This document shows positions 1-64,000 of a stretch of 64,000 nt of DNA, piece by piece. The notes below the pieces were generated by a model that had not been told where the DNA came from, made no database searches, and saw only the letters and a list, made by a program, of their open reading frames with translations. Made by a program: the position numbers and the translations under genes. Source of the stretch: Rhodanobacter sp. (GTDB lineage Bacteria > Pseudomonadota > Gammaproteobacteria > Xanthomonadales > Rhodanobacteraceae); assembly GCA_040371205.1 (NCBI GenBank), contig AP031382.1, positions 620,001 through 684,000 on the forward strand. Reading direction: 5' to 3'. Every line of letters begins with the position of its first letter. Within the stretch, counting starts at the first letter, position 1.

Positions 1-345
1 GAAGGTGAGGCGGTTGTCCTCGGGCGTGCCGTCGCCGGGGCGCGCGCTGCCGGCGATGTCGGCGCTGCCGCCGGCCACCGCATCGATGCCCGAGGCGGTG
101 TTGAAGGGCTGCAGCTCGATGCGGCCGTGGCCGCTGCGCTGCCACTCCTTCGCCACGTTCTCCATCACCGCGCGATCGGTGGTGACGTCGCCGCGCCAGA
201 TCAGCGTGGATCGGCTTGCCTTGCTGGTGGCGGAGGTCTTGTGGTGGGAAGTGGCATGCGTCGATTTCGGCGCGGCGAACGCGGGAGCGACGAGGCAGGC
301 GCCAAACAGGAGGGCGGGCAGCAAGCGGACAGCACGAACGGACAT
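1..345 (-). CDS. PstS-like periplasmic substrate-binding protein (3' end outside window)
   Basis: Reading the minus strand from the ATG at 345 gives an N-terminal signal peptide (hydrophobic core then APAFAAPKS), a His/Ser/Thr-rich linker and then STLIWRGDVTTDRAVMENV and TASGIDAVAGGSADIAGSAR. That pattern (a candidate ligand loop, 'GSADIAGSAR') is typical of phosphate-type ABC transporter substrate-binding domains (PBP-like, PstS superfamily). 115 codons are visible and the frame stays open at the edge. It lies downstream of the DegQ-like protease on the same strand, separated by about 220 bases and a hairpin, so it probably has its own promoter. The ligand cannot be told from this part. Confidence 0.65.
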   Translation of the reverse strand, partial: MSVRAVRLLPALLFGACLVAPAFAAPKSTHATSHHKTSATSKASRSTLIWRGDVTTDRAVMENVAKEWQRSGHGRIELQPFNTASGIDAVAGGSADIAGSARPGDGTPEDNRLTF

Positions 346-527
346 GGCGGCGGAATACCCCGACAGGAATGGGTTGGCGAAGGAGTGAGGGTGGCGGCGC
401 GTAATCCCGGCCGACGCACAGAGTGGGCGAACGCCGGTTATTTCAACGGCTTGGGTGGAAAACATCAAGCGCGCAAGCGCGCGATTGCGACGCATGCACG
501 TCCGCATGCGTGCTCCGGTTCACGTTG

Positions 528-553
528 CCCGCCGTGCGGCGCCGCACGGCGGG
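528..553 (-). terminator. GC-rich hairpin downstream of the DegQ-like gene
   Basis: A perfect 12-bp inverted repeat (528-539 with 542-553) lies 14 bases past the protease stop codon. No T-run follows on the minus strand, so it may be an mRNA-stabilising or weak terminator hairpin rather than a classical intrinsic terminator. Confidence 0.5.
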
Positions 554-566
554 TCCGCCGGCTCGT

Positions 567-1964
567 TCATTGAACGAGCACATAGTGCGTGCCCTCGTCG
601 TCGGCCACCACCAGCGCGAGCTGGCGCGGGCGCACGCCGGCCAGTTCGCGCAGCATGCGCAGCCCGGTGATGCGCATGTTGCCCACGCCGATCACGAGGT
701 CGCCGGCGACCAGGCCGGCGGCGGCGGCGCGGCTGTTGGGCTGCACGGCGCTCGCCAGCACGCCGTACATGCCCTGGCTGCGCTGCTGCTGGCTGAGTTC
801 GGTGAAGGTGACGCCGGCCAGGCGCGGGTCGAGCCGCGCGCCGTCGAGGCTGGCCAGCCGCTCCGGACGCAGCACGGCGCTGACCTCGCGCGCCTTGCCG
901 TCGCGCAGCACGCCAAGTTTCACGGTGCTGCCCACCGGCAGCAGTCCTTCGGCGTTGCGCAGGTCCCCGACGCTGCGCAGCGGCTTGCCGTCGACCGAGG
1001 TGAGTACGTCGCCGGGCTGCAGGCCGGCCTGCTCGGCGGGCGAGCCGGCATCCACGCCGGCTACCACCACGCCGTGGTCCTGCGCCAGGCCGAGCAGGCG
1101 CGCGATGCGCGGCGTGATGTCCTGCGACTGCAGGCCCAGCGTGCCGCGTTGCACCTTGCCGTGCGCGATCAACTGCCGCATCACCTCGCTGGCGAGGTTG
1201 CTGGGAATCGCGAAGCCGATGCCCACGTTGCCGCCCGAGGGCGAGAAGATCATCGTGTTGATGCCCACCAGTTGGCCGCGCAGGTTCACCAGTGCGCCGC
1301 CGGAGTTGCCCGGGTTGATCGAGGCGTCGGTCTGGATGAAGTTCTGGTAGCGGCCCGAGCCCGACGACTCCGGGCCGAGCCCCGAGCGGCCCAGCGCCGA
1401 GACAATGCCCGAGGTCACCGTCTCGCTGAGCCCGAACGGCTCGCCCACCGCCACCACGTAGTCGCCCACGCGCAGCGCGGAGGAATCGGCCACCGGCAAC
1501 GCCTGCAGGCCGGTGGCGTGGATCTGGATCACCGCCACGTCGGTGTCCGGGTCGGTGCCCACCAGCTTGGCCTTGAAGCTGCGGCCGTCCTGCAGGGTCA
1601 CCGTGATGTCGTCGGCGCCGCCCACCACGTGGTTGTTGGTGAGGATGTAGCCCTTCGCCGCGTCCACCACCACGCCCGAGCCCAGGCTCTGTTCCACCCG
1701 CTCGCGCGGTGCGGCCGGCAGGCCGAAGAACTGGCGGAACATCGGGTCGTCGAAATACGGGTTGCGTACCTGCACGCGCGTCTTGCTGGAGATGTTCACC
1801 ACCGCCGGTGTCACGTGCTCCAGCATCGGCGCCAGCGAAGGCATCGGCTGGCCGTCCACGGCGGGCGGCATGGCGGCGCGGCCGGCGAGGGGCAGGACGA
1901 TGCCGGCGAGCAGCGCACAGGCGCAGGCCAGCCGGGTCGGGAAACGGGGCGAACGGAACGACAT
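567..1964 (-). CDS. DegP/DegQ-type periplasmic serine protease (Do family)
   Basis: Periplasmic quality-control protease/chaperone of the HtrA family. The ATG at 1964 is chosen because AGGAGG lies just upstream and a signal peptide begins there (hydrophobic to about residue 30, ending AGRA). The trypsin-like domain carries the catalytic triad: H112 (TNNHVVGG), D142 (DTDVAVI) and S221 (GNSGGAL). Two PDZ domains follow, about 280-365 and 375-465. At 465 aa the length and two-PDZ layout match DegP/DegQ/MucD. Monocistronic as far as can be seen. Which paralogue it is cannot be decided, so no symbol is given. Confidence 0.93.
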   Translation of the reverse strand: MSFRSPRFPTRLACACALLAGIVLPLAGRAAMPPAVDGQPMPSLAPMLEHVTPAVVNISSKTRVQVRNPYFDDPMFRQFFGLPAAPRERVEQSLGSGVVVDAAKGYILTNNHVVGGADDITVTLQDGRSFKAKLVGTDPDTDVAVIQIHATGLQALPVADSSALRVGDYVVAVGEPFGLSETVTSGIVSALGRSGLGPESSGSGRYQNFIQTDASINPGNSGGALVNLRGQLVGINTMIFSPSGGNVGIGFAIPSNLASEVMRQLIAHGKVQRGTLGLQSQDITPRIARLLGLAQDHGVVVAGVDAGSPAEQAGLQPGDVLTSVDGKPLRSVGDLRNAEGLLPVGSTVKLGVLRDGKAREVSAVLRPERLASLDGARLDPRLAGVTFTELSQQQRSQGMYGVLASAVQPNSRAAAAGLVAGDLVIGVGNMRITGLRMLRELAGVRPRQLALVVADDEGTHYVLVQ

Positions 1965-2107
1965 CGGACTCCTCCTGCCGTGAAGTGGGGCGGCGCGTTT
2001 TCGACTGCCGCGGGCGGTATCAGGTTCCCGGCCGCGATGTGGCGCGGAACGCGCAAATGACACTTTACATCGCGCTTCCCCGGCAGTACCTTGCCAAGGG
2101 TTCGCAA

Positions 2108-2155
2108 CCACAACATCTTGTGCTTGTCTGCGAGCAAGCGGACAAGCACTGGTGG
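2108..2155 (+). promoter_or_regulatory. candidate pair of NrdR boxes upstream of nrdJ
   Basis: 2108-2123 reads CCACAACATCTTGTGC, a palindrome matching the known NrdR-box consensus (acaCwAtATaTwGtgt) at 12 of 16 positions. A weaker palindromic match (8 of 16, ACAA...GGTG) starts at 2140, 32 bp further on, which is the three-helical-turn spacing usual for NrdR box pairs. The region also holds a 9-bp inverted repeat (2120-2128 with 2141-2149). The rest of the 342-base gap 1965-2306 shows no gene. Inferred role: NrdR repression of the reductase; no nrdR gene is in the window. Confidence 0.5.
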
Positions 2156-2306
2156 GGCGAATCGCTTCACGGGGAGCGTCCGCCATCCAGTCGGCACGGC
2201 GTGTCCGCAGCGTGCGACCGCTGCAGGCGCCGCGGCTCGATGGCCACGACGGCAATCACAACAACAAGGCCGCAAGGCCGCTACAGCTAACGAGGTCAGG
2301 GAACCG

Positions 2307-5300
2307 ATGAGCACAGCACGTGTGCCAGCCACGGGGTCGGAACTGCAACGCGCCGCCGTGGCGATTCCGCTGCAACCTGCCTCGCAGGACATCTGGGACA
2401 AGAAGTACCGCCTGCGCAGCAAGGCCGGCGAGCCGGTGGACCTCGACATCGACGGCACCTGGCAGCGCGTGGCGCGCGCCCTGTCCGACGTGGAGGCCAC
2501 GCCCGAACTGCGCGAGCACTGGAACGAACGCTTCCTGTGGGCGCTGCGCCGCGGCGCGATCCCGGCCGGCCGCATCACTTCCAACGCCGGCGCGCTGGAG
2601 CACAAGCCCGCCACGTCCACGATCAACTGCACCGTGTCCGGCACCATCCGCGACTCGATGGACGACATCCTGGAAAAGGTGCACGAGGCCGGCCTCACCC
2701 TGAAGGCCGGCTGCGGCATCGGCTACGAGTTCTCCACGCTGCGCCCGCGCGGCGCCTACGTGTCGGGTGCCGGCGCGTACACCAGCGGCCCGCTGTCCTT
2801 CATGGACATCTACGACAAGATGTGTTTCACCGTGTCCTCCGCCGGCGGCCGCCGCGGCGCGCAGATGGGCACGTTCGACGTCAGCCATCCCGACGTCAAG
2901 GAATTCATCCGCGCCAAGCGCGAAGACGGCCGCCTGCGCCAGTTCAACCTCAGCCTGCTGGTCACCGACGGCTTCATGCAGGCGGTGGAGCACGACCGGG
3001 ACTGGCCGCTGGTGTTCCCGATCCACGTGAAGGAGCGCGACGAACTCGACCTCGGCGACGCCAGCAAGGTCGTCTGGCGCGAGTGGCCCACCCACGAGAA
3101 CTACGTGGAGCGCGACGACGGCCTGGTCGCCTGCAAGATCTACGGCCACATCCGCGCGCGGCACCTGTGGGACATGATCATGGTGTCCACCTACGACTAC
3201 GCCGAGCCGGGCTTCATCCTGATCGACAAGGTCAACGAGATGAACAACAACTGGTGGTGCGAGCACATCCGCGCTACCAATCCGTGCGTTACCGCCGACA
3301 CCTGGGTGCAGACCGCCGAAGGCCCGCGCCAGGTGCGCGACCTGCTCGGCCGTCCGTTCGAGGCGCGCGTTGACGGTCGCGACCATGCCACCGGTGCCGA
3401 GGGCTTTTTCCGCACCGCCACCAAGCCGGTGCTGGCGCTGCAGACCGAGGAGGGCTATCGGTTGCGCCTCACCGACGATCACCGCGTGCGTCGCGTCACC
3501 CGCCTCACCCGCTGGAGCGTGGACACCGAGTGGTGCGCTGCCGGTGCGCTCAAGCCCGGCGACAAGCTGCTGCTGAACGACCATCGTGCGAACGCCCAGT
3601 GGGCCGGCGCGCTCACCGCCGAGCAGGGCTACCTGCTTGGCCTGCTGGTCGGCGACGGCACGCTCAAGCACGAGACGGCGATCCTGTCGGCGTGGCCGCA
3701 GGCCGCCGCCGTCAATGCCGCTGGCGGCTGCGGTGCGCAGGCGCTGATGGCCGAGGCGCTGCGCTGCGCCGAAACGCTGCCGCATCGCGCGGACTTCGCC
3801 GGCTGGTCGGAAGTGGCCGGGCGCAACGAGTTCCGCCTGAAGTCCGCCGCGCTGCGCGACCTCGCCTTCGGGCTGGGCATGGCGCCTGGCGACAAGGCGA
3901 TCACGCCGGCGCTGGAGCAGGCCTCCAGTGAGGCATACCGCGGCTTCCTGCGCGGCTTCTTCGACGCCGACGGTTCGGTGCAGGGCAGCCAGGCCAAGGG
4001 TGTGTCCGTGCGCCTGGCCCAGTCGAACCTGCCGCGCCTGGAAGCGGTGCAGCGCATGCTGCTGCGACTCGGCATCCCGTCGCGCATCTACCGTGACCGC
4101 CGCGTCGCCGGCAGCTCCGTGCTGCCGGATGGCCATGGCGGCCAGCGTGCCTACGCCACCCAGGCGCAGTACGAGCTGGTGATCGCCGGCGAGGCGCTGG
4201 CATGCTTTGCCGAGCGGATCGGTTTTGCCGACAGCGACAAGTCGGCGCGCCTTGCTGCGGCGTTGTCCGGCTACAAGCGCAGCCTCAACCGGGCCCGCTA
4301 CGTCGCCACCGTGGAGAGCCTGGCCGCCGACGGCGTCGAGGACGTCTACGACGTGCAGGTGCCGGGCATCAACACCTTCGACGGCAACGGCCTGCACGCG
4401 CACAACTGCGGCGAGCAGCCGCTGCCGCCGTATGGCTCCTGCCTGCTCGGCTCGATCAACCTCACCACCTTCGTGCGCGACCCGTTCGGCCCCAAGGCCC
4501 GCTTCGACTGGGACGAATACCGCGACGTGGTGAAGGTGTTCACCCGCATGCTCGACAACGTGGTGGAGATCAACGGCCTGCCGCTCGAGCAGCAGCGCAA
4601 CGAGATCATGAGCAAGCGCCGCCACGGCATGGGCTACCTCGGCCTCGGCTCCACCATCGCCATGCTCAAGATGCGCTACGGCTCGGCCGACGCGGTGTCC
4701 TTCACCGAGGACGTCTCGCGCGAGATGGCCGTGGCCGGCTGGGAAGTGGCGCTGGACCTCGCCAAGGAAAAGGGGCCTGCGCCCGTGCTCGCCAGGGACT
4801 ACACCGTCACCGGCGACATGCTGCGCAAGCGCCCGGAAATGGCGAAGGACGGCTGGAAGGTCGGCGACGCCATCCCCGGCCGCGTGCTGCACGCCAAATA
4901 CAGCCGTTACATGCAGCGCGTCGCCGAAGTGGCGCCCAACCTGGTGAAGGAACTCGCCGAGACCGGTGCGCGCTTCACCCACCACAGCTCGATCGCGCCC
5001 ACCGGCACCATCTCGCTGTCGCTGGCCAACAACGCCAGTAACGGCATCGAGCCCAGCTTCGCCCACCACTACTCGCGCAACGTGATCCGCGAAGGCCGCA
5101 AGACCAAGGAAAAGGTCGAGGTCTACAGCTACGAGCTGCTCGCCTACCGCGCGCTGATCAACGCCAACGCGATGCCGTTCAGCGACGACCCGCAGGCCAG
5201 GTTGCCCGACTACTTCGTCGCCGCCGACGACATCAGCCCGAAGCAGCACGTGGACATCCAGGCCGCCGCGCAGAAGTGGGTCGACTCGTCGATCTCCAAG

Positions 5301-5588
5301 ACCGCGAACGTGCCCACGGATTACCCCTACGAAGACTTCAAGGACATCTACTTCTACGCCTACAAGCAGGGGTTGAAAGGCTGCACCACCTTCCGCTTCA
5401 ACCCGGCTGCTTTCCAGGGCGTGCTGGTGAAGGAAGCCGACCTCGCCAACACCCTCTACCACTTCGAACTGGAAGACGGTAGCGTTATCGAACTTCGCGG
5501 CAACGAAGAAGTGGAATACGACGGCGAGATGCACACCGCCGCCAACCTCTTCGATGCCTTGAAGGAAGGCTATTACGGCAAGTTCTGA
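2307..5588 (+). CDS. nrdJ: adenosylcobalamin-dependent (class II) ribonucleotide reductase, catalytic subunit, intein-containing
   Basis: Makes deoxyribonucleotides using coenzyme B12. The ATG at 2307 starts a 1093-aa precursor; after removal of a 374-aa intein the enzyme is about 719 aa. Visible reductase features: C108 in STINCTVSGTI (redox cysteine), the N-P-C-G-E-Q active-site motif (split by the intein), the finger-loop text THHSSIAPTGTISL, and GCTTFRFN near the C-terminus. It ends at EGYYGKF without the C-terminal cysteine domain of long NrdJ proteins; that domain appears to be encoded separately at 6322-7059. Followed by the H1-like gene 46 bases downstream. The upstream gap has candidate NrdR boxes. 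Confidence 0.95.
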   Translation: MSTARVPATGSELQRAAVAIPLQPASQDIWDKKYRLRSKAGEPVDLDIDGTWQRVARALSDVEATPELREHWNERFLWALRRGAIPAGRITSNAGALEHKPATSTINCTVSGTIRDSMDDILEKVHEAGLTLKAGCGIGYEFSTLRPRGAYVSGAGAYTSGPLSFMDIYDKMCFTVSSAGGRRGAQMGTFDVSHPDVKEFIRAKREDGRLRQFNLSLLVTDGFMQAVEHDRDWPLVFPIHVKERDELDLGDASKVVWREWPTHENYVERDDGLVACKIYGHIRARHLWDMIMVSTYDYAEPGFILIDKVNEMNNNWWCEHIRATNPCVTADTWVQTAEGPRQVRDLLGRPFEARVDGRDHATGAEGFFRTATKPVLALQTEEGYRLRLTDDHRVRRVTRLTRWSVDTEWCAAGALKPGDKLLLNDHRANAQWAGALTAEQGYLLGLLVGDGTLKHETAILSAWPQAAAVNAAGGCGAQALMAEALRCAETLPHRADFAGWSEVAGRNEFRLKSAALRDLAFGLGMAPGDKAITPALEQASSEAYRGFLRGFFDADGSVQGSQAKGVSVRLAQSNLPRLEAVQRMLLRLGIPSRIYRDRRVAGSSVLPDGHGGQRAYATQAQYELVIAGEALACFAERIGFADSDKSARLAAALSGYKRSLNRARYVATVESLAADGVEDVYDVQVPGINTFDGNGLHAHNCGEQPLPPYGSCLLGSINLTTFVRDPFGPKARFDWDEYRDVVKVFTRMLDNVVEINGLPLEQQRNEIMSKRRHGMGYLGLGSTIAMLKMRYGSADAVSFTEDVSREMAVAGWEVALDLAKEKGPAPVLARDYTVTGDMLRKRPEMAKDGWKVGDAIPGRVLHAKYSRYMQRVAEVAPNLVKELAETGARFTHHSSIAPTGTISLSLANNASNGIEPSFAHHYSRNVIREGRKTKEKVEVYSYELLAYRALINANAMPFSDDPQARLPDYFVAADDISPKQHVDIQAAAQKWVDSSISKTANVPTDYPYEDFKDIYFYAYKQGLKGCTTFRFNPAAFQGVLVKEADLANTLYHFELEDGSVIELRGNEEVEYDGEMHTAANLFDALKEGYYGKF
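3285..4406 (+). other. intein with LAGLIDADG homing endonuclease inside NrdJ
   Basis: Residues 327-700 of the precursor. It begins with Cys (CVTADTWVQT, block A), has the TxxH-like block B (TDDHR, T389-H392), the two endonuclease blocks GLLVGDGTLK (D450) and FFDADGSVQ (D553/D555), and ends VYDVQVPGIN...GLHAHN followed by Cys+1. Splicing joins NP to CGEQPLPPYG, restoring an uninterrupted reductase motif. The +1 residue is the cysteine expected to carry the catalytic thiyl radical, so the unspliced protein should be inactive. Both acidic endonuclease residues are present, so homing activity may persist. Confidence 0.95.
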
Positions 5589-5634
5589 CACCGAGTCCAC
5601 GAACGCAACGATCACCGCCGAGGGGTACACCCGC

Positions 5635-6228
5635 ATGTCCATCGATACCGAAGTCGAAGTGCAAAACAGTGTTGTGCCGGCCGCCCCCGCGGAACCGGTG
5701 ATCGACGCGCCCGCCGCCGCCGCCGCGCCTGCCGCTCCGGCCGCCGCGCCGAAGAAGGCCGCCAGGAAGAAGGCTGCGCCGAAGAAAGCGGCGGCTAAAA
5801 AAGCCGCGCCGAAAAAGGCTGCGGCAAAGAAGGCTCCGGCCAAGAAGGCAGCTGCCAAGAAGGCAGCTGCCAAGAAGGCGGTCAAGAAAGCCGTGAAGAA
5901 GGCGGCCGCCAAGAAGTCCGCCGCCAAGAAAGCGGTGAAGAAGGTCGCCAAGAAGGCCGCCAAGAAAGTCGCAAAGAAGGCCGCTCCCGCCAGGAAGGCG
6001 GTGAAGAAGGCCGCCAAGAAGGTTGCCGGCAAGGCGAAGAAAGTCGCCAAGGCCGCAAAGAAGGTCAGCAGCAAGAAGACGGCGAAGAAAGCCGCCCCCA
6101 AGAAGACAGCCAAGAAGGCTGCCGTGAAGAAGGCCGCCAAGGCGGTCAAGAGGTCCACTGCCAGCAAGAAGGCGAGCGTCAAGTCGGCGAAGAAACCCGC
6201 CGCCAAGAAGGCTGCCCGCAAGAAGTAA
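5635..6228 (+). CDS. Lys/Ala-rich histone H1-like (AlgP-type) DNA-binding protein
   Basis: 197 aa. A short acidic/Ala-Pro N-terminus (MSIDTEVEVQNSV...) is followed from about residue 40 to the end by tandem KKAA/KKAV/PAKK repeats, like eukaryotic H1 tails, Pseudomonas AlgP and Bordetella BpH1. Such proteins bind DNA non-specifically and condense or regulate the nucleoid. The start is preceded by GAGGGG. The DNA itself carries short direct repeats (for example tandem AAGAAGGCAGCTGCC near 5845-5880), so repeat number may vary by slippage. It sits between the two parts of a class II ribonucleotide reductase and ends at a strong terminator. Confidence 0.85.
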   Translation: MSIDTEVEVQNSVVPAAPAEPVIDAPAAAAAPAAPAAAPKKAARKKAAPKKAAAKKAAPKKAAAKKAPAKKAAAKKAAAKKAVKKAVKKAAAKKSAAKKAVKKVAKKAAKKVAKKAAPARKAVKKAAKKVAGKAKKVAKAAKKVSSKKTAKKAAPKKTAKKAAVKKAAKAVKRSTASKKASVKSAKKPAAKKAARKK

Positions 6229-6237
6229 GTCCCGAAG

Positions 6238-6273
6238 CAGCCGGCCCGGCCGTGCGCCGGGCCGGCTGTTTTT
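6238..6273 (+). terminator. intrinsic terminator after the H1-like gene
   Basis: A perfect 13-bp GC-rich stem (6238-6250 with 6256-6268), a 5-nt loop and TTTTT directly after. It would separate the H1-like transcript from the NrdJb-type gene that starts at 6322, so that gene should have its own promoter or depend on read-through. Confidence 0.9.
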
Positions 6274-6321
6274 CTCTCAAGGTTGCGCGCGCCGCCAGTC
6301 ACCACCAGGAACGAACACCCC

Positions 6322-7059
6322 ATGGCGATCAAGATCGAAAAAAAGATCAAGGGCTACAACGTCGTCAAGCCCGAGGACAAGGCCGCGTCCGCCGCCGCAC
6401 CCGTGCCCCAGGCCAAGGCCGCCGAACCGCGCCAGGCCGAAGTCATCCAGATGCACGAGAGCCTGGAGCGCCCCGAGCAGCTCATCGGCTCCACCTTCAA
6501 GATCAAGTCGCCGCTGTTCGAGCACGCGCTGTACGTCACCATCAACGACATCGTGCTCAACGCCGGCACCAGGCACGAGCAGCGCCGCCCCTTCGAGATC
6601 TTCATCAACTCGAAGAACATGGACCACTTCCAGTGGATCGTGGCGCTTACCCGCATCCTCTCCGCCGTGTTCCGCAAGGGCGGCGACGTCACCTTCCTGG
6701 TGGAGGAGATGAAGGCCGTGTTCGACCCCCGCGGCGGCTACTTCAAGGCCGGCGGCGTCTACATGCCCAGCATCGTGGCCGAGATCGGCGCGGTGATCGA
6801 GCAGCATATGAAGAACATCGGCCTCATCGTCGACCCCGAGATGAGCGACAGCCAGCGCGCGCTGATTGCCGAGAAGCGCGCCGCCTACGAGGCCGCCGCG
6901 GTCAAGAAAGCCGACACCGAAACCGCCACTTCGCCCGCCGAATCCAACGGCAGCTTCCCGCCCGGCGCCACGTTGTGCCACAAGTGCAACACCCAGGCGC
7001 TGGTGCTGATGGATGGGTGCCAGACTTGTTTGAATTGTGGGTATTCGAAGTGCGGTTGA
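6322..7059 (+). CDS. nrdJb: NrdJb-type C-terminal subunit of class II ribonucleotide reductase (TSCPD domain plus Cys-rich tail)
   Basis: 245 aa from ATG 6322 (MAIKIEKKIKGYNVV). A central domain of about residues 60-180 (NAGTRHEQRRPFEIFINSK, LTRILSAVFRKGG, GGVYMPSIVAEIG) resembles the TSCPD domain found at the C-terminus of vitamin-B12-dependent reductases. The tail has six cysteines (LCHKC, GCQTCLNC, GYSKCG), matching a zinc ribbon plus a redox-active pair that re-reduces the active site. In Pseudomonas nrdJa and nrdJb are adjacent; here the H1-like gene and a terminator lie between. The assignment rests on remembered family features, so the symbol is provisional. Confidence 0.7.
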   Translation: MAIKIEKKIKGYNVVKPEDKAASAAAPVPQAKAAEPRQAEVIQMHESLERPEQLIGSTFKIKSPLFEHALYVTINDIVLNAGTRHEQRRPFEIFINSKNMDHFQWIVALTRILSAVFRKGGDVTFLVEEMKAVFDPRGGYFKAGGVYMPSIVAEIGAVIEQHMKNIGLIVDPEMSDSQRALIAEKRAAYEAAAVKKADTETATSPAESNGSFPPGATLCHKCNTQALVLMDGCQTCLNCGYSKCG

Positions 7060-7102
7060 AATAGCTGGGGAGTAAGGCTGGGGCTTCAGACTTGTGGGGA
7101 TA

Positions 7103-7168
7103 CCCAAAAGGCGCTAGTAGAGACCCCATAAGTCGCTAGTGCGGGGCCCATAAGCTGCTAGTCGATAA
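7103..7168 (+). repeat. three tandem 22-bp repeats (dense transposon end)
   Basis: Units start at 7103, 7125 and 7147. Each is CCCAwAAG, two variable bases, GCTAGT, six variable bases. The exact 22-bp spacing places each site about two helical turns from the next. Read as transposase binding sites of the mini-element; the first unit begins 10 bases inside the TGTGGG tip, as at the other end. Confidence 0.8.
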
Positions 7169-7184
7169 ATCGGGCGTGGGGGTT

Positions 7185-8045
7185 CTACCCCGAAATCACG
7201 GACGGTTGTGAAAGGGTGGAAAACTTCAGATCCTGCTTTGCCTGCCTGCGCCGCATTCTCGGATTGTGGAACCGCTCGATGTATTCGAACACATCGGCTC
7301 TTGCTGCATCGAGCGTCGGATATTTCATGCGGTAGACACGCTCGCGCTTGAGCTGGCCGAAGAAGCCCTCGCAAGCCGCGTTGTCCCCGCAATGGCCGAC
7401 CGCGCTCATCGAGCATACCAACGCATTGGCCACCAGATAGTCCTGGTAGTCGCCGCTGCGGAACTGGCTGCCACGATCCGAATGCAGGATCACCGGCTCG
7501 CCTCCCTGGCGCTGCCACACGGCCATCTGCACGGCCCGGATCACCATCTGCCGGTCTTGCCGATGATGCATCGACCAACCCACGACCCGGTGGTCGAACA
7601 GGTCCAGCACGATGCATAGGTACAGCTTGCCTTCGTCGGTCTTGATCTCGGTGATGTCGGTGACCCACTTGGTCTCCGGCTCCTGTGCGGTGAAGTCCCG
7701 TTCCAGCCAGTTGCGCACGCCCGGTGGGGCCAGTCCCGGTTGAGCCCGCTGGCCGCGCCGCTTCTTGCGTGGCCAGCCCTGCAGGCCATCGGCCGCCATC
7801 AGACGCGCCACCCGGTTCAGGCTGGCCGACTCGCCTTCCGCGGCGAGGTCCTCATGCATCCGTCCCGCCCCCAACACGCCACGGCTGTCCTCGTGCAGTG
7901 CACGGATGCGGCCGAGCAGGCGATCGTTGTCGACCTGGCGGGCACTGGGCATGCGCTTGCTCCAATCGTAGTAGCCACTGGTCGACACCCGCAGACAGCG
8001 GCACATCAGCCGAACCGGAAACTCGTTGCGGCAACGTTCGATCAC
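7185..8045 (-). CDS. IS3-family transposase OrfB (copy 1)
   Basis: 286 aa from GTG 8045. DDE integrase core: an N-terminal HTH_21-like part ([10 protein letters not shown]), then D in [12 protein letters not shown] in [10 protein letters not shown] and E in [14 protein letters not shown]. As in other IS3 elements OrfB would be made alone or as a -1 frameshift fusion with OrfA; the orfA frame stops 8 nt before this start. A possible slippery run (minus-strand T TTT TTG, 8093-8099) lies upstream. Identical in sequence to the OrfB of copy 2. Confidence 0.93.
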
Positions 8046-8053
8046 CTGATACC

Positions 8054-8341
8054 TCAGGATGATCCCTTGGCAAAGAACGTCGCCGCTTCGCGCAAAAAAT
8101 CCCGCTCCTTCTTCACCCGGGCCAGCTCGCGCTTGAGCCTCGCCAGCTCCTCATCCCGCGGCGTTCCGCTACCGCCAAACGCGACCGACCCCTGGCTGTT
8201 GGACTCCCGTTTCCAGCGGGTCAACAGGTTCTCCCGGACCCCCAGCTCGCGGGCCACTTGGGCGCAACTGACACCCGGCTGCTTGGCCTATTCAACCGCA
8301 CCGCGCTTGAACTCCGCACTGAACTTTCTTCGCTTCGACAT
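8054..8341 (-). pseudogene. IS3-family OrfA (copy 1), amber-interrupted
   Basis: ATG at 8341 starts [17 protein letters not shown] and then meets TAG at 8288-8290 (codon 18), where copy 2 has a Gln codon. Beyond the stop the frame continues as a normal OrfA: a helix-turn-helix ([19 protein letters not shown]) and a Leu-rich tail to FFAKGSS. Copy 2 shows the intact 95-aa form. Confidence 0.9.
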
Positions 8342-8403
8342 GAACACTCCTCTGGGCCTCGAGCGGCCCTTTTGTAAGTGTCCGTGAAATCGGGGGTGAA
8401 CCC

Positions 8404-8728
8404 CCTTGGGGTTCCCCTTGAGCTGGCGGTATAGTGGGATCGCGCGGTCCCATGACGAGAAGAAGCGTTTGTCTGATCGCAAGCGTCTAATCCAGACTGC
8501 AGGGTCGGGTGAATCGAAATCGGCCACATCAAGGAGATTCAGGTCCTTCGGCACCGTGAACGAGGCGAGATGGGGCTGGCCGGTCGCGCCGTCGAGACAA
8601 TACCTGTCGGTAAGTACCTCGATGGCGGCTTCGCGTGTGCCTAGGTGCGTGAAGGGATGCCACTGCTGCCCCTCCTGGGGCAGTGTGAAGGTGCCGTGGT
8701 ACCACGTCTGAGGAATGAGTTGCGCCAC
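8404..8728 (-). pseudogene. short gene of unknown function truncated by IS copy 1 (cargo of the mini-transposon)
   Basis: From GTG 8728, preceded by AAGGA, about 108 codons read MAQLIPQTWYHGTFTLP, then HPFTHLGTREAAIEVL and NLLDVADFDSPDP, and run into the IS. The YHGT tetrapeptide followed by H-x-GT-x-x-AA resembles the start of ADP-ribosyltransferase-like folds, but the similarity is short and no catalytic glutamate can be placed, so the function is open. The 3' part is lost or displaced; only about 85 bases of mini-element remain beyond the IS. Confidence 0.5.
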
Positions 8729-8975
8729 GCGCGCGTCCTTAGAGTCCTTGGCCTAGCGACATGGTACCCCTGTCCTGTGTGCATTGGGCTGGGTCAGTGC
8801 TCGCGATACCGTCCAGCCGGAAGGTGCCCGGTCGTGGCGATGGAGTGCACCCTCGACGGGTCGCCGGCGATGGCGGCCGCCGTCCCGGCCGCGGATGGTC
8901 GTGCAGGCCATGACCTTGGCCGCCGGCGCGCCATCTAACTGATTGATCTAAAATGATTAAATATCCGATCGCGAA
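8729..8975. other. non-coding interior of the mini-transposon
   Basis: No convincing gene. The right part (about 8938-8975) is AT-rich (TGATTGATCTAAAATGATTA) and may hold the promoter of the truncated gene, which reads away from it. Confidence 0.4.
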
Positions 8976-9101
8976 ACTAGCATCTTTTGGGTGTTGAGCG
9001 GTAAGAAACCAGCGCCTTATGAGGGCTGTCCGCTAGCAACTGTCGCGCCCAAATTTGCCGCAGCCCCCGTCCTTGCTGATCGCGAGCTAGCTGCTTTTGG
9101 G
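8976..9101 (-). repeat. dispersed transposon-end repeats (sparse end)
   Basis: On the minus strand, units like those at 7103-7168 occur at 9101-9086 (CCCAAAAGcaGCTAGC), 9023-9008 (CTCATAAGgcGCTGGT) and 8991-8976 (CCCAAAAGatGCTAGT), with a weaker GCTAG half-match at 9037-9032. Orientation is inverted relative to the other end, and the first unit again starts 10 bases inside the TGTGGG tip. Confidence 0.7.
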
Positions 9102-9148
9102 GAAACCCACAAGACTCTTTGAGTGCGGAGCCTCCACATTCAATCAGA

Positions 9149-9370
9149 TTACAGCTCGAAGTAGCGGCTCGCAATTGACAGGTAAATGGCCTTGTCTCTT
9201 TCTGTAGCCCCGCCCTGAGCGTCATCACCCTTGCTGCTTTGTGGAGCTACCTTGGTGACGGATTGAGTGGAGGGCATATCCTTCCCCGAGGGACGGGCCC
9301 GGGCGCCGATGTCCCCGAATACACGAAGCTCAAGCTGCTGAGGGTGTTGGGCTTTGCGGTTCGTTGCCAT
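9149..9370 (-). CDS. small protein of unknown function coupled to the deaminase gene
   Basis: 73 aa (MATNRKAQHPQQLELRVFGD ... ERDKAIYLSIASRYFEL). The ATG at 9370 is chosen because GGGGAG lies 8 nt upstream; it overlaps the end of the deaminase gene by 41 bases in another frame, which suggests translational coupling. The middle is Ser/Gln/Asp-rich and probably disordered; the last 17 residues look helical. No family recognised. It may be a regulator or partner of the deaminase, or the truncated start of a longer gene cut when the locus was rearranged. Confidence 0.5.
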   Translation of the reverse strand: MATNRKAQHPQQLELRVFGDIGARARPSGKDMPSTQSVTKVAPQSSKGDDAQGGATERDKAIYLSIASRYFEL

Positions 9371-11024
9371 GGTCATCACTCCCCGGTTTTGCGACGGCAA
9401 GTGCGGGAAAATTCAGTTCTTTTTCAGTCACTTCCGCAACTACAGCCTGTTCAAGTCGTGGGATAGCCTTGAGGCTCACCTTCGTTGTTGGCTGAGCATC
9501 TGATCGACGGGGCAAGCTTAGCACGCCATTTTTCTTCCGGTCACCAGCTTCGAATAGTTCGATGAAGCGTCTCGGTGCGACGCCATCAAACTGAAGAAGT
9601 CGAACTTTTTTTTGGTCGTCGGCACGTTCCGATAACGTATCACTGTGTAGCTTAGTGGCCATGCTTTTCCTGTATGGCTCAATGTAATAAATCTCATTTA
9701 TGCCGGCGGCGACAATGTGTCTTGCACACGAATGGCAGGGGTAGGTTGTAACAAAAATTTTCCCTCCAACAAGTCGCTCTCCGGCTATTCTTGAGGCGGT
9801 GAGTATCGCATGCATTTCCGCATGAATCGCGCGAGAAAATTCTATAAGATCCTTGACTCTTGTGTTGTCTCTAATGGCCTCTTTTGCGGAAAGGATTTGA
9901 TTCGAATCTATTAATTTAACCTTTACTAGACTGTCCACGATTGCTTGAAGAATGCTATCTTTCTCGCGGTCATTGAAACAGGCGCCTCTGGGCAAGGCGA
10001 AGCATCGCTGATCTTTGGTGGGGTGGATGATTTCATGAGTTATTGGTGGTTTGCCATATAATCCGCCACCCTTTTGTGGAACATCATTCCAGCCAACGGC
10101 TAGTAGCTCGCCTGTTGAGCTAGTGACTGCGGCACCAACTTGTCGTGAAAGGCAGGCGGAATTCCGGGCTGCGGATGCTGATGCATACATCGCTGCTTCT
10201 TCCGGGTTTGGTGTGATTATACTTGATTGAAAGATAAGTGAGAATAGGCGCCTTAGCTTCTTTAGTATTTGTGGAATGGCATCAGATTCTTCGGGGCTAT
10301 GCGCCGCATGATCGACCCGTAGGAAAAAGTCGCATCTTGGAAATGTGTTCCTTACGGATTGTCCGTGCGCGAATTCTTCACCTGAATCAGTATCAACCAG
10401 ATCGTCAATTTCATTTTCTGAAAAAGCTCCGGGTTGACTTAGATTTTCCCTTCTTGTTTCAATTGTAGAGAAAACTCCTATTGAAAGTAGTGCGTCACCA
10501 TAAATTAGTCGAAGTAAATCCAATTCCGCATCGTTTTTTATCGAGTCTATAATGTGGCAAAAGCGATAACCGCGAATATTTTTCCCGCCAGATTTTCTAT
10601 TTTCATTAGCGGCATCGGAGATTTCTCCTAGATTATCCTGCCGATCGCCACTTATCTTGGCAATAGCTAATTTAGCAAGGACGTCATTCCCAAATTTTTG
10701 TCTCAGCTTGTCGCCGGCATTTATAAGTGATTTTATTTCCTTGAATCGAGATGAGCTGTCAATTGCCACGTCTACCTTGGTGGCGTTTATTTTTATCAAA
10801 TCACTAAGTCTAATGTTTTCGCAGGTATAGCGATGCTCTCGAAGGGCGTTGCATATCTGTTCGGCAGTTTCATGTAGTGGAGACCCGATCGGTCCACAGA
10901 GAGCAATGACTAGTTCAGGTGTGAGGCTGGCGGTCGCTTCCGCGCTTGAATTAACGGCTCGCTGGTTTGCAGCTCCTCGGGATGGAGGCTTGGGTGCCGA
11001 GGCTGAAGATTTGACTGCTGGCAT
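9330..11024 (-). CDS. AvcD-like antiphage deoxycytidylate deaminase (P-loop plus dCMP/dCTP deaminase)
   Basis: 564 aa from ATG 11024 (strong GGAAGGGGAA upstream). A Ser/Ala/Pro-rich N-terminal tail is followed by a P-loop-like GPIGSP (44-49) and a NMP-kinase-like region to about 270, then a zinc deaminase domain: YASASAARNSACLSRQVGA, H401-A-E403 and PC430HSC433. This two-domain layout matches the AvcD/CdaA-type deaminases that deplete dC nucleotides during phage infection; family members are controlled by the AvcI RNA. Base composition is clearly less GC-rich than the neighbours, indicating transfer. Housekeeping dCMP deaminase is unlikely because those are only about 150-180 aa. Confidence 0.8.
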   Translation of the reverse strand: MPAVKSSASAPKPPSRGAANQRAVNSSAEATASLTPELVIALCGPIGSPLHETAEQICNALREHRYTCENIRLSDLIKINATKVDVAIDSSSRFKEIKSLINAGDKLRQKFGNDVLAKLAIAKISGDRQDNLGEISDAANENRKSGGKNIRGYRFCHIIDSIKNDAELDLLRLIYGDALLSIGVFSTIETRRENLSQPGAFSENEIDDLVDTDSGEEFAHGQSVRNTFPRCDFFLRVDHAAHSPEESDAIPQILKKLRRLFSLIFQSSIITPNPEEAAMYASASAARNSACLSRQVGAAVTSSTGELLAVGWNDVPQKGGGLYGKPPITHEIIHPTKDQRCFALPRGACFNDREKDSILQAIVDSLVKVKLIDSNQILSAKEAIRDNTRVKDLIEFSRAIHAEMHAILTASRIAGERLVGGKIFVTTYPCHSCARHIVAAGINEIYYIEPYRKSMATKLHSDTLSERADDQKKVRLLQFDGVAPRRFIELFEAGDRKKNGVLSLPRRSDAQPTTKVSLKAIPRLEQAVVAEVTEKELNFPALAVAKPGSDDHGNEPQSPTPSAA

Positions 11025-11345
11025 TCGTTTTCCCCTTCCATGCGAATGATTGTTCGCGATGATGCCTTCTAGATGGAGCGAAGGCAATTAAGCTGTTAAC
11101 TGCTCACCGTCGGCCCATGGGGCGCTCATGAGCAAACAATGGAACAAGCAACCGGGTTTGGTTCACTCATCAGACCCGAACCAGCCCGGCGTGCCGGCAC
11201 ATGCATTGCGGTTGGGCGACGCTTCGGGCGCGGCGTTGCGCTCCGGCAGCCATCCCGCAGACAGCTTGGGCCTAGTAGGATGACGGTTCGCCTCGGCCCG
11301 TGGTGGCTTGCGGCACCTCTCGAACCTTGCCATCGGATCTTGCCC
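11025..11345. other. intergenic region between the deaminase and the Skp-like gene
   Basis: Divergent promoters are expected here. Two small hairpins lie just upstream of the deaminase start: 11042-11057 (5-bp stem) and 11064-11085 (6-bp stem). In known AvcID systems a regulatory RNA is encoded upstream of avcD, so this is where an AvcI-like RNA could be; the sequence alone does not prove one. Confidence 0.35.
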
Positions 11346-11957
11346 ATGAACATGCACCGCCCCTTGCTCGTTGCCGCGCTGGCCGCCACCGCCGGCCTTT
11401 CCTTCGCTTTTGCCGCGCCGGTACGTGCCGCCACGGCGCCGGCCGCCAATACGCTGGAAGGCAACCCGGTGCCGGGCGTGTGCATGCTGTCGCGCGAGGC
11501 GGTGTTCGCGCAGTCCAAGGTGGGCCAGGCCGCGAGCGAGCGCCTGAAGTCGCTGGCGGAGCAGCAGCAGTCGCTGCTGGAGAGCCAGCGCAAGCCGCTG
11601 GAAGCGGACATCCAGGCGTTCCAGCAGAAGAGCACTTCGCTCACCGAGTCGCAGCGCCAGCAGCTGGGTCAGGCGCTGCAGCAGCGCATGCAGGCTTTCC
11701 AGGCGCAGGCCGGCCAGCTTGAGCAGCGCATCCAGCTGACCCGCGGCAAGGTGATGGAGCAGATCGGCCAGCAGGCGCAGCCCGTCGTCAACAGCGCCTA
11801 CAACAGCCACCACTGCGGCCTGCTGCTGAACCGCGACGCGGTGCTGGGCGGCAACACCAGCAACGACCTCACCTCCGACGTGGTGAGCGGCCTCGACGCC
11901 AAGATCACCTCGCTCAACTTCAACCTGGAGCCGCTGCCGGCCAGCACCGGCAAGTAA
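11346..11957 (+). CDS. Skp/OmpH-family periplasmic chaperone
   Basis: 203 aa from ATG 11346. Signal peptide to about residue 28 (LSFAFAAPVRA), then a long Gln-rich coiled coil (about 60-150: LKSLAEQQQSLLESQRKPLE, QALQQRMQAFQAQ), the tentacle architecture of OmpH/Skp proteins that escort outer-membrane proteins. It is not in the usual bamA-skp-lpxD cluster, so it is probably a paralogue. Confidence 0.75.
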   Translation: MNMHRPLLVAALAATAGLSFAFAAPVRAATAPAANTLEGNPVPGVCMLSREAVFAQSKVGQAASERLKSLAEQQQSLLESQRKPLEADIQAFQQKSTSLTESQRQQLGQALQQRMQAFQAQAGQLEQRIQLTRGKVMEQIGQQAQPVVNSAYNSHHCGLLLNRDAVLGGNTSNDLTSDVVSGLDAKITSLNFNLEPLPASTGK

Positions 11958-12135
11958 GCGCCAGGCGCAACACGACGACCTCGGATGGCGGCCGCGCGCA
12001 TCGTGCGGCCGCCATTCTTTTTGGCGGGGCGGCTGTGCCGGGTCGCGCAGGCACTGTGCGGAACCGGGCACAAACGCAGGGAGCGGCTTGGCCCGGTGTT
12101 AGAGTGCCCGGTCAACCACCGCTGCGGAGCATGCC

Positions 12136-13056
12136 ATGACCATCGACGCCTTCTACCCCATCGGCACGCCCGGCACGCCCTGGGGCGCGGTGGAAGTGGC
12201 CGAATGGCGTGCGCGCCAGCGTCGCCTGCGCAGCTACGCCGACGAAGTGCAGGGCCGTATCGAGGCCTTGCGCGCGAACTTCGAGGTAGCCGAATACGGC
12301 CGGTTGGACTACGCGCCGGAAAGCTATCCGCTGTTCGTGGTGAAGAGCCGTGACTGGAACGACGCGCTGCCCGTGATGGTGGTCACCGGCGGCGTGCATG
12401 GTTACGAAACCAGCGGCGTGCACGGTGCGCTGCAATTCCTCGAACACGACGCGGCGGCCTATGCCGGCCGCGCCAACCTGCTGGCCGTGCCCTGCGTGAG
12501 CCCGTGGGGCTACGAGCGCATCCACCGCTGGAACCCCGACGCGCTCGATCCCAACCGCAACTTCCGCGCGGACAGCCCGGCGCAGGAATCCGCCGCACTG
12601 TGGCGCCTGCTGTCGCCGCTGCGCGATACGGCGCGCATGCACATCGACCTGCACGAAACCACCGACACCGACGAAAGCGAATACCGCCCCGCGCTGGCCG
12701 CGCGCGACGGCCAGCCGTTCGAGCCAGGCACCATCCCCGACGGCTTCTACCTGTGCGCGGACAGCGCGCAGCCGGAGCCGGATTTCCAGCAGGCGGTGAT
12801 CGCGGCGGTGGCCAAGGTCACCCACATCGCGCCGGCCGACCCCGACGGCACCCTCATCGGCTCGCCGGCGGTGGCGCCGGGCGTGATCGAATACGACTGC
12901 CGCGGGCTGGGCTTGTGCGCCGGCATCACCAACGCGCGCTACCGCACCACCACCGAGGTCTACCCGGACAGCCCGCGCGCCACGCCCGCGCAATGCAACG
13001 ACGCGCAGGCCGCGGCGGTGTGCGCGTCGATCGACTACGCGCTGGCGCGGGGCTGA
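12136..13056 (+). CDS. M14-family zinc carboxypeptidase-like protein
   Basis: 306 aa, probably cytoplasmic (no signal peptide). Zinc ligands H88-x-x-E91 (GGVHGYETSG) and H173 in MHIDLHETTD fit the M14 HxxE...H pattern of carboxypeptidases and aspartoacylase/succinylglutamate desuccinylase relatives. DPNRNF (about 138-143) supplies the usual substrate-binding Asn-Arg. ATG 12136 is 6 bases after GCGGAGC. Substrate unknown. Confidence 0.8.
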   Translation: MTIDAFYPIGTPGTPWGAVEVAEWRARQRRLRSYADEVQGRIEALRANFEVAEYGRLDYAPESYPLFVVKSRDWNDALPVMVVTGGVHGYETSGVHGALQFLEHDAAAYAGRANLLAVPCVSPWGYERIHRWNPDALDPNRNFRADSPAQESAALWRLLSPLRDTARMHIDLHETTDTDESEYRPALAARDGQPFEPGTIPDGFYLCADSAQPEPDFQQAVIAAVAKVTHIAPADPDGTLIGSPAVAPGVIEYDCRGLGLCAGITNARYRTTTEVYPDSPRATPAQCNDAQAAAVCASIDYALARG

Positions 13057-13118
13057 GGGCGCAAGCGCCGGATGTGTGCGAGCATCGCGCTTCCCCTTCG
13101 CCGCGATGCGAGCCCGCC

Positions 13119-13493
13119 ATGAAATACCTGCTGCTGGTCTACTGCGACGACGCACTGCTTGAGGCGTTGCCGTCGGGCGAGTTCGACGCGCGCATGCATG
13201 CGTGCATCACGCACGCGGACGGGTTGCGCGCACGGGGCAAGCTGCTCGATGCGCAGCAGCTGGAGGCGCCGGCCACCGCGAAGTCGGTACGCATCCGCGC
13301 AGGCAAGACCTTCGTGCTGGACGGCCCGTTCGCGGAAACCAAGGAATACCTCGCCGGCTTCAACCTGGTCGAAGCGGACAGCGAAGAAGAAGCGCTGCGC
13401 ATGGCTGCCGACCTGCCGTGGGCGCAGACCGGTTGCATCGAGGTGCGGCCGCTGCGCGATTTCGCGGCGGTGCGCCGGCGCGTGGGCGCGTGA
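13119..13493 (+). CDS. YCII-related (DGPF) domain protein
   Basis: 124 aa. MKYLLLVYCDD at the start and the signature FVLDGPFAETKEYLAGF identify the YCII/DGPF family, small dimeric alpha-beta barrel proteins of unknown biochemical role that often sit beside ECF sigma factors. No sigma-factor gene is adjacent here. It follows the M14 peptidase gene by 62 bases on the same strand. Confidence 0.85.
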   Translation: MKYLLLVYCDDALLEALPSGEFDARMHACITHADGLRARGKLLDAQQLEAPATAKSVRIRAGKTFVLDGPFAETKEYLAGFNLVEADSEEEALRMAADLPWAQTGCIEVRPLRDFAAVRRRVGA

Positions 13494-13512
13494 CCCCCGG
13501 GGTGCGACGCCG

Positions 13513-14265
13513 TCACGGTTTCGGGATGCTGGTCTCCACCACCGTGTCCAGCACGTAGGCAGGCGCATTGCCGTTGGCATAGCGCTTCACGCGCACGATG
13601 TTGTGCACGCCGTCCTGGTGGGTGTAGCCCTCGATGGCCGGCAGCGTTTGCCATTCGCCCGGCGTGCCGCTGACGAGGCCGTTCGTGTCGTAGTGCACCT
13701 CGCGCACGTGCAGGCAGCGGCCCTGCGGGCAAGGCACGGTCTGTGCCGCCACTTCGAGGAATTCGGTGACGCCGGGGCCGTGGTAGCGGGTCTCGGCGGT
13801 GGGCATGCCGTCGAAATCCAGCGTGTCGCCGCTGGCGGTGCGCAACTGCAGTTGCGGCGTATCGCCGTGCTTGGTGACCGCGATGGCGGGATGGCTGGCG
13901 AGGCGCTGCCCGATCAGGCCGTCCAGCCGGTTCAGCGCGGGGTCGGCGCAGGCCATCATGGTGTGCATCATCGGGCCGACCATCAGTTGGCCGTTCTCGA
14001 TCCGGTAGCTGCCGCCCATGCCGTTGCAGGCGTTGCGCACGCTGAGGCGACCGTCGGCGAAGTCCAGTTGCAGCGGTTTGTCCGGGCGCACGAACAGCAC
14101 GGCGAGGCGCTGTCCGTCGTGGTCGATGGCCTGCGCCAGTTGCCAGTGGTAGGCGCCAAGCAGCGCGGCATCCGGCGTGGTCGCGTGGGCGGCCGGCGGC
14201 AAGCTCGCGCAGGCGGCCAGAGTGGCAAGGGCAAGCGGCAGCAGCAACGGCAGAGGGCGGCGCAT
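13513..14265 (-). CDS. META/DUF4377 domain lipoprotein
   Basis: 250 aa with a lipoprotein signal (lipobox LATLAAC, Cys19). First domain about 35-150: META/HslJ fold (WQLAQAIDHDGQ, RNACNGMGGSYRIENGQL). Second domain about 160-250: DUF4377 (CLHVREVHYDTNG, GEWQTLPAIEGYTHQDG, NIVRVKRYA). Envelope protein of unknown molecular function; HslJ relatives affect heat or novobiocin resistance. Convergent with the DGPF gene, whose stop is 19 bases away. Confidence 0.85.
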   Translation of the reverse strand: MRRPLPLLLPLALATLAACASLPPAAHATTPDAALLGAYHWQLAQAIDHDGQRLAVLFVRPDKPLQLDFADGRLSVRNACNGMGGSYRIENGQLMVGPMMHTMMACADPALNRLDGLIGQRLASHPAIAVTKHGDTPQLQLRTASGDTLDFDGMPTAETRYHGPGVTEFLEVAAQTVPCPQGRCLHVREVHYDTNGLVSGTPGEWQTLPAIEGYTHQDGVHNIVRVKRYANGNAPAYVLDTVVETSIPKP

Positions 14266-14369
14266 GGCGTTCTCCGTGAAGTGGCGCAGGGCATGAGCTT
14301 AGGCCAGCCGCGGCGCCGTGGCGATGTCGCGGATAATGTGCGCTTCCCAGCGATTCAGGTACGACGGCC

Positions 14370-15083
14370 ATGTTGAAAATGGTGGGTTTCGACGGCGACG
14401 ACACGCTGTGGCGCAGCGAGGACTATTTCCGCGCGGCCAACGCCGAGTTCGCCGCCATCGTGGGCCGCTACGCCGACCTTGCCGACGACGCGGTGCACGC
14501 GCGCATGCTGGCCACCGAGCGCGGCAACCTTTCGTTGTTCGGCTACGGCGCCAAGGGCATGACGCTGTCGATGGTGGAGACCGCCATTGCGATCAGCGAG
14601 GCCCGCATCAGCGCGCAGGACATCCATCGCCTGGTGGAGATCGGCAAGCGCGTGCTGCAGCATCCGGTGGAACTGCTGCCCGGCATCCGCGAGGCGGTGG
14701 CGGCGGTGGCCGAGGCGCATGCGGTGGTGCTGATCACCAAGGGCGACCTGTTCCACCAGGAGAAGAAGGTGGCCGAATCGGGCCTGGCCGACCTGTTTCG
14801 CCGCATCGAGATCGTGTCGGAGAAAGACACCGCCACCTACCGGCGCCTGCTCGACGAGTTCGGCGTGGCGCCGCACGAGTTCGCGATGGTGGGCAACTCG
14901 CTGCGCTCGGACATCGAGCCGGTGCTGCGCCTCGGCGGCTGGGGCGTGCACGTGCCGTACCACGTGACCTGGGCGCACGAGCTGGAGAACAGCCTGGCCG
15001 CGGCGGATGCGCCGCGCATGCGCGAAGCGGCGCATGCGGCGGAGATCCCCGCCGCGCTGGCGCAACTGGCCGCGCTGGCCTGA
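14370..15083 (+). CDS. HAD-superfamily hydrolase
   Basis: 237 aa. HAD motif I is GFDGDDTLW (nucleophile D8, acid D10), motif II VLITKGD, motif III around K in QEKKVAESG, motif IV VGNSLRSDIEP. The cap is alpha-helical (subclass I), as in phosphatases of the YjjG/phosphoglycolate type. The stop TGA overlaps the ATG of the PIN gene (ATGA), so the two are co-translated. Confidence 0.88.
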   Translation: MLKMVGFDGDDTLWRSEDYFRAANAEFAAIVGRYADLADDAVHARMLATERGNLSLFGYGAKGMTLSMVETAIAISEARISAQDIHRLVEIGKRVLQHPVELLPGIREAVAAVAEAHAVVLITKGDLFHQEKKVAESGLADLFRRIEIVSEKDTATYRRLLDEFGVAPHEFAMVGNSLRSDIEPVLRLGGWGVHVPYHVTWAHELENSLAAADAPRMREAAHAAEIPAALAQLAALA

Positions 15084-15523
15084 TGGCCGCGCCGCCGCGC
15101 CTGGTGCTGGACACCAACGTCTGCCTCGACCTGTTCGTGTTCGGCGACGCGGCGTGCGCCGCCCTGCGCGACGCGCTGGCCGGCGGCGCGGTGCAGGCGA
15201 TCGGCGATGCGGCTTGCCGCGAGGAGTGGCTGGCCGTGCTGAGCTATCCGCAACTGGCGCTTGATGCCGCGCGGCGCGATGCGGCGCTGGCGGCGTTCGA
15301 CGCGCGGTTGCCGTTGCTGGCGGACGCGGAACACCGCCCGCCGCCGGCGCCGAAGTTGCCGCGTTGCGCCGATCCGGACGACCAGAAGTTTCTCGAACTT
15401 GCCCAGGCCGGCGGCGCGCGATGGCTACTTACCCGCGACAAGGCGCTGCTGAAGCTGGCGCGGCGCACGCGCCGCGACCACGGTTTCGACATCGTCACGC
15501 CGCAGGCGTGGTCGCGCGGCTAG
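15083..15523 (+). CDS. PIN-domain nuclease-like protein
   Basis: 146 aa. The PIN fold acidic residues are visible: D10 (LVLDTNVCLDL), E48 region (CREEWL), D97/D100 (CADPDDQKFLELA) and D119 (WLLTRDKALLKL). The family includes VapC-type toxins, annotated 'putative toxin-antitoxin system toxin, PIN family'. No antitoxin gene is next to it; it is instead coupled to a HAD hydrolase by a 1-base overlap, so a housekeeping RNA-processing role is equally possible. Confidence 0.8.
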   Translation: MAAPPRLVLDTNVCLDLFVFGDAACAALRDALAGGAVQAIGDAACREEWLAVLSYPQLALDAARRDAALAAFDARLPLLADAEHRPPPAPKLPRCADPDDQKFLELAQAGGARWLLTRDKALLKLARRTRRDHGFDIVTPQAWSRG

Positions 15524-15780
15524 GCCTCGTCGGCGAACCCGGTGTAGTTGTCGGGAAACACCGGCGCGCCGTCTTCCTCCAGCGCGAGCACCGCGGCCAG
15601 GGCGTCCTCGGCGGCGCGCTCGGCCACGTCCTGGTGGCGGAAGCTGCGGTTTTCGCAGATCGCGTAGTACACGGGGAAGCCGTGGCCGTGCGGCACCACG
15701 GACAGCCATGCCGTATAGCGCGAGCCTTCGAGGCTGGCGCCGGAGCGCACGGTGTAATCCGGGAATTCGCGTTCGGCCAT
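15520..15780 (-). CDS. conserved-looking small hypothetical protein
   Basis: 86 aa, acidic, soluble (MAEREFPDYTVRSGASLEGS ... PDNYTGFADEA). No domain recognised. Convergent with the PIN gene and overlapping its stop by 4 bases; codon usage matches the neighbours, which supports it being real. Confidence 0.55.
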   Translation of the reverse strand: MAEREFPDYTVRSGASLEGSRYTAWLSVVPHGHGFPVYYAICENRSFRHQDVAERAAEDALAAVLALEEDGAPVFPDNYTGFADEA

Positions 15781-15814
15781 GGCAGTCGTCCGGTTTGCTT
15801 GCGGCGTGCGTAGT

Positions 15815-16456
15815 TTAGTCGTCGAGCTGGACGAGGGCGATGCCCTGCGCTTCCAGCGCGGCGCGGGTGGCCGCGTTGCTGGCCGGCGTCACCGGGCACG
15901 TCAGGTCCCACAGCACGCCGACCTCGAAGCCTTCCTTCAGCGCGTCCTGCGCCGACCACAGCACGCAGATGTCGCGGGCGAGGCCGCACAGCAGCAGCCT
16001 GTCCACGCCGCGGTCGCGCAGCCAGCCGGCCAGGCCGGTGGTGGGACGCGTGCCTTGGGGGCCGTGGTTCTCGCGGAAGGCGCTGTAGGAATCCACGCGC
16101 GGGTCGCTGCCCTTGCGCAGCACCAGGTCCACCGGCGACCAGTCGACGCCCGCATGCAGCTCGGCGCCCGGCGTGCCCTGCACGCAGTGGTCCGGCCACA
16201 GCGTGTGCACGTGGCCGTACAGCTCCAGCGAGTCGAACGCCTGCGCATAGGGATGCGAGCTGGCGAAGGAAATGTGCCCTGCCGGATGCCAGTCCTGCGT
16301 GGCCACCACGTGGCGGAAGCGGCGCGCGCGCAGCAGGCGATCGATGCCGGGCACGATGGCATCGCCCTCGTGGCAGGCCAGCGCGCCGCCGGGCATGAAA
16401 TCCGGTTGCACGTCCACCACGATCAAGGCGGTGCGTTCGGTAATGGCGAAAGACAT
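15815..16456 (-). CDS. pncA: nicotinamidase (pyrazinamidase)
   Basis: 213 aa from ATG 16456. Isochorismatase-like hydrolase that converts nicotinamide to nicotinate for NAD salvage. Catalytic triad D15 (VVDVQPDFMPGGAL), K115 (LRKGSDP) and C164 (GLARDICV); metal site in QDWHPAGHISFASSH. Length and motif spacing match bacterial PncA. Stands alone, 34 bases from the small hypothetical gene. Confidence 0.93.
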   Translation of the reverse strand: MSFAITERTALIVVDVQPDFMPGGALACHEGDAIVPGIDRLLRARRFRHVVATQDWHPAGHISFASSHPYAQAFDSLELYGHVHTLWPDHCVQGTPGAELHAGVDWSPVDLVLRKGSDPRVDSYSAFRENHGPQGTRPTTGLAGWLRDRGVDRLLLCGLARDICVLWSAQDALKEGFEVGVLWDLTCPVTPASNAATRAALEAQGIALVQLDD

Positions 16457-16533
16457 GGCGATTCCGCGTATGAGCACGGGCAGAGTCTAACGCGCAGGCA
16501 TAATGCCGGTGAGTGCGAACGGAACAGGGTGCG

Positions 16534-16905
16534 ATGAATTACGACCAATCGTGGATGGGCTATGGCTGGGTTGGCGGCGCGGAGGCGGGCGCGATCGCCC
16601 TGGCCGCCGGCCTGGTGCTGTACTTCGCGTTCCATGGGTTCGGCCGGCGCAACGGCTGGAGCGATGCGCGGCAGATCGGCTGGTCTTACGTCCTCGCGCT
16701 GGCGCTCAGCGGGCGCGAGGATTTCTGGAACCTGTTCTACTTCAACTACGCGCGCCTGCAATCGCTGCAGCTGCTGCAGGCCAAGCTGGCCGAAGTGCAC
16801 GATCCGGACGGCATCGGCACGCGCGCGCTGTGCGAGTTGCTGGGAGCGGCGGTCGGCGTGTTCGTCGCGTGGCTGCTGTGCGGCAGGCACTGGCGGCGGA
16901 ACTGA
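16534..16905 (+). CDS. small two-helix membrane protein, unknown function
   Basis: 123 aa. Two predicted membrane segments: about 16-35 (EAGAIALAAGLVLYFAFHGF) and about 100-117 (LLGAAVGVFVAWLLC), joined by a soluble stretch with REDFWNLFYFNYARLQSLQL. No family recognised. Start ATG 16534 follows an AACAGGG motif. Convergent with the cardiolipin synthase gene (6-base gap). Confidence 0.6.
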   Translation: MNYDQSWMGYGWVGGAEAGAIALAAGLVLYFAFHGFGRRNGWSDARQIGWSYVLALALSGREDFWNLFYFNYARLQSLQLLQAKLAEVHDPDGIGTRALCELLGAAVGVFVAWLLCGRHWRRN

Positions 16906-16911
16906 GCGCCC

Positions 16912-18291
16912 TCAAAGGATCGGATCGAACAGCCGTGCCACGTGCATCGCCACGCGGCGCAGGTAAGGCGCGTCGTGGTAATCGCGCGCCCGCACCTCGG
17001 TGGACTGCGTGAAATCGCGCTCCAGCATCGCCGCGACCTCCGCGGCGAAGCGGCGGTCCAGCACCAGCGCGCTGGCCTCGAAGTTGAGCCGGAACGAGCG
17101 GCTGTCCAGGTTGAGGCTGCCCACCGCGGCGCAGTCGTCGTCCACCAGCAGCACTTTCTGGTGCAGGAAGCCGGGTTCGTAGCGGAACACGCGCACGCCG
17201 GCGCGCAGCGCATGGTGGGCGTGCAGGGTCGAGGCCAGGAACACGGTGTGGTGGTCCGCGCGCGCCGGGATCAGCACGCGCACGTCCACGCCGCGGAAGG
17301 CGGCCAGTTGCAGCGCGGCGCGCACCGAGTGGTCGGGCACGAAGTAGGGCGTGGTGAGCCAGATGCGCCGGCGCGCCGCGTTGATCGCGGCGGTGACGAA
17401 CAGCGAGCCGGTTTCCTGCGGGTCGGCCGGGCCGCTGGCAACCGCCAGCACGCGCGCGTCGCCGTCCGTCGCCGGTGCCGGGTGCAGCGGCGGCGGCGCG
17501 CCGGTGATCCATTCCCAGTCGTCGGCGAACAGGCGCTGCAGGTCTTCGGCGGCGGGGCCGCGCAGTTCCATGTGGGTGTCGCGCCACGGCGCCAACGGCG
17601 GCTTCAGGCCCAGGTATTCGTCGCCGACGTTGAGGCCGCCGATGAAGGCGCGGCTGCCGTCCACCACCACGATCTTGCGGTGGTTGCGGAAGTTGAGCTG
17701 GAAGCGGTTGCGCAGCCGCCGGGTGGCGAAGGGGTGGATCGCCACGCCGCCTGCGGCCAGCGTTTTCACGTAGCGGCGCGGCAGGTCGTGGCTGCCCACG
17801 CCGTCGTAGAGCACGCATACGCGCACGCCGGCCGCCGCGCGCTCCAGCAAGGCTTGCTGCATGCGCCGGCCCAGGCCGTCGTCGTGGAAGATGAAGAACT
17901 GCACCAGCAGGGTGTGCCGCGCCTCGGCGATGGCGGCGAAGATCGCCTCGAAAGTGGCCGTGCCGTCGATCAGCAGGCGCACCTGGTGGCCGCCCCGGAA
18001 CGGCCGGCCGAGCATCGTCGTCAGCGCGGCATAGCGTTCCTCGCCGGCGTCGGATGGAATGGCCTGCCGCTGGCGCGGCAGTGCGCCGCGGTGCCGCTTG
18101 AGATAGCCGCGAAAGCGGCTGGCGCCGAGGAACAGGTAGGGCACCAGGGTCAGCGCGGGCAGCAGCAGCAGGCCGAGCGCCCAGCCGATCGCGCCCTGCG
18201 GCGTGCGCGTGTGCATCAGCGCATGCGCGGCGGCGAACACGCCGAGCACTTGCAGCAGCAGGACGACATCGCCGAACAGGCTGAGGGTCAT
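16912..18291 (-). CDS. cls: cardiolipin synthase (two-HKD phospholipase D family)
   Basis: 459 aa from ATG 18291. Two N-terminal membrane helices (LSLFGDVVLLLQVLGVF; GWALGLLLLPALTLVPYLFL), a PLDc_N region, then two HKD motifs: NHRKIVVVDGSRAFIGG and LHQKVLLVDDDCAAVGSLN. Makes cardiolipin from phosphatidylglycerol in the inner membrane. Last gene of a three-gene minus-strand run: cupin gene, FAD protein (13-base gap), cls. Confidence 0.93.
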   Translation of the reverse strand: MTLSLFGDVVLLLQVLGVFAAAHALMHTRTPQGAIGWALGLLLLPALTLVPYLFLGASRFRGYLKRHRGALPRQRQAIPSDAGEERYAALTTMLGRPFRGGHQVRLLIDGTATFEAIFAAIAEARHTLLVQFFIFHDDGLGRRMQQALLERAAAGVRVCVLYDGVGSHDLPRRYVKTLAAGGVAIHPFATRRLRNRFQLNFRNHRKIVVVDGSRAFIGGLNVGDEYLGLKPPLAPWRDTHMELRGPAAEDLQRLFADDWEWITGAPPPLHPAPATDGDARVLAVASGPADPQETGSLFVTAAINAARRRIWLTTPYFVPDHSVRAALQLAAFRGVDVRVLIPARADHHTVFLASTLHAHHALRAGVRVFRYEPGFLHQKVLLVDDDCAAVGSLNLDSRSFRLNFEASALVLDRRFAAEVAAMLERDFTQSTEVRARDYHDAPYLRRVAMHVARLFDPIL

Positions 18292-18304
18292 TGAGGTGGA
18301 CGGT

Positions 18305-19675
18305 TTATTCCGCCAGCAACTGGTCGGCCACGGCGCGCGCCTGCTGGCGGATTTCCGGCATCGCGGTGGATTCCCACAGCGTACCGCGCAACAAGCTGCC
18401 GATGGCGAACAGCCGCGACCATTCGCCGCCTTCGTGCAGCAGGCGGCCTTGCGCCGTGGCCCGGCAGCCCAGGCCCAGCGGATCGGGCAGCACATGCCGG
18501 TTCACCACCAGCTGCCGCATCAGCGGATGCGGCGTGCGCGCCACGTCGAAATCCATGCCCACGGCCTGCACCACCAGGTCCGCATGCAGCGTCTGCCGTT
18601 TCGCCGCGTCGCGGTCGTGCGGGTGCAGCTCCAGGCGCAGGCCGTCGCCGTCCGGTTCGACGCGATGCAGCTGGCCGCGCAAGCGGTGCAGGCGGCCGGC
18701 GCCTTCCAGTGCGGCGAGGCTTTCGTGCACGGCCGGCGGCATGCGGTGGCGTGCGCGCTCCCATGCCCAGCGCGCGTGGCGCTGGAAGCGCGCCCGCTGG
18801 TCGAGCGGCAGCGCAGCCCACAGCGCCGGCGTGTGCGGGCGCAGGCTGTCGATCACGCCGCGCCAGTCGTCCTCCTGCGCGATCGCCTCGCGCAGCAGGC
18901 GCAGCCACAGGCGCACGTCGGGTTCGTCCAGCATCGCCTCGATCACCTGCGCACTGTCCTCGGCGGGTGTCGCGGTGGTGCGCAGGTGCGGTTCGGGCAG
19001 CCGGCCGTGGCGCGAGATCGCGGTGAAGCGGGTGTCGGGCCAGCGTGCGGCGAGTTCCACCAGCACGTCGGCCGCGGTAAGCCCGAGGCCGACGACCAGC
19101 ACGTGCCGCGGCACATCGGCGGGCGGATCGGCGAGCAGCCGCCACGGGTCGACCACGTAGCGGCCCGTGGCCAGCGCGTCGCTGCCAACGGCGGACAAGG
19201 GTTGCGGCGGCAGCGCGCCGATCGCCAGCACGGCGGCGTCCACGCGGCGCGTCTCCTCGCCGCGGAACACGGTGACGCCACCGGCCTCGGGCACCACGGC
19301 GTCGGCGGCAAACGGCACGATGTGCACGTCGTGCCCGAGCGCCTTGCCCTGCGCCAGTGCGCGCGCCACTTCGGCTTCGAGGTAATCGCCGTAGCGGCTG
19401 CGCGGCAGGAAATCGGTGCCGGCGATGGAGGGCTGCCCGCGCTGCACGAAATCGAGGAAGCCCTGCGGCTTGCCGGCGAACATGCCCATCGACGCCGCGC
19501 GCACATTGAGCAGGTGGCGCTCGGAGCGGGTGCCGTAGGCCACGCCGCGCGCCGGCGTGCCGCTGCCGGTGTACCAGTCCAGGTGCAGCGGGTGCGGCAG
19601 CCGGCGTTCGAGCAATTCGCCGAGCAGCGCGGCGGAAGCGGCGCCGCCGCCGATGATGGCGACACGTCGATGCAT
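18305..19675 (-). CDS. FAD/NAD(P)-binding oxidoreductase-like protein (NAD_binding_9 type)
   Basis: 456 aa. Rossmann dinucleotide motif at the N-terminus (VAIIGGGAASAALLGEL) and a second nucleotide loop about residues 160-180 (HVLVVGLGLTAADVLVEL), with RHLLNVRAASMGMFAG between. This matches the HI0933-like/NAD_binding_9 proteins found with amino-acid or sulfur metabolism genes. It lies 20 bases after the cysteine-dioxygenase-like gene and before cls, probably in one operon. Substrate unknown. Confidence 0.78.
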   Translation of the reverse strand: MHRRVAIIGGGAASAALLGELLERRLPHPLHLDWYTGSGTPARGVAYGTRSERHLLNVRAASMGMFAGKPQGFLDFVQRGQPSIAGTDFLPRSRYGDYLEAEVARALAQGKALGHDVHIVPFAADAVVPEAGGVTVFRGEETRRVDAAVLAIGALPPQPLSAVGSDALATGRYVVDPWRLLADPPADVPRHVLVVGLGLTAADVLVELAARWPDTRFTAISRHGRLPEPHLRTTATPAEDSAQVIEAMLDEPDVRLWLRLLREAIAQEDDWRGVIDSLRPHTPALWAALPLDQRARFQRHARWAWERARHRMPPAVHESLAALEGAGRLHRLRGQLHRVEPDGDGLRLELHPHDRDAAKRQTLHADLVVQAVGMDFDVARTPHPLMRQLVVNRHVLPDPLGLGCRATAQGRLLHEGGEWSRLFAIGSLLRGTLWESTAMPEIRQQARAVADQLLAE

Positions 19676-19695
19676 GCGTTGCTCCGTTGGGGGGA

Positions 19696-20250
19696 TCAGT
19701 GGGCCGGTTGGCCGTGCCGTACCTGGGCGATCCACGCGGACGCGCCCGGATCGCGACGCCGGGGATCCGGCCATGCGCCGCCGTAGACGTGCAGCGTGTA
19801 GGCAACGTCGTGCCGCGACAGGTTGCGGCAGCGGTGCGCGCGGCCGGCATCGCGTTCGAACCACTGCGCGTCGCCCGGGCCCAGCCAGTTGCGTCCCTGC
19901 GCTTCGAGTTCCCCGCTGTGCGGGTCGCGCTGGTAGGACTGCCATTCCAGCGCGCCGTGCAGGGTCAGTTCCAGGCCCCAGCCGCTGGCATGATCCAGCA
20001 GCGGCATGCGCTCGCCGGGCGGCCACGCGCGCACCAGCACGCGCAGCGCGGGTTGCCGGCGTTCGAGCAGCAGGCGCACGTCGATACCGCGGCGATGCAC
20101 GGCGGCCAGGCGGGCCGGCAGCGCAGAGGCGTCGCCGTGCACCACGCGGCCGAGGTCGCGCGCCATCGTGGCCAGATCAGGGTGCTCGACGCGGCCGTAC
20201 TCCAGCGCGATCTTGCGCAAATTCTTCAAGCTGTGCATGTCGTTGCCCAT
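19696..20250 (-). CDS. cysteine dioxygenase-like cupin
   Basis: 184 aa. Cupin fold of the CDO_I family: RAWPPGERMPLLDHASGWG followed by LTLHGALEWQSY and a second motif RAHRCRNLSRHD...YTLHVYGG. Cysteine dioxygenase oxidises cysteine to cysteinesulfinate with iron held by three histidines. Here the first His of the H-x-H motif appears as Leu (L85-D86-H87), while the third-ligand His (H139) is present, so activity or metal binding may differ. Start ATG 20250; ATG 20238 is an alternative. Confidence 0.72.
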   Translation of the reverse strand: MGNDMHSLKNLRKIALEYGRVEHPDLATMARDLGRVVHGDASALPARLAAVHRRGIDVRLLLERRQPALRVLVRAWPPGERMPLLDHASGWGLELTLHGALEWQSYQRDPHSGELEAQGRNWLGPGDAQWFERDAGRAHRCRNLSRHDVAYTLHVYGGAWPDPRRRDPGASAWIAQVRHGQPAH

Positions 20251-20437
20251 GCGTGACCCGGCCTTGGTTCGTCGGCGCAGTGGAGCATGGGCGCCGTTAA
20301 ACGACTGTAAGAGCCGGCCTGGCTGCGCGGCGGAGGGCGACGTGCGCGGTGTCCGCATGCTTGCGCCAGCGCCAGCCGGTGCGCAGCGGCGCACCGGGCC
20401 CTTGCGGAACGGCCGCGGTAGGCCGTTCCGCATCGGC

Positions 20438-21094
20438 TTACAGGTTGTTCAGCACGAAGCTCACCGGCACCCTGGCCCAAGCACGCACCGCATGGCCCTC
20501 GGCCGTCGCCGGCTGGAAGCGCCAGTGCGCCATCACTTGCTCACGCGCGCTGTGGTCCAGCACCGCATAGCCGCTGCTCTGCTCGACCTCGGCCTGCACC
20601 GGCTTGCCGGTTTCGTCCACCAGCACGCGCAGCAGCACCGTGCCCTGCAAGTGCTGGCGCAGGGCCTGCGCCGGGAACCGCAACGGCGACGAGCGGTACG
20701 CCAGCGTGGCTTCGGCCGGCGCGGCCGTGCCGGCATGCGCCGCCGGCAGGTCGGGCGGCGCCATCGGCGCGGGCTGCGGGCTTGCGATGCTGGGTGTCGC
20801 GGCCGGCGGCCTGGCGATGGGCTGCGGCTGCACGCGCACGGGCACCGGCGCGGCATGCGGCAGGGGTTTCAACTCGACCGCCGGCGGCGGTGGCGGCGTG
20901 GGTGGCGGCGGTTCGATGAAGACCACCTGCGGCACGGCGGCGATCCGGTGCATCAGTGCCAGCGCTTGCGGCGCCAGCGGCCGGGTGAGCATCAGCAAGG
21001 CGACGAGGTTGAGCGTGATGGCCGCGCTGAGCGCGGCGATGCGCACGGGGTCGGGGTGGGGGCGAACGGCAATGGCCAGGCTTGCGGACGACAT
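20438..21094 (-). CDS. TonB-family energy transducer
   Basis: 218 aa. One N-terminal membrane helix (about 18-38, IAALSAAITLNLVALLML), a Pro-rich periplasmic spacer (PPPPTPPPPPAVELKPLP onward to about 125), and a C-terminal TonB domain (LRFPAQALRQHLQGTVLLRV, VEQSSGYAVLDHSAREQV, HWRFQPA). Transfers proton-motive force to outer-membrane receptors. No exbB/exbD next to it, so it is one of probably several TonB paralogues. Confidence 0.9.
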   Translation of the reverse strand: MSSASLAIAVRPHPDPVRIAALSAAITLNLVALLMLTRPLAPQALALMHRIAAVPQVVFIEPPPPTPPPPPAVELKPLPHAAPVPVRVQPQPIARPPAATPSIASPQPAPMAPPDLPAAHAGTAAPAEATLAYRSSPLRFPAQALRQHLQGTVLLRVLVDETGKPVQAEVEQSSGYAVLDHSAREQVMAHWRFQPATAEGHAVRAWARVPVSFVLNNL

Positions 21095-21328
21095 GAGCGA
21101 CCTCCTGACGGTTCGTTTGGGTTGTGGCGCCGGCGACGCTGCGCGATGCAGGGGGACCGCCGTGGGCGCGGCCTGAGCCTATGCCTGCGGTTCCGGGTCT
21201 GTCCAGTGCAGCCCTCGTTTCAAACGGGGGCGCGACGCCGATGGACGGATGGACGTCCATAAACGTGGTCATGCGCAGCCGGCCGCGCTATGTTTCGTTG
21301 CGTAACCATCACGCGCCGGAGCTTCGCC

Positions 21329-22000
21329 ATGACCGCTGCCATCGCTGCCTTGCCGCGCTATCGCCGCGGCGACGAGCTTGCCAGCAGCTTGCTGCACGGC
21401 GTCGGCATCGTGCTCAGCATCGGCGGCCTCGCCGCGCTGGTCGCATCCGCGGTGCTGCACGGCGACGCGCGGGAGGTCGTGGCCTGCGCGGTGTATGGCG
21501 TCACGCTGATCCTGCTCTATACCGCTTCCACGCTGTACCACGCGGTGCCCGTGCCCGCGGCCAAGCCGCTGCTGCGCACGCTGGACCACATCGCGATCTA
21601 CCTGCTGATCGCGGGCACCTACACCCCGTTCACACTGATCGCGCTGCCGGGCGCGTGGGGCTGGAGCCTGTTCGCCGCGGTGTGGGGGCTGGCGTTGGTC
21701 GGCAGCGTGCTGGAGCTGGGCTGGTTCCGCCGCTGGCGCAAGCTTGCGGTGCTGCTCTACGTCGGCATGGGCTGGATCGGCATGCTCGCCTTCAAGCCGC
21801 TGGCCGCGCACCTTCAGGTCGGCGGCATGGCGCTGCTGATCGGCGGCGGCGTGGCCTACACGCTGGGCGTGCCGTTCTACCTGTGGCGACGGCTGCCCTA
21901 TCAGCACACGCTCTGGCACGCCTTCGTGCTGGCCGGCAGCGTGCTGCATTACTTCGCGGTGCTGCTGTACGTGTTGCCCGCAGGCAACCTGGGCACTTAG
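21329..22000 (+). CDS. hemolysin III (PAQR/YqfA) family membrane protein
   Basis: 223 aa from ATG 21329 (GGAG upstream). Seven membrane segments. The conserved PAQR metal-site motifs are present: STLYHAV in TM2, LDHIAIYLLIAGTYTP in TM3-4 and HTLWHAFVLAGSVLHY near the end. Inner-membrane protein of uncertain role in lipid homeostasis. Its stop overlaps by 4 bases the stop of the convergent DUF456 gene. Confidence 0.9.
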   Translation: MTAAIAALPRYRRGDELASSLLHGVGIVLSIGGLAALVASAVLHGDAREVVACAVYGVTLILLYTASTLYHAVPVPAAKPLLRTLDHIAIYLLIAGTYTPFTLIALPGAWGWSLFAAVWGLALVGSVLELGWFRRWRKLAVLLYVGMGWIGMLAFKPLAAHLQVGGMALLIGGGVAYTLGVPFYLWRRLPYQHTLWHAFVLAGSVLHYFAVLLYVLPAGNLGT

Positions 22001-22485
22001 CCGAACAGCATTGCCGCCCCGAACAAGCCGACCATCACCAGCGAGATCACCAGCTTCACCAGTGTGCCGCAGAGCAGGCCGATCCAGGTGCCGACGCCGA
22101 CGTGGGCGGAGCGCAGCACGCTGGTGCCCGACGAGAGTTCGCCGAGCAGCGCGCCGACGAACGGGCCGAGCAGGATGCCGGGAATGCTGAAAAACATGCC
22201 GACGAAGGTGCCCAGCGAGGCGCCCCACAACGCGCGCTTGCTGGCGCCCACGCGCTTGGCGCCCAGCGTGCTGGAAACGAAGTCCAGCGCCACGGCCACG
22301 GCGCCCAGCGCACCGATCAGCAGCAACCACCACGGGCCGAGGTGGCGGTAGTCGTCCACGGCGGCGACCAGCCAGATGCCGCCGAAGATCATCGGCACGC
22401 CGGGCAGGCTGGGCAGGATCGCGCCGACCAGTCCGCCGACGATCAGCGCGGCGCCGAGCGTGTAGAACACGATGTCGAACAGCAT
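21997..22485 (-). CDS. DUF456 family membrane protein
   Basis: 162 aa. Four to five hydrophobic helices with the family's Gly/Pro-rich motifs (LPGVPMIFGGIWLVA, SIPGILLGPFVGALLGEL, VGTWIGLLCGTLVKL). Function unknown. Chosen start ATG 22485. It lies just beyond the paired palindromic repeats 22501-22627. Confidence 0.85.
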   Translation of the reverse strand: MLFDIVFYTLGAALIVGGLVGAILPSLPGVPMIFGGIWLVAAVDDYRHLGPWWLLLIGALGAVAVALDFVSSTLGAKRVGASKRALWGASLGTFVGMFFSIPGILLGPFVGALLGELSSGTSVLRSAHVGVGTWIGLLCGTLVKLVISLVMVGLFGAAMLFG

Positions 22486-22500
22486 GGGTGCGCCCTTATT

Positions 22501-22627
22501 TTTGCGATCGTCCTTGATCGCAGAGTCAAATGGGCGGCGATCCGTGGCCGCACTCTTCATGATCTTTGCGATCGTCCTTGATCGCGGGATCGAACAGGCA
22601 GTCATCCATGGCTGCACTTTTCACTTG
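22501..22627. repeat. two tandem copies of a palindromic intergenic repeat
   Basis: Two 21-base identical segments (TTTGCGATCGTCCTTGATCG C, 22501-22521 and 22565-22585) each lead into a related hairpin unit (22525-22560 and 22588-22627; core CATGGCTGCACTTTTCA). A third unit is at 31824-31860. The hairpin stems co-vary (GGCNGC...GCNGCC type). Looks like a lineage-specific REP-like family; the second copy reaches into the last codons of the DUF1456 gene. Confidence 0.75.
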
Positions 22628-23082
22628 CGCAGGCGCTGGGTGAGGCCGCGCAGGAAGTGGCGCAGCAGCTGGTCGCCGCAGGGACGGTAATTGGGGTGCT
22701 CGGGCTTGCGGAACAACGCGCTGAGTTCCGACTTCGACAACGGAAAATCTGCGGCGGCGAGGATGCCGTGCAGGTCGTCGTCGCGCAGCTCGAAGGCCAC
22801 GCGCAGTTTCTTCAGCACGAGGTTGTTGGTGACGCGCTTGGCCACGGGTTGCGGCGGGCGGCTCTCGTCGCGGCCGCGCAGATGCACCACCAGGCCGTCG
22901 AGGAAGTGCGCCATGACCTTGTCGGGGCAGTCGCGGTAGCCGGGTTCGTCGTCCTTCTTCAGGTAGGCGTCGATGTCGGCCTGCTCCACCTCCAGTCCGG
23001 CCAGCGCAGTGATCGCTGCAAGCTTGCCGTCGGGCAGGTCGAGCATGTAGCGCACGTTGCGCAAGATGTCGTTGTTGATCAT
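22621..23082 (-). CDS. DUF1456 (YehS-like) protein
   Basis: 153 aa. Contains the duplicated family motif: MINNDILRNVRYMLDLPDG ... RDCPDKVMAHFLDGLV and VTNNLVLKKLRVAFELRDDD ... PCGDQLLRHFLRGL. Soluble cytoplasmic protein of unknown function, full length for YehS. Its 3' end is adjacent to the palindromic repeat. Confidence 0.9.
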   Translation of the reverse strand: MINNDILRNVRYMLDLPDGKLAAITALAGLEVEQADIDAYLKKDDEPGYRDCPDKVMAHFLDGLVVHLRGRDESRPPQPVAKRVTNNLVLKKLRVAFELRDDDLHGILAAADFPLSKSELSALFRKPEHPNYRPCGDQLLRHFLRGLTQRLRK

Positions 23083-23233
23083 GCGGGCATTCTATCGGTT
23101 GCCCACGGGCTCCGTTTGCGCCGAGCGTAGCTTGCGTCAGCAGGCGGAGTCGAAGCGTTGCCCGCTGGACGTCCATCGACTCCGCTGCTTCGCAGCGATG
23201 CTCAGCACGAACGGGGATGGAGCGGCAGAAACG

Positions 23234-23259
23234 AACGGGGCGCCAGATGGCGCCCCGTT
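23234..23259 (-). terminator. hairpin terminator after the 2-oxoacid dehydrogenase operon
   Basis: An 11-bp perfect stem (23234-23244 with 23249-23259), loop of 4, located 20 bases past the E2 stop; on the minus strand a T-rich stretch (TTCGTTTCTG) follows. Confidence 0.65.
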
Positions 23260-23278
23260 TGCAACTTGGCAATGCGCC

Positions 23279-24634
23279 TCAGTTCGGCAGCGACAGATCG
23301 TCCAGCAGCGCCTTGAGGAAGCGCGCGGCTTCGCCGCCGGTGGCGGCGCGGTGGTCGAAGGTGAGGCTGATCGGCATGCGGCGATGCACTTCGATGCCGC
23401 CCATCACCGCCACCACGTCGTGGCAAAGCTTGCCGGCGCCGATGATGGCGACGGTCGGCGGCACCACCACCGGGGTGGCGTAGCGGCCGGCGAACATGCC
23501 GAAGTTGCTGAGGCTGATGGTGTAGCCCGACAGCTCCGAGGCCGGGATGCTGCGGTCTTCCACCGCGGTACGCAGGCGCTTGATCGCGGCACGGATGCCG
23601 GCGCCGTCCAGCACGTCGGCATTGCGCAGCGCCGGCACGAACAGGCCGTCTTCGGTGTCCACGGCGATGCCGATGTCCACGTGCGGATGCAGGGTGCGGG
23701 TGAGGTTCTTGCCGTCGAACCACGCGTTGAGCGCGGGCACCGCCTTGCAGGCGGCGACGATGGCGCGGATCAGGCGTGCGGTGATGTCCTGCTTGCCGAT
23801 CCAGGCGTGCAGGTCGGCATCATCGACCAGCGTGGTCGGCACCACGTTGGCGTGGGCCTCGGCCATCACGCGCGCCATGTTGCGGCGGACGCCCTTGAGC
23901 TGTTCCGGCTGGCCGCTGGCCTGCACGCTGGGCGGCGCGGTGCGCACGGCCTTGCCGGCGAGCGACACGGCGGTGCGGCTCGGTGCCGCGCCGGGTTCGG
24001 GCAGTTCCGGCGCGAGGTGGCGGCCTGCCGAGGCGGGCACGGCGCGCGCCGGGGCGGCGCCAAGCTCAGCGCTGCCGTTGGCGGCGGCGTCCTTCACGTC
24101 CTTCAGGGTGACCACGCCGTCGGCGCCGGTGGGGCGCACGCGGGCGAGGTCGACCTTGAGCTTCTTGGCCAGCGCGCGCACCGCGGGCACGGCCTTCACG
24201 CCGCCGATGCTGGCGGCCTGTTCGACGTGCACGGTGTTGCCGCTGACCATCGCGCCGACCACGGTGCCTTCGTCCTCGCGGTCGGCGGTGGCGGCCTTGG
24301 CCGGCGCGGGAGCCGGTGCGGGCGCCTCGGCTTTCTTCGGGCCGTGGTGGTGGCCGGTGGACTCGGCCTCGGCGCGCTGCTTGGCGTTGGCGTCGGGCTC
24401 GAAGTCGGCCAGCGCGGCGCCGGTCTCGATGATGTCGCCGGGCGCGCCGTAGAGCTTCTTCACCGTGCCGGTGTAGGGCGACGGCACGTCGACCACGGCC
24501 TTGGCGGTTTCCATCGAGCACAGCGGCGCGTCGAGCTTGATGTAGTCGCCTTCCTTCACGTGCCACTCGACGATGGTGGCGTCGGGCAGGCCTTCGCCGA
24601 GGTCGGGCAGGTGGAATGTCTTGATGTCGGCCAT
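23279..24634 (-). CDS. 2-oxoacid dehydrogenase E2, dihydrolipoamide acyltransferase
   Basis: 451 aa. Lipoyl domain about 1-80 with the lipoylated K45 (METAKAVVDVPSPYTG), Ala/Pro linker, peripheral-subunit-binding domain about 145-180 (VRALAKKLKVDLARVRPTG), and acyltransferase domain ending with the catalytic FDHRAATGGEAARFL (H428). The DHRxxxGG form is typical of branched-chain/pyruvate E2s paired with alpha2beta2 E1. Third gene of the E1alpha-E1beta-E2 operon; a 174-base gap with REP repeats precedes it. No E3 gene is nearby. Confidence 0.93.
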   Translation of the reverse strand: MADIKTFHLPDLGEGLPDATIVEWHVKEGDYIKLDAPLCSMETAKAVVDVPSPYTGTVKKLYGAPGDIIETGAALADFEPDANAKQRAEAESTGHHHGPKKAEAPAPAPAPAKAATADREDEGTVVGAMVSGNTVHVEQAASIGGVKAVPAVRALAKKLKVDLARVRPTGADGVVTLKDVKDAAANGSAELGAAPARAVPASAGRHLAPELPEPGAAPSRTAVSLAGKAVRTAPPSVQASGQPEQLKGVRRNMARVMAEAHANVVPTTLVDDADLHAWIGKQDITARLIRAIVAACKAVPALNAWFDGKNLTRTLHPHVDIGIAVDTEDGLFVPALRNADVLDGAGIRAAIKRLRTAVEDRSIPASELSGYTISLSNFGMFAGRYATPVVVPPTVAIIGAGKLCHDVVAVMGGIEVHRRMPISLTFDHRAATGGEAARFLKALLDDLSLPN

Positions 24635-24660
24635 GAGTGAGCTTCCAAGGTTTGGTTTTC

Positions 24661-24805
24661 TCCCTCTCCCCGCCGGGGAGAGGGCCGGGGTGAGGGGCCG
24701 GGCCTGCGGTGGCGTGCATTGAAGCGGTGCTTCGTTGCATTTTGTCGCAAGTCGTGGCCCCTCATCCGCCCCTTTCGGGGCACCTTCTCCCCGGCGGGGA
24801 GAAGG
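24661..24805. repeat. REP-like palindrome pair between E1beta and E2 genes
   Basis: Two inverted GC-rich units, 24661-24701 (CTCCCCGCCGGGGAGAG then GGGGTGAGGGG) and 24757-24805 (CCCCTCATCC ... TTCTCCCCGGCGGGGAGAA), arranged head to head. The unit type (CTCTCCC-hairpin plus GGGGTGAGGG tail) recurs at 33054, 33452 and 35828. Transcribed within the operon, they may stabilise or attenuate the mRNA. Confidence 0.8.
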
Positions 24806-24808
24806 TAA

Positions 24809-25789
24809 TCAGGATGCGGCCAGTGTGCGCTGCGCGGCCTCGACGATGCGCTCCACGCTGGGCAGGTACTTCATTTCCAGGCGGAACAGCGGGATGTGGG
24901 TGTCGGGGCCGGTGACGCGCTCGACCGGGGCGAGCAGTTCGTACAGGCATTCCTCGGCCACGCGCGCGGCGATCTCGGCGCCGAAGCCGGCGGTCTTCGG
25001 AGCCTCGTGCACGATCACGCAGCGGCCGGTCTTCTGTACCGACTCGGCGATGGTGTCGAAATCCAGCGGGGTGAGCGTGGCGACGTCGATGACTTCGGCG
25101 CTGATGCCCTGCTTGGCCAGTTCGTCGGCGGCCTCCAGCGTTTCCTTCACCTGGGCGCCCCAGGTCACCAGGGTGACGTCGGTGCCGTCGCGCAGCACGA
25201 AGCACACGTCCAGCGGCAGCGCCTCGCCGTCGTCCGGCACCTCTTCCTTGTACTGGCGGTAGATGCGCTTGGGTTCGAGGAAGATCACCGGATCGGGATC
25301 GCGGATCGCGGCCAGCAGCAGGCCGTAGGCGCGCGCGGGCGAGGACGGCAGCACCACGCGCAGGCCGGGGATGTTGGTGAACAGGTGCTCGTTCGCCTCG
25401 GAGTGATGCTCCGGCGCGCGGATGCCGCCGCCCCACGGCGCACGCCACACGGCCGGCACGGTGAGGCGGCCGCGGGTGCGGTTGCGCATGCGCGCGGCGT
25501 GGCAGGCGATCTGCTCCATCATCGGGTAGATGAAGCCTTCGAACTGCGCCTCGGCGACCGGCTTCATGCCCTGCACGGCCATGCCCACGGTGACGCCGGC
25601 GATGGTGGTCTCGTCCAGCGGCGTGTCGAGCACGCGCAGTTCGCCGAACTTCTCCTGCAGGCCCTGGGTGGCGCGGAACACGCCGCCGTTGACGCCGACG
25701 TCCTCGCCCAGCACCACGACGCTGTCGTCGTGGGCCATTTCGTAGGCGAGCGCCTGGGTGACGGCTTCGATGAGAGTGATCTGTGCCAT
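24809..25789 (-). CDS. 2-oxoacid dehydrogenase E1 beta subunit
   Basis: 326 aa. Transketolase-like pyrimidine domain (ITLIEAVTQALAYEMAHDDS, LGEDVGVNGGVFRATQGL, PLDETTIAGVTVGMAVQGM) and C-terminal transketolase domain (LTPLDFDTIAESVQKTGR). Pairs with E1alpha to decarboxylate a branched-chain 2-oxoacid or pyruvate with thiamin diphosphate. Starts 3 bases after the E1alpha stop, so translation is coupled. Confidence 0.93.
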   Translation of the reverse strand: MAQITLIEAVTQALAYEMAHDDSVVVLGEDVGVNGGVFRATQGLQEKFGELRVLDTPLDETTIAGVTVGMAVQGMKPVAEAQFEGFIYPMMEQIACHAARMRNRTRGRLTVPAVWRAPWGGGIRAPEHHSEANEHLFTNIPGLRVVLPSSPARAYGLLLAAIRDPDPVIFLEPKRIYRQYKEEVPDDGEALPLDVCFVLRDGTDVTLVTWGAQVKETLEAADELAKQGISAEVIDVATLTPLDFDTIAESVQKTGRCVIVHEAPKTAGFGAEIAARVAEECLYELLAPVERVTGPDTHIPLFRLEMKYLPSVERIVEAAQRTLAAS

Positions 25790-25792
25790 GGC

Positions 25793-26884
25793 TCAGTGCG
25801 CCTTGTGTTCGTTTTCGTACGAGAGAACGCGATCGCGCTGCTTGGCGAGATCGGCGGGGACTTCGGCGAAGGTGTAGTCGAACATCGCCGTGACCGGCTG
25901 CGTCTTGGTCTCGAGGTAGGCGTTCACCTCGTTGTCCATCCACTCGTCGCACTCGGCCTTCCAGGCCTCTTCCTTGGCGTCGTCCCACACTTTCTTGGCC
26001 ACCAGCCAGGCGCGCAGGCGCTTCATCGGCTCCTTCGCCCAGGCGTCCTTCACTTCCTGCTCGCCGCGGTAGCGGCGGGCGTCGTCGGCGGTGGTGTGGT
26101 CGCCGAGGCGATAGGTCACCGCCTCGATCACGCTGCCGCCTTCGCCGTTGCGCGCGCGCTCCAGCGCGTCCTCCATCGCCTTGCGCACGGCGATGATGTC
26201 GTTGCCGTCGACCTGGATGCAGTGCAGGCCGGCGGCGATGCCCTTCTGCGCCAGAGTGGGCGCGCCGGACTGAATCTTGCGCGGCACCGAGATCGCCCAC
26301 TGGTTGTTGACTATCACCGCCACCAGCGGCAGGTTCTGCGCGCCGGCGATGTTGATGGCGCCGTAGAAGTCGCCCTTGGACGAACCGCCGTCGCCGATGG
26401 TGCACACGGCCACGCGCTTCTCGCCGCGGATCTTGAACGCGAGCGCGGAGCCGGCGGCGTGCAGGCACTGCGTGGCGATCGGTACCGACCACGCGAAGTC
26501 GTGGCGTGCCGGTTCCTTCTGGTAGTCGTTGCCGCGCTCGTCGCCGCCCCAGTACATGTACACCTCGCGCGGCTGCACGCCGCGGTACAGCTGGGCGCCG
26601 TATTCGCGGTAGCTGGGCGCGTAGACGTCTTCCGGGCGCATCGCGCTGCCGATGCCGACGTGCGCGGCCTCGTGGCCGAGGCAGCTGGCGTAGGTGCCGA
26701 GCTTGCCGGTACGCTGCAGCGCCACCGACTTGGCGTCGAACACGCGGGTCGACATCATCAGCTTGTACAGCTCGACCATGTGGCCGAGATCCTTGGCGAA
26801 CTCGGGCAGGTCATCCCGAACCTGCTTGCCCTCGGCGTCGAGGTACTGCAGGTATTCGATTTCGAACTTGGCGGCGATGGACAC
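25793..26884 (-). CDS. 2-oxoacid dehydrogenase E1 alpha subunit
   Basis: 363 aa from GTG 26884 (GGGAG upstream; no better ATG). Thiamin-diphosphate motif GDGGSSKGDFYGAIN ... NNQWA, plus YREYGAQLYRG and GLHCIQVDGND. The subunit set resembles annotated branched-chain (Bkd) and pyruvate E1 complexes of Xanthomonadales; the substrate cannot be fixed from sequence. First gene of the operon; divergent from kynA across about 245 bases. Confidence 0.93.
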   Translation of the reverse strand: MSIAAKFEIEYLQYLDAEGKQVRDDLPEFAKDLGHMVELYKLMMSTRVFDAKSVALQRTGKLGTYASCLGHEAAHVGIGSAMRPEDVYAPSYREYGAQLYRGVQPREVYMYWGGDERGNDYQKEPARHDFAWSVPIATQCLHAAGSALAFKIRGEKRVAVCTIGDGGSSKGDFYGAINIAGAQNLPLVAVIVNNQWAISVPRKIQSGAPTLAQKGIAAGLHCIQVDGNDIIAVRKAMEDALERARNGEGGSVIEAVTYRLGDHTTADDARRYRGEQEVKDAWAKEPMKRLRAWLVAKKVWDDAKEEAWKAECDEWMDNEVNAYLETKTQPVTAMFDYTFAEVPADLAKQRDRVLSYENEHKAH

Positions 26885-27130
26885 GACGCGCTCCCGTGGG
26901 TGACAAATGGGGTTGGGGGCGGTGGCCCATCCAGTGGGGCCAGACACGCGGAAATCCCTTGCCGGCGACCGCCGTGGCGATCAAAACGGCCGGGAAAAGC
27001 CGTACATAGATAGCAGGCGGACGTCTTGTGCCGCAAGGCACGGCGCAGCATGCGGGCGGGTACGGCAGCCGCAAGAAACGGCGGCGGCGCCAGCAGTTAC
27101 CATGTTGGTTTTACAAAGCCGCGGCCGACC

Positions 27131-27982
27131 ATGACGGACAACCAGCGCGAGCTCGAGGCAGGCATCGAGCGCGATCTCTCGGGAAGGATGACCTACGCTG
27201 GCTACCTGCGGCTGGACACCCTGTTGTCGGCGCAGCGGCCGGTGTCCGATCCGCCGTACCACGACGAGATGCTGTTCATCGTGCAGCACCACGTGTCGGA
27301 GCTGTGGCTGAAGTTGCTGATCCACGAGCTGAACGCCGCGATGGAATTCATGCGCGGCGAGCGCATCGGACCCGCGCTCAAGGTGCTGGCGCGGGTGAAG
27401 CAGATCCAGCGCCAGCTGTTCGAGCAATGGGCGGTGCTGGAGACGATGACGCCGCACGAATACCTGGCCTTCCGCGATGCGCTGGGGCCGTCGTCCGGCT
27501 TCCAGTCGGCGCAATACCGCACGGTGGAGTTCCTGCTCGGCAACAAGAACGCCGACATGCTCGCGGTGTTCGCCCACGATCCGGCGATCCAGCAGGGCCT
27601 GCGCGACACGCTGCACGCGCCCGGCCTCTACGACGAGGCGCTGCGCTGGCTGGCGCGGCACGGCCATGCGGTGCCGCGCGACATCCTCGAACGCGACGTC
27701 GGCCAGCCGTGGCGGCGCCGCGACGACCTGCTGCCGGTGTTCCGGCGCATCTACGAGGCTCCGGAAGGCTTCTGGACCGAGTTCCACCTGTGCGAGACGC
27801 TGGTGGACATCGAGGAGAGCTTCCAGCTCTGGCGTTTCCGTCACATGAAGGCGGTGGAGCGCATCATCGGCCATCGTCCCGGTACCGGCGGCTCTTCCGG
27901 CGTGGGTTTCCTGAAGAAGGCGCTGGACCTGAGCTTCTTCCCGGAGCTGCTGGAAGTGCGCACGGTGCTGGGCACGACGTGA
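27131..27982 (+). CDS. kynA: tryptophan 2,3-dioxygenase
   Basis: 283 aa from ATG 27131. Haem dioxygenase that opens the indole ring of tryptophan to N-formylkynurenine. Typical motifs: [38 protein letters not shown] (haem-pocket His), SGFQSAQYR, and the haem-ligand region [15 protein letters not shown], then [15 protein letters not shown]. Followed on the same strand by two peptide transporters. Confidence 0.96.
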
Positions 27983-28038
27983 ACCTTTGCTGCTGCGAGT
28001 GATCCTAGCGTGGTCGTACTGTACCCGATGGATTCCGC

Positions 28039-29523
28039 ATGAACGATGTAGGGGCCGCTGCGCCCTCGAGCACGCAACCCGATGGCAGCGTCTGGGGCCA
28101 CCCGCGCCAGCTGTGGATGCTGCTGGCGGTCACGGTCGGGCTGAACTTCGGCTTTTATGGCTTCCGCGCCTTCATCGCGCCGTACATCGCGCAGCACTTC
28201 TTCGCGCAGCTCGGCGCCGCCGCCGCGCAGCGCCACGCCGACCTGCTGGGCAGCGGCTTCCTCGCGTTGATGTACGCCACCCCGATCATTGGCGGCTACG
28301 TGGCGGACAAGATCCTCGGCGAGACGCGCGCGCTGGCCATATCGCTGTGGCTGTGCACGGCAGCGCTGCTGTTGATGGCGTTGCCGACGCTGCTCGGCTT
28401 CGAGATCGGCATGGCCTTGTTCGCGCTGGCGACAGGGCTGGGGATTCCGCTCACCGTGCTGATCGGGCGCAACTACGCCAAGGAGGACCCGCGTCGCGAT
28501 GGCGGCTACACGCTGTACTACCTGGCGATCAACGTCGGTTCGTTCGTCGCGCCTATCGTCTGCGCCGACGTGGTCGGGCGGCATTGGGGTTATCGCTGGG
28601 GTTTCGTCGCGGCGGCGCTGGGCATGGCATGTGCCGCAGTGTTGTTCCACTGGCGCAGGCACAAGCTCGATCCGGTGTTGCCCAGGGGCGATCACCTGCG
28701 CGGGCCGATGGCGACGCTGTGGGTGCTGCTGGCGATCGCCGGGCTGATCTACCCCACGGCCCTGCTGTTGGCGTTTCCGCAGGTGCTGCGTGGCGCCATG
28801 TACGTGCTGATGGGGCTGCTGGTGCTGTATTTCGTGGCCAGCTGCGCGCGTCGACGCGACCGCGTGCAGACGCAGCGCTACCAGGCGCTGCTGTTGCTGT
28901 TCGTCGGCCTGGTGGTGTTCTGGGCGCTGAGCCTGCAAGGCGTCACCTCGCTCAACTTCCTGGCCCGCGACTACGTCGATGCGCCGTGGGATTTCAGCTG
29001 GTTCCAGTCGGCGAATCCGCTCTACATCCTGCTGCTCGCACCGTTCCTGGCGATGCTGTGGCCATGGCTGGAGCGGCGCGGGCGCGATCCGTCCACGCCG
29101 CGCAAGTTCGGCATCGGCGTGGTGCTGGTGGCGCTGAGCTATGGCGTGCTGGTGTATGCCATCGGGCATCTGCGGCATGGCGACGGCCACATCGGCTGGT
29201 GGCCGCTGATGTTGTGCTACCTGTTGCAAACCCTGGGCGAGCTGGCGCTGTCGCCGATCGGTTATGCCCTGGTCGGCCAACTGGCCGCGCCGGAAGAAGC
29301 CTCGCTGGCGATGGGCGGCTGGTTCTTCGGCGTGGCCATCGCCTACCAGCTGGCCGGCTGGATCGCCACGCTGACCACCACGATGTCCGGCACGGCCGCG
29401 ATCAGCGGCATTGCCGACTACGCCCACGTCTACGCCCGGGTGTTCGCCTGGGGACTCGGTGTCGGCCTGGTGTTCCTGCTGGCGGCGCCGTGGATCCGCA
29501 AACTGATGCACGGCGTGCACTAA
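28039..29523 (+). CDS. POT-family peptide transporter, ExxER motif lost
   Basis: 494 aa, 12-14 membrane helices. POT/PTR2 signatures are clear in the middle (GGYTLYYLAINVGSFVAPIV, NFLARDYVD, FQSANPLYILLLAP) and near the C-terminus (LLQTLGELALSPIGYALVGQ). The TM1 proton-coupling motif E-x-x-E-R reads T-V-G-L-N here (T32, L35, N36), unlike the next gene, which keeps it. It may therefore work with a different coupling or substrate. 56 bases after kynA. Confidence 0.9.
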   Translation: MNDVGAAAPSSTQPDGSVWGHPRQLWMLLAVTVGLNFGFYGFRAFIAPYIAQHFFAQLGAAAAQRHADLLGSGFLALMYATPIIGGYVADKILGETRALAISLWLCTAALLLMALPTLLGFEIGMALFALATGLGIPLTVLIGRNYAKEDPRRDGGYTLYYLAINVGSFVAPIVCADVVGRHWGYRWGFVAAALGMACAAVLFHWRRHKLDPVLPRGDHLRGPMATLWVLLAIAGLIYPTALLLAFPQVLRGAMYVLMGLLVLYFVASCARRRDRVQTQRYQALLLLFVGLVVFWALSLQGVTSLNFLARDYVDAPWDFSWFQSANPLYILLLAPFLAMLWPWLERRGRDPSTPRKFGIGVVLVALSYGVLVYAIGHLRHGDGHIGWWPLMLCYLLQTLGELALSPIGYALVGQLAAPEEASLAMGGWFFGVAIAYQLAGWIATLTTTMSGTAAISGIADYAHVYARVFAWGLGVGLVFLLAAPWIRKLMHGVH

Positions 29524-29661
29524 GAGGCGGGCGCGCGGCGCCGCAGGCGCGAAAGCGCGGGGCCATGGGCTGGCGATGCCTGCCGAGGCCTCCCGCTTTT
29601 CTCCACATGCGCCTTGCTTGTGCTACATCTGGCGCCTTGCGAGTCATCCAGAGGGGATCGC

Positions 29662-31167
29662 GTGAACGACACCACTACCGTCGCCGGCGCCGCGCCGGAC
29701 TATCCGCAGCTGCTGGGCCATCCGCGTCCGCTGTGGATGCTGTTCATGACCGAGTTCTGGGAGCGCTTCGCGTTCTACAGCGTGAGCTGGGCGCTGGCGC
29801 TGTACATCGTGGCGCAGTTCTACCACGGCGACAGCTCGGGGCAGGCCTGGGCCAGCGCGATCTTCGGCGCGTACACCGCGCTGATCTACGGCACCGGCAT
29901 CTTCGGCGGCTGGGTGGCGGACAAGCTGATCGGCTACCAGCGCACCATCCTGCTGGGCGCCGCGGTGATGGCGGCGGGGCTGTTCGCGCTGGCGGTGCCG
30001 ACGCGGGCGGTGATGCTGTTGGGGTTGGCGCTGGTGATCGTGGGCGACGGCCTGTTCAAGCCGAACATCTCCTCGATGGTGGGCCAGCTTTACGGCCGCG
30101 ACGACCCGCGCCGCGACCGTGGCTTCACCCTGTTCTACATGGGCATCAACGCGGGTGCGTTGGTGGCGCCGCTGCTCACCGGCTGGATGGCCGCGGCGTT
30201 CACCGACACGCCGATGCAGCAGAACTACCGGCTGGTGTTCCTCGCCGCCGGCGTGGGCATGCTGCTGAGCCTGCTGTGGTTCTGGTTCGGCCGCCGGCAG
30301 TTGAAGGGCGTGGGGCGGCCGCTGCCGGGCATGGAGAGCCGGCTGCGCGTGCTGTGGGTGTTCGTCGGCGTGATCGTGGCGGTGCCGGTGGTGTACTGGT
30401 TGCTGTCCGGCATCGGCGCCACCGGTCTGCAGTGGGTGCTGGGCCTGCTGTTCGTGGTGGTGGCCGCCATGTTGCTGGTGGAGGCGGCGCGGCACGGCCG
30501 CGTGCAGACGCACCGGGTGATCGCGATGCTGATCATCTTCGCGTTCAACGTGCTGTTCTGGATGTTCTACTACCAGCTCGGCACCACCTTCAATTTCCTC
30601 GCCGAGAACCTGGTGGACCGGCAGATGTTCGGCGGCTGGACGTTCCCGGTCGGCTGGTTCCAGTCGGTGAGTCCGCTGTCGATCATCGTGTTCGCGCCGC
30701 TGGTGGCGCTGGTCTGGGGCTGGCTGGACAAGCGCCGGATGGAGCCGTCGATCCCGCGCAAGTTCGGCTTCGGCCTGCTGTTCAATGCGCTGGGTTTCCT
30801 GGTGCTGGTGTATGCGCTGTCGAAGCTGCTGGGCGCGAACGGGCTGATCCCGTTCTGGCCGCTGGTGATGTGCTACGTGATGCAGACGCTGGGCGAGCTG
30901 TGCCTGTCGCCGATCGGCCTGTCGATGGTGACCAAGCTGGCGCCGCCGAAGCTGGTCGGCTTCGCCATGGGCGGCTGGTTCCTGTCGCTGGCGGTGGGCG
31001 GCAACCTCTCCGGCCTGTTCGCCAGCCGCATCACCGGTGCGCACGGGCTCACGGCCGCTGCCGCGCTGGGCGGGTTCACCTTCAGCTTCTGGTTGTTGCT
31101 GGGCGCGGGCGTGCTGCTGCTGCTGATCGCGCCGCTGGTGAACAAGCTCATGCATGGGGTGAAATAG
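29662..31167 (+). CDS. POT-family proton-dependent oligopeptide transporter
   Basis: 501 aa from GTG 29662 (AGAGGGG upstream). Imports di-/tripeptides with protons through the inner membrane. TM1 carries the intact motif E31-F-W-E34-R35-F; others are GDGLFKPNISSMVG, FTLFYMGINAGALVAPLL and TLGELCLSPIGLSMV. Paralogue of the preceding gene (same order of motifs), suggesting tandem duplication. Neighbours degrade tryptophan and tyrosine, so the locus looks built for using peptides as carbon and nitrogen. Confidence 0.95.
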   Translation: MNDTTTVAGAAPDYPQLLGHPRPLWMLFMTEFWERFAFYSVSWALALYIVAQFYHGDSSGQAWASAIFGAYTALIYGTGIFGGWVADKLIGYQRTILLGAAVMAAGLFALAVPTRAVMLLGLALVIVGDGLFKPNISSMVGQLYGRDDPRRDRGFTLFYMGINAGALVAPLLTGWMAAAFTDTPMQQNYRLVFLAAGVGMLLSLLWFWFGRRQLKGVGRPLPGMESRLRVLWVFVGVIVAVPVVYWLLSGIGATGLQWVLGLLFVVVAAMLLVEAARHGRVQTHRVIAMLIIFAFNVLFWMFYYQLGTTFNFLAENLVDRQMFGGWTFPVGWFQSVSPLSIIVFAPLVALVWGWLDKRRMEPSIPRKFGFGLLFNALGFLVLVYALSKLLGANGLIPFWPLVMCYVMQTLGELCLSPIGLSMVTKLAPPKLVGFAMGGWFLSLAVGGNLSGLFASRITGAHGLTAAAALGGFTFSFWLLLGAGVLLLLIAPLVNKLMHGVK

Positions 31168-31289
31168 CCGGCCAGGCATGGCCGTCGTCGGGTGCTCGCG
31201 CCCGACCGAGCCTGGATCGGGCCGCGCCCGGTCCAGGCAAGTCCCGGCAGGGCGGCAGCCCTGTCCGGGACATCCATAAGGGCTCTGGC

Positions 31290-31754
31290 TCAGCTCTCGC
31301 GGCCGTCTTGCGGCATCAACTTGTCGAGTATCCGCCGCAGCCAGACCTGTTCCTCCGGCGTCATCCGCGCCAGCAACTCCCGTTCCCGCTGTCGCGCCAG
31401 CGGTGCCACCTCGTCGTGGATCTTCCAGCCGGCGGCGGTGAGCCCGAGCACCGAGCGGCGCTTGTCGTTGTGATGGATGTGCCGGCGCACCCGGCCGGCA
31501 GCGACCAGTCGGGCCAGAGCGCGGCTCACCGCCACCTTGTCCATCGCGGTGCGTTCGGCCACCTCGCGCGCGGACAGGCCATCGAAGCGCGCCAGCACCG
31601 CCATCACCCGCCACTCGGTGACGCCCAGGTCGTGGCGCGACTGGTAGTCGCCGGCGATCGCCTGGCTCACCGTGTTCGACACGATGGAGAGCTGGTAAGG
31701 CAGGAAACGCTCCAGCTCCAGCGGGGCGTGGTCGGGGTGGCGTTTGGCGGGCAC
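31290..31754 (-). CDS. MarR-family transcriptional regulator
   Basis: 154 aa from GTG 31754. Winged helix-turn-helix: LGVTEWRVMAVLARFDGLSA, then REVAERTAMDKVAVSRALARL (recognition helix) and the wing HHNDKRRSVLGLTAAG. Divergent from hpd; the shared gap contains a 20-bp imperfect palindrome. By position it is likely the homogentisate-pathway repressor, as MarR proteins are in several proteobacteria. Confidence 0.9.
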   Translation of the reverse strand: MPAKRHPDHAPLELERFLPYQLSIVSNTVSQAIAGDYQSRHDLGVTEWRVMAVLARFDGLSAREVAERTAMDKVAVSRALARLVAAGRVRRHIHHNDKRRSVLGLTAAGWKIHDEVAPLARQRERELLARMTPEEQVWLRRILDKLMPQDGRES

Positions 31755-31777
31755 TGGTGCGGTGTTCCTTGCAAATG

Positions 31778-31797
31778 GTTACAGGTGAAACTATAAC
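31778..31797. promoter_or_regulatory. candidate MarR operator between regulator and hpd
   Basis: A 20-bp imperfect palindrome, half-sites GTTACAGGTG and AAACTATAAC (7 of 10 paired positions), 25-44 bases upstream of the marR start. Size and symmetry fit a MarR dimer site and would allow autoregulation and control of the divergent hpd transcript. Confidence 0.45.
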
Positions 31798-31823
31798 TGG
31801 TGCACTGATCCATGAACGCAAAA

Positions 31824-31860
31824 GTCAAATGGGCAGCCATTCATGGCTGCACTTTTCACC
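31824..31860 (+). repeat. third copy of the CATGGCTGC palindromic repeat
   Basis: Matches the unit at 22588-22627 (shared CATGGCTGCACTTTTCAC) and the one at 22525-22560 (shared GTCAAATGGGC). Forms a short hairpin (GCAGCCAT with ATGGCTGC). Lies in the hpd upstream region. Confidence 0.7.
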
Positions 31861-31951
31861 AGAAGCACGCATCACGTTAGCGCGCGTTGTGCGAAAAGCA
31901 TTCGCAGTGGCGTGGTTTGTTTCCACCATCGTAGCCCGTCGGAGAAATCCC

Positions 31952-33046
31952 ATGACAGCCCAGCCCAACCTCGGCATGCAGGTCACCACCTTCGAGAACC
32001 CGATGGGGATCAACGGTTTCGAGTTCGTCGAATTCGCCGCGCCGGCCGGGCGCGCGCACGAGCTGCACGAGCTGTTCCGCAAGATGGGCTTCACCGCGGT
32101 GCTCAAGCACAAGTCGCGGCCGATCACGGTGTACCGCCAGAACGACGTCAACGTGCTGGTCAACGAGGCGCCGGATTCCTTCGCTGCCGACTTCGCCGCC
32201 CAGCACGGCCCCTGCGCCTGCGGTTTCGCCATCCGCTTCCGCAGGCCGGCGAGCGAAGTGTTCGACGCCGTGCTCGCCAACGGCGGCGAGGCGGTGACGG
32301 AGAAGGCCGACAGCAAGGCCGTGAACGCGCCGGTGGTGAAGGGCATCGGCGACTGCATGCTGTACCTGGTGGACCGCTACGGCGACCAGGGCAGCATCTA
32401 CGACGGCGACTACGAGCCGGTGGCCGGCGCCGAGCCGAATCCCAAGGGTTTCGGCCTCACCTTCATCGACCATCTCACGCACAACCTCTACTTCGGCAAC
32501 ATGCAGAAGTGGTCGGACTACTACGAGAAGCTGTTCAACTTCCGCGAGATCCGCTACTTCGACATCAAGGGCGCCAAGACCGGCCTGGTGTCCAAGGCGA
32601 TGACCGCGCCGGACGGCATCGTGCGCATTCCGCTCAACGAATCCAGCGACCCGAAGAGCCAGATCAACGAATACCTCGACGCCTACCACGGCGAGGGCAT
32701 CCAGCACATCGCGATGTTCACCGACAACATCTATGAGACGGTCGAGGCGATGCGCGCGCAGGGCGTGGAGTTCCTCGACACGCCGGACACCTACTTCGAC
32801 GTGGTGGACCTGCGCATCCCGGACAACGGCGAGGACGTGCCGCGCCTGCGCAAGAACAAGATCCTGATCGATGCCGACCCGGAGACCAAGCAGCGCAAAC
32901 TGCTGCAGATCTTCACGCAGAACAACATCGGCCCGATCTTCTTCGAGATCATCCAGCGCAAGGGCAACGAAGGTTTCGGCGAAGGCAACTTCCAGGCGCT
33001 GTTCGAGAGCATCGAGCGGGATCAGATGAAGCGCGGGGTGCTGTGA
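31952..33046 (+). CDS. hpd: 4-hydroxyphenylpyruvate dioxygenase
   Basis: 364 aa from ATG 31952 (GGAGAAATCCC upstream). Converts 4-hydroxyphenylpyruvate to homogentisate in tyrosine breakdown. Two vicinal-oxygen-chelate domains; the iron ligands are in the second: IDHLTHNLY, GIQHIAMFTDNIY and FFEIIQRKGN. The sequence GFGEGNFQALFESIERDQ is the usual C-terminus. Followed by a DUF559 insert, hmgA and fahA. Confidence 0.97.
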   Translation: MTAQPNLGMQVTTFENPMGINGFEFVEFAAPAGRAHELHELFRKMGFTAVLKHKSRPITVYRQNDVNVLVNEAPDSFAADFAAQHGPCACGFAIRFRRPASEVFDAVLANGGEAVTEKADSKAVNAPVVKGIGDCMLYLVDRYGDQGSIYDGDYEPVAGAEPNPKGFGLTFIDHLTHNLYFGNMQKWSDYYEKLFNFREIRYFDIKGAKTGLVSKAMTAPDGIVRIPLNESSDPKSQINEYLDAYHGEGIQHIAMFTDNIYETVEAMRAQGVEFLDTPDTYFDVVDLRIPDNGEDVPRLRKNKILIDADPETKQRKLLQIFTQNNIGPIFFEIIQRKGNEGFGEGNFQALFESIERDQMKRGVL

Positions 33047-33053
33047 GGTTTGG

Positions 33054-33494
33054 AAGCCCCTCTCCCGTCGGGAGAGGGGTTGGGGTGAGGGTTCGGATAT
33101 GCCGGTACGCATCAATCCGCCATTGCCGACACGAACGCGCGGGCAGTCGCGCGAGCTGCGCAGGTCGAGCACGGATGCGGAACAAAGGCTCTGGTGCCAC
33201 CTGCGTGCCGGTCGGTTGAACGGCCTGAAGTTCCGTCGCCAGCATCCCGTGCCGCCCTACATCGTGGATTTCTTTTGCAAAGCGAAGAACCTCGTCGTGG
33301 AACTGGATGGTTCTCAGCATGATGAAATAGCCGACCAGGCACGCACGAAGTTTCTGGAGTCACGCGGATTGACGGTTTTGCGTTACTGGAACAACGAAGT
33401 TCTGCAACAGATGGATGCGGTGCTCGAAGCGATCCTTCGCGCCGCGGAAAACCGAACCCTCACCCCAACCCCTCTCCCGGAGGGAGAGGGGCTT
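33054..33494. repeat. inverted REP pair bounding the DUF559 gene
   Basis: 33054-33096 and the reverse complement of 33452-33494 are nearly identical over 43 bases (AAGCCCCTCTCCC hairpin, then GGTTGGGGTGAGGGTTCGG). The left copy ends two bases before the DUF559 ATG and supplies its GAGGG ribosome-binding sequence; the right copy encodes the protein's last 14 residues and its stop. Confidence 0.88.
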
Positions 33495-33497
33495 TGA
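33099..33497 (+). CDS. DUF559 (Vsr-like) endonuclease-domain protein in a REP cassette
   Basis: 132 aa. Core of the DUF559/restriction-endonuclease-like fold: [47 protein letters not shown] and LRYWNNEVL; the D in IVDFF and ExD in VELDGSQH are the expected metal ligands (PD-(D/E)xK type). Its C-terminus ([12 protein letters not shown]) is translated REP sequence. It sits between hpd and hmgA, genes otherwise expected to be contiguous, so it appears inserted. Cellular role unknown. Confidence 0.85.
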
Positions 33498-33514
33498 AAG
33501 CGGAAGGCATGCCC

Positions 33515-34816
33515 ATGTCTGTCGGCGTCAACTACCAATCCGGCTTCGCCAACGAATTCGCCAGCGAGGCGGTTCCGGGCGTGCTGCCCACGGGCCAAAA
33601 CTCGCCGCAGCGTGTGGCACACGGGCTTTATGCGGAGCAGCTCTCCGGCACCGCGTTCACCGCGCCGCGCCACGAGAACCGGCGCAGCTGGCTTTACCGC
33701 ATCCGCCCTGCGGCGATGCACCAGCCGTTCGCGCCGCTGGCGCACGCCACGTTCCACAACCGCTTCGACGAGGCGCCCGCCACGCCGAACCAGCTGCGCT
33801 GGGATGCCTGGCCGCTGCCCGAGGCGCCTGTCGATTTCCTCGACGGCCTGCACACCATCGCCGGCAACGGCGGCGCGGCGGAGCAGGCGGGCGTGGGCAT
33901 CCACGTCTATGCGGCGAACCGCTCGATGGAAGGGCGCTTCTTCTACGACGCCGACGGCGAGCTGCTGATCGTGCCGCAGCAGGGCCGGTTGCGCATCGCC
34001 ACCGAGTTCGGCGTGCTGGAAGTGGCGCCGCTGGAAATCGCGCTGATCCCGCGCGGCGTGCGTTTCCGCGTGGAACTGCTGGATGCGGCGGCGCGCGGCT
34101 ACGTGGCGGAGAATTTCGGCGCGCTGCTGCGCCTGCCCGATGCCGGCCCGATCGGCGCCAACTCGATGGCGCTGCCGCGCGACTTCCTGGCGCCGCATGC
34201 GGCCTACGAGGACGTCGAGGGTGGCTTCAAGCTGATCGCCAAGTTCCAGGGCGCGCTGTGGCAGGCGGACATCGGCCACTCGCCGCTGGACGTGGTGGCG
34301 TGGCACGGCAACTACGCGCCGTGCAAATACGACCTCACGCGCTACAACACGGTGGGCTCGATCAGCGTGGACCATCCCGACCCGTCGATCTTCACCGTGC
34401 TGACTTCGCCGTCGGACACGCACGGCACGGCAAACCTGGATTTCGTGATCTTTCCGCCGCGCTGGCTGGTGGCCGAACACACGTTCCGGCCGCCGTACTT
34501 CCACCGCAACGTGGCCAGCGAGTTCATGGGCCTGATCGAAGGCGCCTACGACGCCAAAGCCGGCGGCTTCGCGCCGGGCGGCATGAGCCTGCACAACTGC
34601 ATGAGCGGCCACGGCCCCGATGCGGCCAGCTTCGAGAAGGCCAGCGCGGCGGACGTGAGCCGGCCGGATCACATCACGAACACCATGGCCTTCATGTTCG
34701 AGACGCGCAAGGTGATCCGCCCTACCGCGCAGGCGCTGGCCGCACCGCAGCTGCAGAATGACTACTACGAATGCTGGCAGGGCATCCGCAAGCATTTCGA
34801 TCCGTCGCGCGCATAA
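33515..34816 (+). CDS. hmgA: homogentisate 1,2-dioxygenase
   Basis: 433 aa from ATG 33515, chosen because GGAAGG lies 7 nt upstream and [15 protein letters not shown] matches the family start. Opens homogentisate to maleylacetoacetate. Motifs: [35 protein letters not shown], and the iron site in [20 protein letters not shown] with [10 protein letters not shown] and the C-terminal His ([13 protein letters not shown]). Next gene fahA starts 18 bases later. Confidence 0.97.
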
Positions 34817-34834
34817 CCACCCGGAGCATATGCA

Positions 34835-35821
34835 ATGAAGCTTGGAAGTCTGAAAGAAGGCGGCCGCGACGGCACCCTGGTCGTGGTCAGCCGCGATCTT
34901 TCGCGCGCGGCGAAGGCCACCGGCATTGCCGCCACCCTGCAGGCCGCGCTGGACGATTGGTCGAACACCGCGCCGCGGCTCAACGCGTTGTACGACGAGG
35001 TGAACGCCGGCAGCGCCCCGGGCCTGTTCGCGCTGGACTTCGATGCGCTCGCCGCGCCGTTGCCGCGCGCCTACGAATTCGTCGACGGCAGCGCCTACCT
35101 GCCGCACGTGGAGCGCGTGCGCAGGGCGCGTGGCGCCGAGGTGCCGGCCTCGTTCTACACCGATCCGCTGATGTACCAGGCCACCAGCGCCGGCTTCCTC
35201 GGCCCGCGCGATCCGGTGGTGGTGCCCAGCGAGGACTACGGCATCGACCTCGAGGCCGAAGTCGTGGTGATTACCGACGACGTGCCGATGGCGGCCACGC
35301 CCGGCCAGGCCGCTGCCCACATCCAGCTCGTGGGCCTGGTCAACGACGTGAGCCTGCGCGGATTGATTCCGAACGAACTCGCCAAGGGTTTCGGTTTCCT
35401 GCAATCGAAGCCGCGCTCCGCGTTGTCGCCGGTGTTCGTCACGCCGGACGAATTGGGCGATGTGTGGAAGGACGAAAAGCTGCATCTGCCGATGCGCACG
35501 TGGCTCAACGGCGCGTGGTTCGGCGAGGCCGAGTGCGGCGTGGACATGCAGTTCAACTTCGCCGAACTGGTGGCACACGCGGCGAAGACGCGGCCGCTCG
35601 CCGCCGGTACCCTCGTCGGCTCCGGCACCATCGCCAACCAGGACACCGGCAAGGGCGCCTCCTGCCTCGCCGAACAGCGCACGGTGGAAACCCTGCGCGA
35701 CGGCAAGCCGAGCACGCCGTTCCTGAAGTTCGGCGACACGTTGCGCATCGACGTCACCGACCCGCAGGGCGCTTCCATCTTCGGCGCCATCGAGCAGCGC
35801 ATCGCGCCGCTGAAGGGCTGA
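34835..35821 (+). CDS. fahA: fumarylacetoacetate hydrolase
   Basis: 328 aa. Last step of tyrosine catabolism, giving fumarate and acetoacetate. FAH-fold motifs: PLMYQATSAGFLGPRDPVVV, YGIDLEAEVVVITDDV (metal acids), LVNDVSLRG, LQSKPRSALSPVFVTP, VGSGTIANQD. No maleylacetoacetate isomerase gene is in the cluster, so isomerisation must be encoded elsewhere or be glutathione-dependent without an enzyme. A REP-like hairpin follows at 35828-35862. Confidence 0.95.
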   Translation: MKLGSLKEGGRDGTLVVVSRDLSRAAKATGIAATLQAALDDWSNTAPRLNALYDEVNAGSAPGLFALDFDALAAPLPRAYEFVDGSAYLPHVERVRRARGAEVPASFYTDPLMYQATSAGFLGPRDPVVVPSEDYGIDLEAEVVVITDDVPMAATPGQAAAHIQLVGLVNDVSLRGLIPNELAKGFGFLQSKPRSALSPVFVTPDELGDVWKDEKLHLPMRTWLNGAWFGEAECGVDMQFNFAELVAHAAKTRPLAAGTLVGSGTIANQDTGKGASCLAEQRTVETLRDGKPSTPFLKFGDTLRIDVTDPQGASIFGAIEQRIAPLKG

Positions 35822-35965
35822 TGGTTTTCTTCCTCTCCCATTTGGGGAGAGGGTTGGAGCAAGGCGCATGTGGAAGCAGGGCTGCACAGCCTGCTTCTAC
35901 CGGGCATGTCGCTCGATGGACTCCTCGCTGCCGGCTTTATCCGTGGCAGCGAGGAGCGCGGTGCA

Positions 35966-37312
35966 TCACTCCTGCGTGGCCAATTGCACCAAGGCTTCGC
36001 GCACGCGCGCATGCATCGCATCACCCGTTTGCGTGCTGCGCGCGACGTCCGCGCCATCCAGCTCCAGTACCAGCGCGTCACCCTCCGCGCGCAGCGTGGC
36101 GGCATCGCCCAACACGCGGATGCGCTGCTGCATCGCGCCCGCCGCCTTGGGATCGGCGAACGGCATCGACAGCAACAGCTCCTCGCCGTCGGCGGCGAAC
36201 AAGCGGAAGCGGAAGCCGGCGTCGCCATCGCGGAAGCTGGCGAAGCGCGGCGACTTGCCGGCCTTGGCCGCAGCCGGCTTGTTCGACTTGGCGGCAGGCG
36301 CCGCCCCCATCGCGCGCAGGCCGATGGCGTCGCGGATCGCAGCCAGCTTGGGCGTGGCGATGGCGCGCGCCTTGGCCGCGCCTTCGCGCAGGACCGCCTC
36401 GATCTCGTCGGGTTTGGCGATCAGTGCTTCATAGCGTTCGCGCATCGGCGCCACGTCGGTTTCGATGCGTTCGAACAGTCGCTGCTTGGCTTCGCCCCAG
36501 CCGATGCCGTCCAGCAGGGACTGGCGGAACGCCGCGCTTTCCGCCTCGTCGGCGAAGGCGCGGAAGATCGTGTACAGCGACGAACTGTCCGGGTCCTTCG
36601 CCTCGCCCGGCGCGCGCGAGTCGGTGACGATGCGCATGATCGCCTCGCGCAGCGCCTTCGCGCCGCCGGCAAACAGCGGCACGGTGTTGTCGTAGCTCTT
36701 GGACATCTTGCGGCCGTCGAGGCCAGGCAGCGTGGCCACCTGTTCCTCGATCACCACCTCGGGCAGCACGAAGAAATCGCGGCCGTAGATGTGGTTGAAG
36801 CGCTGGCCGATGTCGCGCGCCATCTCGATGTGCTGGATCTGGTCGCGGCCCACCGGCACCTTGTGCGCGTCGAAGGCGAGGATGTCGGCGGCCATCAGTA
36901 CCGGGTACATGTACAGGCCCGCGGTGACGCCCGCGTCGGGGTCCTCGCCCGTCTCGGCGTTCTTGTCCACCGCGGCCTTGTAGGCGTGCGCGCGGTTGAG
37001 CAGGCCCTTGGCGGTGACGCAGGTGAGGAACCAGGTCAGCTCGGGAATCTCGGGGACGTCCGATTGGCGGTAGAAGGTGACGCGCGCGGGGTCGAGGCCA
37101 GCGGCCAGCCAGGTCGCCGCGATCTCCAGCCGCGAACGCTCGATGCGCGCGGCGTCGTCGCTCTTGATCAGCGCGTGGTAGTCGGCGAGGAAGAAGAACG
37201 CGTCCACGTCGGCGCGGCGGCTGGCGGCGATCGCGGGGCGGATCGCGCCCACGTAGTTGCCCAGGTGCGGGGTGCCGGTGGTGGTGATGCCGGTGAGGAC
37301 TCGGGTCTGCAT
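35966..37312 (-). CDS. trpS: tryptophanyl-tRNA synthetase
   Basis: 448 aa. Class I synthetase: HIGH-like TPHLGNYVGAIRP, GRDQIQHIEMARDIGQRFN, and KMSKS in GRKMSKSYDN. The catalytic part ends about residue 330; an extra C-terminal domain of about 110 residues (rich in Ala/Arg, LLLSMPFADPKAAGAMQQR) follows, as in Xanthomonadales TrpS. Lies 25 bases after the arginase gene on the same strand. Confidence 0.96.
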   Translation of the reverse strand: MQTRVLTGITTTGTPHLGNYVGAIRPAIAASRRADVDAFFFLADYHALIKSDDAARIERSRLEIAATWLAAGLDPARVTFYRQSDVPEIPELTWFLTCVTAKGLLNRAHAYKAAVDKNAETGEDPDAGVTAGLYMYPVLMAADILAFDAHKVPVGRDQIQHIEMARDIGQRFNHIYGRDFFVLPEVVIEEQVATLPGLDGRKMSKSYDNTVPLFAGGAKALREAIMRIVTDSRAPGEAKDPDSSSLYTIFRAFADEAESAAFRQSLLDGIGWGEAKQRLFERIETDVAPMRERYEALIAKPDEIEAVLREGAAKARAIATPKLAAIRDAIGLRAMGAAPAAKSNKPAAAKAGKSPRFASFRDGDAGFRFRLFAADGEELLLSMPFADPKAAGAMQQRIRVLGDAATLRAEGDALVLELDGADVARSTQTGDAMHARVREALVQLATQE

Positions 37313-37337
37313 GTCTCGGTTTCGGTGAGTGGTGCGC

Positions 37338-38252
37338 TCAGCGCAGCAGGGTGGACTTGCCGAACAGCGATTCGACCAGGTCCACCGCGAGTTTCGCGGT
37401 CTGGTTGCGCTTGTCGAACGCGGGATTGAGTTCCACGATGTCGAGCGAGCCGAGCCTTCCGCTGTCGGCGATCATCTCCATGCACAGCTGCGCCTCGCGG
37501 TAGTTCGGGCCGCCGCGCACAGTGGTGCCCACGCCCGGAGCGATGATGGGATCGAGGAAATCCACGTCGAAGCTCACGTGCAGGTGGGTGTCGTCGTCCA
37601 TGCCGGCGAGCGCCTGCTCCATCGTCGACCGCATGCCCATCTCGTCGATGCTGCGCATGTCGTGTACGACGATCTGCGCCTCGCGCACCAACCGCTTTTC
37701 GCCTTCGTCCACCGAGCGGATACCGATCTGGCGGAACACGTCGGGCGTGGTCGCGGGCACGTGGCCGCCGATCTGCACCAGCTCCGCCGGGCCGTTGCCG
37801 CACAGGCAGGCCACCGGCATGCCGTGGATGTTGCCCGACGGCGTGATCGTGGCGGTGTTGAAGTCGGCGTGCGCGTCCAGCCACAGCACGCGCAGCTTGC
37901 GGCCGCGTTCGCGGCAGTGCCGCGCCACCGCGCTGATCGAGCCGATGGCGAGGCAATGGTCGCCACCCAACATGATAGGCAGGCGGCCGTAGGCCAGTTC
38001 GTCGTGGATCGCCGTGTGCGTCGCCTGGTTCCAGGCCACCACTTCGTCGAGGTGGCGATAGCCGTTCACCGGCGGCAGCCACGGGTTGTGCGGGCCGTGC
38101 AGGTTGCCGCGGTCGACCACTTCCAGCCCCCGCGCCCGCAGCTTCTCCGCGATCTGCGCCACGCGCAGCGCCTCCGGTCCCATCGAGGCGCCGCGATGGC
38201 CGGCGCCGATGTCGGTGGGCACGCCCACCAGCGCGATGATTTGCTTGCTCAT
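37338..38252 (-). CDS. rocF: arginase
   Basis: 304 aa from ATG 38252. Ureohydrolase with the binuclear manganese site: GGDHCLAIGSI, LWLDAHADFNT and SFDVDFLDPIIAPG; GNIHGMP and TVRGGPNYREA complete the family pattern. The active-site stretch DAHADFNTATITPSGN favours arginase over agmatinase. Hydrolyses arginine to ornithine and urea. Confidence 0.93.
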   Translation of the reverse strand: MSKQIIALVGVPTDIGAGHRGASMGPEALRVAQIAEKLRARGLEVVDRGNLHGPHNPWLPPVNGYRHLDEVVAWNQATHTAIHDELAYGRLPIMLGGDHCLAIGSISAVARHCRERGRKLRVLWLDAHADFNTATITPSGNIHGMPVACLCGNGPAELVQIGGHVPATTPDVFRQIGIRSVDEGEKRLVREAQIVVHDMRSIDEMGMRSTMEQALAGMDDDTHLHVSFDVDFLDPIIAPGVGTTVRGGPNYREAQLCMEMIADSGRLGSLDIVELNPAFDKRNQTAKLAVDLVESLFGKSTLLR

Positions 38253-38414
38253 TGCGATGTCCGCGTCGATGACTTGTGGCCTGCCATTGTAGCGGCTCGG
38301 CTGCGGCGCGGCGTTTGCAGAAGGCTGCTGCACCGCAAATGGCGGCGCCGTGTCGCAATGCCAGAGCTGGCGGAGGCCTGCTGCACGGCTAATGCTGCGA
38401 CTGCGGATCGCGGT

Positions 38415-38717
38415 CTATTCGCAATCGTTCGTCATGGATCCGCCGCACATCGTTATGCCGGCTTTTAGTGAGATTTTCACGTTGCTTGGGCGCTTGTTGT
38501 GGAATTGGCAGAATGGGACGATCCACACGATGCGCAAATCTTCCGCATCCTGCACATGCGCTCCCACCTCGACGAGCCGGCTGCAGCCGGTTGCGACGCA
38601 CGTGGTGGGCAAGATCTCCCCGGTTCCCCTCTCCCAATGGGCAAGCCATGTCTTGGGGCCGGTCGTGCATTTGCACTTGCGGCTGGACGTTCCGTCGATG
38701 TTGTAGACATCTGTCAT
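38415..38717 (-). CDS. small Cys/His-rich HNH-like protein
   Basis: 100 aa from ATG 38717 (GAGGGAG upstream). Pattern RKCKC ... TTCVATGCSRLVEVGAHVQ ... IVWIVPFCQFHNKRP: paired cysteines followed by GAHV and IVPxCxxHN, which resembles HNH-type zinc-finger nuclease-like domains. Too short for much more. Base composition is less GC-rich than neighbours and it lies beside a tRNA gene, so it may be acquired. Confidence 0.5.
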   Translation of the reverse strand: MTDVYNIDGTSSRKCKCTTGPKTWLAHWERGTGEILPTTCVATGCSRLVEVGAHVQDAEDLRIVWIVPFCQFHNKRPSNVKISLKAGITMCGGSMTNDCE

Positions 38718-39023
38718 GTGTGCGGCTCCCTCGCTATTGACCGTGTTGACAGGGTATGTCGCTGGCTTTTTCATCGAGCCACGGCGCCGCGATACTGGAT
38801 GGCGTATGCGCAATATATGCGTGGGGCACCGTTCATGCACGCGCATGCTGGCCGCGTCCATGGTGCCGATCCGCGTCATTCTGATGAAAGGCTTTCGCCG
38901 ATGAAGGCGGAACCGGATGCCGGTGTTGGTCCGAATGGCCTGGCCGTTGGGTACGGTATCGGTGGAAGGCGCTGCAGCGTGTTGGCTGGCACGGAATAGA
39001 TAGAGCGCTCGGCGCCCTTCGAG
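38718..39023. other. intergenic, nothing firm
   Basis: 306 bases between the HNH-like gene and tRNA-Thr. A plus-strand TTGACA (38747-38752) is present without a good -10. No gene or strong structure seen. Confidence 0.4.
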
Positions 39024-39099
39024 TGGTGCCGGCAGCAGGAATCGAACCCGCGACCTACTGATTACAAATCAGTTGCTCTACCAACTGAGCTATACCGGC
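39024..39099 (-). tRNA. tRNA-Thr (anticodon TGT)
   Basis: 76 nt including encoded CCA. Acceptor GCCGGTA pairs with TGCCGGC-type 3' strand, D-arm GCTCAGTTGGTAGAGC, anticodon stem-loop CTGATTTGTAATCAG (anticodon TGT), T-arm with GGTTCGATTCC. Lies 25 bases past the SPOR gene on the same strand. Confidence 0.97.
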
Positions 39100-39123
39100 G
39101 TGGGGCGGGATTCTAGCAGGCTC

Positions 39124-39807
39124 TCAAATACAGCTCATACTGTGCGAACCCACGCCGTCGGCGTGGACGAAGTGGCGCCAGTCGACGTTGCCGTTGACGG
39201 TCACGAGGTCGAGCCAGTACTGCGGTGTGGTCTCGCTGCGCTCGGTGATGCGGGCGGGGAATCCTGCGGCGGCCACGCTGGCGCGGCGCTTGCGTGCGTT
39301 CTCCTCGTCCTTGAACAGTCCGAGCGAGATGGTGTTCGGCTGGTCGCCGCTGCTGACCACGAAGTAGTCGCTGATGCCGCGCGCGGCGAGTTGCCGGGTG
39401 AGTGCCAGCGCCTGTGCACGGGTGCCGGGAGCGGGCAGGTAGACCCACCAGCTGCGCGATTGCGCGACCTCTTCCTGGCGCGAGCGCATCTGCTTGGCGA
39501 CCGGAGCGATGGCGTCGCGCGCCTGCTGCAGGTCGTGCGGGGTGGTGAATGGGCCGAGGGTGAGGCAAAGCGGTGCGGCGGAGGTATTGGCGTTCGCAGC
39601 GGCAAGCGGTGGTGGTGGAGTAGGCGCGGGCGGAGGTGCGGGTGCGATGGTGGCCGCCTGCGCGGGCAGTTCGGAGAGCAGGCGCAATTCCGGCACGCCG
39701 GGGTCGGTGGCCGGTGGCACGTGCGTGTAGGGCTGGCCGAGGAAAAGCCATGCGCCGGCCACGATGTTGAGCATCACCAGCAGCACGAACAGCAGTCGCA
39801 GGAACAT
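39124..39807 (-). CDS. SPOR-domain membrane protein
   Basis: 227 aa from ATG 39807 (GGGGGA just upstream; ATG 39825 also possible). One N-terminal membrane anchor (LRLLFVLLVMLNIVAGAWLF), a Pro/Ala-rich linker, then a C-terminal SPOR fold (WVYLPAPGTRAQALALTRQL, DYFVVSSGDQPNTISLGLFK). SPOR domains bind denuded septal peptidoglycan. It follows birA-coaX in the same operon, an order known from Xanthomonadales. Confidence 0.85.
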   Translation of the reverse strand: MFLRLLFVLLVMLNIVAGAWLFLGQPYTHVPPATDPGVPELRLLSELPAQAATIAPAPPPAPTPPPPLAAANANTSAAPLCLTLGPFTTPHDLQQARDAIAPVAKQMRSRQEEVAQSRSWWVYLPAPGTRAQALALTRQLAARGISDYFVVSSGDQPNTISLGLFKDEENARKRRASVAAAGFPARITERSETTPQYWLDLVTVNGNVDWRHFVHADGVGSHSMSCI

Positions 39808-39840
39808 CGATCCCCCGTCATTCACGCCAGCGGCGTTCGC

Positions 39841-40578
39841 CTATTGTGCCTCGGCCCACGTTGCCAGTCCGCGCAGCACGCCGTCGTGGGCGAGTTCCGC
39901 GGGCCCGGCGAGCAGGGGCTGCAGCGTTTCCGCGTCGCCGCCGCCGAGGCGCAGCGCGGGCGAGCCGCCCAGCGCGGGCGCCATGCGCGATACGAAGCGT
40001 TCGACCAGTGCCGCCGCCGCCAGCCAGCAGCCGGAAGCGACGGCGTCGGCGGTGTTGTCCGCGGCCTCGACGATTGCGCCCGCATGCGTCGGTCGCACCT
40101 GCGCGGTGGCGCCCAGCAGCGACTGCTGCATCAGGCGCGGCCCCGGCGCGATCAGTCCGCCGAGATGGCGGCCGTCGGCGGCGAGCGCATCCAGCGTGAG
40201 CGCGGTGCCCGCGCTGGCCAGCACGCAAGGCGCGATGCCGTCGGCGCGGGCGGCGACCATCGCGAGGAAGCGGTCCACGCCCAGCCGCTGCGGTTCGGCA
40301 TAGGCGTTGCGCACGCCGCAGGCCTCGGCCGGCGTGCGCAGCCATGCCACCTCGCGCAGGCAATGCGCGGCGACGCTGCGGGCGACCTGTTGCTCGCGTG
40401 CGGCGTCGACGACCGACGCGCCGAACACCGCCGCCGGTTGCGGCAGGCCGGACCACGCGGCGGCGAGCGCCTCCGCCACGCTTTCGCTCCAGGCCACCGC
40501 GCCGCCGGCGAGCGTATCGCCGCCTTGGCGCAAGGCCCATTTCAACCGCGTATTGCCGAGATCCAGCAGCAGTTTCAT
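39841..40578 (-). CDS. coaX: type III pantothenate kinase
   Basis: 245 aa. First step of coenzyme A synthesis. ASKHA-fold motifs: LLLDLGNTRLKWAL, GVDRFLAMVAAR, ASAGTALTLDALAADG and APGPRLMQQSL. ATG overlaps the birA stop (ATGA), so the two are translationally coupled, the normal birA-coaX arrangement. Confidence 0.96.
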   Translation of the reverse strand: MKLLLDLGNTRLKWALRQGGDTLAGGAVAWSESVAEALAAAWSGLPQPAAVFGASVVDAAREQQVARSVAAHCLREVAWLRTPAEACGVRNAYAEPQRLGVDRFLAMVAARADGIAPCVLASAGTALTLDALAADGRHLGGLIAPGPRLMQQSLLGATAQVRPTHAGAIVEAADNTADAVASGCWLAAAALVERFVSRMAPALGGSPALRLGGGDAETLQPLLAGPAELAHDGVLRGLATWAEAQ

Positions 40579-41564
40579 GTGCGGCGCACCGTGACGTCGG
40601 CGCTGTCGATGCGCTGGATATCGCCGTCCGGCAGGCGCAGCAGCAGGGCGCCGCGGTTGTCCACGCCGGCGCCGATGCCGTCGCGCTCGCCGCCGGCGCC
40701 GGTCAGCCGCAGCGGTTGTCCGTGCAGCAGGTCGTGCCGGGCGTATTCGTCGGCGAATGCGGCGAATCCTTCGCGCTCGAACTGGCGCAGGCCGTCGGCC
40801 AGCGCGGCGATCAGTGCGGCGGCGGTGCGGTTGCGGTCCGGCGGCGTGCCGCCAGCCAGCGCGGCAAGGTCGCAGGCGGGTTGCCCGGCCTGCGCGCGCA
40901 GCGCGTCGGTGAGCCGCAGGTTGAGCCCGATGCCGATGATCGCGGCGCACGGTCCCTGGTACTCGCCGCTGAGTTCGACCAGGATGCCGGCTAGCTTGCC
41001 ATGCGCCTGGCCGGGCGCGGCGGCCAGGATGTCGTTCGGCCATTTCAGCGCGGCGCCAGGGATATCCAGCGAAGCCAGCGTGCGCAGCACGATCACGCCG
41101 ATCGCCAGCGACAGGCCCGACAGCGCGGCGAAGCCGGTGTCGAAGCGCTTCACGCAGGACAGGTAGATGTTCAGCCCCGGCGGCGACAGCCAGCGGCGGC
41201 CGCGGCGGCCGCGCCCCGCGCTCTGCGTCTCGGCCATCACCACGGACAAGTCCGGCGCCGCGGCGCCGCGGCGCTGCAGTTCGCTGGAGGTGGAGTCGAG
41301 CTCCCAGTGTACCTCCAGCGCGCCGAGTTGCCCGGCGGTCGCGGCGGGCAGCTGGGCGCGGATGCGCCCGGCGTCCAGCAACTGCACCGGCCACGGCAGC
41401 CGGTAGCCGCCGCTGCCGCCGGCTTCGACGGGCACGCCGCGCGCGCGCAGCGCTTCGATCTGCTTCCACACGGCGGCGCGGGTCACCCCGGCGGCGGCGG
41501 CCAATTCGACGCCCGATCGCGGCACGCCGGGGGCCAGCTCGGCCAGCAGTTCGGCGGCTTGCAT
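40575..41564 (-). CDS. birA: bifunctional biotin-protein ligase / biotin operon repressor
   Basis: 329 aa from ATG 41564. N-terminal winged helix (GVELAAAAGVTRAAVWKQIE), catalytic domain with the biotinyl-AMP loop SAGRGRRGRRW, KWPNDILAA and GIGLNL, and a small C-terminal SH3-like domain. Attaches biotin to carboxylase carrier proteins and likely represses bio genes. Confidence 0.95.
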   Translation of the reverse strand: MQAAELLAELAPGVPRSGVELAAAAGVTRAAVWKQIEALRARGVPVEAGGSGGYRLPWPVQLLDAGRIRAQLPAATAGQLGALEVHWELDSTSSELQRRGAAAPDLSVVMAETQSAGRGRRGRRWLSPPGLNIYLSCVKRFDTGFAALSGLSLAIGVIVLRTLASLDIPGAALKWPNDILAAAPGQAHGKLAGILVELSGEYQGPCAAIIGIGLNLRLTDALRAQAGQPACDLAALAGGTPPDRNRTAAALIAALADGLRQFEREGFAAFADEYARHDLLHGQPLRLTGAGGERDGIGAGVDNRGALLLRLPDGDIQRIDSADVTVRRT

Positions 41565-41697
41565 CAGGTATGGGGAGATTGCGCAGGCATTCGGTGATTT
41601 TAGCCGGCCGGGGCGCGCCTGCGGTGGCGACACTGGCGCAGACACCCCCTGTTCTGCGAGGATCGGAGATCTGTTCCGGGAGTCAAGGGGGCCAGCG

Positions 41698-42036
41698 ATG
41701 CAAGCCAGACACTGGATGGTGGGTTGCCTGATCGGCCTGGCCGGCATCGGCAGCGCCATGGCGACCGACTTCGACGCCCGCGATGCGGTGGTTGGCAGCC
41801 GTGCTACCGCGGACAGCAGTGCCCACGATGCCGGCAGCAATACCGGCGGCGACGCGCTGGGCCTCAACCGCGATGCCTCCTCCAGGCATGCCAGCGACAC
41901 GGACAACGGCAACAGCGACAACCGGGCCGGCAGCGCCGCGGGCGGCAACGAACACGGCGGCGGCATTCCCGCGCCAGCGCGCACGCAGCCGGCGACCCTG
42001 GGTTGGCAATCGCTGCTGCCGGGCTCGATCCAGTAA
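41698..42036 (+). CDS. secreted hypothetical protein
   Basis: 112 aa with a signal peptide (MQARHWMVGCLIGLAGIGSAMA). The mature part is low-complexity, rich in Asp, Asn, Ser, Gly and Ala (DTDNGNSDNRAGSAAGGNEH), and probably disordered. No family recognised. Its convergent neighbour is phoQ. Confidence 0.6.
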   Translation: MQARHWMVGCLIGLAGIGSAMATDFDARDAVVGSRATADSSAHDAGSNTGGDALGLNRDASSRHASDTDNGNSDNRAGSAAGGNEHGGGIPAPARTQPATLGWQSLLPGSIQ

Positions 42037-42082
42037 GCGGCTGGCGCTTGGCAGCCCGCGCCGATGGGCGCTGCGGTGCGCC

Positions 42083-43507
42083 TTATTCCGGCGGCAATTT
42101 CACGCTGAAGCGCGCACCGCCGAAATCGGGCGAACGATCCACCGTCAGTTCGCCGTGGTAGGCGCGCACGATGTCCTGCACGATGGATAGCCCGATGCCG
42201 TGGCCCTGCACACGCTCGTCGCCGCGCACGCCGCGCTGCAGCACCTTCTCGACCTTGTCTTCGGCGATGCCGGGGCCGTCGTCTTCCACGCTGAGCAGCA
42301 GGCCGGGCCGGGCACGGCCGGGCTGGGGTTGCTTCTGTACCACCAGCAGCACGTGGTGGCTCGTCCACTTGAACGCGTTTTCCAGCAGGTTGCCCATCAG
42401 TTCGAGCAGGTCGTTCAACTCGCCGTGGAAGGAGGCGCCGTCCTCGATGTCGAACTCGCACAGCACGTTCTTGGCGGCGTAGACCTTTTCGAGGCTCTGC
42501 ACCAGGTCCTCGGCGTGGCTGGCGATGGGGACGGCGGCGGCGAACGTCTGCCGTCCCGAGGTGGCCGCGCGGGCCAGCTGGTAGGCGACCAGTTCGTCCA
42601 TGCGGCGCACCTGATCGAGCACGTCCCGCCGCGCGTGTTCGTCGCTGGACGACTCCATCTGCGAGCGGATCACCGCCAGCGGCGTCTTCAGGCTGTGCGC
42701 AAGGTCGGCCAGGGTGTGGCGGTAGCGCGTGCGCTGCTCGCGCTCGCTGTCGATGAAGGCGTTGATGCGCTCGGTGAGGCCGGTGAGTTCCAGCGGGTAC
42801 TGGCTGTCCAGGTGGTCGCTGTCGCCGTGCTCGACGCGGCTCATGTCGCTGGCCACCTTGCGCAGCGGGGTGAGGCTCCAGCGCAGCAGCAGCAGCTGCA
42901 GCACGATCAACAGCAGGCCCAGCACCGACAACCACAGCGCCAGCGTGCGCCGGTACACCGCGTTCTCGCCTTCGAGCTGTTGCTCGGTCTGCGCGACCAT
43001 GATCGTGGCGGGCGTGGACTTGTCGCCCAGGTAGTCGAACGTCACCCCGATGGCGAAGTAGTACAGCCGGCCCATGCGCGTATCCACCGGGCCGGCGAAC
43101 TCGCGGTCGCCGGGTTGCATGGGCTTGAGGAAGCGGAAGTCGTGGCCGATGGCCGAAGCGGACTCCCAGCGGTAGCCGTCCGGGCCGAGGATCACCGCGT
43201 ACAGGCCCGAGCCCGGCTGCGAGAACTTCTGCGGCGGCGAATCGGGCGGCAGCAGGCGGCCGTCGCGGTTGGCGTCGGTGTGGGTGATGATGTCGGTGAT
43301 CGCGGCGTCGCGCAGTTGGTTCTGCAGGCTGTTCAGCGCGCTCTGCTTTTTTGCCACGGCCATGACCACGCCGACCAGGCCGAGGAAGGCGGCCAGCACG
43401 AATCCGGTGGTGATGGCCGAGCGCGCCGCCAGCGACAGCGGGCGGCGCGGCGTGGGCTCATTCGTCGCCGTCGGTACGGGGGATGGCAAAACGGTATCCG
43501 CGTCCAC
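42083..43507 (-). CDS. phoQ: PhoQ-like sensor histidine kinase
   Basis: 474 aa from GTG 43507, overlapping phoP by 50 bases. Two membrane helices (about 30-50 and 190-210) flank a periplasmic sensor (DANRDGR, WESASAIGHDFRF). HAMP-like linker, phospho-acceptor H271 in LADLAHSLKTPLAVI, N box in LMGNLLENAFKW, G boxes VEDDGPGI and GHGIGLSIVQDI. By its PhoP-like partner it likely senses divalent cations or envelope stress. Confidence 0.9.
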   Translation of the reverse strand: MDADTVLPSPVPTATNEPTPRRPLSLAARSAITTGFVLAAFLGLVGVVMAVAKKQSALNSLQNQLRDAAITDIITHTDANRDGRLLPPDSPPQKFSQPGSGLYAVILGPDGYRWESASAIGHDFRFLKPMQPGDREFAGPVDTRMGRLYYFAIGVTFDYLGDKSTPATIMVAQTEQQLEGENAVYRRTLALWLSVLGLLLIVLQLLLLRWSLTPLRKVASDMSRVEHGDSDHLDSQYPLELTGLTERINAFIDSEREQRTRYRHTLADLAHSLKTPLAVIRSQMESSSDEHARRDVLDQVRRMDELVAYQLARAATSGRQTFAAAVPIASHAEDLVQSLEKVYAAKNVLCEFDIEDGASFHGELNDLLELMGNLLENAFKWTSHHVLLVVQKQPQPGRARPGLLLSVEDDGPGIAEDKVEKVLQRGVRGDERVQGHGIGLSIVQDIVRAYHGELTVDRSPDFGGARFSVKLPPE

Positions 43508-44147
43508 GCACGGTCTCGATGGGCTTGAGGGCGCCTTCCGGGTCCAGCTTGCGGCGCAGGCGGCCGATGAAGACTTCCAGCACGTTGGAGTCGCGGTCGA
43601 AGTCCTGCTGGTAGATGTGTTCGGTGAGATCGGCCTTGGAGACCAGCTCGCCGGCGTGCAGCATCAGGTATTCCAGCACCTTGTACTCGTAGCTGGTGAG
43701 GTCGACGATCTTGTCTTCCACCGTCACCGTCTGCGCGGTGGTGTCCAGCTTGATCGGGCCGCAGGCCAGCACCGGCTTGGACCAGCCGCTGGCGCGGCGC
43801 ACCAGCGCGTTGATGCGCGCCAGCAGTTCCTCGACGTGGAAGGGTTTGACCAGGTAGTCGTCGGCGCCCTGCTTGAGGCCTTCCACCTTGTCCTGCCAGC
43901 CGCCGCGCGCGGTGAGGATCAGTACCGGGTAGCGCTGGCCGGCTTCGCGCAGCGCCTTGATCAGGTCCATGCCGGACATCTTGGGCAGGCCCAGGTCGAT
44001 GATGGCGAGATCGAACGGCACTTCGCGGCCGAGGTACAGCGCCTCCTCGCCGTCCTGCGCCGCGTCGACGGCAAAGCCGTCGCGCTTCAGGCGCGCCGCC
44101 AGCGTCTCGCGCAGCGGCGCCTCGTCTTCCACCAAGAGGATGCGCAT
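43458..44147 (-). CDS. phoP: PhoP-like OmpR-family response regulator
   Basis: 229 aa. Receiver with D51 (AIIDLGLPKMSG) and K in LVKPF; C-terminal winged helix with LTSYEYKVLEYLMLHAGELV, LTEHIYQQDFDRDSNVLEVF and RGRGYRFAIP, very close to PhoP. ATG overlaps the stop of the upstream small gene by one base (TGATG), making a three-gene operon. Confidence 0.93.
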   Translation of the reverse strand: MRILLVEDEAPLRETLAARLKRDGFAVDAAQDGEEALYLGREVPFDLAIIDLGLPKMSGMDLIKALREAGQRYPVLILTARGGWQDKVEGLKQGADDYLVKPFHVEELLARINALVRRASGWSKPVLACGPIKLDTTAQTVTVEDKIVDLTSYEYKVLEYLMLHAGELVSKADLTEHIYQQDFDRDSNVLEVFIGRLRRKLDPEGALKPIETVRGRGYRFAIPRTDGDE

Positions 44148-44458
44148 CAGTGTTTCTCCTTCATGCCGGCATGCCGGCCGGACGGGTTGCGGTTGGACGG
44201 GGCGCCCGGCTCCGTGTTGGCGGATATCGTCACCACTTTCACGTGGCCTTGCGGCGTGAGCACCTTGACGCGGTACTCGGTGCGACGGTCCCGGCGCATC
44301 GATTCGGCCGACAGCACCTGCCCCTGGGTTTCCTGCCGCACCTGGGTCACGGCTTCGCCGAGGCTGAGATCGACCGGCCTCGCGCGCGTCTGGGCCATCG
44401 CCGGGCTCAGGCCCAGCGCCAGCGGCACGGCCAGCGGCAGGATGCGACGGGTTTTCAT
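44147..44458 (-). CDS. small periplasmic PepSY-like protein upstream of phoPQ
   Basis: 103 aa with a signal peptide (LPLAVPLALGLSPAMAQ). The mature part, LSLGEAVTQVRQETQGQVLS followed by TEYRVKVLTPQGHVKVVTIS, has the helix-then-strands order of PepSY domains. Such small proteins often precede PhoPQ in Xanthomonadales and may modulate the kinase; that role is inferred. First gene of the operon. Confidence 0.75.
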   Translation of the reverse strand: MKTRRILPLAVPLALGLSPAMAQTRARPVDLSLGEAVTQVRQETQGQVLSAESMRRDRRTEYRVKVLTPQGHVKVVTISANTEPGAPSNRNPSGRHAGMKEKH

Positions 44459-44540
44459 GGAGATGCTTCGGCCAAGATCGGGTTCGTTCTGTTCAGTTTG
44501 GGCGAGCCGGGCTGAATAGTGACCGGATGAGCTGCCGCTG

Positions 44541-45533
<993 letters not shown>

Positions 45534-45747
45534 CGGACGCCCATTGTCCCGGATCGCGCCGCCTCTGTGGAGCTTCAGCCCGGGCGGGGCGCCCTGCGGC
45601 GGCCGGGCGGGAGTGGCGCGGATCGCGTAAAATGACCCGTCGCCGCGCTTGTGCGCGGCTGCTCGCCAGGTTCCCCCGACCCACCCGAGCCCGCTGCCGC
45701 CGCGAGGCGGCGCGCTTCCCCGACACGCAATCCGAGACCCTGCGCCC

Positions 45748-46524
45748 ATGGTGGCTTTCGCGACCGAGCACGTGATCGACGTGCAGCATTGGAACGACAC
45801 ACTGTTCTCCTTCCGCACCACGCGCGATCCGTCTTTCCGCTTCGACAGCGGGCAGTTCGTGATGATCGGGCTGGAGACCGAAGGCCGTCCGCTGATGCGC
45901 GCCTACTCGATCGCCAGCGCGAGCTGGGAGGAGCACCTGGAGTTCTTCTCGATCAAGGTGCCGAACGGCCCGCTCACCTCGCGCCTGCAGCATCTCAAGC
46001 CGGGCGATCCGCTGATCGTCACGCGCAAGCCCACCGGTACCCTGGTGCTCACCGATCTCAAGCCCGGCAAGCACCTCTACCTGCTCGGCACCGGCACCGG
46101 GCTGGCGCCGTTCATGAGCATCATCCGCGACCCGGACACCTACGAGCGCTACGAGAAGATCGTGCTGGCGCACGGCGTGCGCCGCATCGACGACCTCGCC
46201 TACGCGCACTATCTCGAACACGAGCTGCCGCAGCACGAGTACCTGGGCGAGCTGGTGCGCGAGAAGCTGGTCTACTACCCCACGGTGACGCGCGAGCCGT
46301 TCCGCCACCGCGGCCGCATCACCGACGCCATCGCCGACGGCCTGATGAGCGAAACCACCGGCCTGCCGCCGCTCAATCCGGAGACGGACCGCGTGATGCT
46401 GTGCGGCAGCCCGGCGATGCTCGACGACCTCTGCGCATTGCTGGACGGCCGCGGTTTCCACGCCTCGCCGCGCACCCGCGAGCCCGGCGACTACGTGATC
46501 GAGCGGGCGTTCGTGGAGAAGTAG
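45748..46524 (+). CDS. fpr: ferredoxin/flavodoxin--NADP+ reductase
   Basis: 258 aa. FAD-binding [24 protein letters not shown] loop [18 protein letters not shown], and C-terminal AFVEK, the hallmark of bacterial-type FNR (Fpr). Supplies electrons to ferredoxins and flavodoxins. Start ATG 45748; a 5'-region of about 210 bases separates it from dusA. Confidence 0.95.
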
Positions 46525-46576
46525 GCGCCCGCATGTTCTACTTGCGCCTACCTTCTTCCCCAGTGCGAGGTGTGTC

Positions 46577-47077
46577 ATGTCCACAGTGAATTTCAAGGGC
46601 CAGCCGATACGTGTCGACGGCGGCTTTCCCGTGCCCGGCCAGCCGGCGCCGGCGTTCCGCCTGGTCGGCGGCGACCTGTCCGACATCACGCTGGCCAACC
46701 ATGCCGGCAAGCGCAAGGTGCTGAACATCTTCCCCAGCGTGGACACCGGCGTGTGCGCGACCTCGGTGCGCCGCTTCAACGAGCTGGCGGCCAAGCTCGC
46801 CAACACCGTGGTGCTGTGCATCTCGGCCGACCTGCCATTCGCGCAGGGCCGCTTCTGCGGCGCCGAGGGCATCACCAACGTGCAGATGCTGTCGCTGATG
46901 CGCGGCCGCGAATTCCTGACCGACTACGGCGTGGCGATCGCCGAAGGTCCGCTGGCCGGCGTTACCGCTCGTGCGGTGGTGGTGCTCGACGAGCACGACA
47001 AGGTGATCCACGCCGAGCTGGTGGACGAGATCACGCACGAGCCGGACTACGATGCGGCGTTGAAGGCGCTGGGCTGA
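46577..47077 (+). CDS. tpx: thiol peroxidase (Tpx)
   Basis: 166 aa. Atypical 2-Cys peroxiredoxin: peroxidatic C60 ([15 protein letters not shown]) and resolving C94 ([11 protein letters not shown]), with ISADLPFAQ. Removes alkyl hydroperoxides using thioredoxin. Single gene ended by the terminator at 47100. Confidence 0.96.
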
Positions 47078-47099
47078 GTCTTCGCCCTGGTGCCCGAAG

Positions 47100-47127
47100 A
47101 GCCGCCGGGAGACCGGCGGCTTTTTTT
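47100..47127 (+). terminator. intrinsic terminator after tpx
   Basis: 9-bp stem (47100-47108 with 47113-47121), GAGA loop, seven Ts from 47121. Position 23 bases after the tpx stop. Confidence 0.92.
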
Positions 47128-47184
47128 GCGCCGGCGTTGCGTGCGAAGACGGCGCGCAGGGTTCGGACGGGCTGGCTCGCCCGG

Positions 47185-47751
47185 TCAGCGCGCGGAGCCG
47201 TGCTCCAGCAGCCAGAGTCCCGCGAACAGCTTCGGGTCGATCGAATAGCCCTCCGCCGCGCGTGCGAACAACCACGCGCCGGCCTCGTTCCGGGGCACTT
47301 CATGCACCACGATGTTCTCGCTGGCGTCGCCGCCGCCCGCGCCCACCTTCACCAGGTCGAAGGCGCGCACGTAGGCGATCATCTCGGTGCTCATGCCGGC
47401 GGACGACGGCCCCTGGTGCAGCAGGGTCGCGTGTTCGCAGCGCCAGCCGGTTTCCTCTTCCAGCTCGCGTTGCGCGGCCAGCAGGATGCCTTCATCCTCC
47501 TGCCCTTTGAGGTCGCCGACCAGGCCCGCGGGCATCTCGATGGTGTGCGACTGGATCGCCACGCGGTACTGCTCGACGAACAGCACGCGGTCGTCGGGCG
47601 TCACCGCGATGACGATGGCGGCGCCGCCGGGATTGTTGCGCTCGGCGTATTCCCAGCGGCCGCGCCGGCGCAGGCTCAGCCAGCGGCCCTGGTGCAGGGT
47701 TTCCACCGGTGCGCCGGCATCGGCGGGCAGGGCGGCGTCGCGCGGGTCCAT
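47185..47751 (-). CDS. NUDIX hydrolase, ADP-ribose pyrophosphatase type
   Basis: 188 aa. NUDIX box G-x5-E-x7-REUxEExGU read as GLVGDLKGQEDEG...AQRELEEETGW; upstream FVEQYRVAIQSHTIEMPAG is typical of the NudF/ADP-ribose branch. ATG overlaps the ispB stop by one base (TGATG), so it is co-translated with ispB. Confidence 0.9.
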   Translation of the reverse strand: MDPRDAALPADAGAPVETLHQGRWLSLRRRGRWEYAERNNPGGAAIVIAVTPDDRVLFVEQYRVAIQSHTIEMPAGLVGDLKGQEDEGILLAAQRELEEETGWRCEHATLLHQGPSSAGMSTEMIAYVRAFDLVKVGAGGGDASENIVVHEVPRNEAGAWLFARAAEGYSIDPKLFAGLWLLEHGSAR

Positions 47752-48752
47752 CAGAACGTGCGCTGCACGGAGTAGTCCGCCAGCGTGGCCAGCGCGTCGC
47801 GGTACGGCGACGCGGGCAGGCCGGCCAGCGCTTCGTGCGCGGCGTTGGCATGCGCCTCGGCGCGTGCGCGGGTGCGCTCCAGCGCGCCGGAGTCGCGGAT
47901 CGCCGCGACGATGCGGTCCAGCGAATCCAGCCCGCCGTGCTCGATGGCGTGGCGCAGCGAGGCCACCTGTTCCGGCGTGGCGCTTTGCAGCGCGTAGATC
48001 AGCGGCAGGGTGGGCTTGCCCTCGGCAAGGTCGTCGCCGATGTTCTTGCCCAGCGTGTCGGCATCGCTGGTGTAGTCCAGCAGGTCGTCGGCGATCTGGA
48101 ACGCATAGCCCAGCTCCATGCCGTAGCGGCGCAGCGCGGCGACCTGCGCGTCCGGCAGGCCGCCGAGCAGGCCGCCCAGCTCGGTGGCGGCGGCGAACAG
48201 CACGGCGGTCTTGCGTTCGATCACCGCGAGGTAGGCGGCCTCGTCCACGTCGGCGTTGCCGATGTTGAGCAGCTGCAGCACCTCGCCCTCGGCGATGGTG
48301 TTGGTGGTGTCGGCGAGGATGCGCATGATGCGCATGTCGTCCAGTTCCACCATCAGCTGGAACGAGCGCGAGTAGAGGAAATCGCCCACCAGTACGCTGG
48401 CGGCGTTGCCCCACAGCGCGTTGGCGGTCTGCCGGCCGCGGCGCAGGCCGGATTCGTCCACCACGTCGTCGTGCAGCAGGGTGGAGGTGTGGATGAACTC
48501 GATCACCGCGGCCAGCTTCACGTGCTGCTCGCCGTGGTAGCCCGCCGCGCGCGCGGCCAGCGCGTGCAGCATCGGGCGCAGCCGCTTGCCGCCGCCGGCG
48601 ATGATGTGCTCGGCGATCTGGTTGATCAGCACCACGTCGGAAGCCAGCCGCGCGCGGATCAGCGCGTCGATGCGGTGCATGTCGGCGTCGGCGAGCGCGC
48701 GCACGGCGGCGAAGTCGGCGGGGCGTGTGGCGTCGGCTGGAATCGAGTTCAT
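47751..48752 (-). CDS. ispB: octaprenyl (polyprenyl) diphosphate synthase
   Basis: 333 aa from ATG 48752. trans-prenyltransferase making the quinone side chain. First Asp-rich motif LLHDDVVDESGLRRGR (D95, D96, D99), GDFLYSRSFQLM, second motif YAFQIADDLLDYTSD, and GKNIGDDLAEGKPTLPLIYA. Product length (C40) is inferred from similarity to IspB. Confidence 0.93.
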   Translation of the reverse strand: MNSIPADATRPADFAAVRALADADMHRIDALIRARLASDVVLINQIAEHIIAGGGKRLRPMLHALAARAAGYHGEQHVKLAAVIEFIHTSTLLHDDVVDESGLRRGRQTANALWGNAASVLVGDFLYSRSFQLMVELDDMRIMRILADTTNTIAEGEVLQLLNIGNADVDEAAYLAVIERKTAVLFAAATELGGLLGGLPDAQVAALRRYGMELGYAFQIADDLLDYTSDADTLGKNIGDDLAEGKPTLPLIYALQSATPEQVASLRHAIEHGGLDSLDRIVAAIRDSGALERTRARAEAHANAAHEALAGLPASPYRDALATLADYSVQRTF

Positions 48753-49041
48753 GGGCGGGCTTTGGGTGGATCGCGGGATTATACGTGCTGGTGGCCGTGC
48801 CGCAGTCCGGCGCCTTGCGTTCCCGCACAGGCCACCCTGCCGAAGGTCATGCTGGAGCGGCGGGGATGCAACCCGTATCGTTCCGGAGGCGACCGGCAGT
48901 GAATGATCCGCGTCCACGGGCCTCGCGTCGCAGCGGTTGGAGTCGTTCGCCGGAAGCCGCCGGATGGCTGGCGCTCCGGAGAGTCGCATCAGCGCGGGAC
49001 GGCTCGCCGCATTTCCCGGATCGGACAAGGAGAATCCCTCG

Positions 49042-51756
49042 ATGAAACTTCGCGGCAGGCTTACCCCCATCGCATTGGGCGTGTTGCTGGGCGTGGCGAC
49101 CCTGGCCGGCCATGCGTCGACCGCATCGGCCGCCGACGCGTCGCCGATGGCGGCGCAACAGGCGGGCGACGTGACGCGCGCCACGCTGGACAACGGTCTG
49201 CGCGTGGTCATCGTGCGCGACGCGCTGGCGCCGATGGTGGCCACGCAGATCACCTACCTGGCCGGAAGCTACGAGACGCCGCAGGGTTTCCCCGGCACCG
49301 CGCATGCGCTGGAACACATGATGTTCCGCAATTCCACCGGCATGACCGGCGCCCAGTTGAACGAGATGACCGGCAAGATGGGCGCGGAGAACAACGCGTT
49401 CACCACCAACGACGCGACCCAGTATTTCTTCATGGCGCCGTCGCAGTACCTGGACGTGCTGCTGCACATCGAAGCCACCCGCATGCGCGGCGCGCAGCTG
49501 ACCGACAAGGACTGGGGCCTGGAAAAGGGCGCGATCGAGCAGGAGGTGTCGCGTGACATTTCCGCGCCCAGCTACCTGGCGTTCCAGCAGGCCGAACGCG
49601 CCTTGTATGCGGGCACCGGTTATGCCGAGGACGCGCTGGGCTCGCGCCCGAGCTTCGATGCGACCACCGGCAAGGTGCTGCAGAATTTCTACGACAAATG
49701 GTACGTGCCGAACAACGCGATCCTGGTGATCACGGGCGACGTCGACCCGCAGGCCACGCTGGCCAAGGTGAAGACGCTGTTCGGCGCCATCGCCAAGGGC
49801 GACGTGCCGGCGCGCGCGCCGCTCAAGCTGGAGCCGTTCAAGCCGCAGACCATCGCCCGGACCACGCCCGATGCCACCGGCACCGTGCAGCTCGCCTTCC
49901 GCACGCCGGGCCAGCAGTCGAAGGACTATGCGGCGTTCCAGGTGCTGATGGACGTGCTGGGCAATTCGCGCAGCAACCTTTCCGACCTCGCCGCGCAGGG
50001 CAAGGTGTTGTCGGCGGACGCGTGGAGCCAGCCGTTCGCGCACGGCGGACTGGGCTTCGTCGAAGTCGGCTTTCCCAAGGGCGGCGACAGCAAGCAGGCG
50101 CTGGGCTATCTCGATGGCGCGGTGGCCGACCTGCTGAAGAACGGCGTGCCGGCCGACCTGGTCGAGGCCGCCAAGAAACAGGAGCAGGCGCAGTTCGAGT
50201 TCAACCGCAACAGCGCGATGAACCTCGCCTCGGCGTGGTCGCAGGCGTTGGCATGGCAGGGGCTGGACTCGCCGCAGCAGGCGCTCGACCGGATCCTCGC
50301 GGTCACCCCGGCCGACGTCGACCGCGTGGCCCGCGACTACCTGCGGCCCGACCAGCGGCTCACCGTGGTGCTGACGCCCGATCCCAACGGCAAGCGTCCG
50401 CCGGACAGCCAGGGCTTCGGCGGCACCGAGAAGTTCGCCAGCGACGACAAGCTCGACACGCCGCTGCCCGACTGGGCGGCCGGGCCGCTCAAGCAGCTGC
50501 AGATGCCGCACTGGACGCTGGCGCCGACGACGATGAAGCTCGCCAACGGCATCACCCTGATCGTGCAGCCCACCCACGTCAGCCAGACCGTGACGGTGCG
50601 CGGCCGCGTCGACAGCAACGAGGACCTGCAAGCGCCGAAGGGGCAGGAGGGCGTGGGCCAACTGCTGGGCTCGCTGTTCGACTACGGCACCACCACGCTG
50701 GATCGCGCCGCGTTCCACAAGGCGTTGGACAGCATCGCCGCCACCGAGACGGCCGGCAGCAGCTTCAGCCTCGCCGTGCCCAGCGCGAACTTCGACAAGG
50801 GCATGCAACTGCTGGCCGACAACGAACTGCATCCGGCGCTGCCGCAGCAGGCATTCGCCGTGCAGCAGAAAACGCTCTCGCGCACGCTGGCCGGCGAACT
50901 GCAGTCGCCGAACTACAAGATGATCCGCGCGCTGTACACGGGCGTATATCCGGCGGGCGATCCGGCCCTGCGCCAGGCTACGCCGCAGACCGTGGACAGC
51001 CTGACGCTGGCGGACGCGAAGGGCTATTTCGCCAAGGCCTACCGTCCCGACATGACCACGATCGTGGTGGTCGGCGACGTCACGCCCGAGCAGGCCAAGG
51101 CCACCGTGGAGAAATACTTCGGCGCCTGGCAGGCCAGCGGCCCGAAGCCCGACGTGGTGCCGAAACCGGTGCCGGTCAACCCGGCGAGCTACGTCGTCGT
51201 GCCGAACGCCTACGCCTCGCAGGACCAGGTGCTGATGGGGCAGTCGCTCGGCCTCGACGTGCACAACCCCGACCGCTACGCGCTGCAGCTCGGCAACGAG
51301 GTGCTGGGCGGCAACGGCTTCGCCTCGCGGCTGATGGTGGACATCCGCGTCAAGCACGGCTACGCCTACGGCGCGGGCTCGGGCATGAGCTTCGGCCGCT
51401 CGCGCTCGTTGTTCTACGTGCAGTACGGCAGCGACGCCGACAAGGTGAAGCCGGTGGACGACCTGGTGCGGCAGAACCTCGACGCGATGCGCGACACGCC
51501 GGTGAAGCCGGACGAACTGCTCAACGCCAAGCAGGCGCGCATCCGCTCGATCCCGCTCGAAGTGTCGAGCGTCGACGGCATCGCCCGCTCGCTGCTCTCC
51601 TGGAGCATCAACGGCGAGCCGCTTGACGAGCCGATGGTGGCCGCGCGCCACTATCTCGAACTCACCGCCACGCAGGTGCAGGGGGCGTTCAAGAAATACC
51701 TGCAACCGGGCAACCTCGCGCAGGTGGTCCAGGGGCCGGAGCCCAAGCGGCACTGA
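49042..51756 (+). CDS. M16-family periplasmic zinc metallopeptidase (two-domain, pitrilysin-like)
   Basis: 904 aa from ATG 49042 (AAGGAG upstream). Signal peptide to about residue 30 (STASA). The active inverted zinc motif H88-A-L-E91-H92 is in GTAHALEHMMF, with the downstream acid in GAIEQEVSRD. The second half (about 500-904) repeats the fold without a zinc site (LGSLFDYGTTTLDRAAFHKA ...). Likely degrades peptides in the periplasm. Single gene. Confidence 0.92.
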   Translation: MKLRGRLTPIALGVLLGVATLAGHASTASAADASPMAAQQAGDVTRATLDNGLRVVIVRDALAPMVATQITYLAGSYETPQGFPGTAHALEHMMFRNSTGMTGAQLNEMTGKMGAENNAFTTNDATQYFFMAPSQYLDVLLHIEATRMRGAQLTDKDWGLEKGAIEQEVSRDISAPSYLAFQQAERALYAGTGYAEDALGSRPSFDATTGKVLQNFYDKWYVPNNAILVITGDVDPQATLAKVKTLFGAIAKGDVPARAPLKLEPFKPQTIARTTPDATGTVQLAFRTPGQQSKDYAAFQVLMDVLGNSRSNLSDLAAQGKVLSADAWSQPFAHGGLGFVEVGFPKGGDSKQALGYLDGAVADLLKNGVPADLVEAAKKQEQAQFEFNRNSAMNLASAWSQALAWQGLDSPQQALDRILAVTPADVDRVARDYLRPDQRLTVVLTPDPNGKRPPDSQGFGGTEKFASDDKLDTPLPDWAAGPLKQLQMPHWTLAPTTMKLANGITLIVQPTHVSQTVTVRGRVDSNEDLQAPKGQEGVGQLLGSLFDYGTTTLDRAAFHKALDSIAATETAGSSFSLAVPSANFDKGMQLLADNELHPALPQQAFAVQQKTLSRTLAGELQSPNYKMIRALYTGVYPAGDPALRQATPQTVDSLTLADAKGYFAKAYRPDMTTIVVVGDVTPEQAKATVEKYFGAWQASGPKPDVVPKPVPVNPASYVVVPNAYASQDQVLMGQSLGLDVHNPDRYALQLGNEVLGGNGFASRLMVDIRVKHGYAYGAGSGMSFGRSRSLFYVQYGSDADKVKPVDDLVRQNLDAMRDTPVKPDELLNAKQARIRSIPLEVSSVDGIARSLLSWSINGEPLDEPMVAARHYLELTATQVQGAFKKYLQPGNLAQVVQGPEPKRH

Positions 51757-51765
51757 GGCAGGCCG

Positions 51766-51820
51766 CTCCTTCCCCGCCTTGGGGGAGGAGCGGCACCGGC
51801 GGCGAAGGGCCGCCGGTGCC
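51766..51820. terminator. two overlapping hairpins after the M16 gene
   Basis: A stem-loop CCGCTCC...GGAGCGG (51766-51793) abuts a 12-bp perfect stem 51792-51803 with 51809-51820. No T-run follows, so the effect on transcription is uncertain. Confidence 0.5.
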
Positions 51821-51984
51821 GTATGGGTTCCCGGCCGACACCCCGCATCCGGGGCGCCTGCCGCCGACAGCCGCGTGCGGCGTCGGACGCATGCTTTTCC
51901 CTGGCGCCGGGGTAAGATGGCGGCTCCTTCAACCCCGGCCGCAATCCAACCTCACGTGCGGCCGGCCAACCCAGGAATCCATCC

Positions 51985-52491
51985 ATGGCACGCGGCATCA
52001 ACAAGGTCATCATCGTCGGCAATCTCGGCGCCGATCCCGAAACCCGCTACACCGGCAGCGGCACCGCCATCACCAGCCTGCGCATCGCCACTTCCGAACA
52101 GTGGACGGACAAGCAGAGCGGCGAGCGCCAGGAACGCACCGAGTGGCACCGCGTGAAACTGTTCGGCAAGCTGGCCGAGATCGCCGGCGAATACCTGAAG
52201 AAAGGCCGGCAGGTCTACATCGAAGGCGCGCTGCGCACCGACAAGTACACCGACAAGGATGGCGTCGAACGCTATTCCACCGACATCATCGCCAACGAGA
52301 TGCAGATGCTTGGCGGCGGTGGCGAAGGCGGCGGCAGCGGTGGCGGCGGCTTCCAGCGCGAGCGCCCGCAAGGCGGCCAGCGTCCGCAGGGCGGCGGCAA
52401 CTACGGCAACGCCTCTCGCGGCGGCGGCGCCTCCGCGCCATCCGCACCCGCCGGCAATGGCGGCTTCGAGGACGACGACATCCCGTTCTAG
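51985..52491 (+). CDS. ssb: single-stranded DNA-binding protein
   Basis: 168 aa. OB-fold domain about 1-110 ([60 protein letters not shown]), a Gly/Gln-rich linker and the acidic protein-binding tip EDDDIPF. Essential in replication and repair. The island at 52486-59410 is integrated at its 3' end, leaving the coding sequence complete. Confidence 0.97.
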
Positions 52492-52574
52492 ACAACACCT
52501 ATTTCTGAGTGTTGAAAAAAATGTGCAGGAGGCCCCGTTTCGACGGGGCCTCCTTTGTTTTTGGCCGTTCTGAC
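52486..52574 (+). repeat. left att-like repeat (ssb end plus terminator)
   Basis: Starts with the last codons of ssb (TTCTAG) and includes AACACCT, the hairpin and GGCCGTTCTGAC. Aligns with 59321-59410 over its whole length with scattered differences; the exact recombination core cannot be fixed. Confidence 0.65.
52527..52556 (+). terminator. ssb terminator
   Basis: Perfect 12-bp stem (52527-52538 with 52543-52554) with TTCG loop, followed by TTTGTTTTT. Confidence 0.9.
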
Positions 52575-52633
52575 AGTTGAAAAAGATTCTCTATGGTGGT
52601 GCACTTGTCCAAAGTGTAGAGAAAGGGTTCTCG

Positions 52634-52772
52634 GTGCCTCGACTCTCTGTCCATGTCATGCCCGGTGGCGAGCGGGTGCCGATGCTGCAGGACGAGCAGG
52701 GGTTACCGCTCTTCTATCCGACCCTCTTTGCCACCTCGCAGCTCCGCAATGCCGGGGCTGCCGTCAATACGA
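52634..52772 (+). pseudogene. tyrosine-type site-specific integrase, N-terminal fragment
   Basis: From GTG 52634, 46 codons read MPRLSVHVMPGGERVPMLQ-like sequence, then GLPLFYPTLFATSQLRNAG and AAVNT, before IS copy 2 interrupts. The phrase G-x-P-L-x-Y-P-T-L-x-x-T-x-x-R-N is typical of the N-terminus of phage/ICE-type tyrosine recombinases. Position right inside the left att repeat supports this. Catalytic part lost. Confidence 0.7.
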
Positions 52773-52777
52773 GGGTT

Positions 52778-53638
52778 CTACCCCGAAATCACGGACGGTT
52801 GTGAAAGGGTGGAAAACTTCAGATCCTGCTTTGCCTGCCTGCGCCGCATTCTCGGATTGTGGAACCGCTCGATGTATTCGAACACATCGGCTCTTGCTGC
52901 ATCGAGCGTCGGATATTTCATGCGGTAGACACGCTCGCGCTTGAGCTGGCCGAAGAAGCCCTCGCAAGCCGCGTTGTCCCCGCAATGGCCGACCGCGCTC
53001 ATCGAGCATACCAACGCATTGGCCACCAGATAGTCCTGGTAGTCGCCGCTGCGGAACTGGCTGCCACGATCCGAATGCAGGATCACCGGCTCGCCTCCCT
53101 GGCGCTGCCACACGGCCATCTGCACGGCCCGGATCACCATCTGCCGGTCTTGCCGATGATGCATCGACCAACCCACGACCCGGTGGTCGAACAGGTCCAG
53201 CACGATGCATAGGTACAGCTTGCCTTCGTCGGTCTTGATCTCGGTGATGTCGGTGACCCACTTGGTCTCCGGCTCCTGTGCGGTGAAGTCCCGTTCCAGC
53301 CAGTTGCGCACGCCCGGTGGGGCCAGTCCCGGTTGAGCCCGCTGGCCGCGCCGCTTCTTGCGTGGCCAGCCCTGCAGGCCATCGGCCGCCATCAGACGCG
53401 CCACCCGGTTCAGGCTGGCCGACTCGCCTTCCGCGGCGAGGTCCTCATGCATCCGTCCCGCCCCCAACACGCCACGGCTGTCCTCGTGCAGTGCACGGAT
53501 GCGGCCGAGCAGGCGATCGTTGTCGACCTGGCGGGCACTGGGCATGCGCTTGCTCCAATCGTAGTAGCCACTGGTCGACACCCGCAGACAGCGGCACATC
53601 AGCCGAACCGGAAACTCGTTGCGGCAACGTTCGATCAC
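52778..53638 (-). CDS. IS3-family transposase OrfB (copy 2)
   Basis: 286 aa from GTG 53638; the same protein as in copy 1, with the DDE residues in [20 protein letters not shown] and [11 protein letters not shown]. With an intact orfA beside it, this copy could supply transposase to both. Confidence 0.94.
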
Positions 53639-53646
53639 CTGATACC

Positions 53647-53934
53647 TCAGGATGATCCCTTGGCAAAGAACGTCGCCGCTTCGCGCAAAAAATCCCGCTC
53701 CTTCTTCACCCGGGCCAGCTCGCGCTTGAGCCTCGCCAGCTCCTCATCCCGCGGCGTTCCGCTACCGCCAAACGCGACCGACCCCTGGCTGTTGGACTCC
53801 CGTTTCCAGCGGGTCAACAGGTTCTCCCGGATCCCCAGCTCGCGGGCCACTTGGGCGCAACTGACACCCGGCTGCACGGCCTGTTCAACCGCACCGCGCT
53901 TGAACTCCGCACTGAACTTTCTTCGCTTCGACAT
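53647..53934 (-). CDS. IS3-family OrfA (copy 2, intact)
   Basis: 95 aa from ATG 53934. HTH_Tnp_1 domain: [20 protein letters not shown] then [19 protein letters not shown]; Leu-zipper-like C-terminus ([18 protein letters not shown]). Stop lies 8 nt before the OrfB start. Confidence 0.94.
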
Positions 53935-53996
53935 GAACACTCCTCTGGGCCTCGAGCGGCCCTTTTGTAAGTGTCCGTGAAATCGGGGGTGAACCC

Positions 53997-54720
53997 GACC
54001 GAACTCATGGTGCTCTGCGACCAACTGGAGGCCAGCCTCGCCACCGGCGAAACCACCCGCAGCCGCTTGCTTGACGCGCTGCTACACGAAGCGCTGGCCC
54101 CTGCTCCCACGGTGAACGTCGAACATCCACGAGCCGCCGTGAGTGGCTATGTGGTCTCACGTCTCGCCTCCAAACGAAGCTTCGGCCGTACCGCGCATAT
54201 GAAGCACCTCTATCTGGCCGAATCACGCCTTGGCCTGAAACTGGGAGGCCGCTACATGCGCGAGGCGGCCGGCCCGTTGGACAACGGCATCTACGCGTTG
54301 GAGAAGCAGGCGGAGACCGCTGGCTGGTACACCCACCACGTCGAGACGCTTCCTTCCGGCAAGGAAAAGGTGAGCTACGTGCCCGGCAAGGCTCTTAAGG
54401 CGTTGGCTAAAGAAGGCTTGGCCGTGCTCGGCCCCTCTCGCGCAGAGATGGATCGGCTGATCGACCTGATAGGCGGCTTGAAGACCGAGCAGGTCGAGAT
54501 CATCGCCACCCTGTTCGCCGCCTGGAACGACGCCCTGCTCGATGGCCAAGCTCCGGACGACGGCTGGATCGTCAAGGAAGTCCGCGAGCACTGGCACGCC
54601 AGCAAACAGCGCTTCAAGCCGGCCGAGCTGCACAAGTGGCTGGCATGGATGCGCCAGAACGACGTGATCCCCCTCGGCCATCCACCCCGCACGATGCAAC
54701 AAACCGCCATGGAGCTTTGA
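53997..54720 (+). pseudogene. 3' remnant of a type I restriction specificity gene (hsdS) with an unusual C-terminal domain
   Basis: Open from the IS edge to TGA 54720. It begins TELMVLCDQLEASLATGETT then RSRLLDALLHEALAP, the coiled-coil end of HsdS proteins. Instead of stopping it continues for about 190 residues (SGYVVSRLASKRSFGRTAHM, LYLAESRLGLKLGGRYMREA, AAGPLDNGIYALEKQA, ending TAMEL), a domain I cannot name that occurs fused to or beside some restriction subunits. No hsdM or hsdR is present. Confidence 0.65.
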
Positions 54721-54800
54721 CAAGGCTACGTGCGATACATTTATGCTGCGGGTAATTAAAAAAGACCATCATGTGATAAAGGTGTTTAAGGTGAACTGAA

Positions 54801-56735
54801 ATGGGAATAGCCGGCACCGAAATCGAGACCGCGTATCGGAAGCTCAAGAGCTACGTCTATTATGACAAGACCGATCTCAGGCTTCGCGAGCGATTGGCCA
54901 AGTTCGAGTGTTCTCCACAGTTTCTGGACAAACTGAAGGCGGTGCGTGAGGTTGCGGATTCGGACACACCGTCGAAGGACAGCCGGTTCAAGAAGTGGCT
55001 CACTGCCATCGGATTTCGCGTCGTCCCAAAGAAGTTGAAGCCCTTGCGCGCCGAGGATGCAGCGATTGCCGGAGATGGCGGAAAGTTCATCACCAATGTC
55101 ACGTCGGTCCCCGCGATTGAAGTCGAGACCGTTAACTACTTCTTTGACGGTCCCATCGAATTGCACCTACTAGCCGTTCTTTGGCTCATGCGGGAGGGGC
55201 GCTATCTGGATGAGGAGCTCCTTCCTGAGTGCTGTGGATCCAGACTGTCTCCCAGGCTGCGTGACGAGGACGACGACTCGCTTCAGCTCTTTACGAAGTA
55301 CCACGAGCAGTACTCGCGATGGCGCGACTCCGGCATCAAGAAGGCCAAGCAACTGTTGGTCGACGAGGGGAAAAGCGTAGCGATCCTTGGACTCGACCTG
55401 CAGGAATACTACTACCGCGTGGACATCGACTTTGACGAGGTCGGCGCTGCGCTCGAAGCAGCGATGGATGCTGACATGCCGAGTGGCGAAAAATCGCTTC
55501 TCGCCTGCATCGATGCCATCTGCAAGACGTATCGCAAGCGCATCGCTCCGTTGCTTTCCAAGACCCATTCCGACATTAAGGAGTCGGTGCTCGGGCTACC
55601 TATTGGCTTGTGCTCGTCAGTGGTCTTGGCGAACTGGTACCTGCAAGACTTTGATACTGCCGTGCTGAAGTCCGTCAGGCCTGCGTACTACGGTCGCTAT
55701 GTCGACGACATCCTTCTGGTCGTGCCCACGGCCCTCGATCCAACGGTGGACGAGGAAAGCCCTGTTGCTGCGTTCTTGCACGAATTGCTGGTCAAAACGA
55801 AGATCCTGAAGAAACCCGTTCAAGGCGTTTACCACCTACAGGCACGTCCCAATCTTCGCTTGCAGCGGTCGAAATGCATCCTGCAGTACTTCGACTCTCG
55901 CCACTCGATCGCCGGCTTGGAGAAGTTCAAGAAGAAGCTGGAGCAGAACGGGAGCGACTTCAGGTTGCTGCCTGTGGATGAAGCTGATAACTCGATGGAG
56001 GACGTAGCCTATGATCTGCTCTACGAGGGATCAGTGAACAAATTCCGAAGCGTAAAGGGCTTGGCGGAGAACCGCTATGAACTGGCTAAGCACTTAGCGC
56101 GACAGACCATCCTCCATCTCCTGACCGACGATCCTCCTGATCATAAAGTGAGCAAGGGGCTACAGAACTTCTTCAAAGGACGCAGCGCGATCGAGTACTT
56201 CGATCTATGGGAGCGTGTGACGACGTTACTGGGCATTGCTGGCGACAAGACGACATTGAAGGCATTCGTGAAGCAGCTGAAGTCGGAAATCGTCCGCGTA
56301 CGTGCCATGGATGGCGTCCTGACAAAGTATCTCGTGGTGGGCCTAGAGCGGCATCTCGATTTGGCGCTTTCGATGTCGAATGCCGTGTGCGAGCAGAACA
56401 TTGGAGTGTCGGACCTCATCGAAGATGCCCCATCGGGGCAGTTTCGGTATGCGAATCTTCTACGTCACCACTACGTCCGTGCTCCGTTGCTGAATTTCAC
56501 GAATTACACCGGGCCGCTCAGCGAGAGACGTCTTATTGCCCAGGTGAAGCGAGACGCCCGCAAGCTCGCTTACACGCCACGATTTCTGAACCTCGATGAA
56601 TGCATGCTGCTCGCCTACGGTGGCAATGTCAGGATCGGAAAGAAGTCGCCCTACGAATACGCGACCGAGGTGTTCATAGCGGCGAATCGACGGCCGCCCA
56701 GCGATGTAAGGTGGATCGAGCAGGAGGTCGAATGA
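54801..56735 (+). CDS. reverse transcriptase of the Unknown-Group/Abi (defence-associated) type
   Basis: 644 aa from ATG 54801 (AAGGTG 7 nt upstream). RT palm motifs: ILGLDLQEYYYRVDID (catalytic D199), LPIGLCSSVVLANWYL (about 267-281) and YYGRYVDDILLVVP (YVDD, 300-303). There is no maturase or endonuclease domain of group II introns and no retron msr/msd pattern nearby; about 320 residues of helical C-terminal sequence follow, as in Abi/UG RTs. Its stop overlaps the next gene, a nitrilase-fold protein. Known DRT1 (UG1) systems fuse RT and nitrilase, which makes an antiphage role likely here. Confidence 0.85.
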   Translation: MGIAGTEIETAYRKLKSYVYYDKTDLRLRERLAKFECSPQFLDKLKAVREVADSDTPSKDSRFKKWLTAIGFRVVPKKLKPLRAEDAAIAGDGGKFITNVTSVPAIEVETVNYFFDGPIELHLLAVLWLMREGRYLDEELLPECCGSRLSPRLRDEDDDSLQLFTKYHEQYSRWRDSGIKKAKQLLVDEGKSVAILGLDLQEYYYRVDIDFDEVGAALEAAMDADMPSGEKSLLACIDAICKTYRKRIAPLLSKTHSDIKESVLGLPIGLCSSVVLANWYLQDFDTAVLKSVRPAYYGRYVDDILLVVPTALDPTVDEESPVAAFLHELLVKTKILKKPVQGVYHLQARPNLRLQRSKCILQYFDSRHSIAGLEKFKKKLEQNGSDFRLLPVDEADNSMEDVAYDLLYEGSVNKFRSVKGLAENRYELAKHLARQTILHLLTDDPPDHKVSKGLQNFFKGRSAIEYFDLWERVTTLLGIAGDKTTLKAFVKQLKSEIVRVRAMDGVLTKYLVVGLERHLDLALSMSNAVCEQNIGVSDLIEDAPSGQFRYANLLRHHYVRAPLLNFTNYTGPLSERRLIAQVKRDARKLAYTPRFLNLDECMLLAYGGNVRIGKKSPYEYATEVFIAANRRPPSDVRWIEQEVE

Positions 56736-57667
56736 TGTCCGCTGTCCCTTACGACGAAGTCACGGTCGGTGTAGGCGCTACAGATCTTCACGACTCTATC
56801 CAGATTGCGCTGGCCAATATGCCAGTGGACGAGAAGGACATTGAAGCGAGCTATTTGGGGACGCCTCGGCTTGGCCGCGCTCGACTGAAGCCCTTCACCA
56901 CGCTGCTGAACGAAATCTCCAAGCACAGCGGGGACAACAAGCGGCCCGTGGATCTGGTCGTCTTCCCCGAAGTCAGCGTCCCTCATGCCTGGGAGAGCAT
57001 GCTCGCAGCCTGGGTGCGGCGCCATCGAATCGGTGTCGTTTGTGGTTTGGAGCACCGCATCGACTTCAAGGGCAGAGCCCATAACGAAGTGTTGGCCTTG
57101 CTTCCATACAAGACTGCTAGTGGGCATTGGGCGTGCCTGCCCGTGCGGCGTCTGAAGCGCTTCTGCTCGCCTGAGGAAAGGTTCGTCCTCGAGAATGAAG
57201 GGCTGCGCCTACCCAAGGACAAGCGCAACTCCTACCACCTCTTCCGATGGCGAGGCGCGAGCTTCGCGATCTACAACTGTTTCGAGCTTGCTTCGATAGA
57301 GGATCGATCCCTGTTCAAGGCGCGCGTGGACTTTATCGTTGCAACGGAGTTCAATCGCGACATCAACTACTTCTCCAACATCGTCGAGTCTGCAGCGCGC
57401 GATCTCCACTGCTACGTGATCCAGGTAAATGACTCTCGGTTTGGCGATTCCCGAGTCGTCAGCCCCTCCAGAACCGAAGTCATGAATCCTCTGCGCATCA
57501 AGGGCGGAGACAACTTGACGTTCTTGACGATGCGCCTGGACCTGAACGCGCTTCGGACACATCAGCGCAAGGGGTACGGATTGCAGAAGGAATCGCGCGA
57601 GTTCAAGCCTACGCCGCCAGACTTCCCGAAGTCCGAGTTGGATAAGCGCATAGCGCTCGGTAAGTAG
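56735..57667 (+). CDS. nitrilase-superfamily (carbon-nitrogen hydrolase) partner of the reverse transcriptase
   Basis: 310 aa; ATG 56735 overlaps the RT stop (TGATG) with AGGAGG 7 nt before it (ATG 56732 is a less well spaced alternative). Triad of the nitrilase fold: E79 (LVVFPEVSVP), K141 (RRLKRF) and C182 (AIYNCFELAS), so it should be catalytically competent. Later motifs (FIVATEFNRDINYFSNIVES, RDLHCYVIQVNDSRFG) keep the fold. Coupled translation indicates a stoichiometric partner of the RT; the substrate is unknown. Confidence 0.82.
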   Translation: MSAVPYDEVTVGVGATDLHDSIQIALANMPVDEKDIEASYLGTPRLGRARLKPFTTLLNEISKHSGDNKRPVDLVVFPEVSVPHAWESMLAAWVRRHRIGVVCGLEHRIDFKGRAHNEVLALLPYKTASGHWACLPVRRLKRFCSPEERFVLENEGLRLPKDKRNSYHLFRWRGASFAIYNCFELASIEDRSLFKARVDFIVATEFNRDINYFSNIVESAARDLHCYVIQVNDSRFGDSRVVSPSRTEVMNPLRIKGGDNLTFLTMRLDLNALRTHQRKGYGLQKESREFKPTPPDFPKSELDKRIALGK

Positions 57668-57873
57668 GTGGTCTTGTGCTGATCTTCGATAAGTGAGTCG
57701 GCAGAGAAATGTAGGGCAGGACCGAGAAGCTGCGCGGCTCATCCACTATAAAATTGGAAAATCTCAGAGACTCCTGTGTCCGTATGATGGCGTACTTATA
57801 AAAAGACGATCGACCACTTGCTGCGCTAGCGGTTGGTTTTTAGTTCCAGCGTTATGAGCGAGGAGGTGCAAGC

Positions 57874-58953
57874 GTGCTGACGCCCAGGGAAGTGGAAGAA
57901 AATGGCAGAGTCGTTTTTGGCATTGCACGTAAAATGCGCAGTTGGGCAGCTCGCTCGACTTTAAGAAGGCTTTTGCTATTGTTTATTACTGGAGTGATTA
58001 TTCTAGCGGCGCAAGTGCTTTGTCTGAACCATTTACTACGACAATCAAACGAAGCCTCGCAGTCCTACGTAAAAGCGGTACGTTTGCTTAGCGAAAAGAA
58101 CGCTGATCAAGCCGCATTAGATTCAATCTCAGCTTGTATCGAGTCACGAAGCGAAGTTGCAACATTACATAAGTGGTATTGCACTAAAGCAGATAGTTCG
58201 TTCAGAACAAGCACTAGAGGACTTACGGATCCGGGTGCGCAAGAGATTTTTCAGGGCCACGCATATCTTGCAATGAGAGACTTCATGCGCAATAAAATAC
58301 GCGGCCTGGCGTTAGATAGGCTCGTTCTGCCTTACGACTCATCACAAGGTAAGCAACTTACCTTTGTTGTGAGTAATGCGGGCATATGGATTTCGGCTAT
58401 AGGTACGTCCCTGCTGATGTTACTTATATTTTTGTACTTGGATGGATTTACAAAAGGTCAAAAGCAAAGTCGGAGAGTCATGACGCCGCGAGATTTTCAG
58501 AGCAACTTTGAAAGCAAAATACGCGTGCAGTTGGACTGGTCAAAATTTATCTCTTCCGACTGGCCAATTGAGCTTCGCTATTTTTCGATACCTGAGGATT
58601 CTAGTCTTGTCTACACCCCTTGGTATGCAAAACCCAACGGTTCGGCCTGTGCATATGATTCCCCCGATGCAACCCCTCAATCAGTAGCCTCGGTTGCTTC
58701 AAATAACGCGCTTCGCGCGCACCATAGAGTTTGCATCCACCCGCCTTTCGAATCAATCGTTATGGTTCCAGCGTATGGGCTAAGCGGGGAGTCCATTCTC
58801 TTGCTTGACGGAAGTCATCGGGCCGTTTCTTCTCGAGTGACATCAACTCAGCTTGGTTTAGTGGCCTTCGTAATAAAAGGGCCAATTGATAAGGATGTGC
58901 TCCCGGATCTCGTCCATTGGACTGTTTGCGCGCGCAGGGATCTGACTGGATAG
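57874..58953 (+). CDS. two-TM membrane protein of unknown function, island cargo
   Basis: 359 aa from GTG 57874 (AGGAGG 7 nt upstream). TM1 about 33-51, a periplasmic or external loop of about 115 residues, TM2 about 169-189 (WISAIGTSLLMLLIFLYLDG), then a soluble C-terminal domain of 170 residues (WPIELRYFSIPEDSSLVYTP, IVMVPAYGLSGESILLLD). No family recognised. It is markedly more AT-rich than its neighbours and 206 bases downstream of the nitrilase gene, with its own likely promoter, so it may be an effector, a separate system or a passenger. Confidence 0.7.
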   Translation: MLTPREVEENGRVVFGIARKMRSWAARSTLRRLLLLFITGVIILAAQVLCLNHLLRQSNEASQSYVKAVRLLSEKNADQAALDSISACIESRSEVATLHKWYCTKADSSFRTSTRGLTDPGAQEIFQGHAYLAMRDFMRNKIRGLALDRLVLPYDSSQGKQLTFVVSNAGIWISAIGTSLLMLLIFLYLDGFTKGQKQSRRVMTPRDFQSNFESKIRVQLDWSKFISSDWPIELRYFSIPEDSSLVYTPWYAKPNGSACAYDSPDATPQSVASVASNNALRAHHRVCIHPPFESIVMVPAYGLSGESILLLDGSHRAVSSRVTSTQLGLVAFVIKGPIDKDVLPDLVHWTVCARRDLTG

Positions 58954-59320
58954 TCGAAACTTGATTGACCAAGGTCGGCGTCGTCCAAGCTGACGCGCAG
59001 CGAAGATTCGCTGTCACTGGAGGTTGTCAATCGAAGGCGAGAACGATGGTCAGTCCGACGCGAGCGCTGACAAGCCACTGGAAATCCTGCTGACCGCATA
59101 CGAGCCCAAGCCTGGGCGGCCGTTCCACGAGCGGCAATCTTGGTCAAGTCGCGGAAGCGGTGAGAAAGGATGCCAAGGCACGCTGGAACTGGTGCTTTCT
59201 CTACTGTTCGAGTGGAAGTGGTTCAACATATGGCATCTTAGGATGCCAGTTTCCGCTGTATTCCAGAGTCCTTCACCGAATTTTAGACGATCTCAACTCG
59301 GCGAAAGGTGTATACAACCC
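58954..59320. other. degenerate sequence at the right end of the island
   Basis: No complete gene. A 100-codon open frame at 59024-59326 lacks family features. Possibly decayed island genes. Confidence 0.4.
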
Positions 59321-59410
59321 TTCTAGCGAACACCTTTTCTTGAAGGGTGAGAAAGTTGGATGGAAGGCCCCGTTTTGGCGGGGCCTTCTCTTTTTTCGGG
59401 CGGTTCTGAC
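59321..59410 (+). repeat. right att-like repeat
   Basis: TTCTAG, AACACCT, hairpin with GGCCCCG/CGGGGCC, T-run and GGTTCTGAC in the same order and spacing as 52486-52574. It carries its own functional-looking terminator (10-bp stem, 59363-59372 with 59379-59388). Confidence 0.65.
59363..59396 (+). terminator. intrinsic terminator in the right att repeat
   Basis: 10-bp perfect stem, TTTTGG loop, then TCTTTTTT. It would stop transcription leaving the island. Confidence 0.88.
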
Positions 59411-59474
59411 CGCCTTTGAATACCGGCGCGGTGCGGGATCAATTGCCGCTCAAGGAAATTTGCTCCCGGTCGCT

Positions 59475-61076
59475 TCAGTTCTCGGGTAGACCGAGTTGGA
59501 CAAGTACCTGCACATACCGATCGAAGGCTGCGAGAAAGACCGGGCTTCCGTTCTTTTTCGGCAACGGGACATTGTGTGTGGTGGAGCCGGGCCGCAGTCC
59601 GAGACCTTCGGCAAAGGCCGCTTTGGCCTCTTCGCTACGGCCGAGTTGATGATGAGCGACTGCCAGGGCGAAGTGGGTGCGCCCGGTGCCAGGCGTTACC
59701 GCAAGCGAACGCTCCAGCCACGGCAGCGCTTCTTCGTAGCGTTCCGTCAACATGTAGATCATTCCTGCGCCAAGCAGCCAGGTCCAGCGTGCGAAAGATG
59801 GCGTGTCGAAGGTGTCGGCGCGTTTGAAGCTCGCCAGTGCTTCCTCGAAACGGCCTTGCCGGGTTTGCGCGATGCCGAGGTGGAACAATGCGATGCCGTT
59901 CCAGGGATCGAAGCTGAGCATCCTGCCGCAGGCGATCAGGGTTTCAGGCAATTGGCCGGCCATGGTCAGTAGCCGGCAGTAGGCTTCGAGCACCGGGATG
60001 TAATACGGCTTCGCCTGCATGGCACGCTCCAGCAGGGCGCGTGCGCGGTTTTCGACGGTATCGGTATCGGCATGGTCATACCAAGCCGTTTGGGTGCCGC
60101 GGAGCATGTGCCCGGCCAGGGCCGCCATCAGGTCGACGTCGTCGGGACGATCCGCGAGCGCCTTTTCCAGCATTTGCTGGGCAACGCTGAAACGCTCGCG
60201 TGTGGTCTGGTTGATGATGGCGGTGGCCTGCTCGATCACGACCCTCGCGTGGCTGGCCGGCAATTCGTCCTCGCCGCCGCCCTGCATCCACGCGCCGGAG
60301 TTTTGCAGTGCGTTGATGCGAAGCGCGAGCGGATGGCCGAGTCCCGCGGCAAGGCGGGATTGCTGCAGGCCTGGATCGCCCTCTTCGGACGGCACCGTGG
60401 CCGAGCCGCTCCAGCGCACCTCGCCGGTGGCCGTCGCCGTCATGCGCGCCCGCGCCTCCCACTTGCCGCCGCTCCTGTGCAATTCGCCACTGACCACGAA
60501 GTCGGCGGCTACTCCAACGTCCAGCGATGGCACAGGTGCGCCGGGTGGCGGCGCGATGACGCGGATACGCTCGATCTTCGCGAGTCCGTCGGCGAGGCGC
60601 TCGCCGACGTGAGCCGCCATTCCGGCCCATAGCGCGGCGTCGACAGGCACCGTCAGCGGTCTCACGGCGATCGTGGGCGGGGCGGCAAGGTTGGCGCCGG
60701 GCTCGCGTCCCGCCGCTTCCGGCCCAGGCCTGTTCGTCACCTCGGCATCGAGCACGTAGCCCCGCCCGGGCACCAGGCGGAGCAATGCGTGGTTTTCGTC
60801 GCCGAGCGCCGCGCGGATCTCGCGGATGCACTGGAACAGGCCGTTTTCGCTGATCCGGACGTTCGGCCAGATCGCCTCGATCAGCTCCTGCTTGCCGAGC
60901 ACGCGCCCGGCACGGGAGGCGAACAGCCACAGCATGTCGAAGGACTTCGACCGCAACTTGATCGCCTCGCCGTCCGGGCCGCGCAGTTCGGCGCGATCCC
61001 GGTCGAGTTCATAGCCTGCCAGACACAGCACACTTGTCCTGTTTTTTTGCCCCTGGTCTGGCGAGGATATCAGCAA
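59475..61076 (-). CDS. winged-helix (OmpR-type) transcriptional regulator with TPR domain
   Basis: 533 aa from TTG 61076 (a downstream start is possible). N-terminal Trans_reg_C domain about 17-105 (LRSKSFDMLWLFASRAGRVL, LIEAIWPNVRISENGLFQCI, RGYVLDAEV). No membrane helix follows, unlike CadC; residues about 130-260 resemble the adenylate-cyclase-linked TolB-like linker, and about 330-520 are TPR repeats (ALFHLGIAQTRQGRFEEALA, LAVAHHQLGRSEEAKAAFAE). HilA/CadC-like one-component regulator, divergent from the adhesin gene. Confidence 0.85.
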   Translation of the reverse strand: MLISSPDQGQKNRTSVLCLAGYELDRDRAELRGPDGEAIKLRSKSFDMLWLFASRAGRVLGKQELIEAIWPNVRISENGLFQCIREIRAALGDENHALLRLVPGRGYVLDAEVTNRPGPEAAGREPGANLAAPPTIAVRPLTVPVDAALWAGMAAHVGERLADGLAKIERIRVIAPPPGAPVPSLDVGVAADFVVSGELHRSGGKWEARARMTATATGEVRWSGSATVPSEEGDPGLQQSRLAAGLGHPLALRINALQNSGAWMQGGGEDELPASHARVVIEQATAIINQTTRERFSVAQQMLEKALADRPDDVDLMAALAGHMLRGTQTAWYDHADTDTVENRARALLERAMQAKPYYIPVLEAYCRLLTMAGQLPETLIACGRMLSFDPWNGIALFHLGIAQTRQGRFEEALASFKRADTFDTPSFARWTWLLGAGMIYMLTERYEEALPWLERSLAVTPGTGRTHFALAVAHHQLGRSEEAKAAFAEGLGLRPGSTTHNVPLPKKNGSPVFLAAFDRYVQVLVQLGLPEN

Positions 61077-61120
61077 AATTTTCCTGCCCCGCCGCCGGCG
61101 CGACGGGTTTCACGCCGCTG

Positions 61121-61149
61121 AATTTCAGCAAATTTCAGTGAAATTTCAG
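61121..61149. promoter_or_regulatory. three phased direct repeats AATTTCAG
   Basis: AATTTCAG at 61121, 61131 and 61142, 10 and 11 bases apart, so all on one face of the helix. They lie 45-73 bases upstream of the regulator start. OmpR-type winged helices bind such direct repeats, so this is a candidate operator. The rest of the 448-base gap 61077-61524 shows no gene. Confidence 0.5.
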
Positions 61150-61524
61150 AGTCGGCAACGCGATTCCGTGAAACGATACGCAGCAGGCCGGATGCCGCTC
61201 GTACAGGGGCGAGCGAAGGGCCAAATGCGGCCATGCGTGCCGCCATCCAAAAACTGCGGGTGGGAGCCTCCACGTTCATCGTGTCCGAGGCAGGGGGAAG
61301 TGTTGCTTGAAATCTTCTGCCGCGAACTGTTGCGGGCCGGCCGGCGCGTTTCACCGGGCCCATGCCGCCTTCCGTAGAAGGCCCAACAGCCTGCCGCCTC
61401 GCTTCGGTGCGGTCCGTGCCTTCGCGCGAGCCGCGTCTTCCCCTGCGTTTCCATCGCCATGGCCGCAAGCGCCCATGGCCGATTGTTCTGCGTCTTCCCG
61501 CACCTTTCCGCTTCGAGGCACCCC

Positions 61525-64000
61525 ATGACCCGCATTGCTTCGTCCGCTCGCCGGACGCTACTCGCGCAGATGATCGCGGCCGCACTCACCTCGGCGCCGC
61601 TGCTCGCCGTGGCGCAACCGTTGTCCACGCGTGCAATGGCCACGGCGGGCAACATGGCGTACAGCCAGCCTGCGACGAGCCGCGTGGATGTGTCCAGCAC
61701 GGCGGCCGCCAACCTGCCCACGGGTGCGACGGTCGTGGCGGGCAACGTGACGTTCGACCAGTCCACGCCGAACGAGCTGGACATCCGTCAATCGTCCAGC
61801 GCCGCGATCACCAATTGGCAGGGTTTCTCCATCGGGGCAGGCTACACCGTCCGGTTCATCCAGCCTTCCGTGTCCAGCGTTTCGCTGAACCGCGTGGTCG
61901 GCAACGACCCCTCGGCGATCTACGGCAACCTCGTCGCCAACGGCCAGGTGTTCCTGATCAATGGCAATGGCATCCTGTTCGGCCGCAGCGCCCAGGTCGA
62001 CACCGGCGGCCTGGTGGCCTCCACGCTGAATCTCTCCGACCAGAACTTCCTGGCCGGCAACTACGTCTTCTCCGATCCCGGCAATACCCGCAGCGTCGTC
62101 AACCAGGGCCAACTCAAGGCCAACAGCGGCGGCACGCTCGCCCTGATCGGCCATCAGGCCATCAACCTGCGCAGCATGCAGGCCAGCCTCGGCAGCGTGG
62201 TGCTCGGCGCCGGCGGCACCGCCCAGCTCACGTTGGCCGGCAACAAGCTCATCAAGTTCGAGGTACGGCAGAGCGCACTCGGTGCCCTGGCGCAGAACGG
62301 CGGCCTGATCCAGGCCGACGGCGGGCAGGTCATCCTCAGCGCCGGCGCCAGGGACAGCCTGCTTGCCAGCACGGTCAACAACGACGGCATCGTCGAAGCC
62401 CGCACCGTGCAAGGCCAGTCCGGCCACATCCTGCTGCTCTCCGGCATGCAGGCCGGCACGACGCAGGTTGGCGGCACGCTCGACGCCAGCGCGCCCGATG
62501 GCGGCCATGGCGGCGCCATCGAGACCAGCGGCGCCCACGTACAGGTGGCCGACAGCGCGCACGTCACCACCAAGGCGGAGCACGACCAGTCCGGCAACTG
62601 GCTGATCGACCCCACCGACTTCACCATCGCCGCCAGCGGCGGCGACATGACCGGCGCCGCGCTGACCTCGGCCTTGACCGCCGGCAACGTCGCCATCCAG
62701 AGCAGCAGCGGCGCCGGCGGCACGGCCGGCGACATCAACGTCAACGATACCGTGGGCTGGAGCGCCAATACGCTCACGCTCAACGCGCAGCACGACATCA
62801 ACATCAACGCCGCGCTCAACGGCAGCGCCAGCGCCGGTCTTGCGCTGTGGTACGGCCAGGGCGCGGTGGCGGCTGGCAACACGGCCAGCTACAACGTCAA
62901 CGCGAAGGTCAGCCTGGCCAGCACCGGCAGCTTCCAGACCGTGCTGGGCAGCGACGGCAGTGCGATCAACTGGACCATCGTCACCAGCGTCGGAACAGCG
63001 TTCGATACCAGCGGCATCACCTTGCAGGGCATCAGTGGCAACCTGGCCGGCCACTACGTGCTGGGCGCGGACATCGACGCCAGCGGCACGAGCAACTGGG
63101 CTTCGGGCTTCGGCGGCACGGGCTTCGCACCTATCGGCATGGTTTACGGCAGCGGCAACAACGCCTTCACCGGCATGTTCGACGGGCTGGGGCACGTCAT
63201 CAGCGGCCTCACCATCAACTTGCCCGGCAACAACGGCACGGGCCTGTTTTACAACCTCAATGGCGCGACGGTCAGGAACGTCGGGCTGGTCGGCGGCGCT
63301 ATCACCGGCAACAGCAATACCGGCGCGCTGACGGGTTATGCCTACGGCGGCAGCGTCATCGACAACGTGTATGCCGCGGTCAATATCAACGGCAATGGCG
63401 CGGGTACGGGCCATGTCGGCGGCTTGGTGGGCTATATGAGTGGCGGCAGTATCAGCAACTCCCACACCACGGGTGGCGTCGGTGTCTACAACGCCTATCA
63501 GATCGGCGGCCTGGTGGGCTACCTGGATGGCGGCAGCATCAGCAATTCCTACGCCGGCGGCAATGTCAGCACCTCCGTTACCAGTGGCGGCAGCAATTCG
63601 TCGGCGGGCGGCCTGGTGGGCTACGTGGCGAATGGGGGCAGCATCAGCAACAGCTACGCCACCGGCAGCGTCCAGGGGCAATCCTCGCTGGGCGGCCTGG
63701 TGGGCTGGCTCTACAGCGGCAGCGTCAGCAACGTCTACGCCACGGGCAACGTCAGCCTCAACACGGGCAACCGCTTTGCGTTTGGCGGTCTGGTGGGGCG
63801 ATTCAACAGCGGCAGCATCAGCAACGCCTACGCCACGGGCACTGTCACAGGCAACTACCAAAGCTCCGAAGGCGGGGGGCTGATCGGCTGGATGCAGGGC
63901 GGCAGCGTCAGCGACACCTACGCGACGGGCAGCGTCAACCTTGGCGGAAATGCCAGCTTTGTATTTGGCGGTCTGGTCGGCGAGCTCGACGCGGGTAGCG
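61525..64000 (+). CDS. filamentous haemagglutinin-type two-partner-secretion adhesin (3' end outside window)
   Basis: 825 codons visible from ATG 61525. Long signal peptide (to about AVAQP), then the TPS secretion domain: ITNWQGFSIGAGYTVRFIQP, SLNRVVGNDPSAIYGNLVAN, FLINGNGILFGRSAQVDTGG. In place of the common NPNGI it has NGNGI. A beta-helical region follows, and from about residue 630 GLUG repeats (GGLVGYMSGGSISNSHTTG, repeated about every 30-35 residues). Exported by a TpsB partner not seen here. The coding DNA is repetitive, and the gene continues beyond the window. Confidence 0.9.
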   Translation, partial: MTRIASSARRTLLAQMIAAALTSAPLLAVAQPLSTRAMATAGNMAYSQPATSRVDVSSTAAANLPTGATVVAGNVTFDQSTPNELDIRQSSSAAITNWQGFSIGAGYTVRFIQPSVSSVSLNRVVGNDPSAIYGNLVANGQVFLINGNGILFGRSAQVDTGGLVASTLNLSDQNFLAGNYVFSDPGNTRSVVNQGQLKANSGGTLALIGHQAINLRSMQASLGSVVLGAGGTAQLTLAGNKLIKFEVRQSALGALAQNGGLIQADGGQVILSAGARDSLLASTVNNDGIVEARTVQGQSGHILLLSGMQAGTTQVGGTLDASAPDGGHGGAIETSGAHVQVADSAHVTTKAEHDQSGNWLIDPTDFTIAASGGDMTGAALTSALTAGNVAIQSSSGAGGTAGDINVNDTVGWSANTLTLNAQHDININAALNGSASAGLALWYGQGAVAAGNTASYNVNAKVSLASTGSFQTVLGSDGSAINWTIVTSVGTAFDTSGITLQGISGNLAGHYVLGADIDASGTSNWASGFGGTGFAPIGMVYGSGNNAFTGMFDGLGHVISGLTINLPGNNGTGLFYNLNGATVRNVGLVGGAITGNSNTGALTGYAYGGSVIDNVYAAVNINGNGAGTGHVGGLVGYMSGGSISNSHTTGGVGVYNAYQIGGLVGYLDGGSISNSYAGGNVSTSVTSGGSNSSAGGLVGYVANGGSISNSYATGSVQGQSSLGGLVGWLYSGSVSNVYATGNVSLNTGNRFAFGGLVGRFNSGSISNAYATGTVTGNYQSSEGGGLIGWMQGGSVSDTYATGSVNLGGNASFVFGGLVGELDAGS

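Follow-up and report, generated by a model that had tools for sequence, protein, structure and literature searches.

Three classes of UG/Abi reverse transcriptases (RTs), together with the subgroups of UG5, were reportedly defined by Mestre et al. in 2022. Among the described systems that join an RT to a nitrilase, DRT1 carries both enzymes in one polypeptide (PMC13275509), as the earlier note on this stretch of DNA had stated. In that work, DRT1, DRT5S and DRT5L synthesize DNA without a supplied template, the DNA being protein-bound, and the substrate of the DRT1 nitrilase and its full activation pathway are still open. UG5 RTs co-occur with a nitrilase in 50% of cases (PMC8934634), and the systems validated in E. 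coli include a fused UG5 RT–nitrilase accompanied by a transmembrane (TM) protein (PMC9122126). PADLOC-DB (2023) already holds the entries RT_UG5_small and RTasNitrilase, and a 2026 paper purified “DRT5S” (PMC13275509), which is probably RT_UG5_small (the two are equated here by name, “UG5” being absent from the main text of that paper).

The locus described here lies within a 64,000-nucleotide stretch of DNA, analysed as a whole and referred to hereafter as the window. Judged by its sequence, it is a rare two-gene form of a known anti-phage RT family, the RT family being already catalogued, rather than the new system proposed in the earlier note; a split UG5 RT–nitrilase pair was not found described in the literature searched, which is not proof of its absence from print. 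The features of the pair are as follows.

54801..56735, + strand: UG5-small reverse transcriptase, 644 aa, ATG start (PADLOC RT_UG5_small, 966.5 bits, residues 5–637, E 1e-291)
55395..55397, + strand: RT catalytic Asp199 (invariant in 11/11 aligned UG5 RTs)
55698..55709, + strand: RT YVDD motif, Y300–D303, with catalytic D302 and D303 (invariant in 11/11 aligned UG5 RTs)
55953..55955, + strand: Ser385, predicted candidate priming serine (sole RT Ser/Thr invariant in 11/11 UG5 RTs)
56732..56735, + strand: four-base ATGA shared by the RT stop and the nitrilase start (from the junction sequences of five loci)
56732..57667, + strand: separate nitrilase-superfamily hydrolase, 311 aa from the ATG at 56732 or 310 aa from the ATG at 56735 (PADLOC RT_UG5-nitrilase and RTasNitrilase; low-confidence model resembling solved nitrilase-superfamily enzymes)
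56969..56971, + strand: nitrilase Glu80 (invariant in 10/10 aligned nitrilases)
57155..57157, + strand: nitrilase Lys142 (invariant in 10/10)
57278..57280, + strand: nitrilase Cys183 (invariant in 10/10)
57605..57616, + strand: C-terminal K292-P-x-P motif of the nitrilase (K292, P293 and P295 invariant in 10/10)

The window RT scores higher against RT_UG5_small than against any other PADLOC profile (966 bits, followed by two UG5–nitrilase models at 423 and 333 and then by scores of ~50); the corresponding RT_UG5_small scores of two relatives, L002 and L005, are 1023 and 950 bits. The kinship with DRT1 drawn in the earlier note was dropped as a matter of membership: the Drt1a (UG1) score is 50 bits against 966 for UG5-small, and RT and nitrilase occupy two ORFs that overlap in different frames rather than one chain. 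Retron RTs (St85 24 bits of the 235 needed; no Rfam hit reaching the gathering score within 52400–59500 of the window) and group II intron RTs (19 bits of 300 needed) were far weaker matches and were ruled out. An upstream ncRNA was also rejected: Rfam gave no match, and in L003 the RT ATG lies one base past the preceding stop, too close for such an RNA to fit. The best solved-structure match to the window RT is the RT half of DRT1 (9yfd, profile E 5e-16), and the nitrilase is homologous to the nitrilase half of the same protein (E 1e-16); the predicted structure of the RT itself (pLDDT 41) was too poor to use.

The YVDD motif and D199 by which the RT had first been read as UG/Abi-like are present, and the catalytic residues D199, D302 and D303 are intact throughout the aligned family. 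Ser385 sits 82 residues past D303, compared with the 77 residues that separate D325 from the priming S402 in DRT1 (PMC13275509). S402 is reportedly not conserved across other class 3 DRTs (PMC13275509), and so it is invariance, and invariance only, that makes Ser385 the best candidate for the priming residue. Tyrosines Y167, Y297 and Y300 are likewise invariant in the 11 aligned UG5 RTs, and one of these could act as primer in its place.

The hydrolase matches the C-terminal nitrilase half of PADLOC RT_UG5-nitrilase (310 bits, E 8e-93) and, as a poorer and partial fit, RTasNitrilase (114 bits, positions 177–395 of 397); Pfam CN_hydrolase gives 12 bits, under its 23.2 cut-off. Foldseek places the low-confidence model (mean pLDDT 64) with nitrilase-superfamily enzymes, amidases and carbamoylases among them (E 5e-10, with TM-scores of ~0.5 and rmsd of 8–15 Å). 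The Glu–Lys–Cys active site, earlier numbered E79-K141-C182, is borne out as E80-K142-C183 when counted from the ATG at 56732, and E149 is also invariant (10/10 aligned nitrilases). The KPxP motif perhaps corresponds to the lid tail of DRT1 (K1219...P1222), in a register set by eye (HMMER instead pairs DRT1 F1225 with the residue preceding KPxP). Substitutions K1219A and A1223F in that tail were as harmful as C-terminal deletions (PMC13275509).

Both junction ATGs are in frame, and the one-base overlap given previously holds for a nitrilase starting at 56735; with a start at 56732 it becomes four bases. The same frame has an additional start at 56600, within the RT gene, although a near-junction start is likelier, given that in L002, L004, L005 and L003 the nitrilase frame opens just 27, 6, 16 and 49 bases, respectively, before the RT end. 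Five split loci were found in all, and the RT–nitrilase link that the earlier note had taken as decisive holds in each: the RTs of this close clade (the window and L002–L005) have an adjacent, separate nitrilase gene in 5/5 cases, the L003 contig ending inside the nitrilase. The overlap itself is not constant, with overlaps of 4, 1, 8 and 4 bases and one 4-base gap at the chosen start codons, and the nitrilase lies in frame 2, 2, 1, 2 and 1 relative to the RT. A programmed frameshift that yields a fusion was ruled out by this variation in frame. The break falls between the domains.

Identity to the window RT is 71% for L002, 64% for L004, 65% for L005 (on a contig from a viral collection) and 58% for L003, and that to the window nitrilase is 80%, 74%, 73% and 63% in the same order. 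The nearest relative outside the clade, L018, is one fused 1001-aa chain (RT 33%, nitrilase 38% identity) that matches a second RT_UG5-nitrilase model, PDLC02995, at 911 bits. All nine outside relatives covered over the full nitrilase (L006, L007, L008, L016, L017, L018, L054, L074 and L075) are single ORFs, L074 and L075, seen on longer stretches, being fusions of 1078 and 1081 aa. No nitrilase was matched in L072, L076 or L077: in L076 and L077 the gene extends past the available DNA, and the L072 contig stops 120 bases past its 508-aa ORF; partial matches of ~60 bits (L010, L011, L012, L014) were left out of the comparison.

A two-gene tree of 11 rows, built without L003 (cut nitrilase) and the short loci L019–L023 and L026, places the split clade on one side of a branch with support 100/99, its Leptospira outgroup sitting on a very long, flagged branch. 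An RT tree that adds L003, midpoint-rooted without the Leptospira outgroup and also carrying long-branch warnings, supports the clade less strongly (93/93). As L018 is fused and the whole close clade is split, one gene fission fits best, and a fused ancestor of this clade probably split a single time. In one UG5-large relative, L073, RT and nitrilase are likewise read in two frames, but the shift occurs within the nitrilase domain, which suggests a fused gene that has been damaged or misassembled; counted as split, it would mark a second origin of splitting. That split loci nest next to a fused sister indicates that the two enzymes need not share one chain.

We favour, with some confidence, the reading that the window pair is a class 3 defence-associated RT system, UG5-small in kind and divided over two genes, DRT1-like but with RT and nitrilase interacting in trans. 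The mechanism we propose draws on the published DRT1 and DRT5 work. The RT would attach semi-random, template-free DNA to itself by protein priming, possibly from Ser385, and the resulting RT–DNA adducts would gather the separate nitrilases into a multimer, the in-trans interaction substituting for the covalent RT–nitrilase link of DRT1. Within this multimer a nitrilase would use its C-terminal KPxP tail to cap the active site of its neighbor and hold it dormant; a phage enzyme that perturbs the adduct would release the lid, and the freed nitrilase would hydrolyse an essential metabolite and so stop the infected cell. The fuller version, a naturally split DRT in which the covalent RT–DNA adduct is an antitoxin scaffold, the free lid-tailed nitrilase a toxin acting in trans and Ser385 a UG5-specific primer, we put forward tentatively, at somewhat less than even chances. 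Were it true, the one-gene “minimal retron” DRT1 would become a two-part, toxin–antitoxin-like system. With the two enzymes encoded apart by nature, each can be purified and mutated on its own before mixing, which allows one to ask if their covalent link is required.

A defence role could also be filled by a nitrilase that acts on its own to produce or break down a small molecule, free of physical control by the RT or its DNA and tied to the RT by co-expression only. Two polypeptides in every member found, and fold matches to amidases and carbamoylases, would suit such an arrangement; we consider it unlikely given the homology to DRT1, whose two corresponding domains function as a single assembly, and the retained KPxP tail.

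The surroundings of the pair bear on the remaining alternatives. It belongs to an island of 6.8 kb located at the ssb 3′ end, a site at which two related genomes carry other inserts, and the island claimed in the earlier note is upheld by low GC (0.51–0.58 in 2-kb windows starting 54001–58001, against 0.66 for the whole window) together with flanking direct repeats. A promoter and terminator scan was at chance (promoter-like sites 3, expected 2.7; terminator-like sites 6, expected 5.0).

52478..52574, + strand: left flank repeat, ssb 3′ end and terminator-like hairpin (matches the right copy in 72/98 columns, E 6e-10)
52773-53996: IS3-family element cutting the specificity-subunit remnant (IS matches in its own genome)
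53997..54720, + strand: remnant of a type I restriction specificity subunit (PADLOC Specificity_I, positions 555–789 of 792)
57874-58953, + strand: membrane protein ORF with two hydrophobic TM-like stretches, 206 bases downstream of the nitrilase
59314..59410, + strand: right flank repeat (90% identity over 81 bp to ssb-end DNA in G1407)

The membrane protein, earlier suggested as a possible component, could be the effector of a three-gene system in which the RT–nitrilase pair is its sensor or regulator. Such a role has been proposed for the TM partner of DRT1 (the TM gene drt1b lies beside ~18% of drt1 genes, PMC13275509) and for that of the fused UG5 system in E. coli (PMC9122126), and the gene is the next in the island, on the same strand, with the requisite hydrophobic stretches. 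The 206-base gap, a GC of 0.47 against 0.56–0.58 in the RT and nitrilase genes (GC3 0.44 against 0.71–0.73), the lack of any similar ORF in L002, L004 and L005 (the L003 contig ends too early) and the lack of a match in 14 other genomes of the genus or 72,556 plasmid records make this a poor prospect, and the gene is probably outside the system. The protein (P0003) also shows no similarity to the ORF that follows the plasmid-borne E. coli UG5 gene of L017; that ORF has no TM-like stretch.

A non-defence role, a mobile-element RT beside a metabolic nitrilase, might draw on the viral-collection origin of L005 but seems very improbable: three of the four other loci have defence-type neighbors (a type III methylase in L003, CAP12/PCTIR TIR genes in L005 and, by Pfam, an AbiU2-like HEPN gene in L002), and relatives are reported to defend (PMC13275509, PMC9122126). 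PADLOC found nothing in the scanned neighbors of L002 (0/2) or L004 (0/2). That the pair is merely a fused gene that has broken, or an artefact of assembly or frameshift, is scarcely credible despite the single ORFs of the nine outside relatives and the frame break of L073, since five loci from separate assemblies differ in junction and relative frame, with the break between domains and both active sites intact.

Set against known systems, the two-gene DRT that we favour compares as follows. From PADLOC RT_UG5_small (probably “DRT5S”) we found no RT difference, length and family being the same. The UG5-large fusions (RT_UG5-nitrilase; a UG5 RT–nitrilase from E. coli P4 satellites, PMC9122126) share both enzymes and their order with the window, along with the active sites and the KPxP tail, but as one polypeptide (942–1073 aa in five, L008 being short at its start) whose RT and nitrilase are 19–21% and 24–28% identical to those of the window. 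The L018-type relative is similarly a single chain, and DRT1 (UG1; PDB 9YFD), likewise a class 3 RT with a nitrilase and homologous in both, is a single chain of 1229 aa, where the window has two proteins.

The island holds an RT gene and a separate gene for a nitrilase-fold hydrolase, accompanied by an insertion element and a membrane protein gene:

52773-53996, IS3-family element, with seven matches (99-100%) in its own genome, itself counted
54801-56735, plus strand, RT ORF (644-aa product)
56732 (or 56735) to 57667, plus strand, nitrilase ORF (311- or 310-aa product)
57874-58953, gene for a protein with two TM-like stretches

The stop codon of the RT gene and the start codon of the nitrilase gene overlap in ATGA; starting the nitrilase at the second ATG cuts the overlap to one base. 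The RT carries D199 and YVDD (aspartates D302-D303) and the hydrolase E80, K142 and C183 (E79, K141 and C182 in the earlier note), upholding that note's description of an RT and a nitrilase with a complete triad, encoded by overlapping genes.

In PADLOC-DB, the best model for the RT is RT_UG5_small (966 bits, residues 5-637), followed by two RT_UG5-nitrilase models at 423 and 333 bits; Drt1a reaches 50 bits. The hydrolase matches positions 635-894 of a 907-position RT_UG5-nitrilase model (310 bits) and the RT positions 24-600 of the same model, the gene pair therefore spanning almost all of the fused form; the hydrolase also scores 114 bits with RTasNitrilase. Pfam by itself would overlook both proteins, whose matches fall under the gathering score, and all NCBIfam matches of the RT are sub-threshold. 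In profile searches of solved structures, DRT1 (9YFD), a one-chain RT-nitrilase, ranks first for the RT (E 5e-16) and is the sole match for the nitrilase at a cut-off of E 0.001 (E 1e-16). These results place the RT, by sequence, in UG5 and not in UG1/DRT1, and set it apart from retron and group II RTs, UG5 models scoring best. For the predicted nitrilase structure (mean pLDDT 64), the matches are amidases and carbamoylases of the nitrilase superfamily (E 5e-10 for the best, TM-scores near 0.5), a model-based likeness that carries no information on substrate.

The pair is rare. Two overlapping sets of 398 genomes, one from the order and one from the phylum and both counting the genome of the window, gave no match at E 1e-30 outside that genome, and neither a phage collection nor E. 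coli genomes (blastn) gave a match; E. coli plasmids gave two partial matches (27% identical), the one opened being part of a UG5-large fusion. Contig scans, which look for short peptide patterns and will overlook members that have diverged, yielded three close relatives out of 57 candidate stretches from genomes (L002, Allopusillimonas; L003, a Nitrosomonadales MAG; L004, a Roseateles MAG) and one out of 25 from viral contigs (L005). A separate nitrilase ORF begins at the RT stop in all five RTs of this clade (that of L003 ends at the contig end, with 199 residues aligned), so the proposed conserved link between the genes stands. Identities to the window move in parallel for RT and nitrilase: 71 and 80% (L002), 64 and 74% (L004), 65 and 73% (L005), 58 and 63% (L003). 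With the final base of the RT stop codon as 0, the nitrilase starts at -3, 0, -7, -3 and +5 in frames 2, 2, 1, 2 and 1 relative to the RT (window, L002, L003, L004, L005; start codons were picked by us, TTG for L004 and GTG for L005); since offsets and frames both vary, a conserved frameshift joining the two is ruled out.

A search of 251 genomes from the order of a UG5-large carrier gave seven with matches and turned up L018, a single 1001-aa protein; its identity is 33% with the RT over 669 columns and 38% with the nitrilase over 292, and the second RT_UG5-nitrilase model fits it best (911 bits). Aligned to L018, the split point falls in its linker and no domain is missing. A tree was built from 11 RT-nitrilase proteins, one of them, from Leptospira, serving as outgroup; it unites the four complete split pairs in a single clade (support 100/99), with L018 as sister (100/100) and five UG5-large fusions next (99/99). 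An RT-only tree of 14 rows, including L003, L073 and two further fused UG5-large proteins (L074, L075) and leaving out the Leptospira outgroup, agrees, grouping the five split RTs at 93/93. Because the outer branches carry fused proteins, one fission within the split clade is the simplest reading of these sequences. The UG5-large locus L073 (3345-6366, minus strand, in the draft genome G1392) also has its RT and its nitrilase in separate, overlapping frames and, if a true split, would imply two origins of the architecture; because homology places its frame change inside the nitrilase domain, it looks like a broken or misassembled fused gene and not a clean split.

A second copy of the ssb 3' end and terminator-like hairpin of 52478-52574 lies at 59314-59410 (72/98 columns identical, E 6e-10). 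In related genomes of the genus, the ssb-end DNA of G1407 (locus L057) is 90% identical to the right repeat over 81 bp and single-copy; G1405 (L056) has one copy within 10 kb past ssb; at this site G328 (L059) carries a 5.5-kb insert unlike the window's, closed by a further repeat copy and G1405-like beyond; and in G1406 (L055) an integrase gene comes immediately past ssb, another ORF there having a sub-cut-off Phage_integrase match. Altogether at least 3 of 13 genomes (its own and 12 others) carry a recognisable insert. From the flanking repeats, the single copies, the G328 insert and the G1406 integrase gene, the ssb 3' end with its hairpin appears to be used repeatedly for insertion in this genus. 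Directly beyond the right repeat lies a regulator gene (59475-61076, minus strand; DNA-binding domain and TPR repeats) with only partial relatives in 14 other genomes of the genus, the closest at 37% across about 118 residues, and at 61459-63999 (plus strand) a large exoprotein of the two-partner-secretion type, with a TPS domain and GLUG repeats, begins and continues past the window.

Beside the RT, the IS3-family element has removed the front of a type I restriction specificity gene, leaving a C-terminal remnant (PADLOC). Another copy of this element lies at 7180-8403, and its transposase gene (7185-8045) is about 1.3 kb from a low-GC gene (9330-11087, minus strand) for a 585-aa deaminase (PADLOC dCTPase, 549 bits), which we take to be of the dCTP deaminase type of phage defence. 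Ten neighbouring proteins were scanned in the other split loci: L003 has a type III methylase; L005 two CAP12/PCTIR TIR proteins and a Schlafen-group helicase; L002, by Pfam only, HipA and an AbiU2-like HEPN protein (gene at 9245-9835, about 360 bases downstream of the pair); the two scanned in L004, one of them DUF2026, had no PADLOC match.

The downstream membrane gene is 206 bases away from the pair and differs in GC3 (0.44 vs 0.71-0.73). Its product had no match in 14 other genus genomes, the plasmid collection, PADLOC or NCBIfam and a sole, sub-cut-off Pfam match, and L002, L004 and L005 lack a counterpart. It may still be a component, because TM partners accompany some DRT1 and UG5 systems, according to PMC13275509 and PMC9122126.

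The earlier suggestion of a new antiphage system is not supported, because PADLOC-DB (2023) already lists the RT family and purification of a DRT5S protein is reported in PMC13275509. The papers searched gave no description of where the split pair came from, of the common KPxP tail or of Ser385; the split itself would most likely be described in Mestre et al. 2022, outside that set.

According to PMC13275509, DNA synthesis by DRT1, DRT5S and DRT5L is template-free and protein-bound; DRT1 primes from S402, DNA adducts drive its tetramers into filaments, and its C-terminal tail is domain-swapped over the nitrilase site, K1219A and A1223F being as harmful as tail deletion. By homology, the window pair would follow a DRT1-like cycle with the nitrilase attached non-covalently to the RT. 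In our alignments, the C-terminal K292-P293-x-P295 of the nitrilase is unchanged in 10/10 nitrilases, split and fused alike, and Ser385 is the sole invariant Ser/Thr in 11/11 UG5 RTs, three tyrosines being invariant also. Ser385 is thus a candidate priming residue, a prediction because S402, per the authors of PMC13275509, is not conserved among other class 3 RTs. Set against DRT1, Ser385 lies 82 residues past D303 and S402 77 residues past D325, and the tails K292-P-T-P295-P-D-F298 and K1219-T-Q-P1222-A-G-F1225 have equal spacing in a register set by eye, from which the HMMER alignment differs.
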